A stretch of 28,406 nt of DNA. Origin: a virus. Shown piece after piece: positions 1-28,406 of the stretch (position 1 is the first letter of the stretch; the number at the start of each line of letters is the position of its first letter). Position numbers and translations under genes: made by a program. The notes under the pieces were generated by a model that searched no databases, was not told the DNA's origin, and saw nothing but the letters and a program-made list of their open reading frames with translations. The stretch covers positions 1 through 28,406 of the IMG/VR virus record IMGVR_UViG_3300008267_000303. The stretch is one strand, 5' to 3'.

Positions 1-312
1 ATCAAGTGAATTAGCTTCCCAAATTGGGTAGAAGTGTAGTCCGATGGCATTGCTGCTCGGAACGACGGCTCCCGATATGATGTTGTTTCCATAAAGAAGA
101 CTTCCGGCTACAGGTTCGCGGATGCCATCAATGTCAACTGGTGGAGCCGCAACGAATGCAATGATAAAGCAGATGGTGGCTGCAAGGAGACAAGGAACCA
201 TCAGTGTCCCAAACCAGCCTACATAAAGACGGTTGTCGGTCGAAGTGACCCAATTACAAAAAGAGTCCCAAGGATTAACCTGGGACTTAGGGGCTGCGAG
301 TGTAGCAGTCAT
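1..312 (-). CDS. psbA: Photosystem II D1 protein, N-terminal 104 residues (runs off window)
   Basis: The minus-strand frame starting at the ATG at 312-310 is open to base 1 and encodes the first 104 residues of D1. Recognisable D1 segments are [18 protein letters not shown] near residues 21-38, the first transmembrane helix around residues 36-56, then [20 protein letters not shown] and [20 protein letters not shown] up to residue 96. D1 is the photosystem II reaction-centre subunit that is rapidly damaged in light. Phage copies keep host electron transport running during infection, so energy and dNTP synthesis continue. The gene lies 8 bases after the RlpA-like gene and follows hli, the usual photosynthesis cassette of cyanopodoviruses. 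The C-terminal part lies outside the window. No strong Shine-Dalgarno sequence is visible before the ATG. Confidence 0.97.
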
Positions 313-320
313 GATTGAAG

Positions 321-641
321 TTAGTTTAGTCGAGTTACTTTTACCCGTCCAACTCCAGAGCCAGTGAGACCGATTGCATCAGCCGCACCTTTACTGAGAT
401 CTAATCCTCTGTTATAAGCATAAGGACCACGATCATTTACCCTCACAATGGCACACCTCTGGAAACAAACTCTAAGTCGTGTTCCGAAGGGGAGTGTCTT
501 GTGCGCTGCAGTAAGGGATTGTTGATTAAACCGTTCACCATTAGCGGTAAGGTTACCGTGGAATCCAGGACCATACCAAGAACTAATGACTGACAGAGTA
601 GTTAGAATAGGAATCATAATAATAAAGCGAAGAACTTTAAT
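321..641 (-). CDS. RlpA-like double-psi beta-barrel protein with signal peptide, probable ATT start
   Basis: The protein carries the compact RlpA/expansin-like barrel: [18 protein letters not shown], then the [13 protein letters not shown] strand and NDRGPY, ending in a [12 protein letters not shown] stretch. RlpA family proteins act on peptidoglycan outside the cytoplasm. A first ATG at 617-615 would leave no basic N-region and has no Shine-Dalgarno nearby. Extending the same frame to an ATT at 641-639 adds IKVLRFII, giving two basic residues followed by a hydrophobic run ending SVISS, a normal signal-peptide layout. It also places AGGAGG (657-652) 10 bases upstream. I therefore annotate the ATT start, although ATT is rare. 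The gene sits between two tiny basic genes and psbA. Possible roles are cell-wall remodelling at lysis or a virion function; the family assignment is firm, the role is inference. Confidence 0.8.
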
Positions 642-658
642 ATTGATTACTCCTCCTA

Positions 659-689
659 ATCCGCCAATACACGCGCAGTATTAGCGGAT
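659..689 (-). other. Hairpin between small basic gene and RlpA-like gene
   Basis: Bases 659-670 and 678-689 form a 12-bp inverted repeat (one G-T wobble) with a 7-base loop, in the gap between the tiny gene ending at 707 and the RlpA-like gene. No T-run follows on the minus strand; instead the RlpA-like Shine-Dalgarno AGGAGG begins two bases after the stem. It could be an RNA-processing or mRNA-stability hairpin ahead of the rlpA-psbA transcript rather than an intrinsic terminator. Confidence 0.55.
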
Positions 690-706
690 CTGCCAATACT
701 TAAGGA

Positions 707-856
707 TTACTTTTTCTTAGCAGTCTTAGCAGCTTGTTTGAATTGAGCTGCGGTGGGTGCTCCTTTAGCACCAGGTTTACGCATCTTTTCTCCACTACCT
801 TTAGCGATCCGTTCACGCTTGGCATGGATGTTTGCGTATAGTCCAGGCTTAGCCAT
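707..856 (-). CDS. Small basic phage protein (49 aa), unknown function
   Basis: ATG at 856-854 overlaps the stop of the preceding gene in a TAATG arrangement, so the two are translationally coupled. The 49-residue product starts [17 protein letters not shown], contains GSGEKMRKPGAKGAPT and ends in a Lys-rich tail (AAKTAKKK). It has no hydrophobic segment. I recall very similar tiny proteins in many marine phage genomes next to structural genes, but no function that I can name. The high positive charge would suit binding to nucleic acid or to an acidic partner. Confidence 0.8.
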   Translation of the reverse strand: MAKPGLYANIHAKRERIAKGSGEKMRKPGAKGAPTAAQFKQAAKTAKKK

Positions 857-996
857 TACTTTTTCTTCTTAGGTTTTGACTTACCTGCACTGCTAAGCGC
901 AGCAGCAACAGCTTGCTTCTGAGGATAACCTTCTGACTTCATCTTGCGGATGTTAGCAGAGACGGTCTTATCAGATGAGCCTTTCTTGAGAGGCAT
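856..996 (-). CDS. Small basic phage protein (46 aa), unknown function
   Basis: ATG at 996-994 overlaps the hli stop by one base (TAATG), and its own stop overlaps the next gene in the same way. The product begins [20 protein letters not shown], continues [15 protein letters not shown] and ends in a Lys-rich tail (KSKPKKKK). The middle resembles the short KQAVAIAL-type helix seen in small phage proteins of unknown function. Its tight coupling with hli and the next basic gene shows that the three are made from one mRNA. Function unknown. Confidence 0.8.
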
Positions 997-1169
997 TAGA
1001 ATACTCCAGGGATCAGTTGACCAGTAGTAACGTAAGCGCCGATAGCTGCAATAACGCCAAGCATAGCCAAGCGACCATTGAGAAGTTCGGCTCGTTCATT
1101 GTGAGGAACAGTGTAGTCTTTATCGGTGTACATGGGTGGTTCTTTAGCAAAGATGTTGGTGGTATTCAT
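996..1169 (-). CDS. hli: High-light-inducible protein (Hli/HLIP)
   Basis: This 57-residue product has the single chlorophyll-binding helix of Hli proteins: [20 protein letters not shown] at residues 27-46, preceded by a short polar N-terminus ([20 protein letters not shown]). The ExxNGR-type motif varies slightly (ELLNGR), and the Glu, Asn and Arg ligand positions are present. Hli proteins bind chlorophyll and carotenoid in the thylakoid membrane and protect photosystem II during assembly and repair, which fits the phage psbA gene about 700 bases downstream. The start ATG at 1169-1167 has no obvious Shine-Dalgarno. The gene is too short to stand out by ORF length; the motif identifies it. Confidence 0.93.
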
Positions 1170-1186
1170 TAACGATAAATTGTCAG

Positions 1187-1474
1187 TTAGACACGCTTCT
1201 TTTTAACTTTAGTGGTAGTTGGTGTTTTTCGTGAAACAGGACTAGATTTGGTAGTAGTGGCTTGCTTAGGCACCGTACTACTAATTGGAAAATTAGGTCC
1301 ACTAATCGGAAGTTTAATATCCTTGATTGGTAGATTAGGTCCACTAATCGGAGGACTGGCATTACCAATTGGTAGATTAGGTCCACTAATCGGAGGACTG
1401 GCATTACCAATATACATGCGATTTCTTGAACCGCTAGAAGCTGTTTTAGACTTTGGTCGTTTTAGAGCTTTCAT
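1187..1474 (-). CDS. Repeat-containing hypothetical protein (95 aa)
   Basis: A basic, low-complexity protein with a Lys/Ser/Thr-rich N-terminus (MKALKRPKSKTASSGSR) and a Thr/Lys-rich C-terminus ending KVKKKRV. The middle is built from tandem 14-residue units: GNASPPISGPNLPI twice, then a diverged KDIKLPISGPNFPI. The repeat is also near-perfect in DNA. No enzymatic motif is visible. It lies between scaffold and hli, the place where capsid decoration or other structural genes are often found, so a virion surface or linker role is possible. The start ATG at 1474-1472 has no clear Shine-Dalgarno. Function not recognised. Confidence 0.65.
   Translation of the reverse strand: MKALKRPKSKTASSGSRNRMYIGNASPPISGPNLPIGNASPPISGPNLPIKDIKLPISGPNFPISSTVPKQATTTKSSPVSRKTPTTTKVKKKRV
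1329..1412. repeat. Tandem 42-bp repeat, two copies
   Basis: Two adjacent 42-base units at 1329-1370 and 1371-1412 differ at only one base, the last. Each encodes one PISGPNLPI-type module of the overlapping gene. A third, diverged unit lies at about 1284-1328 and shares the core ttaggtccactaatcgga. The length is a multiple of three, so copy number could change without shifting the frame. Confidence 0.9.
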
Positions 1475-1488
1475 TAGTTTGATTGAGG

Positions 1489-2255
1489 TTAATAATCAAG
1501 ATTAGACCTCTCAAGTTTAGCAAACACATCCTGTCGATATGCAGGGTCTGTATCATAACGAGGGTCGCTCATAGCACGAACAACCTCAGCTTGAGAGCGG
1601 AATACATCCTTTGTACTAGAAGCAGCTTTACCAGTCAACAGCTGACCATCTACGCCAACTGCATCTTGATAACGACTGAACAATGCTTCAACAGCAAATG
1701 TCATAGCATTCTTATCGCCAGTATCCATTACTGAATCATAGCGATCAATTTCTTTTTGAGTTAGATTATCAGCAGCCCATCGCATCATAGAGCCATACTC
1801 ATCATCGCCACCAGCAATACCACGTAGATCAGACAAGTCGGAATCTGTGATGTCTACTTCTTTAGAAGCATTACCACGCTCAGCCTCAGCACGGTACTCA
1901 AGGTACAACTTAGCAAGATCAGCGGAGCTTAGATTAGACAACTCCCTAAGGGTGTCTTCACTAAACTTACCTTGCAGACCTTCTTCCCAAAGAGCTTCCA
2001 GAATGTTAGTAGATTCAGAATCTTCTTCCTCTACTTCTTCAGCCTCTTCTTGCTGCTCAGGTTCTTCTTCATCAGTGTTACGTGAGCTGGCAGCTCAATG
2101 TAAGCTTGCTCTAGTTCTTCAGCATCACGAAACTTACCAGCAAGAAGTGCTTCCTGTTCAGCAAGTGCTTTCTCACCAATAGCCAAAGACTCTTGTTCTT
2201 CAGCAGTCAGTTCACCTTCTGGTGCTTCATTCGGGTTGTACGTTAGTGTCGTCAT
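1489..2255 (-). CDS. Capsid assembly scaffold protein, reading frame broken once
   Basis: The N-terminal part (2255 down to about 2100) reads MTTLTYNPNEAPEGELTAEE and then LAGKFRDAEELEQAYIEL, typical of T7 gp9-like scaffolds of cyanopodoviruses. In that frame it soon stops at 2031. The next frame is open from about 2096 and reads SRNTDEEEPEQQ, a very acidic stretch, then NILEALWEEGLQGKFSEDTL and SSADLAKLYLEYRAEAERGN, ending SNLDY at 1489. Joining the two gives about 255 residues, a normal scaffold with an acidic middle. The join needs one base restored (or a -1 shift) near 2083-2097, exactly at a 15-base odd palindrome. It could be a sequencing error, a real mutation or recoding; no classical slippery heptamer is visible. 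The scaffold guides procapsid formation with the portal (upstream) and the capsid protein (outside the window). Confidence 0.82.
2083..2097. repeat. 15-base odd palindrome at the scaffold frameshift
   Basis: TGAGCTG at 2083-2089 and CAGCTCA at 2091-2097 are perfect inverted arms around a single central base. The scaffold reading frame changes within this element. Such tight inverted repeats can cause small deletions during replication or base-calling loss during sequencing. Confidence 0.85.
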
Positions 2256-2454
2256 AAGAGGTGGCGTGGATTACTTTAAGATTACCGAGACCTACTTTTT
2301 CTACATAGCTAGTGCTGCGACCAAGTACAGGTGTACCAATCTTAGCTTTAGGAGCATACTTATTAACAGTAGGCTCAGGTGCTGTAGGCTCAGTGGTCTC
2401 GATTACTTCAGGCTCAGCCTTGCGGCGCTGCCGCTTGAGGGATTGGTTGTCCAT
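2227..2454 (-). CDS. Small protein between portal and scaffold (75 aa)
   Basis: ATG at 2454-2452 lies inside the last 41 bases of the portal gene, and the end overlaps the scaffold start by 29 bases. Such packing argues for a real, coupled gene. The product begins MDNQSLKRQRRKAEPEVIET, has a Pro/Thr/Glu-rich stretch to about residue 32, then KIGTPVLGRSTSYVEKVGL. No known motif. The position between portal and scaffold suggests a minor structural or assembly role. Confidence 0.72.
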   Translation of the reverse strand: MDNQSLKRQRRKAEPEVIETTEPTAPEPTVNKYAPKAKIGTPVLGRSTSYVEKVGLGNLKVIHATSYDDTNVQPE

Positions 2455-3988
2455 TTAGTTGTGGATTCTTAGAAGGATCATTTATAGGAGCAGATGCAAG
2501 CTGACCTGCCTGCTTAGTCAACTCTAGCTGTTGCTGTTGTTGCATAGCAGCTGCTTGTTCAGCTTGTACTTCTTGCATACTACGGACAAGGTTAAGGACA
2601 TCTATGCCTTGTGCAGCAGCAAGTCGCTTAATGACCTCTTCAGGGTTTACATAAGTTTGGATAGCCTGTGGTCCCATTGTCTGTGCAATGGTCATCAGGA
2701 AAGCACCGAGGCTTTCTCTATCCTGTCCCCTACCAATTGCATTAATACCAGCAACAATGGTAGGACGCACGATTCCCTTAGGAATACGTGGAATGTCCCC
2801 AGTCTTTTGATACACTGCCAACTTACGATTGAGGTAAGGGACAAGAAAGTCAACAGTCAACATGGAGAATAGACCACCAAGTTGGGCTTCCAGTTCGAGT
2901 TGAGTCATTCGAACTTCTTCAGCTGTAGTTCTTTCGCTATTCCGTACATTCATGATTAGGAATGCTTCAGAGATACGCCGCTCAAGTTGAGCAGACATTT
3001 CATAAGCAGTCCTAAAGTCAGCTGTCTTACCTACTTGAACAACCCCGATATCTTCGGGGCGTCCTTGAACGATTGCACCGTTGCCTGCAGCGGCCAGGGT
3101 GGCGGGTTTAGTCGTGCTTGAGGGTGACACTACGAAGACAACCTTAGCGGCTGCTGCAGAGCCTTCTACGAGTGCCTGAGTGAGTGCTTCGAGAGACTTA
3201 AGATCTCCCATAAACTCTTCTACTCTACCCCGTCCGTAGCTTTCACCATCAACTGAATTAAACCTAAGTGCAATCCAAGGAGATGCTTCAATAGGTGCTT
3301 TACCAAAAGACTTAGGAAGGATTTTATCGTACACCTCTTGATGCCAGACATAACGATTGTTGTCTCGCTTTACATGAGTGTACACATCTACTTCATCACG
3401 ATAGGCATCTGCCTCATCATTGCCAGGAGTGTTAGGCTTTGGCTCTTGAGGAATCAGATCACCTAGTACTTTTTTAGAGATTCTCTCTTTGGTAACAATT
3501 TCAATTACATTGCCGTCACCATCTCGATCTACAACGTAGCGATTAAGAGGATACAAACGGAGTCCATCTTTACCCATGAAGATAAGTGCGTTACCTCCTA
3601 CGACAAGATGCTTAAGTGCTTGGTGTACAATCACACGATCATCACTAGAAGCAATAGCTTCCATGATTGTCCTCTCAACCTTAGCAAAAGCTAGGTCAAG
3701 CTCAGACTTAATAGCAGGATCATACTGACCAAGCATTGACTCATCCACTTGTAGCTTAAAGAAGCTAGTCTGTGGAGGAAGCAAAGCAAGCATCAGTTTA
3801 GAGGCAAGGGTGACTACACCTTTAGCACCAACTGACTGCCAAGGAGATGGCAAAGGTTGTGCTTGTTTAGTGAAGTCATCATCGTCACGAATGACATATG
3901 GGAGTGTTAGGTCCGCTGCTCTACGAGCTACGGTGAGATATTGGTTGCGGTCACCAGTAAGGAAATCATACCGTTGTTTAGCTGACAT
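2414..3988 (-). CDS. Portal (head-tail connector) protein, T7 gp8-like
   Basis: The 524-residue product is close to the length of T7 gp8 (536). It begins MSAKQRYDFLTGDRNQYLTV, with the RRAADLTLPYVI region at the N-terminus, then a long mixed alpha/beta body including WIALRFNSVDGESYGRGRVE, typical of podovirus portals, and the SEAFLIMNVRNSERTTAEEV helix region. The C-terminus is Gln/Ala-rich (MQQQQQLEL). The portal forms the dodecameric ring through which the terminase packages DNA and to which the tail attaches. Its start overlaps the stop of the preceding gene by one base at 3988. It is followed by a small gene and the scaffold, matching the T7 gp8-gp9 order. Confidence 0.93.
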   Translation of the reverse strand: MSAKQRYDFLTGDRNQYLTVARRAADLTLPYVIRDDDDFTKQAQPLPSPWQSVGAKGVVTLASKLMLALLPPQTSFFKLQVDESMLGQYDPAIKSELDLAFAKVERTIMEAIASSDDRVIVHQALKHLVVGGNALIFMGKDGLRLYPLNRYVVDRDGDGNVIEIVTKERISKKVLGDLIPQEPKPNTPGNDEADAYRDEVDVYTHVKRDNNRYVWHQEVYDKILPKSFGKAPIEASPWIALRFNSVDGESYGRGRVEEFMGDLKSLEALTQALVEGSAAAAKVVFVVSPSSTTKPATLAAAGNGAIVQGRPEDIGVVQVGKTADFRTAYEMSAQLERRISEAFLIMNVRNSERTTAEEVRMTQLELEAQLGGLFSMLTVDFLVPYLNRKLAVYQKTGDIPRIPKGIVRPTIVAGINAIGRGQDRESLGAFLMTIAQTMGPQAIQTYVNPEEVIKRLAAAQGIDVLNLVRSMQEVQAEQAAAMQQQQQLELTKQAGQLASAPINDPSKNPQLNGQPIPQAAAPQG

Positions 3989-4935
3989 TAGATAGTAAGT
4001 CCTCCAAGACTACCAAGTGCTCCAGCAAGCCCACTAAGACCGCTGGTAAGACCAGTACCTGCACTAGAACCGATGCCCATGTTACCACGTAGGAATCCAG
4101 AGCGACCTTGTGGACGACGAGGGTTAGTCCTGATACCACCAACATTATAGTTTTGGCCAGCACCATAGAGACGCATTGGTTCTTGTGTTTGGAGACTACT
4201 GATTGCCTGCTGAAGAGGGTCAAACATTCCCTGCATCTGCTGAGCAAACATGTTAGGCAGATTGTTCAACATATTAAGATAATCTTGGTCATCTTGGTTG
4301 TATGCTGACTCCACACCAGACATGTAATCATTGATGCCAGCTGTGATGCCTTCATCAATCAGCTTTTGGATCTCCTCTTCAGTTAAACCTGGAGTAGTAG
4401 TAGTAGTAGTAGCATCTGTGGTAACTGTAGGTGCAGCCATAGTTTGAGGGCGAACAGCAAGCCGTCCACCACCACGGATCTGCATACCACCAGGAATAAA
4501 CCCAGTACCTGGAACAGCTGCAGATCCACCCATTTGCTGACCCTTAACAACCACTCCAGCTGAGCCAGGGGTACCAATAGCTCCAGCCAAAGCTCGGCCA
4601 ATATTACCAGTGCCAAAGTTGGGTTGGTTAAAAGTTGTAGCTTTGCCTGCATCCTTGATGAGCATATTAGCTGCACCAGAATTGAGAGCAATGGTCTGCT
4701 TCTCTGCTTCTTTCAGGTTTTTATTAACTATATCCAATTGCTGGATAATCTTCTGCATAGAAGTTCCAGTATCCTTTTGGATTTGCTGGATCTCTTGCTT
4801 AGTAATACCACCAGAGCCTGCAGAACGAATAGCCTCACGTACTGTAGGTTTCTCTTGCTTGGCAGGTGCACCCATTGGGTTTACACCAGCATTAGTTTGA
4901 ACTTTTGCTGGTTGATTTTTCTTTTTAGGAGCCAT
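3988..4935 (-). CDS. Putative virion-associated protein (315 aa), unknown
   Basis: A low-complexity protein with a basic N-terminus (MAPKKKNQPAKVQT) and a predicted helical region around residues 45-85 (KQEIQQIQKDTG then IIQQLDIVNKNLKEAEKQT). A Gly/Ala-rich middle follows, with a run of Thr at about residues 176-182, an acidic helix (LTEEEIQKLIDEGI) and a Gly/Ser/Leu-rich tail ending LGSLGGLTI. No catalytic motif is seen. It lies immediately before the portal, with a one-base overlap, so it is probably translated with it and may be a structural or core protein. Proteins of this style precede the portal in other cyanopodoviruses as I recall; function is not established. Confidence 0.78.
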   Translation of the reverse strand: MAPKKKNQPAKVQTNAGVNPMGAPAKQEKPTVREAIRSAGSGGITKQEIQQIQKDTGTSMQKIIQQLDIVNKNLKEAEKQTIALNSGAANMLIKDAGKATTFNQPNFGTGNIGRALAGAIGTPGSAGVVVKGQQMGGSAAVPGTGFIPGGMQIRGGGRLAVRPQTMAAPTVTTDATTTTTTPGLTEEEIQKLIDEGITAGINDYMSGVESAYNQDDQDYLNMLNNLPNMFAQQMQGMFDPLQQAISSLQTQEPMRLYGAGQNYNVGGIRTNPRRPQGRSGFLRGNMGIGSSAGTGLTSGLSGLAGALGSLGGLTI

Positions 4936-5125
4936 TGTTTTCTTCTGTGAGACGATGGTTAATCCACTCGACCACAGAACGTTGGCCAGAGCGGTACATT
5001 ATGAGATTAGTAGGATCATCCGGGTGGGGATTGGTTGGTGGAAAGTTCTCATTAAGTTCAGCAATGAGTGAGCTGAGCTGGAGACCATGTGTCTCAAGCG
5101 TATTGAGGTAGATTGGGGTTTGCAT
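4925..5125 (-). CDS. Small conserved-type phage protein (66 aa)
   Basis: ATG at 5125-5123 overlaps the end of the ribonucleotide reductase beta gene by 32 bases, and the stop overlaps the next gene by 11 bases. The product begins MQTPIYLNTLETHGLQLSSL, contains NPHPDDPTNLIMYRSGQRSV and ends EWINHRLTEENN. The MYRSGQRSVVEW helix is a pattern I have seen in short proteins of T7-like cyanophages. Soluble, no membrane segment. Function unknown. Confidence 0.78.
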   Translation of the reverse strand: MQTPIYLNTLETHGLQLSSLIAELNENFPPTNPHPDDPTNLIMYRSGQRSVVEWINHRLTEENNGS

Positions 5126-5810
5126 GTTCGAAGAAAGCAGGCATTCTGGCTCGACGTGTGTCGGAAAGCTCAGGTGCTTTACCTTGATACATCAAAGAGT
5201 CGCTGGAATCCAGCCAAAATTTTTTGTCTAAATATTTATTTGAGGTATTTTTACCTAGAGGTTCAAGCACCCAATTAATGGTTGCCTTCCTGAGGCGATC
5301 GAGAGAAGGACTCCAATTGAGACCAAGCTCAGTACATACCAGGCTATTCGCTGCCACATGGACTTGTTCATCACGAGAGATATCAGCGCTTACTGTTCGG
5401 AGACCAGCATCACCGTTAAATCTGAAGAGTGGGAGGAGCACAAAGAAAATTGCACGCTCGGCAACCAACGCTTTGAGGATTGTGTGATCTGGATGAGCAA
5501 TCCAGGCGTCCCTAAGACGCTTCGCTTCAGCTTCAGCTTTTTCATCAACGCCGATAGCGTTGGCGATGTAACCGAGTGCAAGGTCGTGATTTTCCTCGTC
5601 CTTGATATTGGATTGAAGGAGATCCCTCGCCAAGTTTGGAACTTCATTCTTCAGTGCATCAGTAATAAAATCTCCGACAGGAAGCTCCATATGTCGAATA
5701 GCTAGGGCACGGTAGATTGTTTCTTCCGCACCTTCAGCAAGCTTCCCAGCTGTGGTCTGTACCGGAGACCACTTCCGTTTACGATCTAGTAGTTTTTGAT
5801 AGGGGTTCAT
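5094..5810 (-). CDS. Class I ribonucleotide reductase beta subunit, ferritin-like, no radical Tyr at the expected site
   Basis: The 238-residue product has the four-helix ferritin-like metal-binding pattern. The visible ligands are E42 (region HMELPVGD), E72 and H75 (DEENHD), E118 (VAERAIFF), and E148 and H151 (DEQVH). This is the E / ExxH / E / ExxH layout of R2 proteins, although it is shorter than most. In standard class Ia/b enzymes the radical Tyr lies four residues after the first ExxH His; here that residue is Leu79. The start ATG at 5810 overlaps the alpha-subunit stop in ATGA, so the subunits are translationally coupled. A TTG three codons earlier is possible. I recall that the beta gene of phage P-SSP7 was long overlooked and led to its enzyme being misnamed class II; this gene looks like its counterpart. 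It would generate the radical for dNTP synthesis. Confidence 0.85.
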   Translation of the reverse strand: MNPYQKLLDRKRKWSPVQTTAGKLAEGAEETIYRALAIRHMELPVGDFITDALKNEVPNLARDLLQSNIKDEENHDLALGYIANAIGVDEKAEAEAKRLRDAWIAHPDHTILKALVAERAIFFVLLPLFRFNGDAGLRTVSADISRDEQVHVAANSLVCTELGLNWSPSLDRLRKATINWVLEPLGKNTSNKYLDKKFWLDSSDSLMYQGKAPELSDTRRARMPAFFEHANPNLPQYA

Positions 5811-7198
5811 TCGCCGCAATTACAATCAGGAGCAGGATCATTAAGAAGAGACTCCAGGTATGCGGTAACGTCACCATCATCCAATGCGGCATAGGCATCA
5901 GACTTGTCTTGAACGTCACCCATTACTTGGAGACTGTAGTAAAGAGAAGTCTGTGGACTTGCCAACCAATCTTCGATGAATTGCTCATCATAGGTAACCA
6001 CATCTGACCAGCTGTTGAATGAGTAACCATGCAACAGTCCAGTGCTATCGAGAAGTCGAACGATACCGTCAACTACTCGCTTGTATGCATCCCAGCCAAC
6101 TTCTGACGCGACCTCTACAGGACCGTAGTCGAAGCTCTGGACGCCAAAGGTTCCGCTATCGCGGTCTACTTGGCGGGCAATGGGAGGGGCGATCTCAGGG
6201 GTGGTGGTGTACCCATCGAGATCAGTGTAACGATAGCTGCAGGAGGCTGTAGGAGCGATTGCAAAGGCACGTTCCATACGATTGTACTTAGCTACCTCTG
6301 CAGCGGCTTGTACGCCCGCCTGAAGCTCTTGGGCGATCACATAGCCAGGAGTAGTAGGGTAAGGTCGGCCACTATTCAATGCCTCAAGAGCAAGACCGAA
6401 ATCATTGTAACTTACACCTTGCTGTCGGAGAAGGTTGGCAAGTCCCAGCATTCCGAGACCGACTTGGCGATCAGTCTCTGAAGGGAGGTATTCTCCGCTT
6501 TCTCCAACATTTGTTTTGCCGTGAAGTGAGCACAGTTCGGACATTCCGTGAACAAACGCACCTCGAATTTCATCGAGTTCACATCCGCCGAGGTTAACAT
6601 GTTGAAGTAGACAGGTACCCCGTGAGGGCAGGTATACCTCCAGGCAAACGTTACCCCGGATTCGATTTCCATTTTTGTCTACCTTAGTTTTGTTAAGCCA
6701 AATGTCACCCTTCTTGATACCTTCAAGGAGGGCATCCTTTACTTCTTGGCTAGTCTCTTTCCACCAATGGTCGTTGATGTTAACACAACGCTTTACCCAC
6801 GGCAGTTCACTGCGACTAGCAGTAATGAATTCAAGTACATCAGGGTGGCTCAAATCGAGATGACACACCACAGCACCATTTTTGTACACACCCCCACGAC
6901 GGAGGATCTCATTAAGTGTAGAGTAAATCTTAGCAAATGATACAGGTCCAGATGCAACTAGTCCTTTACCATTCTCAGCTCCTTTGGGTCGCAGTTTGCT
7001 AAGGTGGACAGCAACGCCTGCACCGTATCGGAGTGCATGGCTGACGAAACGCCAACTGGCTTCAATTCCATTTTCTCCTTCCATAGTGTCTTCCACAACG
7101 AAGACGGTACAGGAGACAGGCAAGCGAGAGGTTGGGTCATCAATCCAGGATTGTACACGGCCAGTACGAGCAATAAGTTCTTTAGGTGGTTTCGACAT
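5807..7198 (-). CDS. Class I ribonucleotide reductase alpha subunit (cyanophage type)
   Basis: The 463-residue protein keeps the catalytic core but lacks an N-terminal ATP cone. Visible residues are Cys30 (LPVSCTVFV), the NVCLE motif at 183-187 with thiyl-radical Cys185, Cys196 (TCLLQHVNL) as likely redox partner, APTASCSYRY in the finger region, and a Tyr pair at 420-421 (SLYYSLQ) that matches the class I radical-transfer tyrosines. The C-terminal tail has a CNC pair for reduction by thioredoxin or glutaredoxin. The Tyr pair and the adjacent beta gene support class I rather than B12-dependent class II. It converts ribonucleotides to deoxyribonucleotides for phage replication. The start ATG at 7198-7196 lies just after the MazG-like stop; an in-frame TTG is two codons upstream. 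Confidence 0.92.
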   Translation of the reverse strand: MSKPPKELIARTGRVQSWIDDPTSRLPVSCTVFVVEDTMEGENGIEASWRFVSHALRYGAGVAVHLSKLRPKGAENGKGLVASGPVSFAKIYSTLNEILRRGGVYKNGAVVCHLDLSHPDVLEFITASRSELPWVKRCVNINDHWWKETSQEVKDALLEGIKKGDIWLNKTKVDKNGNRIRGNVCLEVYLPSRGTCLLQHVNLGGCELDEIRGAFVHGMSELCSLHGKTNVGESGEYLPSETDRQVGLGMLGLANLLRQQGVSYNDFGLALEALNSGRPYPTTPGYVIAQELQAGVQAAAEVAKYNRMERAFAIAPTASCSYRYTDLDGYTTTPEIAPPIARQVDRDSGTFGVQSFDYGPVEVASEVGWDAYKRVVDGIVRLLDSTGLLHGYSFNSWSDVVTYDEQFIEDWLASPQTSLYYSLQVMGDVQDKSDAYAALDDGDVTAYLESLLNDPAPDCNCGE

Positions 7199-7200
7199 TA

Positions 7201-7581
7201 TCAAACAAGATCAGTAAGGTTTGGTGGTTGATAGTTCGGTCCCTTCAAGACCTTCCCATCTTCACGGTAGATAGGATTACCGCTATCGTCTAGTTTAGAC
7301 AAGTTACTTTTGTGAACACGATCCAGAGCTTCATCTAGATCCCATCCAAGGTTAGCTGCGTACTGGTAACACACATAGACCAGATCAGCTAGTTCTTTTA
7401 GGCAGTCAGCAGAGTTAATGGTAAGACCCATGATCAGCTGATTTTCAGCATCAAGGAACTCCTTAAACTCTTCAACGATCAAACGCCTCTGCAAAGTCCG
7501 TGAAGCTGGCGTAGTACTGTTGCTCACCCGGAAACTTTTCCGGAATTCTACGGCTTGCTGCTGACGGGTGGAGGATGTCAT
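7201..7581 (-). CDS. MazG-like nucleoside triphosphate pyrophosphohydrolase
   Basis: A helical 126-residue protein with the metal-binding pattern of all-alpha NTP pyrophosphohydrolases: EEFKEF near residues 37-42 and CLKELADLVYVCYQYA around 60-75, giving the ExxE and ExxD ligands. It then has LDEALDRVHKSNLSKLDDSG and a C-terminal KGPNYQPPNL. This C-terminal half is typical of phage MazG-like or phosphoribosyl-ATP-pyrophosphatase-like proteins. It hydrolyses (d)NTPs or related alarmones and may tune the nucleotide pool alongside the reductase genes that follow within 3 bases. The start at 7581 lies inside the DUF3310 gene (110-base overlap). Confidence 0.85.
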   Translation of the reverse strand: MTSSTRQQQAVEFRKSFRVSNSTTPASRTLQRRLIVEEFKEFLDAENQLIMGLTINSADCLKELADLVYVCYQYAANLGWDLDEALDRVHKSNLSKLDDSGNPIYREDGKVLKGPNYQPPNLTDLV

Positions 7582-7777
7582 TTTCTAGTTCGTTTTGGAG
7601 GTAGTGAATTGCTTTGCGAAGATCGTCACGTTTGCTGTCTTTATAGCCAGCTCTGCAGATGTATTTAATTGCGTTACCAAGGTGAAAGTTTAGTCCTTGG
7701 TCTCTAACGAAATCCCAAACTTGGATACTACCTCGTCGATAGTACTCTGGTCCGGTGGTGTTTGTGGAATTGGCCAT
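7472..7777 (-). CDS. DUF3310 family protein
   Basis: The 101-residue product shows the DUF3310 signature: PEYYRRGSIQVWDFVRDQGL at the N-terminus, then FHLGNAIKYICRAGYKD and DDLRKAIHYLQNELEN. DUF3310 proteins are common in phages and are often annotated as nucleotide kinase-like, but no biochemical role is firm. The position next to the MazG-like and reductase genes fits nucleotide metabolism. It overlaps the preceding NblA-like gene by 88 bases and the MazG-like gene by 110 bases, both in different frames. Confidence 0.88.
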   Translation of the reverse strand: MANSTNTTGPEYYRRGSIQVWDFVRDQGLNFHLGNAIKYICRAGYKDSKRDDLRKAIHYLQNELENDILHPSAASRRIPEKFPGEQQYYASFTDFAEAFDR

Positions 7778-7971
7778 TTAGAAACAAGATTAGAAACGTT
7801 GTTGCCCAATACGAAGCACTGCTTCTGCAGAGCTAGGAAGAGAGTAATGATAGCATCAATCTCCCCCTTAGAGCTGTTAAGTGCATCTTCAATCTGACGC
7901 ATCTTGAACTGTTGCTCCATTGTTAGCTCTGTCACTGGTGGAGGCGGGAACCCAGTACTTGATTTGTTCAT
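7690..7971 (-). CDS. NblA-like phycobilisome degradation adaptor (probable)
   Basis: The 93-residue product contains ELTMEQQFKMRQIEDAL at residues 15-31, then ITLFLALQKQCFVLGNNVSN at about 42-61 and LVSKW. This matches the NblA/Ycf18 plan by eye: a short L-x-x-EQ-x-F-x-x-R helix followed by a second helix equivalent to LVELYRQMMVKDNLYRELLK. NblA links phycobilisomes to the Clp protease. The protein is longer than cellular NblA (about 60 residues), with a Pro-rich N-terminus (FPPPPV) and about 26 extra C-terminal residues. The start ATG at 7971 overlaps the exonuclease by 83 bases; the ATG at 7920 is an alternative that keeps the NblA core. Phage NblA proteins are reported from freshwater and marine cyanophages as I recall. 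It could instead be an unrelated helical hairpin. Confidence 0.6.
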   Translation of the reverse strand: MNKSSTGFPPPPVTELTMEQQFKMRQIEDALNSSKGEIDAIITLFLALQKQCFVLGNNVSNLVSKWPIPQTPPDQSTIDEVVSKFGISLETKD

Positions 7972-8659
7972 TGAGAAAGTCATAGTTCTCTGCTTGTAGG
8001 ATTTTAGCAAGACGTGCATTGAGCAACGCAGCATCTTCATCTAGACCCTTCTCAGCAAAAGCATCTACAACTGTCTGCCAATTAGATCCGTTTTGTTCAA
8101 GGAGGGCGTCTGCTCTCTTGATACCAATACCAGGAACACCAGAGTAACCATCGGTTTGGTCTCCTGCCATGGTTTGTATTAGGTGCCACCGATCACCTTC
8201 TTCTTTAGTGATCTCAACAACTCCATCATTGAAGTCATAGAGTTGACCAGGTATCTGCCTCATATCCTTATCAGGACTGCATATAATATGACCAGACTCT
8301 TTGGTAGCGTAGATACCTAAGGCATCATCTGCTTCAAGCGTCGGCATGATGATAACCGGGAACGTCTCCTGAAGCGCTTTGATGACCCGTTTGTAGCCAC
8401 ACGGTTTCTTTCTGTTTCGGTGTCCTTTATAGTCTGGGTCGAGAGATTTACGAAAGTTAATAGAATCAGAAAAGAACAGAATAGAATCGTCAAAGCATCC
8501 TAGGTTGTTAGCAATGTTGTACAGCTCTCGCTCTACATGTTGGTAGGCTTCAGAAAATCGACTTGTAACGGTGATAACATCATTACCCCAGTCGATCTCT
8601 GTTTCATTGGCTGCACAGCACTTATAGACAATGTAGTCAGCATCAATGAGAAGACTCAC
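7889..8659 (-). CDS. 5'-3' exonuclease, FEN/T7 gp6-like
   Basis: The 256-residue protein has the flap-endonuclease/5'-nuclease acidic motifs: LLIDADYIVY at the N-terminus, LEADDALGIYA, ICSPDKDMRQI, and GDQTDGYSGVPGIG, where the helix-hairpin-helix begins. In T7 the gp6 exonuclease removes RNA primers, degrades host DNA and assists recombination. The start is GTG at 8659-8657, overlapping the stop of the tiny basic gene upstream (GTGA). It follows the polymerase gene and precedes the NblA-like gene. Confidence 0.93.
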   Translation of the reverse strand: MSLLIDADYIVYKCCAANETEIDWGNDVITVTSRFSEAYQHVERELYNIANNLGCFDDSILFFSDSINFRKSLDPDYKGHRNRKKPCGYKRVIKALQETFPVIIMPTLEADDALGIYATKESGHIICSPDKDMRQIPGQLYDFNDGVVEITKEEGDRWHLIQTMAGDQTDGYSGVPGIGIKRADALLEQNGSNWQTVVDAFAEKGLDEDAALLNARLAKILQAENYDFLNEQIKYWVPASTSDRANNGATVQDASD

Positions 8660-8793
8660 TTACCTTGTCCTCGCTTGAGCTTACGCCCATGCGAAGGAAG
8701 ACTACGAGTGCCATTACCTTGACGGGTGTGTTTGAATTTTGCACGGGACTGGAATTGAACACGTCCCAATGCTGTTTTAGATTTTACGGCCAT
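8656..8793 (-). CDS. Tiny basic phage protein (45 aa)
   Basis: ATG at 8793-8791 gives MAVKSKTALGRVQFQSRAKF followed by KHTRQGNGTRSLPSHGRKLK and RGQGK. It is strongly basic, with no acidic residue at all. Its stop overlaps the GTG start of the exonuclease, so the two are coupled. The sequence style is one I recognise from many cyanophage genomes at the polymerase-exonuclease junction; function unknown. It fills the gap between the polymerase and exonuclease genes. Confidence 0.82.
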   Translation of the reverse strand: MAVKSKTALGRVQFQSRAKFKHTRQGNGTRSLPSHGRKLKRGQGK

Positions 8794-8807
8794 TATATTG
8801 TGGTGGA

Positions 8808-10133
8808 TTAGTGAACGTCTGCCCAGGTTTGTCCGACTTTAGATTCGGCTGCGATAGGGATTCTAAGACCATAGCTCTCGCCAGCGGTGAGAGAGGATAT
8901 TTCAAGAGCTGATCGGAGCGTGTCGGCATACTCTGGGATACATTCGAATTGAAGTTCGTCGTGTACAAAGGCTAGTTGATGAGCTTCAATCTCGTTGAGC
9001 TTGATTACATTATGAGTGTGAACCATCCATAGCTTTGCTACGCAGCCCGCGCTCCCCTGGAGAAGGTAGTTAAGGGCTTTGTGGCTACCATCAACAGGGC
9101 AGCGGCGACCGTCACACAACTGTATGTAACCAGATTCCGCCTTGGACTTAACCGCAGTAACCAGTTTCTCAAGTCCTGGAATTGCATCCATGTAAGCTTG
9201 ACGGATCTCTTTACCCTTTGCAGTTGCATCTTTGTCAGAAAGTTGTGGATCATAACTTAGACCTATCTTCTTATCGCCAGCTCCGTACAAAAAGGCATAC
9301 GTTACAGTCTTGACTAGCCGCCTCGATATGCCTATCTTGTCGGCGTTCTCTTGGTGTATATCACCGTTGAGAAGTACGTCTCCGTACCTGCCTCCATCAT
9401 ATCGAGCCAGATAGTGTGCGAGCATTCGTAATTCAATGCCTGCGAGATCAGCACCAACCATGACATACCCAGGAGTAGCACGGAATAGTTTTCTAAATTC
9501 AAGATCACTGGGTACCTGTGCAAGGTTTGGGTTTCTGTGAGCGCATCTAAAAGTGTTAGTGGCTACAGAGCAGTGGTGGTGTAGTCGATTGTTTCTTACA
9601 AGTTTAAGCCAGGCATTGTTGCCTTCAGACACCATACCGAGATGTTTAGTTAACTCAAGGCAACGAAAGAACTGCAGAGATTCCTCTGTGCCTATGTCCT
9701 TGAGAACTGTCTCATCAATAGCCGTCTTACCAGCTTTTGTCTTCTTGTCAGGTTCCCAACCGTGTAGCTTCTCCATCACCCATGCGATGTGATCTCTACT
9801 GGTTGGAGAGAACTCGATCAGTTTTGTACAGGGTGCTCCTTCGACGTATCCGAGGGATCGGTTAACTCGCTTCGGAGTAAACTCGCGTCCTGCGACGTAA
9901 GGATACCTGTTTCGTAGTACTGTTTTAAGAGTCTCAAGCTCAGTATAGAGAGTTTGTGCAAGTTCCCGTGCAGCATCCTCATCAAAGTACCATCCATATA
10001 ATTCCTGATCAGTAAGTATTTGTGCGACCTGATGCTCTAACGAGATCCATTCAGGTACGGTTGAAAGTGTTTCCAAAGTTTCGTAGTAACAACAACATCT
10101 TGTACCATGTAGTCTTGCATCTCCTGCGACCAC
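8808..10133 (-). CDS. DNA polymerase, family A polymerase domain (T7 gp5 C-terminal part)
   Basis: The 441-residue frame contains the family A palm and fingers motifs: motif A VGADLAGIELRMLAH (Asp229 to Arg236), the O-helix motif B RRLVKTVTYAFLYGAG (271-286, with Lys275), and motif C FVHDELQFE (His391-Asp392-Glu393). TNTFRCAHRNPNLAQVP matches the T7 RATHAFPNLAQIP region. The first 26 or so residues (to ETLSTV) look unlike a polymerase and overlap the exonuclease gene in another frame. Homology to T7 gp5 appears from PEWISLEHQVAQIL on. The listed start is a GTG with weak support. The simplest reading is one T7-type polymerase gene broken by a missing base at about 10040-10080, or a genuinely split enzyme. 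Confidence 0.92.
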   Translation of the reverse strand: MVAGDARLHGTRCCCYYETLETLSTVPEWISLEHQVAQILTDQELYGWYFDEDAARELAQTLYTELETLKTVLRNRYPYVAGREFTPKRVNRSLGYVEGAPCTKLIEFSPTSRDHIAWVMEKLHGWEPDKKTKAGKTAIDETVLKDIGTEESLQFFRCLELTKHLGMVSEGNNAWLKLVRNNRLHHHCSVATNTFRCAHRNPNLAQVPSDLEFRKLFRATPGYVMVGADLAGIELRMLAHYLARYDGGRYGDVLLNGDIHQENADKIGISRRLVKTVTYAFLYGAGDKKIGLSYDPQLSDKDATAKGKEIRQAYMDAIPGLEKLVTAVKSKAESGYIQLCDGRRCPVDGSHKALNYLLQGSAGCVAKLWMVHTHNVIKLNEIEAHQLAFVHDELQFECIPEYADTLRSALEISSLTAGESYGLRIPIAAESKVGQTWADVH

Positions 10134-10555
10134 TCTTTCCAGTCTGATGTCTTACCGAATGAGCCCTTGTACTCACCGAGGCGGTACCCATAAGACTCCA
10201 AAGAATGCCTACCATAAAGCTGCAATGGCATGTTCTTCCACTTACGTTTACCGTCAATACTCAATATGTCAGGGTGACAAACGCGACTAAGCACCAGAGT
10301 ATCAAGAACCCTACCCACATTGGTAAACCAAGGATAGAGTTTGCGGATAACAGGGATATCGTAATTGATAATGTTATGACCCACAATCTCACTTGCATCT
10401 TCAAGGCGTTGAATACCGCGACTAAGGGGTTCAGTATCACCTTCGTCGTTGTATACAAGCATCTGTTTAGCTTCCGTATCGTAGATAGCCAAACAGTGGA
10501 TGCGGGTAACATCATACAGAAGTCCGTTTGTTTCTAAGTCAAAGATAAGCGTCAT
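10037..10555 (-). CDS. DNA polymerase 3'-5' exonuclease domain (T7 gp5 N-terminal part)
   Basis: The 172-residue frame matches the N-terminal proofreading domain of T7 gp5. It begins MTLIFDLETNGLLYDVTRIH, with the Exo I acidic pair Asp6 and Glu8. It then has VGHNIINYDIPVI (Exo II) and, near the C-terminus, SLESYGYRLGEYKGSF and MQDYMVQDVVVTTKLW (Exo III). It ends shortly after HFQPYL, where T7 gp5 continues into the polymerase part, which is found here in the next frame. A -1 shift or one restored base joins them into about 590 residues, near the T7 gp5 length (704) allowing for a shorter linker. In T7 this domain proofreads; as a separate chain it would have to associate with the polymerase. 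Confidence 0.92.
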   Translation of the reverse strand: MTLIFDLETNGLLYDVTRIHCLAIYDTEAKQMLVYNDEGDTEPLSRGIQRLEDASEIVGHNIINYDIPVIRKLYPWFTNVGRVLDTLVLSRVCHPDILSIDGKRKWKNMPLQLYGRHSLESYGYRLGEYKGSFGKTSDWKEWSQEMQDYMVQDVVVTTKLWKHFQPYLNGSR

Positions 10556-10611
10556 TCCAATGCCGGATTACACCAGCGACAATAAACAGGTTGGTGATGA
10601 AGATGAATAGT

Positions 10612-10872
10612 TCAAGAAGGTTTAGTCTCCTTACCAGGTTCCTTCCAGACATAAGTCTTGTCTACAAATTGTGCTCGGGCTACTGCTTCAGGTGTAGGAG
10701 GGTTAGGGCGCTTCAAATAGGAGTAGGGGTCATTGTTGGGATCAATGTAGAGAGGGTAACCATCAGGTGCCATGCGTCGATAGCTAATCTCACCAGTAGA
10801 GAATTGAAGCACTCGGCTGTATTCAAAAGTCTGTGCTTGGGTCGAAGTCGTCTTCTGTTGCTGTGCTTTCAT
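10612..10872 (-). CDS. Small hypothetical protein after the primase-helicase (86 aa)
   Basis: ATG at 10872-10870 overlaps the primase-helicase end by 50 bases. The soluble 86-residue product begins MKAQQQKTTSTQAQTFEYSR, contains YRRMAPDGYPLYIDPNNDPY and ends WKEPGKETKPS, rich in Pro, Tyr and Asn. No motif recognised. It sits between helicase and polymerase genes, so a replication accessory is possible. The 56-base gap after it has one frame that would encode a short hydrophobic helix but has no normal start. Confidence 0.7.
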   Translation of the reverse strand: MKAQQQKTTSTQAQTFEYSRVLQFSTGEISYRRMAPDGYPLYIDPNNDPYSYLKRPNPPTPEAVARAQFVDKTYVWKEPGKETKPS

Positions 10873-12427
10873 TGAATTTACAGGTGGATAGATCGTAAGT
10901 CAGTCGGCAAGCGACGCCAACTTCGCCTGAATAGCGATTCTTGAGGACTCTAACAGTTGTATCAGACTGTTTGCCTGAACTCTGCTGATCGCGTTCGAGT
11001 GCGATAACTCCGTCACTAAGTTGTGCAATTGCTGCACTTCCGCGCAACTGTCCAAGTGTAACACGTGCTCCCTCTTCATGGTTCTTGTCTTGTGTAGTAC
11101 GTCTGAGGTGGGAGACGAGGAACATTGCAACACCAGTGCGCTCTACAAGTGAACGCAGACGTGTCATGGTTGTATCAATCATCCGCCGCTCATCGCCATC
11201 AAGACCACTAAGAAGGATTGATAGGTGATCTAGAAAGATGACCCGCGTATCAAGACCTGTTGCCAGGTACTCAATTCGGTTGTAGATGAGATCAGGATCA
11301 AAAGAACCGAAGCCGTCGAAAAGAAAAAGATTCCAGTTAGCAAGAGTCGCTTGATAAGCTTCGGTGAGGCTAGATCGGTCATGTTCTCCTATGTGTAATG
11401 ATTTACCAACAGCAGCGGACATTAGTCCGAGAGCTGTACGACGGTTGGATTCTTCAAGTGCCAAGTAACCGACCCGTTCTCCTCTACTAAGAAGGTTAGT
11501 TGCAAGTTCACGGCAGAAGGAAGATTTCCCGATGCCAGATCCAGCAGTGATCGTGACAAGTTCTCCATACCTGATCCCGTGAAGCTTTTGTTGTAAACCT
11601 TCAAATGGGTAGTCATGATCTGATGGTGGCGTCGGTGTGGTTACAAGTTCTAGGAGGGACTTCCCGTCAACGATCCCATCTGGACGGTAAGGTTTCGCGT
11701 TCCAAATAGCTTCACGAACCGACTGAGAGTCATTGGTAGAGAGGGCGTCTGACGCATCTTTGTAATCACCTTGGAGCGATGCAATCTTGCACTTGCCAGG
11801 TGGTAATACGCTTGCTGCTTCCTCCGTTGCCTTACGGCCAGCCTCGTCATTGTCGAAGAACAGGACAATCTCCTCGTAACCCTGGAGCCAGGGGATAGCC
11901 CGTTGTATCGACTTCTTGGCCGCAGCGGCACCGCTAGGTAGAGATACCATCGGCCACCCCGGCATAGCCTCACTACATGAAGCTGCATCGAGTTCCCCTT
12001 CAGTGATAACGACTCGTTTTCCAGTGGCGGGAAACAAATGCTGTCCAAAGAGACAGGTAGGTGGTTGTCCTTCATAACGGAAGTCTTTGTCTTTAGTCTT
12101 AGTCTTGCATCCAATCAGGATGCCGGTCTCGTCATAATAGTGAAACCTAAGTAGGTCACCATCACGGTAGATCTTGTACTGTTGACATACCTTCTCAGAT
12201 ATGTTCCGCTTACTCAGTCTTGAGGCGGACCCTTTGAGCTGTACATTAGTTTGCATTTTATAGGAGTTAGCAACTTCCTCTTCTGTGTGACCGTAGCTGT
12301 TACATGAGAAACAAAAAGTGTGGCCATCAGAATACAATGAGTTCGCATCTGATGACCCACACGTGTCACACGGTAAGTGCCTCACGAACTCGCTTTCGCA
12401 ATTCTGCGTATGCTCGTGCTTGTGCAT
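10823..12427 (-). CDS. DNA primase-helicase, T7 gp4-like
   Basis: Using the ATG at 12427 the product has 534 residues. It has an N-terminal zinc-binding domain (Cys20, Cys23, Cys39, Cys42 in CDTCG and CFSCNSYG) and a Toprim primase core with VVITEGELDAAS (Glu143) and LFFDNDEAGRKA (DND at 192-194). The RecA-like helicase has Walker A GSGIGKSS at 296-303 and Walker B RVIFLDHLSIL. It ends in an acidic tail finishing in Phe (EDDFDPSTDF), as in T7 gp4, where the tail docks on the polymerase. It unwinds DNA and makes primers at the fork. An in-frame TTG at 12472 would add 15 residues but has little support. The start overlaps the preceding small gene by 62 bases. Confidence 0.95.
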   Translation of the reverse strand: MHKHEHTQNCESEFVRHLPCDTCGSSDANSLYSDGHTFCFSCNSYGHTEEEVANSYKMQTNVQLKGSASRLSKRNISEKVCQQYKIYRDGDLLRFHYYDETGILIGCKTKTKDKDFRYEGQPPTCLFGQHLFPATGKRVVITEGELDAASCSEAMPGWPMVSLPSGAAAAKKSIQRAIPWLQGYEEIVLFFDNDEAGRKATEEAASVLPPGKCKIASLQGDYKDASDALSTNDSQSVREAIWNAKPYRPDGIVDGKSLLELVTTPTPPSDHDYPFEGLQQKLHGIRYGELVTITAGSGIGKSSFCRELATNLLSRGERVGYLALEESNRRTALGLMSAAVGKSLHIGEHDRSSLTEAYQATLANWNLFLFDGFGSFDPDLIYNRIEYLATGLDTRVIFLDHLSILLSGLDGDERRMIDTTMTRLRSLVERTGVAMFLVSHLRRTTQDKNHEEGARVTLGQLRGSAAIAQLSDGVIALERDQQSSGKQSDTTVRVLKNRYSGEVGVACRLTYDLSTCKFNESTATEDDFDPSTDF

Positions 12428-12575
12428 CGTGATATTCAAACCATGAATCAATTGCTCGATAGAACCCTTCAATCAAAGCATCAGCTGTAGCAGGGTTCAG
12501 TGCATCTACATCAGCAAGTAGGTCGCTGAATTGTTCAGCGTAGAAGTCAGCAGTGCCGTATTCTAGGTTAGCCAT
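12366..12575 (-). CDS. Small acidic hypothetical protein (69 aa)
   Basis: ATG at 12575-12573 overlaps the endonuclease I end by 13 bases, and the gene end overlaps the primase-helicase. The product begins MANLEYGTADFYAEQFSDLL and has an acidic helix followed by IEGFYRAIDSWFEYHDAQAR and a basic end (RKRVREALTV). It is probably two amphipathic helices. It lies between nuclease and helicase genes in the replication block. Function not recognised. Confidence 0.75.
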   Translation of the reverse strand: MANLEYGTADFYAEQFSDLLADVDALNPATADALIEGFYRAIDSWFEYHDAQARAYAELRKRVREALTV

Positions 12576-12916
12576 TCAACAGGGATAGAGTGGAAAGCTG
12601 CCCATTTAAAGCCGTGTTTCTCTGCCCACTGAGCATACGTGGACTTGGCTCCTTTATAGATTTTGTTATAAGGTGTTTGAAAGACGAATCGAATATCTAA
12701 GTCTGGATTCTGTTTCTTCACAGCGATCATCTTCCTCCGATCTTTCTCGTCGAGATGACCCTTGGTCTCTAGATAGACACCATTCGGTAAAAGAAAGTCG
12801 GGGGTGTAGTTGCATTGCAGAACGTAAGGAACTTTAGTGGATTCATACTCGAACTTAACACCAAGACTAGTGAGAAGATCAGCTACCTTCTCTTCTAGCC
12901 CCGATCTAAAAGCCAT
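12563..12916 (-). CDS. Endonuclease I (Holliday-junction resolvase), T7 gp3-like
   Basis: The 117-residue product matches T7 endonuclease I: FRSGLEEKVADLL with the first catalytic Glu, YTPDFLLPNGVYLETKGHL containing the Asp-Glu-Lys catalytic set of the PD-(D/E)xK-type fold, and KYGFKW-like HGFKWAAFHSIP at the C-terminus. T7 gp3 resolves branched DNA before packaging and breaks down host DNA. The start ATG overlaps the SSB stop by one base at 12916. Confidence 0.93.
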   Translation of the reverse strand: MAFRSGLEEKVADLLTSLGVKFEYESTKVPYVLQCNYTPDFLLPNGVYLETKGHLDEKDRRKMIAVKKQNPDLDIRFVFQTPYNKIYKGAKSTYAQWAEKHGFKWAAFHSIPVEWLT

Positions 12917-13482
12917 TAGAAGTCGTCGTCCTCAACTGCGTCGTTGATGATTACGTTAGGCTCAGATGCTTTGAAACCTTTAGTCTGACCAAAGAGAGCT
13001 GCCACTTCAGTTTCACCAAGATCGCCTGTATCAACACCAGCAGAGGAGCCGACAGTGATGACTTGGATTCCGACAAGTTTAAGACTTGTACCGTAGGTGA
13101 CGCCATCACGCAGGATGTAGGGTTTCTGTCGGAATGCAAGCTTAACTGTGCTACCACTGTAGAGTGGGGTATTCGGATCAGTGATGACTGTTCCCTCAGT
13201 ATCCACCACGGGCGGCTTAGTCTCTTCATTCCAGCTGAACTTAACTTTGTACTTACCATCTGAAACCTCTTCCCAAGGTTCAGGCTTAAGGGTAGAGCGC
13301 TTTGGATTCTTAAGCTTAGACTCTGCCCATTTAATAGAATCAGCTCGATCTTCTTCCAGCTTATCGACAAGATCTTGATCGACAATAGCAGAAAGTGAAT
13401 AGCCAAACTTACTTGGCTTCAGTACAGCTTGATAACCTTCAAGGACAACAGGCTGTTGGGTAACGTGGATGGATTGTGCCAT
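12916..13482 (-). CDS. Single-stranded DNA-binding protein, T7 gp2.5-like
   Basis: Start ATG at 13482-13480 overlaps the RNA polymerase stop by one base (TAATG), giving 188 residues beginning MAQSIHVTQQPVVLEG. The body reads as an OB-fold-like beta protein (KYKVKFSWNEETKPPVVDTE, LYSGSTVKLAFRQKPYILRD). The C-terminus is acidic and ends in Phe (NDAVEDDDF), the hallmark of gp2.5 SSBs, where the tail contacts polymerase and helicase. Position between RNA polymerase and endonuclease I fits T7 order (1, 2.5, 3). An in-frame TTG two codons upstream is unlikely to be the start. Confidence 0.92.
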   Translation of the reverse strand: MAQSIHVTQQPVVLEGYQAVLKPSKFGYSLSAIVDQDLVDKLEEDRADSIKWAESKLKNPKRSTLKPEPWEEVSDGKYKVKFSWNEETKPPVVDTEGTVITDPNTPLYSGSTVKLAFRQKPYILRDGVTYGTSLKLVGIQVITVGSSAGVDTGDLGETEVAALFGQTKGFKASEPNVIINDAVEDDDF

Positions 13483-15821
13483 TAACAAAAGAAATAGGTG
13501 GATTCAATTACGGATTCCGGTTCAAGGTCTCCGACAATCGGTGGTTCGGTCTCTGCCCCTATGTGAGAGGCAAAGTCCCGCAGGTAATCGTGCTCGGCAA
13601 AGAGATGCATGTAGGTTTCTCGTACAATGGAGGATAAGGTAGACATGTCCGTTGCACGACAAAGCACAGAATCATGGATAAGAGCAATAGGTGCGTCAAA
13701 GCGTAGGGTGCTTAAATGTAGTAGGCTAGCATCTAGACTATGTATCAGATTAGGTGCTGTTGCATTCTTGTGATGGTTGAGATCAACCTCATCTGAATCA
13801 TCAACGGCAACCTGCATCCTACAGCGACCAAGTAACTGTAAGGCTAGTTCAACTACTAACTTTTTATTGAGCTTTTGATGTACAACAAAACCAGATGGTG
13901 TTGTCCACTCAAGATATTCTTTACCAGCTTTGATTGCATTAGCAACTTCTTGCTCAATCCAACTCATGACAGCCATAGGACCAGGTACGACAACATCCAT
14001 GGCATTGCGTACAGCCTTAACTGTTTTAGTTAGGTCATCCTTACTAATCTCTACACCTTTCTCGGCTAGTGCGTCTCTGATGTACCCACGATTAGAGAAA
14101 GGTTTAGCATTGTAAGGAACGGTCATAACGACCCTTTTGACAGTTTTTCTATCCATGTATGGTTGGATAGACTCAGGACAATGAGGCGTAGCTTCTTGAG
14201 CTACTACCTTATATGCATCCTGTGGCTTATCACCAGGTAGGACATTCACTAGACGTGCAGTGGACTTATCCCTAGCTAATCCTGCAAGGATTTGTAATCC
14301 TGAACAGGTTGCATCGGTTGCCACCATTAATCGTGTGAATTGCCTATCAGCAATTACGACACAATGGTAATACTCTTCAGCAGCAGCTAAGAACTGCCAA
14401 GGTTCCTCAACTCCCTCCCATAAAGGTAGATTACCAATTGGATCTGTCGCTATGAGTGTGAACAATTCATGGTTATCTTTCGCCCATTCTAGTCGCTCAG
14501 ACATCGGTGCTTTATCAAGACCGAATGTAGTAGCTACTTGAAAGGCTAACCAAGATTCAGCTTCAGGAGTTACATAAGACCCATCAGCAAAGACTAAAAG
14601 ACTTTTTCCAAAGTCTGTATCTTGAGGAGTAAGAAAGGCAGGAATAGGATAAGCTCTACCTCTATAGTCAAAAGACCAAGGAATGTAGAACTTAGCTACG
14701 TCCTTGAACCTCTTCACTGCCTCCATTGTCATCCGAGTACGACAAGATTTCTTAAACTCTTGTGCATTCAGATTCATTACCTCTGCCGCTGCTCTTCGAT
14801 ATGCTTTACGAGAATCTTTATTCTCTGCAATATCAAATGGCTTTGGTGGTAACTCATGGTTCACAATAGGGAGGAACTTACCAACAGCTCGTTCCAATCT
14901 ATCTAGTTCTTCCGCTACCTCCACAATAAATGGATTTAGAGTGAAGGCAACCTTCTGAATCTTGTTCAGAAAGTTGATTGGTGTCTCTCCCTGTATACGG
15001 CGGTTATCGCCCCTACGTACCATGTCATGCCCCCTCATCACCTCATTGAGGAGGTAGCCACCAGCTCGATCATTGGTCCAATCATTAGGCTCGATCAACA
15101 TCGGCCAAGCAAGCGGAGCAAACAACTCTGCATCAGCCATCACCTTATCTTTGATGGCAATGAATTCAGGTGTAGGTATGACATATGTGACAGTACGCTT
15201 ACCTTCACGACGTAAGTCTTTGGTGAACCAGCCTGATGATTCAATAATACAATCAAGCAACCATGCACCTAACCTGATGCGGTTTGCTCTGCCCCATGTT
15301 TGCCATTGTTGAATATCACTACGGTTCATCAATGTTTGAATGACCGTGAGTCGCTGATCAGTACCACATGACTTATGCCAGTAGTTTTTCTTTAGTGTTT
15401 CAAGAAGACCAGGGGCACATCTCTCGTAGTGACGCATCTGACACTCAGCTTCTACAGCTGAACCGATACCATCACATACCGCTTGTACTTGATCACTACC
15501 TTCCTTGTAGCTGAATACCTTATCGAAGGTAAGTTTGAGTGCAATAGCAGCAGCAGCTAGAGGCTCTAGTTGACTGATGTACTGAGAGATCTCTTTGAAT
15601 GCAACACCATTCTTACCTTCATGTATTCGGTTGTTAGTATCCTCTAGACGCTTCACTAATACAGGTAGAAGTACATCTATGGATGCAATGCCATACACCG
15701 TAGCAGAGGCATAGCTACGCTGCTGCAGTGCGTCTGTGTTATCTCGTAATCGCTTGAGACCTTGACGTATTTGATCACGCTCAAGCTGCACCTGTTCATC
15801 AATCTGAGCAGGTGTAGGCAT
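13482..15821 (-). CDS. DNA-dependent RNA polymerase, single-subunit T7 type
   Basis: The 779-residue product (T7 RNAP: 883) has the family motifs: motif A ATDATCSGLQ with catalytic Asp503, the O-helix region VKRVVMTVPYNAKPFSNRGY with Lys562 and Tyr570 (T7 Lys631 and Tyr639), and motif C ALIHDSVLC with Asp717 (T7 Asp812). FYIPWSFDYRGRAYPIP matches the conserved DxRGR palm segment. The C-terminus ends YFFC, similar in place to the T7 FAFA foot. It transcribes the middle and late phage genes. It is translationally coupled to the 38-aa gene upstream (TGATG overlap) and to SSB downstream. The segment encoding RRGDNRRIQGE contains the 21-base sequence repeated after terL. Confidence 0.97.
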   Translation of the reverse strand: MPTPAQIDEQVQLERDQIRQGLKRLRDNTDALQQRSYASATVYGIASIDVLLPVLVKRLEDTNNRIHEGKNGVAFKEISQYISQLEPLAAAAIALKLTFDKVFSYKEGSDQVQAVCDGIGSAVEAECQMRHYERCAPGLLETLKKNYWHKSCGTDQRLTVIQTLMNRSDIQQWQTWGRANRIRLGAWLLDCIIESSGWFTKDLRREGKRTVTYVIPTPEFIAIKDKVMADAELFAPLAWPMLIEPNDWTNDRAGGYLLNEVMRGHDMVRRGDNRRIQGETPINFLNKIQKVAFTLNPFIVEVAEELDRLERAVGKFLPIVNHELPPKPFDIAENKDSRKAYRRAAAEVMNLNAQEFKKSCRTRMTMEAVKRFKDVAKFYIPWSFDYRGRAYPIPAFLTPQDTDFGKSLLVFADGSYVTPEAESWLAFQVATTFGLDKAPMSERLEWAKDNHELFTLIATDPIGNLPLWEGVEEPWQFLAAAEEYYHCVVIADRQFTRLMVATDATCSGLQILAGLARDKSTARLVNVLPGDKPQDAYKVVAQEATPHCPESIQPYMDRKTVKRVVMTVPYNAKPFSNRGYIRDALAEKGVEISKDDLTKTVKAVRNAMDVVVPGPMAVMSWIEQEVANAIKAGKEYLEWTTPSGFVVHQKLNKKLVVELALQLLGRCRMQVAVDDSDEVDLNHHKNATAPNLIHSLDASLLHLSTLRFDAPIALIHDSVLCRATDMSTLSSIVRETYMHLFAEHDYLRDFASHIGAETEPPIVGDLEPESVIESTYFFC
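14989..15009 (-). promoter_or_regulatory. 21-base repeat copy 1, candidate phage RNAP promoter within the RNAP gene
   Basis: These 21 bases are identical to 20819-20839 on the same strand. Read on the minus strand the element ends GTATACAGGG and is followed here by AGAGAC, so it resembles the initiating end of T7 promoters (TATAGGGAGA). It lies inside the RNA polymerase coding frame, where it encodes part of NRRIQG, so coding constraint could explain this copy alone. The second, non-coding copy makes a regulatory role more likely. Confidence 0.45.
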
Positions 15822-15937
15822 CAGTTATCCTCCACATTGAGTGGTACCTCTACCTCATCAACACATACAAGTTGTGCAAGCTCAGGATACTGCTCACTGA
15901 ACTCTTCGTTGAACTGTTCAATAGTAATGATGCTCAT
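15821..15937 (-). CDS. Tiny acidic early protein (38 aa) just before RNAP
   Basis: ATG at 15937-15935 overlaps the preceding stop (ATGA) and its own TGA overlaps the RNAP ATG (TGATG), so it is clearly coupled to both. It reads MSIITIEQFNEEFSEQYPEL followed by AQLVCVDEVEVPLNVEDN. It is strongly acidic, with no membrane segment. Small acidic early proteins often inhibit host enzymes, but nothing here identifies a target. Confidence 0.78.
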   Translation of the reverse strand: MSIITIEQFNEEFSEQYPELAQLVCVDEVEVPLNVEDN

Positions 15938-16251
15938 CAGAAGTCTCGGTCAGGTGGAATAAGAAGATGGATAGAGTCATGATCGCAGACAACAAACTCG
16001 CTATCTGCGTCAGACATTAGCTCGTTGACTTTACGCTGAGCTGCTGCACGTTGACGATAGACATGCTCACTGATCTTACGAGTCTTAGGATCAGTAACAC
16101 GAATGATACACACTACAGAAGATGGTAGCTCCCAACCAGCTACCTTCCACGACATAACTTCCTCAAAGGTATGAGGCTCGAACATCTCATCAGGTGCGTC
16201 CTTGTACTCTTGCCAGTTGTTGTCAAAGTACTTTTGCTTCTTACCACTCAT
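15937..16251 (-). CDS. Early hypothetical protein (104 aa)
   Basis: The product begins MSGKKQKYFDNNWQEYKDAP, then FEEVMSWKVAGWELPSSVVC, a beta-rich middle (IIRVTDPKTRKISEHVYR), a helix (QRAAAQRKVNELM) and a C-terminal strand VVCDHDSIHLLIPP. The stop overlaps the next gene's ATG (ATGA), and the start lies inside the preceding 54-aa gene. No family recognised. Its place in the chain of overlapping small genes ahead of RNA polymerase marks it as early. Confidence 0.78.
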   Translation of the reverse strand: MSGKKQKYFDNNWQEYKDAPDEMFEPHTFEEVMSWKVAGWELPSSVVCIIRVTDPKTRKISEHVYRQRAAAQRKVNELMSDADSEFVVCDHDSIHLLIPPDRDF

Positions 16252-16405
16252 CAGTTTGCCTCACATTTAACAATTGATCGTTACGTTCACGGGACAACTC
16301 TAAAGCCTTCCATGCGGCTTGCTCAGAGTCGGGTGCTAGTAAATACCAAACACCTGAACGAAGGGTGATCTCGTATTCACGAAGACCTTTGTAAGTTGTG
16401 TACAT
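16241..16405 (-). CDS. Early small protein (54 aa)
   Basis: ATG at 16405-16403 gives MYTTYKGLREYEITLRSGVW, then YLLAPDSEQAAWKALELSRE and a polar tail ending QTDEW. The beta-strand plus helix pattern (LRSGVWYLLAPDSEQAAWKAL) looks like a real compact fold. It overlaps the next gene by 11 bases. The leader ahead of the ATG carries the ACTTAACG and CTTTGTTTATT elements shared with other early genes, and no Shine-Dalgarno. Confidence 0.72.
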   Translation of the reverse strand: MYTTYKGLREYEITLRSGVWYLLAPDSEQAAWKALELSRERNDQLLNVRQTDEW

Positions 16406-16536
16406 TTGTCGTTAAGTGAATAAACAAAGAGGCCAAATGTGTAGCCACAAGTATACACAAAGGCGATACTTGCAGCCACTATGAGTGTGAAAAACTGTAG
16501 GTATTGTCCTACAAGTATATCACTTGGCAGCTTCAT
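16336..16536 (-). CDS. Small membrane protein, early (66 aa)
   Basis: ATG at 16536-16534 is preceded by a strong AAGGAGG at 7 bases, which decides the start over upstream in-frame candidates. The product begins MKLPSDILVGQYLQFFTLIV, with a transmembrane segment of about residues 9-33 (FFTLIVAASIAFVYTCGYTF), then a polar tail ending VQVFGIY. It overlaps the preceding gene by 17 bases and the following 54-aa gene by 70 bases in another frame, so one of the two overlapping genes may not be translated. It could affect the host membrane early in infection; function unknown. Confidence 0.6.
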   Translation of the reverse strand: MKLPSDILVGQYLQFFTLIVAASIAFVYTCGYTFGLFVYSLNDKCTQLTKVFVNTRSPFVQVFGIY

Positions 16537-16801
16537 TGGTATCCTCCTTAAGGTATTCAGTGAGTGCGTCTTTGATCTCATTCAGGTTGCGAAGCTGATG
16601 ATCACATAGACGTGCCTTGTTTGTGTTCTTAAAGTCAACAGCAAAGAAGTTACGAGCAAGGCGAATCATGTCATCTACACTTGCACCATAGATCTCGATC
16701 TGTTCATCATCAGTAGTGTAGAAGTTGAACGAATCATCACCAAAGCAATAGCTAACATGAGCAATGTCAGCGTGGATGGTGTAGTTAGTTGAGAGTTTCA
16801 T
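16520..16801 (-). CDS. Early hypothetical protein (93 aa)
   Basis: The product begins MKLSTNYTIHADIAHVSYCF, with DDEQIEIYGASVDDMIRLAR in the middle, and ends in an acidic helix (LNEIKDALTEYLKEDTNEA). It is acidic and soluble. It starts three bases after the stop of the 101-aa gene and carries, within its last codons, the Shine-Dalgarno of the membrane protein gene. No family recognised. Confidence 0.75.
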   Translation of the reverse strand: MKLSTNYTIHADIAHVSYCFGDDSFNFYTTDDEQIEIYGASVDDMIRLARNFFAVDFKNTNKARLCDHQLRNLNEIKDALTEYLKEDTNEAAK

Positions 16802-16804
16802 TAT

Positions 16805-17110
16805 TTAATACGATTGTGTTTGGGTGAGAATGAACAGAAGCTCAAGACCAGGAGGTTGTACTACATCATACTCATCTAGCTCAGCTGGAACGTATACAGC
16901 ACGTAGTCCTCCACTTTCAACAGTTGTACGCTTATCCCAAGCTTCATTCAAACGCTGCTGAGCAGAGAGAATCAATTGAACAATGCTTGGTACTTTTAAG
17001 CCACCACATGTATACCATTTCCACTCTACTTGTTTCATCACTTCATGAACACGTTCAAAGTTAAACGTATTGAGACAGTATTCGACTGCTACTTTCTTGT
17101 GATCAGTCAT
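16805..17110 (-). CDS. Early hypothetical protein (101 aa)
   Basis: The product begins MTDHKKVAVEYCLNTFNFER, then KQVEWKWYTCGGLKVPSIVQ, a helix (LILSAQQRLNEAWDK) and a C-terminal strand region (GLRAVYVPAELDEYD, GLELLFILTQ). The alternation of strands and helices suggests a folded soluble domain. The start follows the 54-aa gene's stop by two bases. I do not recognise the family. Confidence 0.77.
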   Translation of the reverse strand: MTDHKKVAVEYCLNTFNFERVHEVMKQVEWKWYTCGGLKVPSIVQLILSAQQRLNEAWDKRTTVESGGLRAVYVPAELDEYDVVQPPGLELLFILTQTQSY

Positions 17111-17112
17111 AA

Positions 17113-17277
17113 TCAGATGTCGTCAAAGGTGAAGTAAGTGTCAATCTCATTCATCACTCGTTGAGTGAATCGCTCAACAAGGTAATCCTCATTAGCAGTT
17201 AAGTCTTCATTAACTACACCACCAATGACTCCTCGTTCGATACACTCTTCAAGCAATCTATACAGTTTGACTTTCAT
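17113..17277 (-). CDS. Early small protein (54 aa)
   Basis: ATG at 17277-17275 overlaps the stop of the small membrane gene upstream (ATGA). The product reads MKVKLYRLLEECIERGVIGG, then VVNEDLTANEDYLVERFTQR and an acidic end (FTFDDI). It is a likely helical, acidic protein. Function unknown. Confidence 0.72.
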   Translation of the reverse strand: MKVKLYRLLEECIERGVIGGVVNEDLTANEDYLVERFTQRVMNEIDTYFTFDDI

Positions 17278-17390
17278 TTAATACGCTTCTCATAACGTGT
17301 AACAGCAGTGTTAGCTCGACTGTAAACAGCAAGCGTAGCAAGTAAGCCAATGCTACCAATGATAGCAAGGATGATGTTGGATTCAGTCAT
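17274..17390 (-). CDS. Tiny single-pass membrane protein (38 aa)
   Basis: The product is MTESNIILAIIGSIGLLATL followed by AVYSRANTAVTRYEKRIK. A transmembrane helix spans about residues 6-23, with a basic C-terminal tail that would stay in the cytoplasm. It starts directly after the stop of the 17391 gene and overlaps the next gene by four bases. Function unknown. Confidence 0.7.
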   Translation of the reverse strand: MTESNIILAIIGSIGLLATLAVYSRANTAVTRYEKRIK

Positions 17391-17951
17391 TCAGTTATTC
17401 CAAAAGAAGTAAGTGCCATTGCTAGTCTCAATGGTGTTGAAGTCATAGCGTAGGTTGTGATCCCACACCTGCTGCCAATCTACAGCATGTGCAATGGTCT
17501 CGTTAGGTGCTTCACACATAACTTCACATACCCAATACTCGGCAAACTCTTTCTCTGCCCAATACTCATCAGACGCATAGCAGAATGCATCCTCAAACTC
17601 ACTGAATGTAGTGATACCAAGATCATCTAACTCATCAATGAATTCCATGATCTCTTCATGATCCCACTTCTCACCAAGTCGATCATGTACAGCATCATAC
17701 AAATCCTTGGTGTCAGTATCAAGCTCTTCATATTGTGCATCCTCAGCTTCTTGCTTAGATACATATGAAGGGTCAAGTTGTTCTTTAGCTTTCAACAATT
17801 CAGTGTAGAAGTCAACAAATTGAGGTTTACCGTTGTCATAGACATAGCCAGAGTCAATTACTAGCTGCGTCCTTGAGACATGATCACTATGTTCGTTTAC
17901 ATAGTCAATTAGTTGCTGACCAGTGTAACGAACTGGAGCACAAGTAGTCAC
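17391..17951 (-). CDS. Acidic early protein (about 186 aa), start uncertain
   Basis: A strongly acidic protein containing YTGQQLIDYVNEHSDHVSR, QFVDFYTELLKAKEQLDPSY, many Asp/Glu pairs in the middle (EDAQYEELDTDTKDLYDAVH) and a Trp-rich C-terminus (YFFWNN). The overall charge suggests a DNA mimic or an inhibitor of a host protein, but that is inference. I use the GTG at 17951-17949, because the extra 19 residues from the ATG at 18008 are encoded by a leader resembling the untranslated leader of the 18606 gene. The ATG form would add a hydrophobic N-terminus (MWVFCSLQGYLLSLCLLL). Confidence 0.7.
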   Translation of the reverse strand: MTTCAPVRYTGQQLIDYVNEHSDHVSRTQLVIDSGYVYDNGKPQFVDFYTELLKAKEQLDPSYVSKQEAEDAQYEELDTDTKDLYDAVHDRLGEKWDHEEIMEFIDELDDLGITTFSEFEDAFCYASDEYWAEKEFAEYWVCEVMCEAPNETIAHAVDWQQVWDHNLRYDFNTIETSNGTYFFWNN

Positions 17952-18001
17952 GTTAAGTAACAAACAAAGGGACAAAAGGTAGCCTTGAAGACTACAGAAA
18001 A

Positions 18002-18017
18002 CCCACATATGTGAGGG
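18002..18017 (-). promoter_or_regulatory. Hairpin ahead of the 186-aa early gene
   Basis: CACATATGTG at 18004-18013 is a perfect palindrome flanked by CCC/GGG-type bases. On the minus strand it is followed by TTTTCTGTAG, so it is a weak terminator or attenuator candidate. The same hairpin-then-TTTCTGTAG arrangement occurs at 18653-18672. Confidence 0.35.
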
Positions 18018-18054
18018 CTAAGTGTAGCCATCTTGCGATGAGTGTGAATGTTAG

Positions 18055-18165
18055 TTACTCATAATCACCATCAAGTTGTGAGAGAAAGTCATAGTAATCT
18101 GTTGGCCACATCTCACGTGCTAACCAACAAGAGAACAACTCAAATGCAAAGGTTACATCAATCAT
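18055..18165 (-). CDS. Tiny acidic early protein (36 aa)
   Basis: ATG at 18165-18163 overlaps the previous gene by 8 bases. The product is MIDVTFAFELFSCWLAREMW followed by PTDYYDFLSQLDGDYE. It is rich in aromatic and acidic residues. It is supported mainly by its tight fit in the gene chain, so confidence is moderate. Function unknown. Confidence 0.5.
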   Translation of the reverse strand: MIDVTFAFELFSCWLAREMWPTDYYDFLSQLDGDYE

Positions 18166-18319
18166 GGTTGTTGATAGGATAAACATCAAAGACTTGTTCA
18201 GGGTATACTGCTTTGCAGTCACCCATTACCCATGCTTCCTTATATGAGTCAGCATGTACATACTCCGTGGCACACACAGGTGTGTTGTAACCACGGTTAT
18301 AGTTAACTTGGTAAAGCAT
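18158..18319 (-). CDS. Early small protein (53 aa)
   Basis: ATG at 18319-18317 lies two bases after the stop of the 94-aa gene. The product reads MLYQVNYNRGYNTPVCATEY, then VHADSYKEAWVMGDCKAVYP and ends VFDVYPINNHD. It looks like a small beta-rich protein. The leader (TGTCGTTTGTTTGATT before the ATG) resembles that of the 18606 gene. Function unknown. Confidence 0.65.
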   Translation of the reverse strand: MLYQVNYNRGYNTPVCATEYVHADSYKEAWVMGDCKAVYPEQVFDVYPINNHD

Positions 18320-18321
18320 AA

Positions 18322-18606
18322 TCAAACAAACGACATTGAAGGGAGAACTTGTACACCTACTGCATCCTGACTGAATGCATTCTTGTAAGCGTTAGCCACG
18401 TCCTTGATCTTGTCTGCACATGCAGTGCATACTGTCACAAGTAACGTAGGCTCATGCTCACCTTTCCATACACCTTGGACGTGTTGTATTGTGTAACCTT
18501 CGAAGGCTACATCTAACACACCCTCAATGAATGCACGAAGGTTGAGATCACTAACGTAACCACCGTTAGGTATGTTACGACCAAAGAACAATTGATAGGT
18601 TTGCAT
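18322..18606 (-). CDS. Early hypothetical protein (94 aa)
   Basis: I take the ATG at 18606, giving MQTYQLFFGRNIPNGGYVSD, then LRAFIEGVLDVAFEGYTIQH, QGVWKGEHEPTLLVTVC and NAYKNAFSQDAVGVQVLP. The strand-helix-strand plan (FFGRNIP, QGVWKGE) resembles short conserved phage and bacterial proteins of unknown function. The 18 residues upstream of this ATG in the same frame lack coding character and contain the 18653-18672 hairpin, so I exclude them. Confidence 0.77.
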   Translation of the reverse strand: MQTYQLFFGRNIPNGGYVSDLNLRAFIEGVLDVAFEGYTIQHVQGVWKGEHEPTLLVTVCTACADKIKDVANAYKNAFSQDAVGVQVLPSMSFV

Positions 18607-18652
18607 AACACAAAGTAAACGACAATGTGTAGCGTTAAGTAAGCTACAGAAA

Positions 18653-18672
18653 CCCATCATCTATGTGATGGG
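18653..18672 (-). terminator. Hairpin with short T tract, possible attenuator
   Basis: CCCATCA (18653-18659) and TGATGGG (18666-18672) form a perfect 7-bp stem with a 6-base loop. On the minus strand it is followed by TTTCTG. It lies between the KTSC-like gene and the 94-aa gene. The T tract is short, so it may only partly stop transcription. Confidence 0.45.
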
Positions 18673-18695
18673 AGAGTGTAACTAACAGGTAACGA

Positions 18696-18935
18696 TCAAG
18701 CGTAGTTCAGTGAGCACTCAAAGGTACGCTTAGCGTTGACAAGGTTCTCATTAACCCAGAAACCTAGGCTCATGTTCTTGTTAGCAAGCAGGTTGAGAAT
18801 AGCACGACGGCTTACGTTGAGGTAAGCGTAGCTGTACCCATTCTTGAATACGACACAAGCAGTGCCACGGGCAGGATCAACAAGCAGACAATCGATAGCA
18901 CCGGAAGTACGGTTGGTAACGTTGAAGCTGAACAT
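18696..18935 (-). CDS. Small KTSC-like protein, first early gene
   Basis: The ATG at 18935 gives a 79-residue product beginning MFSFNVTNRTSGAIDCLLVD. Its pattern, a Ser-Gly-Ala-Ile start followed by ARGTACVVFKNGYSYAYLNV and then a helix (RRAILNLLANKNMSLGFWVN), resembles the KTSC domain by eye (SSAI...F.nG..Y.Y..V...L..S.G..FN). KTSC proteins are small and of unclear function. The upstream in-frame part (MLFFTCLI) has no coding support. This is the first gene after the long gene-free stretch, so it is probably transcribed from the sigma70-like promoter near 19.2 kb. Confidence 0.68.
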   Translation of the reverse strand: MFSFNVTNRTSGAIDCLLVDPARGTACVVFKNGYSYAYLNVSRRAILNLLANKNMSLGFWVNENLVNAKRTFECSLNYA

Positions 18936-19184
18936 AATTAAACAAGTGAAGAACAGCACTCCTGAGTATCGCTTTCACCTCAGACGAATGCATGAAACCC
19001 ATGAGCAAACTTGTATACCGCATGTGGGTCTGCGGTTACTGGTGACACCCTTCTCGGCGTGGCACGGCTGGCACATTGAGTGTACCCTAACCCACACTAC
19101 CGGAACCCGCTCGGCAGTTGTGGCGGCAGTGACCCGTGGTCATACTCAGCCTTGGCTATTGAGTTTTCGAGGTTCGATGCTCTC

Positions 19185-19213
19185 ACCATAGCATGGCTGG
19201 AGCGGTTTGTCAA
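19185..19213 (-). promoter_or_regulatory. Sigma70-type early promoter
   Basis: On the minus strand, TTGACA (19213-19208, perfect -35) is followed after exactly 17 bases by TATGGT (19190-19185, 4 of 6 matches to the -10). Transcription would head for the early gene cluster, whose first start is about 250 bases downstream. This fits early transcription by host RNA polymerase in T7-like phages. Confidence 0.65.
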
Positions 19214-19308
19214 GGAGTGGTGGTCGGCTTGTCAGGTGGCACAGTGCCAAGGACTGCTTGCCGTATTCAGTTGGCTTGGTCTCTCATCTCTTCTGGTTGA
19301 AGTTTCGA

Positions 19309-19337
19309 GACTCTCCTCACCCTTAACAGGGAGAGTC
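19309..19337. repeat. Inverted repeat in the gene-free region
   Basis: GACTCTCC at 19309-19316 and GGAGAGTC at 19330-19337 form an 8-bp stem around a 13-base loop. No T-run follows on the minus strand. It lies about 95 bases upstream of the sigma70-type -35 element; role unknown. Confidence 0.55.
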
Positions 19338-19778
19338 GAGATACTCTCAACATCAAAGAAGAGTATGGGTAGAGCCTAGCAGCTCAGAGCAGTGGACAGT
19401 GATGCTAAGTGGCACATAGTACAGCTTGATCCCTGTTGTTGCAGCGGTTATCAGTGTTGCTTATGGTACAGTGTATTGCTGAGATCCATTGGTATGACTG
19501 GGTTCTCAATAACGTTCTCAATAGGCTCTACAGATGTTTGAGATGTGGTTATGCGTGGTGCCGCATAGTTGCTGCTGCCTCGTGTGTGCATGTGCCTACG
19601 CGCCTAGCCCTGTCCAGCGTACCTGTGCCTGATGCAGATGCTCTGGACATGGACATACATGTGCGTGCGTGAACATAAACGCGCGTGCGCCTGCCTGCGC
19701 CTGTGTGCATCCGGGGGTACCCCTATGGGGGGTTGCGTCGCTGCTTCAGCGTAGGATAAGGCTTGAGAAATTTTAGTC

Positions 19779-19818
19779 AAAAACTAAAGCCCCTTCAGAA
19801 TGACCTGTAAGAGGCTTT
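19779..19818 (-). terminator. Intrinsic terminator after thyX
   Basis: On the minus strand AAAGCCTCTT (19818-19809) pairs with AAGGGGCTTT (19795-19786) with one G-T wobble, forming a 10-bp stem with a 13-base loop. It is followed by AGTTTTTG. It lies 100 bases after the thyX stop and would end rightward late transcription at the genome end. Confidence 0.8.
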
Positions 19819-19917
19819 AAATGCTCAACATGTGCAACGACACCTGACACTACCCAAAGACCCCATACAGAGCCTTCTAGCCACCTCTCATGAAGCGTTT
19901 AGCCTCATTTAATCGCT

Positions 19918-20556
19918 TCATTCCTTATCCCACATTGCTTTACACACATTAGGCAAGAATTGATACAATAAATCCTGCACTTGACCTGCTATCTGTGCGT
20001 GTTCTTTCTGCGTACCATGACCAGTCCTCAGATCACAATAATGCAACCAAGACCTGATTGTACCATTCATATACAACTTAGTAGGAGCTGCCATTGGCAA
20101 CACTTCTCTTGCACATTCTTTAGCCACACCAGCTGCTACCAGTTCTTTGTAGAGACCATAACAATCAGAATACAGAGATCCTATACGAAATTGAAAGTTT
20201 TTCTTTACTACTTCATCTAGGTCATCAATACTATTCTGTCTATTCTTGGTATCTTGTCTACGTAGTTCTGGGATACCAGCTACTTTCTCTACCGTTGCAT
20301 ACCGTTGACTAAACTCTTGAAAGCTGAAACTCCTATGCCTAAGGATTTGTGCTGCAATACTCCTTGTTGTCTCAATAGATACACACATGTTCACCATTTC
20401 AAATGGAGACCAGTGTTGATGATCAATAAGATACTTAATCAGTTTAGCACTTGTCTGAGTGTTTGATTGATTAGAAGGATTAGAGACTCTTGCCATGTAA
20501 GCGATGAGATCTTCTGCATCAGGAGTGATGTGTACTAGGGTAGCGGTATGGGTCAT
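19918..20556 (-). CDS. thyX: FAD-dependent thymidylate synthase ThyX
   Basis: The 212-residue protein has the ThyX signature RHRX7S: RHRSFSFQEFSQRY at residues 73-86, with Ser83 at the conserved place. Other family features are HWSPFEMVNMCVSIETTRSI before the motif, REVLPMAAPTKLYMNGTIRS (substrate-binding Arg and the LP...T region) and WLHYCDLRTG. ThyX makes dTMP from dUMP using methylene-tetrahydrofolate and reduced FAD, feeding the dNTP pool together with the phage reductase. The length is usual for phage ThyX. It stands between two strong terminators, away from the other nucleotide genes, so its transcription must start between 20557 and about 20840 or read through. Confidence 0.96.
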   Translation of the reverse strand: MTHTATLVHITPDAEDLIAYMARVSNPSNQSNTQTSAKLIKYLIDHQHWSPFEMVNMCVSIETTRSIAAQILRHRSFSFQEFSQRYATVEKVAGIPELRRQDTKNRQNSIDDLDEVVKKNFQFRIGSLYSDCYGLYKELVAAGVAKECAREVLPMAAPTKLYMNGTIRSWLHYCDLRTGHGTQKEHAQIAGQVQDLLYQFLPNVCKAMWDKE

Positions 20557-20749
20557 AAATGGTGGTGGTAGTTGATTTCTTAATAACTGTCATTTATTAA
20601 ATTACTTAATACTGATGCATACAGTAGTATCAGTAGTGACAGGATTCAGAAGGATGGAGAGAATCAGTACTCACTGGATTCAGTTAGTAGAGTAGATGAA
20701 TGAACTAAGAGGGAGATCTTTGTCTTTTGTTCCCTCACTGTTCATTAAA

Positions 20750-20789
20750 GAAAAGGGAAAGATTGTCTCGTTAGAGACGTGTCTTTCCC
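20750..20789 (-). terminator. Strong intrinsic terminator after terL
   Basis: On the minus strand GGGAAAGA (20789-20782) pairs with TCTTTCCC (20762-20755), enclosing a second stem GTCTC/GAGAC (20778-20774 with 20769-20765) capped by a TAAC loop. TTTTCTTT follows. The compound stem and T-run make this the clearest terminator in the window, equivalent in position to the end of the late transcript. Confidence 0.88.
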
Positions 20790-20818
20790 TCCCAGGAGTC
20801 GGGTCCACCCTTCCCTTC

Positions 20819-20839
20819 CCCTGTATACGGCGGTTATCG
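20819..20839 (-). promoter_or_regulatory. 21-base repeat copy 2, candidate right-end phage promoter
   Basis: Exact copy of 14989-15009, here outside any convincing gene, starting 3 bases after the terL stop. On the minus strand it ends GTATACAGGG then GAAGGG, so a purine-rich start follows as in T7 promoters. In T7 a late promoter (phiOR) lies near the right end and helps packaging. Transcription from here would meet the 20750-20789 terminator after about 30-70 bases. Confidence 0.5.
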
Positions 20840-20842
20840 GTC

Positions 20843-22573
20843 TTAAACCCAGGTGGGGACTGACTTTTTACCTTCAAGCATTCTTGCTTGTCTACGTTGG
20901 TCTAAATTAAAGCCAAATGCCATATGATTAGCTGCTGATTGAGGGTCATCTAACCAAGCTTCTTGAAGATCATTCCAGTCTTCTTGTCTACGTTGTTTAA
21001 TTGTTTCATGAGCACTAATTGCTAGTGCATCTGTGAAGTATTTAACACCTTGAGCTAGGCAATCGAGTCTATCGTCGTGTTTAACTGCGCCTTTTTCACG
21101 ACACATGCGACTCATCTGATAGAATAGCATGTATAGGAGTCGTGTCTCTGGCGCTGCGTCTTTATTAGAGTTAAAGTCCCACTCAATAACTGCTCTATTA
21201 ACAATTAATTTATGTTGATTAAAGACTGGTTCAAGTGTATCAATGATTCGGTCTTCTTTACGGACGTTAGCACGTACTTCTTCAATGTCAATAGCTTGTT
21301 TAGTTTGTTGAAGGTGTTTACGGAATAGTTCTGCTACAATACCATCACCAAAGTTTGTCTCAATGAGGAGTTTAGTGACACCAAACTTTTTACAACCTCT
21401 AAGAATGTCTAACAGTGTAGCATCACTGTAACCATCATTATAAGCACGTACTTCATGAAGGTAGATAAAGCCATTACGTTGACTGAGGAAACAAGCTGCT
21501 GTTTCATCAGTACCTCTACCTGATGGGTCTACTGAGCAGATAGTTTCAGTGTATGGTAACCAATCACCTTGCATGATCTGTGGTGAGTAGAAGTAATCAC
21601 CAGGCAGACCAACTGTTGGTAGGTCTTTAATAACGTTAGATGGGTCTGAACACCAGACAACAGCATCAGGACATTCCTTAGGGTTAACTGCTGTAACAAT
21701 TAGGTCTGCCATCTTAAGTGGGAACTTCTCAGCGTCACTAAGACTAGTGTCTAGCATGAACTGCAACATAAAGTTGCTACGACCCATTGATGCTTCACGT
21801 TCTACTAGATCATCATTAGAGAAACGATCAGGGTCTGTTACATCCCAAAGTTCAGCACCTGCTTCTATGTCTTCTTGTATTTGAGGAGCAAGGAGACCTT
21901 CATAGTTAGATAGCTTACGAGGGTAACGTGCTGGCCAGACAAAAGGTTTGTAGTTACGTTCCGCTAGTTTGCGGTAGATGGTGAAGGTTGTCTGCGGTGT
22001 CCCTAGGTACATAATGCGTGAGTCCTTCTTGGGTGTGAGGATGGACTCCGCTTCTGTACAGAGTTGAAGAAGTTTTTCTCGCATCATCTCAGTCATCGAG
22101 TTACCAGGAACTTCGATGTCATCAAGAATCATCAGGTCTGCACGGCTACCAGTTAGCTGACCTGTGATTCCGACTGACTTGACTGAGGGTGCTTGGTGAG
22201 GAGAGCAATTAACGTCAAAGGAGATCCGAGACCACCGGGCATCATCACTCTTTGGTCTCAAATGTGATAGCCATGGTGTCTCAATAATTAGCTTCTGAAG
22301 AAAGATGGACATGTTATCTGCACGCTCTTTTGAAGCGGAGATGATCATGATCTTCTTTTCGGGGTTGTTAAAGAGTGTCCACAACACAAAGGCACCAGTA
22401 ATCCAGCTCTTACCTACCCCTCGAAATGCTTGAATCTGTAGTCGTTTAGGACCGTGTTGCAGGTAGTCTGCGATGGCGTATTGAGCACGGGTAGGTGAAG
22501 GTAGATCTAACTGTTGCCATAACGCTTGAAGAAAGATCTTAAAATCGCCTTTAAGGGCATCTAAAACATTCAT
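20843..22573 (-). CDS. Terminase large subunit (DNA maturase B), T7 gp19-like
   Basis: The 576-residue product (T7 gp19: 586) has the packaging ATPase motifs Walker A AFRGVGKS at 49-56 and Walker B LMILDDIE at 147-154 with catalytic Glu. It has a C-terminal RNase H-like nuclease domain with the first Asp in ICSVDPSGRGTDETAACF and a later DRLDCLAQG. LIETNFGDGIVAEL matches the middle nuclease motif region. It drives DNA into the procapsid and cuts concatemers at the terminal repeat. The gene is 69 bases downstream of the 343-aa gene, with a hairpin between them. It is the last of the packaging genes, followed by a terminator and thyX. Confidence 0.96.
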   Translation of the reverse strand: MNVLDALKGDFKIFLQALWQQLDLPSPTRAQYAIADYLQHGPKRLQIQAFRGVGKSWITGAFVLWTLFNNPEKKIMIISASKERADNMSIFLQKLIIETPWLSHLRPKSDDARWSRISFDVNCSPHQAPSVKSVGITGQLTGSRADLMILDDIEVPGNSMTEMMREKLLQLCTEAESILTPKKDSRIMYLGTPQTTFTIYRKLAERNYKPFVWPARYPRKLSNYEGLLAPQIQEDIEAGAELWDVTDPDRFSNDDLVEREASMGRSNFMLQFMLDTSLSDAEKFPLKMADLIVTAVNPKECPDAVVWCSDPSNVIKDLPTVGLPGDYFYSPQIMQGDWLPYTETICSVDPSGRGTDETAACFLSQRNGFIYLHEVRAYNDGYSDATLLDILRGCKKFGVTKLLIETNFGDGIVAELFRKHLQQTKQAIDIEEVRANVRKEDRIIDTLEPVFNQHKLIVNRAVIEWDFNSNKDAAPETRLLYMLFYQMSRMCREKGAVKHDDRLDCLAQGVKYFTDALAISAHETIKQRRQEDWNDLQEAWLDDPQSAANHMAFGFNLDQRRQARMLEGKKSVPTWV

Positions 22574-22599
22574 GTGGTAGAATATACCTAAGTGGGTAA

Positions 22600-22632
22600 A
22601 GAGGCGCCTTGTAGGGGCTTGTAGACGCCTCT
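22600..22632 (-). other. Hairpin ahead of terL
   Basis: AGAGGCG (22600-22606) and CGCCTCT (22626-22632) form a 7-bp GC-rich stem with a 19-base loop, filling most of the gap between the 343-aa gene and terL. On the minus strand only TT follows, so a terminator is weak; RNA processing or stability control is as likely. Confidence 0.5.
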
Positions 22633-22641
22633 GGTGAGGGA

Positions 22642-23673
22642 TTAGTTGATCCCCATAAGTTCTGATAGGCCAAATTCAGGTAATGTAAAGCGTACACCAC
22701 CTACACCAAAGGATAATTTACCGCCTCTTTGTCTAGCCATAGCAGCACGTTGCTGAAGTTCTTTAGCACGAAGCCCTTCAGCAGTTCTACGTTGAACATC
22801 TTCAAACGTGCCGCCAGCAACAGCTTCAGGTTGGACTACATCACCGGCAATAGGTACTTCACCAGCTATACCTTCAAGAGTTCTAGCAGTACCTTCACGT
22901 ACATCTCCAGCAGCAAATGCTTGACCTGCACTCAAAATAGTTGCACCTAAGCCAAGTAAAGGTAATGCAGTACCAGCTTTAATCCTAGCAGATCCTCCAT
23001 TAAATTTAAGAAGAGTTTCAATTTCAGGATCAGGTAATCTTCCACCAATTTTTGTAGTACCAACATGTAATTGAGCAGCTTCTTTAGGAGATGTCGCAAG
23101 CCCAGCTTGACGCAATCGTTCAGCTTGATCTGGTGGAATATAATCTTGAGAAGCAAAGTTTCCTAACGGATCTTCAGCAAATTGCTGCGTATATGATTCC
23201 GCATAACGACCGATATCAGTAGTAGGTGTACCGTGACCAAGTGATTTACCAAGGTCAACAGCTTCTACTGCTTTTTGCTTAGTAAGTTTACCGTGATCTC
23301 TAACTTCTTTATTTAGATATTGATCAAAAGTATAATTACGTTTGCCAATTTTAACAGTGGCATCACGATCACCGACAAGTTCATCCCATTGAGCAGTTGC
23401 TTCTTCTCTAATAAGTTTATTAACTTGTTGTCGGCTACTGCCAATACGTTGTGTACGTCGAGAAGCTTGTTCAGCCCTTTGACCAGTACGCTCTTTATAC
23501 CCACCAGCCCCGTCGCTAGTCACTTTAATAACTTGCCCATCTTTGGTGGGAACGCCAAGCCTTTCAAAAATCTCTTTTTTACTAAGACCTTCAGCTCTTA
23601 ACTTTTTAGATTCTTGTCTCCAATCGGTCCAAGATAATTCAGTTTTTTCGTAATTGTCCCACCATTGAGCCAT
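22642..23673 (-). CDS. Hypothetical protein (343 aa) before terL, membrane-active segment possible
   Basis: The N-terminal half is highly charged and helical (MAQWWDNYEKTELSWTDWRQ, then a KKEIFERLGVPTKDGQ segment resembling a helix-turn-helix). The middle contains ARIKAGTALPLLGLGATILS and AGQAFAAGD, a hydrophobic, Gly-rich stretch of about residues 232-257. The C-terminus is Gly/Arg-rich, then ends FTLPEFGLSELMGIN. The combination of a soluble head and a Gly/Ala hydrophobic segment resembles some internal virion or DNA-ejection proteins, or phage toxins with a membrane domain, but no family is recognised. It lies between the HNH gene and terL. Confidence 0.78.
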   Translation of the reverse strand: MAQWWDNYEKTELSWTDWRQESKKLRAEGLSKKEIFERLGVPTKDGQVIKVTSDGAGGYKERTGQRAEQASRRTQRIGSSRQQVNKLIREEATAQWDELVGDRDATVKIGKRNYTFDQYLNKEVRDHGKLTKQKAVEAVDLGKSLGHGTPTTDIGRYAESYTQQFAEDPLGNFASQDYIPPDQAERLRQAGLATSPKEAAQLHVGTTKIGGRLPDPEIETLLKFNGGSARIKAGTALPLLGLGATILSAGQAFAAGDVREGTARTLEGIAGEVPIAGDVVQPEAVAGGTFEDVQRRTAEGLRAKELQQRAAMARQRGGKLSFGVGGVRFTLPEFGLSELMGIN

Positions 23674-23675
23674 AA

Positions 23676-24002
23676 CTACTGTATATGTTGTAAAATAAGA
23701 CGTTCTCTATGGGTAATCCCAAAGGTTTCCCTCATCCACGACAACCAATTTCTACTTCCTTTAGCCTGATTACATTTCCAACAACTGGGAACAAGGTTTG
23801 ATGTAAGGTCTTCCCCACCAAAACAGCGAGGACGAACGTGATCCAATGTAAGTTCATGTAGTTCATAGTGATTTCCACAGTAGACACACTGACAATTAAA
23901 ATGTTCCTTAATAGCGCGTCTCCAAAGACGCTTTGCTTCGGGACTTGTCATCGTTATTAGGTTGTGGAGGTAGTGATCAGGGGACGGAAGTAGCGGTGTC
24001 AT
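23676..24002 (-). CDS. HNH endonuclease
   Basis: The 108-residue protein shows a complete HNH fold with zinc-binding pairs: CVYCGNHYEL near residues 39-48, LTLDHVRPRCFGGED (catalytic His in DHV), NLVPSCWKCNQAKGSR (Asn and the second CxxC). The ATG overlaps the preceding stop (ATGA). A second ATG 17 codons in, just before the conserved part, is an alternative start. HNH nucleases next to terminase genes can take part in DNA packaging cuts in other phages; a homing role is the alternative, but no intron or disrupted gene is seen nearby. Confidence 0.92.
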   Translation of the reverse strand: MTPLLPSPDHYLHNLITMTSPEAKRLWRRAIKEHFNCQCVYCGNHYELHELTLDHVRPRCFGGEDLTSNLVPSCWKCNQAKGSRNWLSWMRETFGITHRERLILQHIQ

Positions 24003-24244
24003 TTCCGAGATCTGTTTCTAGCTCGATTAGTAGAGGCTTTTTCAAGGAATGTTGAACCATCTTTTTTGTGTGATACATCCATGCCATCTCCGTTACCGTA
24101 GGTGCCACGTTTTCTGTTTTCACGATTAAGTTCAACACGTTTTTGAATTTGTAGGGATTGACGGTTGTAGCGTGCTTGTTGTTTAAGACGCTTTTTGTTA
24201 GCCTCTGGATTCTCTTTATAGTATTTAGAGGTACGACTTGCCAT
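23999..24244 (-). CDS. Small basic packaging-region protein (81 aa)
   Basis: The product begins MASRTSKYYKENPEANKKRL and continues KQQARYNRQSLQIQKRVELN, RENRKRGTYGNGDGMDVSHK, then KDGSTFLEKASTNRARNRSR. It is highly basic and helical, with a conserved-looking GTYGNGDGMDVSH core that I recall from many phages in the terminase region. A DNA-binding role is plausible. It overlaps the terS gene by 20 bases and the HNH gene by 4 bases. Confidence 0.8.
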   Translation of the reverse strand: MASRTSKYYKENPEANKKRLKQQARYNRQSLQIQKRVELNRENRKRGTYGNGDGMDVSHKKDGSTFLEKASTNRARNRSRK

Positions 24245-24476
24245 AAAGCCTCTTTTGTACGAGTTCAGGGTCTACCTTAGGTAGTACATTAGCGAGTTTA
24301 TCAAGGGGATTACCATCGTAAGCAACTCCACTGATGTCATTTTTAGCAAGCCAATCACAAGCAGCTTTAAGTTCTTGAGCAGAGGCTTCTCCACTCTTGA
24401 TTCGCTTGAGGAATTCAGTAGTAACGAGATTATGTAACTCGTTAAACATGTCCTCAGTTGCCTTTTTGTTAGCCAT
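24225..24476 (-). CDS. Terminase small subunit (DNA maturase A), T7 gp18-like
   Basis: ATG at 24476 gives an 83-residue product starting MANKKATEDMFNELHNLVTT, then EFLKRIKSGEASAQELKAAC and DWLAKNDISGVAYDGNPLDK, ending with VDPELVQKRLYGKS. The ATEDMFNELH and SGEASAQELKAACDWL helices match small terminase/maturase A proteins. They recognise the packaging site and regulate the large subunit. A TTG 4 codons upstream is less likely. The gene overlaps the preceding TM/coiled-coil gene by 8 bases. Confidence 0.85.
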   Translation of the reverse strand: MANKKATEDMFNELHNLVTTEFLKRIKSGEASAQELKAACDWLAKNDISGVAYDGNPLDKLANVLPKVDPELVQKRLYGKSYL

Positions 24477-24714
24477 TTCTAAGGACAATTTGATCTAGTT
24501 TGTTTTCAATACGGATCATGTGATCCTCCATTTTTTGTAAGGCAGCTGCTAGTTCTTGTCTTGGTACATACTTTTCAGCAAGACGGAGTTCAATGTCATC
24601 AATACGCTTGTCGATACTATTCATACGACTAGATGCTCTACCGCTGACACCCATAACTCCCCCTCCAACACCAAGAACAAGACTGATAGCTCCCGTAATA
24701 GCTGCTTCAATCAT
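24469..24714 (-). CDS. Small membrane-anchored coiled-coil protein (81 aa), lysis-region
   Basis: The N-terminus MIEAAITGAISLVLGVGGGV is a single hydrophobic Gly/Ala-rich segment, residues 2-24. It is followed by a predicted coiled coil (SIDKRIDDIELRLAEKYVPR and LQKMEDHMIRIENKLDQIVL). This plan resembles a spanin-like or small holin-associated protein and suits its position between endolysin and small terminase, but no lipobox is seen. Start ATG at 24714 overlaps the endolysin stop by 8 bases. Confidence 0.75.
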   Translation of the reverse strand: MIEAAITGAISLVLGVGGGVMGVSGRASSRMNSIDKRIDDIELRLAEKYVPRQELAAALQKMEDHMIRIENKLDQIVLRNG

Positions 24715-25675
24715 TTTCAGACATCAATCGAATAAGTTTCTCTGGATAAGTTGGGTCAGTTGCATAACCTTCTTTTTGAAGAAGACGAGCGCAATCATCA
24801 CGAGAGGTGGCTCGATTGACGCCTTTATAAGTTTTGTAATCTCTATACCAACGATCTACAAGATATGAGATGCAGGTTTGAAGATCAGGGAAGTCAATAA
24901 ATCCGGCATTAATGGTAATCCATTTACCGTTGATGAATTCTTTGGTTTCACGCTCAGAACCTTCACCCTTTAATCCAAAGTAGTTGTTCTTACCAGAGGT
25001 GTGTTTACCATAGCCACTTTCTAAAGCCCATTGAGCAGCAACTACCTCTGGATATTTAGCTCCAGCAATCTGTGCAGCAGCCTTAACTCCTTTCCAGGTA
25101 TTCTCAACGGTAGCTATAGGTCTCGTTTGCTGAGTAGGTCGGAAGGTCATGAACCAGCCAGTCCCTGGACCTTCAACTTCCCAACGCTTTAGCCAGTTAC
25201 GCCAAATGTATTTGACACTCTTCCCACCAAAGCCAACTTTGACGTAGCCACCGTTGACGTTATCCATCTCACCGTATGGATCGTGGAATACACCATGCTC
25301 TCCGTCATCACCAATGAGGAGCATCCAGTGGCCACCACCAACAGGGTTGGAGACATGACCTTTGTGGAGGATGCCAACAGCTACTGGATAGCCAGCCTTT
25401 AGTTCGTTGAGGAGTGTCTGCCTAGTTCCTTTCTGGTAAAAGGAAGCAAAAACACCGTACTGCTGACAGGCTTTGATTTGACTGGTGGATTGGGTTGTAT
25501 CACCGTATTTGAGAACTGTTCTCAAGTAATCATCATCTGCATTACTACCCTTTAATGCATCAGGACGGAGATACTTGATGGCCATCGCACATGTCGATGA
25601 GAAGCACATCCGATCTCCGTGACCTGTTGCACTATCTGTCTGAGGATAATATTGGCTTACCTTCAGCAGTACCAT
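24707..25675 (-). CDS. Bifunctional endolysin: C39-type peptidase plus glucosaminidase
   Basis: The 322-residue protein has two domains. Residues 1-180 resemble C39-like cysteine peptidases: Cys24 in RMCFSSTCAM, His116 in GGGHWMLLIGDD and Asp132 in FHDPYGE. Residues about 190-322 are a mannosyl-glycoprotein endo-beta-N-acetylglucosaminidase-type domain (VVAAQWALESGYGKHTSGKN, NYFGLKG, with Glu203-region ALESGYG as probable catalytic Glu) and end LIRLMSEND. Together they would cut both the peptide and glycan parts of peptidoglycan. No signal peptide is seen, so it needs the holin-like gene upstream. The stop of the holin-like gene precedes this start by two bases. Confidence 0.88.
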   Translation of the reverse strand: MVLLKVSQYYPQTDSATGHGDRMCFSSTCAMAIKYLRPDALKGSNADDDYLRTVLKYGDTTQSTSQIKACQQYGVFASFYQKGTRQTLLNELKAGYPVAVGILHKGHVSNPVGGGHWMLLIGDDGEHGVFHDPYGEMDNVNGGYVKVGFGGKSVKYIWRNWLKRWEVEGPGTGWFMTFRPTQQTRPIATVENTWKGVKAAAQIAGAKYPEVVAAQWALESGYGKHTSGKNNYFGLKGEGSERETKEFINGKWITINAGFIDFPDLQTCISYLVDRWYRDYKTYKGVNRATSRDDCARLLQKEGYATDPTYPEKLIRLMSEND

Positions 25676-25677
25676 TA

Positions 25678-25884
25678 CTATTTCCCTCTAAAGGTACGAC
25701 GAATACGACGAACAGTATCATCCTCAGTACGAGTCTTACTAAAATAAGCAGCTGCCATGGAGATAGCTTGTGTAACACTATTAGCTTTACGCTTTTTAGT
25801 TACACCAAGGTACTCAGAAGCAATAAAAAGGATGAAGAAAGCAAGTGCCTCATAGGACACTTTAATACCAAGAATAGTGATCAT
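25678..25884 (-). CDS. Holin-like small membrane protein (68 aa)
   Basis: The product begins MITILGIKVSYEALAFFILF, with a transmembrane helix at residues 12-27 (ALAFFILFIASEYLGV), then a basic tail (TKKRKANSV... TVRRIRRTFRGK). Size, one membrane span, charged C-terminus and position just before the endolysin fit a class III-like holin. It could instead be another small phage membrane protein. Starts 6 bases after the fibre-associated gene. Confidence 0.75.
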   Translation of the reverse strand: MITILGIKVSYEALAFFILFIASEYLGVTKKRKANSVTQAISMAAAYFSKTRTEDDTVRRIRRTFRGK

Positions 25885-25889
25885 TGCTC

Positions 25890-26438
25890 TTAGAAGGTAA
25901 GTGTATCGTTACCAGAACGACCGAAGATCGTGTCTCCGGTAATTACAGAACCACTGGTAACACCATCAACAACAACAGGGATAGCACCGTCAATCGAAGC
26001 ACCACTTTCCCAGTTATTGAATCCAGCACTAGTCACATAATCAGCAAGCTGCTCAGTGGTCTGTGTGAGGCTCAGGAAGGCCTCCTTATCGTTGCTCATG
26101 GCACGTATCAAGGAACGCCTCTCAAGCACGCTCTGAGGGGCTTGTAAGCCAGTCTCAGAAGCACGAGTGATATACCAGTCCGTCTGGGAAAGAAGGGAGC
26201 CAGCAGTTGCTTTGACTTGAGCAGTCCATTGTTCAACAAGTTGAGCGTGGTCCTTTGGATTGCCTACACCCCAATAGAACCTTTGGTCGTACCAAGGCTC
26301 ATCTTCGGTCTCGGTAATTCCAAGCGCTGCCCGCTCCTCAGGACTGGATAATCTCAGCCAGTTTGCTGGGTACTGAGTTCCATCTTCAGTTGTAAATGCC
26401 CGATCTGGTGAAAGGGGCTGATTGTTAAGGATAAACAT
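25890..26438 (-). CDS. Fibre-associated or tail-fibre assembly protein (182 aa) with RTX-like end
   Basis: The product begins MFILNNQPLSPDRAFTTEDG, then TQYPANWLRLSSPEERAALG and WYDQRFYWGVGN, a pattern common in phage proteins that accompany tail fibres. The middle is helical (VEQWTAQVKATAGSLLSQTD). The last residues TGDTIFGRSGNDTLTF look like one RTX-type Ca-binding nonapeptide (GxSGNDTL). The gene lies directly after the tail fibre, which supports a role in fibre assembly or as a minor fibre part. No database match can be claimed. Confidence 0.75.
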   Translation of the reverse strand: MFILNNQPLSPDRAFTTEDGTQYPANWLRLSSPEERAALGITETEDEPWYDQRFYWGVGNPKDHAQLVEQWTAQVKATAGSLLSQTDWYITRASETGLQAPQSVLERRSLIRAMSNDKEAFLSLTQTTEQLADYVTSAGFNNWESGASIDGAIPVVVDGVTSGSVITGDTIFGRSGNDTLTF

Positions 26439-26446
26439 GATTAGTA

Positions 26447-28406
26447 TTAGCGTGCGCGGGCGTATTGGAAGGGCGATTCGGCGAAGGCGGCGTAGATGTA
26501 GGTAGCAGCATTAAAGTTCAACCACTGGTCGTTAGAGCGTAGCTTGAAGCCATTGCTGAGGATGTCTATACCACCACTTACGCCAGGTGCGCTTTCTGCT
26601 GAGGACAAATTGGGAGACAGCGTTGAGTTGACAAGGTTGTATGTATTTCTAGCGGTGTCGTAAATAATCCAGCTAACTCCTTCTGTTGATGACTTAAGCA
26701 ATATCCACCTCGGCCTAAACCCGGTATAAACAAACGGCCCATCCGTGCTGCCGTTGCCGGTGTAGCTGCCGAAACTAGAGTACCCGGCTACTGGAGCGAA
26801 GCAGTAGGCGACAAAATCGCCATCATTAAAGCTTTGGACAGTAAATACCTGTGAGGTTGGAGTAGTAGAGCCCCAAACACCGCTGCCGTTAGTTACGGCA
26901 CTTGTTTCGTTGAGCTGAAGGCGGGCAGCGTTACCGAGCACCTTGTTGTACACGTACCACGACTCAGAACCATTGCGCCGCTTAAGGATGATCATGTGCG
27001 GCTCGACACCAAGGCCGTGACCGAATGTCTGGGCTGTTGAAGATCCTGAGGATTTTGTGGCGGTAACAATCGAAAACCCCGCACTTGCATTAGCCCTCAC
27101 CTGACTAGAGATGGAGCCTTGTGTGTTCGTGACGGTGGAGCTGCCGGCGTCCCAGCACCAGGCGGCGAACGATGTGCCGCTATTGTTTACCCCATACCAT
27201 TGGTTGGGAGCCGCAACTGTAAATCCATCAGAGTTGAAACTTGTTAGATCCGTGCCTGTATACTCGCTAACCGTCAAATCAGTTGCAAGGCTTTTTGAAG
27301 ATCCCCTAACTGCGTCAAATACGATATTGTTGTACCCAGCTCCACCAGTAGAGCGTGACTTAAACCATAAGAAGTCAGGACTAAACCCCAACCCCGAAAT
27401 AGCCTGCGTCCCGCCATTGCCCGTGTAGAGCTTCACGTCCATCACCGTCGAAGGCTTCGTGACTAGTGGTGCGGGCAGGTTTGCCGTGCAGAGCGCCTTG
27501 AAGCCGCTGGGGGCGGTGTAGGCGAAGGGGCGTTGGCCGAAGTTTATATACCCTTCTTTTTGTGCGGCTGTCCCTGAAGCCACGGTAACTACAGGGTATA
27601 AAGGGCCGCTAATCGTCATTCCGGTAATCGTTTGTATCAGCGATCCATTTCTGTAGAAATATAAAGTAGTATTATCAATGTCTAAGGCAACACCAATAAC
27701 GTCGTTCAAGGCAACAGAGCCTAACGTTCCACTTGCAGAACCACTGGTTTTCTCAAGCGCTAACGTACCGCTAGTCGTATAAATGTCCCAGTAATAGGTA
27801 GGGTACGAATTATTGGGCATGTTACTGCCCCCATTTCCCCAAACGCCAACGGCAAAGTTTAGATTAACAGTCTGCTCGTACTCAAAATACCACTTACCAG
27901 ATGTTACCCCAATTGTTGAATAAGCTAATCCGTTTGATGAAGTTGTGAATTGTAAATTACCATTCTTTAGAGTAACCGCTGCGACCACGGGAGTAAGCGG
28001 ATTCAACGTCGCATAATTCCCCCTCACCTGCCCACCAGCACCTGTATCCGTTTCACTGCCATTAGTGGGAACGTCTACGAGGCTGTCGTTACCTGCACCA
28101 GCGGTGACACTGAGATTATTCGGCGTCCAGTTGTTGCCATTGCCGGAGCTGTCTTTACCCAGGGTGGTGGCAGTGGCTGCTGAGTTATCGCTGAAGTCGA
28201 GCTTGAAACCGTTAGTGCCGTAGGTGCCGGTGTAGCGAATCGGTTGCCAGATGCCGCTGTCGTCGAACTCACCAAAGCTGGTGGGGTCTAGGGCTTGGCC
28301 GTCAATATTATAAACATCTGCCAATAGAATATCAGGGAACTGTCCAGTGTCATTTGCGCATAGTTGGTGAACAAGGCCAGAGCCATTCCAGCTTGTCTGA
28401 AGGTTT
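26447..28406 (-). CDS. Tail fibre / SPRY and DUF7483-like protein, N-terminus outside window
   Basis: The frame is open to the window end; a TTG at 28324 is only an internal codon, because NLQTSWNGSGLVHQLCAN and FPDILLADVYNIDGQALDPT form continuous LamG-like sequence before it. The following SFGEFDDSGIWQPIRYTG and KDSSGNGNNWTPNNLSVT are typical. A SPRY-like domain follows (TIGVTSGKWYFEYEQTVN, residues about 135-270 of the visible 625). Three DUF7483-like modules then each read F/V-x-P-x-x-x-x-x-K and W-x-x-Y/F-D: FSPDFLWFKSR, VEPHMIILKRR and FRPRWILLKSS, ending FAAWCW, FVAYCFAP and YAAFAESPF. Such proteins bind host surface glycans. The gene is patchily richer in GC than its neighbours, suggesting mosaic origin. 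Confidence 0.88.
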   Translation of the reverse strand, partial: NLQTSWNGSGLVHQLCANDTGQFPDILLADVYNIDGQALDPTSFGEFDDSGIWQPIRYTGTYGTNGFKLDFSDNSAATATTLGKDSSGNGNNWTPNNLSVTAGAGNDSLVDVPTNGSETDTGAGGQVRGNYATLNPLTPVVAAVTLKNGNLQFTTSSNGLAYSTIGVTSGKWYFEYEQTVNLNFAVGVWGNGGSNMPNNSYPTYYWDIYTTSGTLALEKTSGSASGTLGSVALNDVIGVALDIDNTTLYFYRNGSLIQTITGMTISGPLYPVVTVASGTAAQKEGYINFGQRPFAYTAPSGFKALCTANLPAPLVTKPSTVMDVKLYTGNGGTQAISGLGFSPDFLWFKSRSTGGAGYNNIVFDAVRGSSKSLATDLTVSEYTGTDLTSFNSDGFTVAAPNQWYGVNNSGTSFAAWCWDAGSSTVTNTQGSISSQVRANASAGFSIVTATKSSGSSTAQTFGHGLGVEPHMIILKRRNGSESWYVYNKVLGNAARLQLNETSAVTNGSGVWGSTTPTSQVFTVQSFNDGDFVAYCFAPVAGYSSFGSYTGNGSTDGPFVYTGFRPRWILLKSSTEGVSWIIYDTARNTYNLVNSTLSPNLSSAESAPGVSGGIDILSNGFKLRSNDQWLNFNAATYIYAAFAESPFQYARAR

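What the first reader, a model, noticed from the sequence alone, without database searches (positions are those of the whole stretch)
14989..20839. Exact 21-base repeat: in the RNAP gene and right after terL
Seen: 14989-15009 and 20819-20839 are identical over 21 bases on the same strand. The minus-strand form ends GTATACAGGG and runs into purines (AGAGAC or GAAGGG), like the start of T7 promoters (TATAGGGAGA). A 21-base match by chance in 28 kb is very unlikely. Inference: phage RNAP promoters, the second corresponding to the T7 right-end promoter used in replication and packaging. Alternatively, recent copying from the RNAP gene.
Basis: partly seen in the sequence, partly recalled or inferred. 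Interest (0 to 1): 0.62.

Follow-up and report, generated by a model that had tools for sequence, protein, structure and literature searches.

The report
Paired phage RNA polymerase promoters
The 21-base repeat is the pair of start signals read by this cyanobacterial virus's own RNA polymerase, one hidden inside the polymerase gene and one just after the DNA-packaging gene, and comparison of over a hundred relatives shows the two signals and the polymerase changing together.

Summary
The repeat is real (14989-15009 and 20819-20839, same strand, 21/21) and not chance: the longest repeat in 200 shuffles was 17. The window is a T7-like cyanophage fragment. Both copies are very probably promoters for the phage's single-subunit RNA polymerase (RNAP), in the layout known for cyanophage Syn5: one inside the RNAP gene, one just 3' of terL. 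Copy 1 lies on exactly the codons that carry Syn5's proven promoter. In 63 of 65 relatives a matching pair sits at these two places. Its sequence differs between phages but agrees within each, over exactly -15 to -1, the length of Syn5's 15-bp promoter. Across 126 RNAPs, promoter bases covary with residues in the three DNA-reading elements known from T7 RNAP (18 of the 20 strongest pairs; control windows at most 6). The resulting residue-to-base rules, learned without Syn5, give Syn5's proven promoter correctly at all six positions covered, and agree with this window's own repeat at five. A near-complete relative has only these two copies, as in Syn5. Beyond the finding: the right-end transcript would begin with a conserved, covarying hairpin (loop AAGGGTGGA) followed by a terminator-like stem, a candidate undescribed small RNA.

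The parts
14995..15009 (-). Promoter 1 core, -15 to -1 (CGATAACCGCCGTAT), inside the RNAP gene; predicted +1 = 14994, repeat runs on to +6 = 14989
   Evidence: Exact repeat; homologous codon position to Syn5's proven promoter; within-genome identity spans exactly -15..-1 in relatives
20825..20839 (-). Promoter 2 core, -15 to -1, identical, right after terL; predicted +1 = 20824, repeat runs on to +6 = 20819
   Evidence: Exact repeat; a matching box in 63 of 65 relatives, median 6 nt after the terL end; synteny with T7 phiOR
13482..15821 (-). Single-subunit (T7-type) RNA polymerase, 779 aa, the predicted reader of both promoters
   Evidence: Pfam RNA_pol and RPOL_N; 85% identical to Synechococcus phage S-CBP4 RNAP
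14997..15008 (-). RNAP codons 272-275, fully inside promoter 1: a hypervariable patch in a conserved segment
   Evidence: Commonest residue only 36-51% at 272-275 against 91-100% at most neighbours
15576..15635 (-). RNAP residues 63-82, equivalent of the T7 AT-rich recognition loop region (about T7 89-106)
   Evidence: Covaries with promoter -15, -14, -12
15177..15290 (-). RNAP residues 178-215, including the equivalent of the T7 intercalating hairpin (T7 230-245)
   Evidence: Residue 210 covaries with -5 and residue 178 with -4, without exception among 126 sequences
13776..13871 (-). RNAP residues 651-682, equivalent of the T7 specificity loop (739-772)
   Evidence: Residues 660, 666, 668 covary with -10/-11, -9 and -8/-7
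20843..22573 (-). Terminase large subunit (terL)
   Evidence: Pfam Terminase-T7_RNaseH-like; 95% identical to the S-CBP4 terminase
20793..20823 (-). 5' hairpin of the predicted right-end RNA (+2..+32), conserved loop AAGGGTGGA
   Evidence: Same loop in 52 of 63 relatives and a variant loop (AGTGGTG) in 7 more; compensatory changes; the covariance model hits only this place, once per genome
20753..20791 (-). Second stem-loop (+34..+72) with U-rich tail (20745-20752), terminator-like
   Evidence: -19.8 kcal/mol; 100-nt fold z = -3.5; similar element in 58 of 63 relatives (loose scan; 28% of controls) or 32 of 63 (strict scan; 2 of 62 controls)
19918..20556 (-). thyX (ThyX-type thymidylate synthase), next gene downstream of promoter 2
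   Evidence: Pfam Thy1; the same place in S-CBP4, Syn5 and others

Best explanation
The two copies are the promoters of the phage-encoded single-subunit RNAP. Each is a 15-bp core (-15 to -1, CGATAACCGCCGTAT) followed by a purine-rich start (A at +1, then CAGGG). The RNAP, first made from early transcripts of the host polymerase (inferred from T7), binds the core with its AT-rich loop (-15/-14), specificity loop (-11 to -7) and intercalating hairpin (-6/-5). From promoter 1 it would transcribe the whole replication, structure and packaging block. That transcript starts inside the RNAP gene, so it cannot make intact RNAP (inferred). From promoter 2, after terL, it would transcribe towards the right genome end, as T7 phiOR does. 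The two copies stay identical because one enzyme must read both; when its reading residues change, both copies follow. Shown here: sequence, position, concerted change, covariation. Inferred: actual transcription starts, roles of the two transcripts.
For: (1) Syn5's proven 15-bp promoter ATTGGGCACCCGTAA (PMC3950665) is found here in the Syn5 record inside the RNAP gene and 6 nt after terL, as a 20-bp repeat. Its start and this window's predicted start fall on the same base, the third base of the codon before an almost invariant Q and an invariant G. (2) In 63 of 65 distinct genomes a 25-nt box at that RNAP site matches one near the 3' end of terL; a later look found a partner for one of the other two, 346 nt after terL (14/15). 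Re-searched cores match their own right end at 13.8/15 on average against 9.4/15 for other genomes' right ends. (3) Within-genome identity is high over -15..-1 (0.71-1.00), with weak residual similarity at -18..-16 and background at +2; between-genome identity is 0.27-0.79. (4) 18 of the 20 strongest RNAP-promoter covariations lie in T7's three recognition elements, which hold 13% of variable columns; 33 control windows of the same gene gave at most 6. Using only the right-end copy, 16 of 20 (53 genomes). (5) Near-exact rules: residue 210 T/S to -5 C 68/68 and R/K to -5 T 58/58; residue 178 R to -4 G 97/97. On a tree without these columns, 23 independent pairs for -5 and 14 for -4 all agree. 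(6) Rules learned without Syn5 give Syn5's promoter correctly by all 7 applicable rules, six positions. This window's residues E68, R178, T210, R666, R668 fit its own C-15, G-4, C-5, C-9, C-8. (7) Only two copies in a near-complete 44,895-base relative, up to 3 mismatches. (8) Conserved RNA hairpin starting at the predicted right-end +1.
Against: No transcript data. The +1 is set by homology with Syn5; relative to T7, the residue equivalent to R756 reads -8/-7 here and not -9, a one-base shift. A few relatives have weak right-end matches (L186, L144) or a third copy (7B11-B, S-B28, S-CBP2). Rules from the main clade do less well on some distant phages (P60 2 of 7, S-CBP42 5 of 8). The JBC paper that mapped the Syn5 promoters is not in the held library.
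Confidence: 0.95

Rival explanations
1. The repeat is a recent copy (gene conversion or misrepair) of a bit of the RNAP gene with no function.
For: One copy lies in coding sequence; both are identical.
Against: The pair recurs at the same two places in 63 of 65 genomes with different sequences; identity stops at -15 and +1, where random copied tracts would have varied ends; the bases covary with distant RNAP residues.
Confidence: 0.02
2. The repeat is a binding or cutting site for another phage factor (terminase, endonuclease, replication initiator, integrase) and not a promoter.
For: The second copy is near the genome end, where packaging signals lie; phage endonuclease and integrase genes are common in the group.
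Against: Covariation points to RNAP recognition elements; Syn5's copies of the same element are promoters in vitro (PMC3950665).
Confidence: 0.03
3. The repeat is a promoter, but the right-end copy is kept mainly as a replication or packaging signal or for a small RNA, and not to express thyX.
For: Conserved 5' hairpin and a terminator-like stem ending near +72, ahead of thyX; by established knowledge T7 phiOR serves replication and packaging.
Against: Nothing here measures read-through; the T7 terminator did not stop Syn5 RNAP (PMC3950665), so the stem may not stop this enzyme. This is a refinement of the best explanation and not an exclusive rival.
Confidence: 0.4

Closest known systems
Syn5 RNAP promoters (Synechococcus phage Syn5; PMC3950665)
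   Same: 15-bp core; one copy inside the RNAP gene at the homologous codons; one right after terL; two per genome; +1 on the same codon base
   Different: Core sequence differs (ATTGGGCACCCGTAA against CGATAACCGCCGTAT); start is A and not G; RNAPs only 37% identical
T7 phiOR and phi1.1A/B promoters
   Same: phiOR lies just after terL on the same strand; phi1.1A/B lie at the RNAP gene; purine-rich initial transcript
   Different: T7 has 17 promoters of one consensus (PMC6171733); its first ones lie after and not inside the RNAP gene; the upstream sequence is not shared
Two-copy elements of P-SSP7, S-CBP4, P60 and other cyanopodoviruses (found here, not annotated as promoters in their records)
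   Same: Same two positions, same length and extent
   Different: Each phage has its own sequence: 97 distinct cores among 126 RNAP genes

Membership tests
Syn5-type single-subunit RNAP promoter pair | One copy inside the RNAP gene at the homologous site | tested here: met
   Same codon base as Syn5 +1
Syn5-type single-subunit RNAP promoter pair | Second copy near the right genome end, after terL, same direction | tested here: met
   20819-20839, just past the terL stop; Syn5 copy 6 nt after terL
Syn5-type single-subunit RNAP promoter pair | Only two promoters in the genome | tested here: met
   Two copies in the window and in a near-complete relative, up to 3 mismatches
Syn5-type single-subunit RNAP promoter pair | 15-bp element | tested here: met
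   Concerted identity spans -15..-1 across 63 genomes
Syn5-type single-subunit RNAP promoter pair | Recognised by the phage's own RNAP, start mapped | not testable with these tools
   Only indirect: covariation with RNAP recognition residues
T7 phiOR | Downstream of terL, same strand, reading towards the right end | tested here: met
   T7 phiOR 99 nt after terL; here 4 nt after the terL ORF
T7 phiOR | T7 promoter consensus | tested here: not met
   CGATAACCGCCGTATACAGGG shares only a TATA and purine-run likeness with the T7 site TAATACGACTCACTATAGGGAGA
T7 phiOR | Role in replication and packaging | not testable with these tools
   No functional data
Rfam RNA families (for the right-end hairpin RNA) | Match at gathering score | tested here: not met
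   Only sub-threshold microRNA matches

The most novel reading that the evidence does not exclude
The right-end promoter makes a short (about 75 nt) structured RNA with a conserved 5' hairpin loop, an undescribed non-coding RNA of cyanopodoviruses that acts in genome-end processing, packaging or replication (working like, not related to, the phi29 packaging RNA), while the RNAP and its two promoters drift together so fast that most lineages have their own private promoter.
Probability: 0.15. Interest if true: 0.85.

Novelty: new member of a known kind. Interest (0 to 1): 0.6.

Why it matters
How a polymerase and its promoters change specificity together is hard to study in T7, where 17 promoters must follow; laboratory evolution left some of them unchanged (PMC6171733). 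Here the network is two sites, one inside the polymerase gene itself. Nature has run the experiment at least 23 independent times at one position. That gives a readable residue-to-base code, many probably orthogonal RNAP-promoter pairs for synthetic biology, a way to annotate late promoters in uncultured cyanophages from sequence alone, and a candidate new RNA at the genome end. In the papers searched I found no report of the family-wide pattern; the library is incomplete.

Tried and rejected
Chance repeat: rejected. Looking for many T7-style copies upstream of late genes: none in the window or in a near-complete relative. Gene conversion without function: rejected by covariation and by the sharp borders. 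Linkage (promoter lies in the RNAP gene) as the cause of covariation: rejected, because the covarying residues are far away in the gene, codons 267-279 were left out, control windows of the same gene do not show it, and the right-end copy, about 6 kb away, repeats it. Shared ancestry as the cause: tested on a tree without the recognition columns. Hypergeometric enrichment using the specificity loop alone was weak (p = 0.02), because the hits spread over three elements. RNAalifold on the long, gappy right-end alignment found no structure; the gapless subset gave clear covariation. A first terminator scan missed odd-length stems and was redone. The JBC 2013 Syn5 paper could not be read. T7's own phiOR transcript start shows no such loop.
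Full report
OBSERVATION. CCCTGTATACGGCGGTTATCG occurs at 14989-15009 and 20819-20839 on the same strand and nowhere else in the window. Dinucleotide-preserving shuffles of the window gave longest repeats of 13-17 (200 shuffles); the only longer repeat in the window is a tandem array near 1292-1411. On the minus strand, which codes for nearly all genes here, the element reads CGATAACCGCCGTATACAGGG.

CONTEXT. The window is an IMG/VR fragment of a T7-like cyanophage. Its RNAP is 85% identical to that of Synechococcus phage S-CBP4. On the minus strand the order is tail genes, terL, copy 2, thyX, early genes, RNAP (with copy 1 inside), then ssb, endonuclease, primase/helicase, DNA polymerase and so on. 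The contig therefore runs across the joined genome ends, which explains how a 'right-end' element lies upstream of the RNAP gene here.

THE SYN5 PRECEDENT. Syn5 RNAP reads a 15-bp promoter, ATTGGGCACCCGTAA; the genome has two, and one lies in the RNAP gene (PMC3950665). From memory, the original JBC 2013 abstract puts the other near the right end; that paper is not held, so I located both in the Syn5 record. The longest repeat between the RNAP gene and the rest of Syn5 is ATTGGGCACCCGTAAGCAAG, inside the RNAP gene and 6 nt after terL. Aligned at codon level, Syn5's +1 G and the window's A of ACAGGG are the same base: the third base of the codon before Q277-G278 (window numbering; Q almost invariant, G invariant). 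The 21-mer is then 15 nt of core plus +1..+6.

GENERALITY. In the 25 isolate records (some are two versions of one phage), the best or nearly best exact repeat between the RNAP gene and the rest of the genome falls in most cases at this RNAP site and just past terL, with a different sequence in each lineage. With IMG/VR relatives added, 65 distinct genomes had both places; 63 show a matching 25-nt box with at least 16 matches, median offset 6 nt and at most 79 nt after the terL end. One of the two others has its partner 346 nt after terL (14/15). When cores are searched afresh against every genome's right end, own matches average 13.8/15 and others 9.4/15, so choosing the best match does not explain it. 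Position by position, within-genome identity is 0.71-1.00 over -15..-1, falls to 0.38-0.57 at -18..-16, and equals the between-genome level at +2. That is the extent of the Syn5 promoter.

COVARIATION WITH THE POLYMERASE. For 126 RNAPs of the main clade (under 97% identical to each other), mutual information with average-product correction was computed between the 15 core positions and all variable RNAP columns, leaving out the codons inside the promoter. Of the 20 strongest pairs, 18 fall in the equivalents of T7's AT-rich loop, intercalating hairpin and specificity loop, which hold 13% of the variable columns; 33 control windows of the same gene gave 0-6 (mean 2.4). Order along the promoter follows T7: -15/-14 with T7 positions 90-97, -11/-10 with 748, -9 with 754/746, -8/-7 with 756, -5 with 240 and 233, -4 with 206. 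T7's own contacts are N748 to -10/-11, R756 to -9, Q758 to -8 (PMC5937735), so the register agrees within one base. Rules are close to exact: residue 210 T/S goes with -5 C (68/68) and R/K with -5 T (58/58); residue 178 R with -4 G (97/97); residue 660 E with -10 C (56/57) and Q/N with -10 A (17/17); residue 668 E/D with -8 G (30/31) and Q/N with -8 T (24/25). The right-end copy alone (53 genomes) gives the same top pairs.

RELATEDNESS. On a FastTree tree built without the recognition columns, the residue-210 class and the -5 base each change 31 times, and 23 independent pairs on well supported branches all go the same way (sign test p = 2e-7); for residue 178 and -4, 14 of 14. Leaving out relatives above 85% identity, residue 210 predicts -5 in 126/126 genomes (the nearest remaining relative gets 79), and residue 668 predicts -8 in 108/122 (nearest relative 34). 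Applied to the distant Syn5 clade, which was not used for training, all 7 applicable rules give Syn5's proven bases (-15 A, -10 G, -8 A, -7 C, -5 C by two rules, -4 G). SS120-1 scores 8 of 8; P60 (2 of 7), S-CBP42 (5 of 8), S-TIP28 (3 of 5) and S-CBP2 (3 of 4) do less well (my count from the table), so the code drifts with distance. This window fits at five positions: E68/C-15, R666/C-9, R668/C-8, T210/C-5, R178/G-4.

A SIDE EFFECT ON THE PROTEIN. RNAP residues 272-275, fully inside promoter 1, are hypervariable (commonest residue 36-51%) in an otherwise conserved stretch. The simplest reading (inference) is that the DNA code dictates this patch and the protein tolerates it.

HOW IT WORKS (inference beyond this point). 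Early genes and RNAP are first transcribed by the host enzyme, as in T7. The phage RNAP then starts at promoter 1 and makes one very long late transcript; Syn5 RNAP makes over 37 kb from a single promoter (PMC3950665). Starting inside its own gene, this transcript cannot make intact RNAP, which would limit its amount. Promoter 2 lies where T7 has phiOR (99 nt after terL) and reads to the genome end. Only two copies exist in a 44,895-base relative with an identical RNAP protein, even at 3 mismatches, and in most isolates.

THE RIGHT-END RNA. The predicted right-end transcript of the window folds into two strong stems (100 nt, z = -3.5). The first starts at +2 and has the loop AAGGGTGGA. 52 of 63 relatives carry GGGTGGA at +10 to +16 in such a hairpin, and 7 more (Syn5 clade and P-SSP10) carry the loop AGTGGTG. 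On a gapless alignment of 29 distinct sequences the stem is 93.1% paired (shuffled 80.7%), with 32 double-change cells (shuffled 7.9; 0 of 500 shuffles reach it). About 26 of the paired cells are G-U, which would be unpaired on the other strand, so selection seems to act on an RNA of this strand. A covariance model finds it once per genome and only at this place in 1.17 Mb; Rfam has no family for it. A second stem with a U-rich tail ends near +72: 58 of 63 relatives by a loose scan (28% of controls inside terL) and 32 of 63 by a strict one (2 of 62 controls). It may be a terminator; T7's terminator does not stop Syn5 RNAP, so this is open. The stem starting exactly at +1/+2 is independent support for the predicted start.

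VERDICT. The single finding is a new member of a known kind. The family-wide concerted change, the residue-to-base code and the right-end RNA are, as far as the searched papers show, not described, but the held library lacks many journals.

Noticed in passing
window 20745-20823 (minus): Conserved hairpin (loop AAGGGTGGA) starting at the predicted right-end transcript start, followed by a terminator-like stem: candidate undescribed small RNA of cyanopodoviruses.
   Followed up: partly
L012 and L014 (7B11-B, S-B28) about 1.3 kb after terL; L026 (S-CBP2) at 16388 within the ribonucleotide reductase gene: Third near-copies of the promoter core in three isolates, the only clear exceptions to two per genome.
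   Followed up: no
L009, L027, L028, L029, L030, right-end RNA after the first hairpin: Syn5-clade phages share a further conserved stretch, TGTGGAT(T)TGCGGTGA, right after the 5' hairpin.
   Followed up: no
window 10555..10037 and 10133..8808: DNA polymerase is split into two overlapping ORFs (exonuclease and polymerase parts), as annotated in P-SSP7 and S-TIP37; split gene or programmed frameshift.
   Followed up: no
window 1292-1411: Tandem array with a 42-nt period inside a small ORF (repeats of PPISGPNLPIGNAS) between psbA and the portal gene.
   Followed up: no
window 18959-19918: About 1 kb with no convincing gene between thyX and the early genes; the genome ends or terminal repeat probably lie here, so the contig crosses joined ends.
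   Followed up: no
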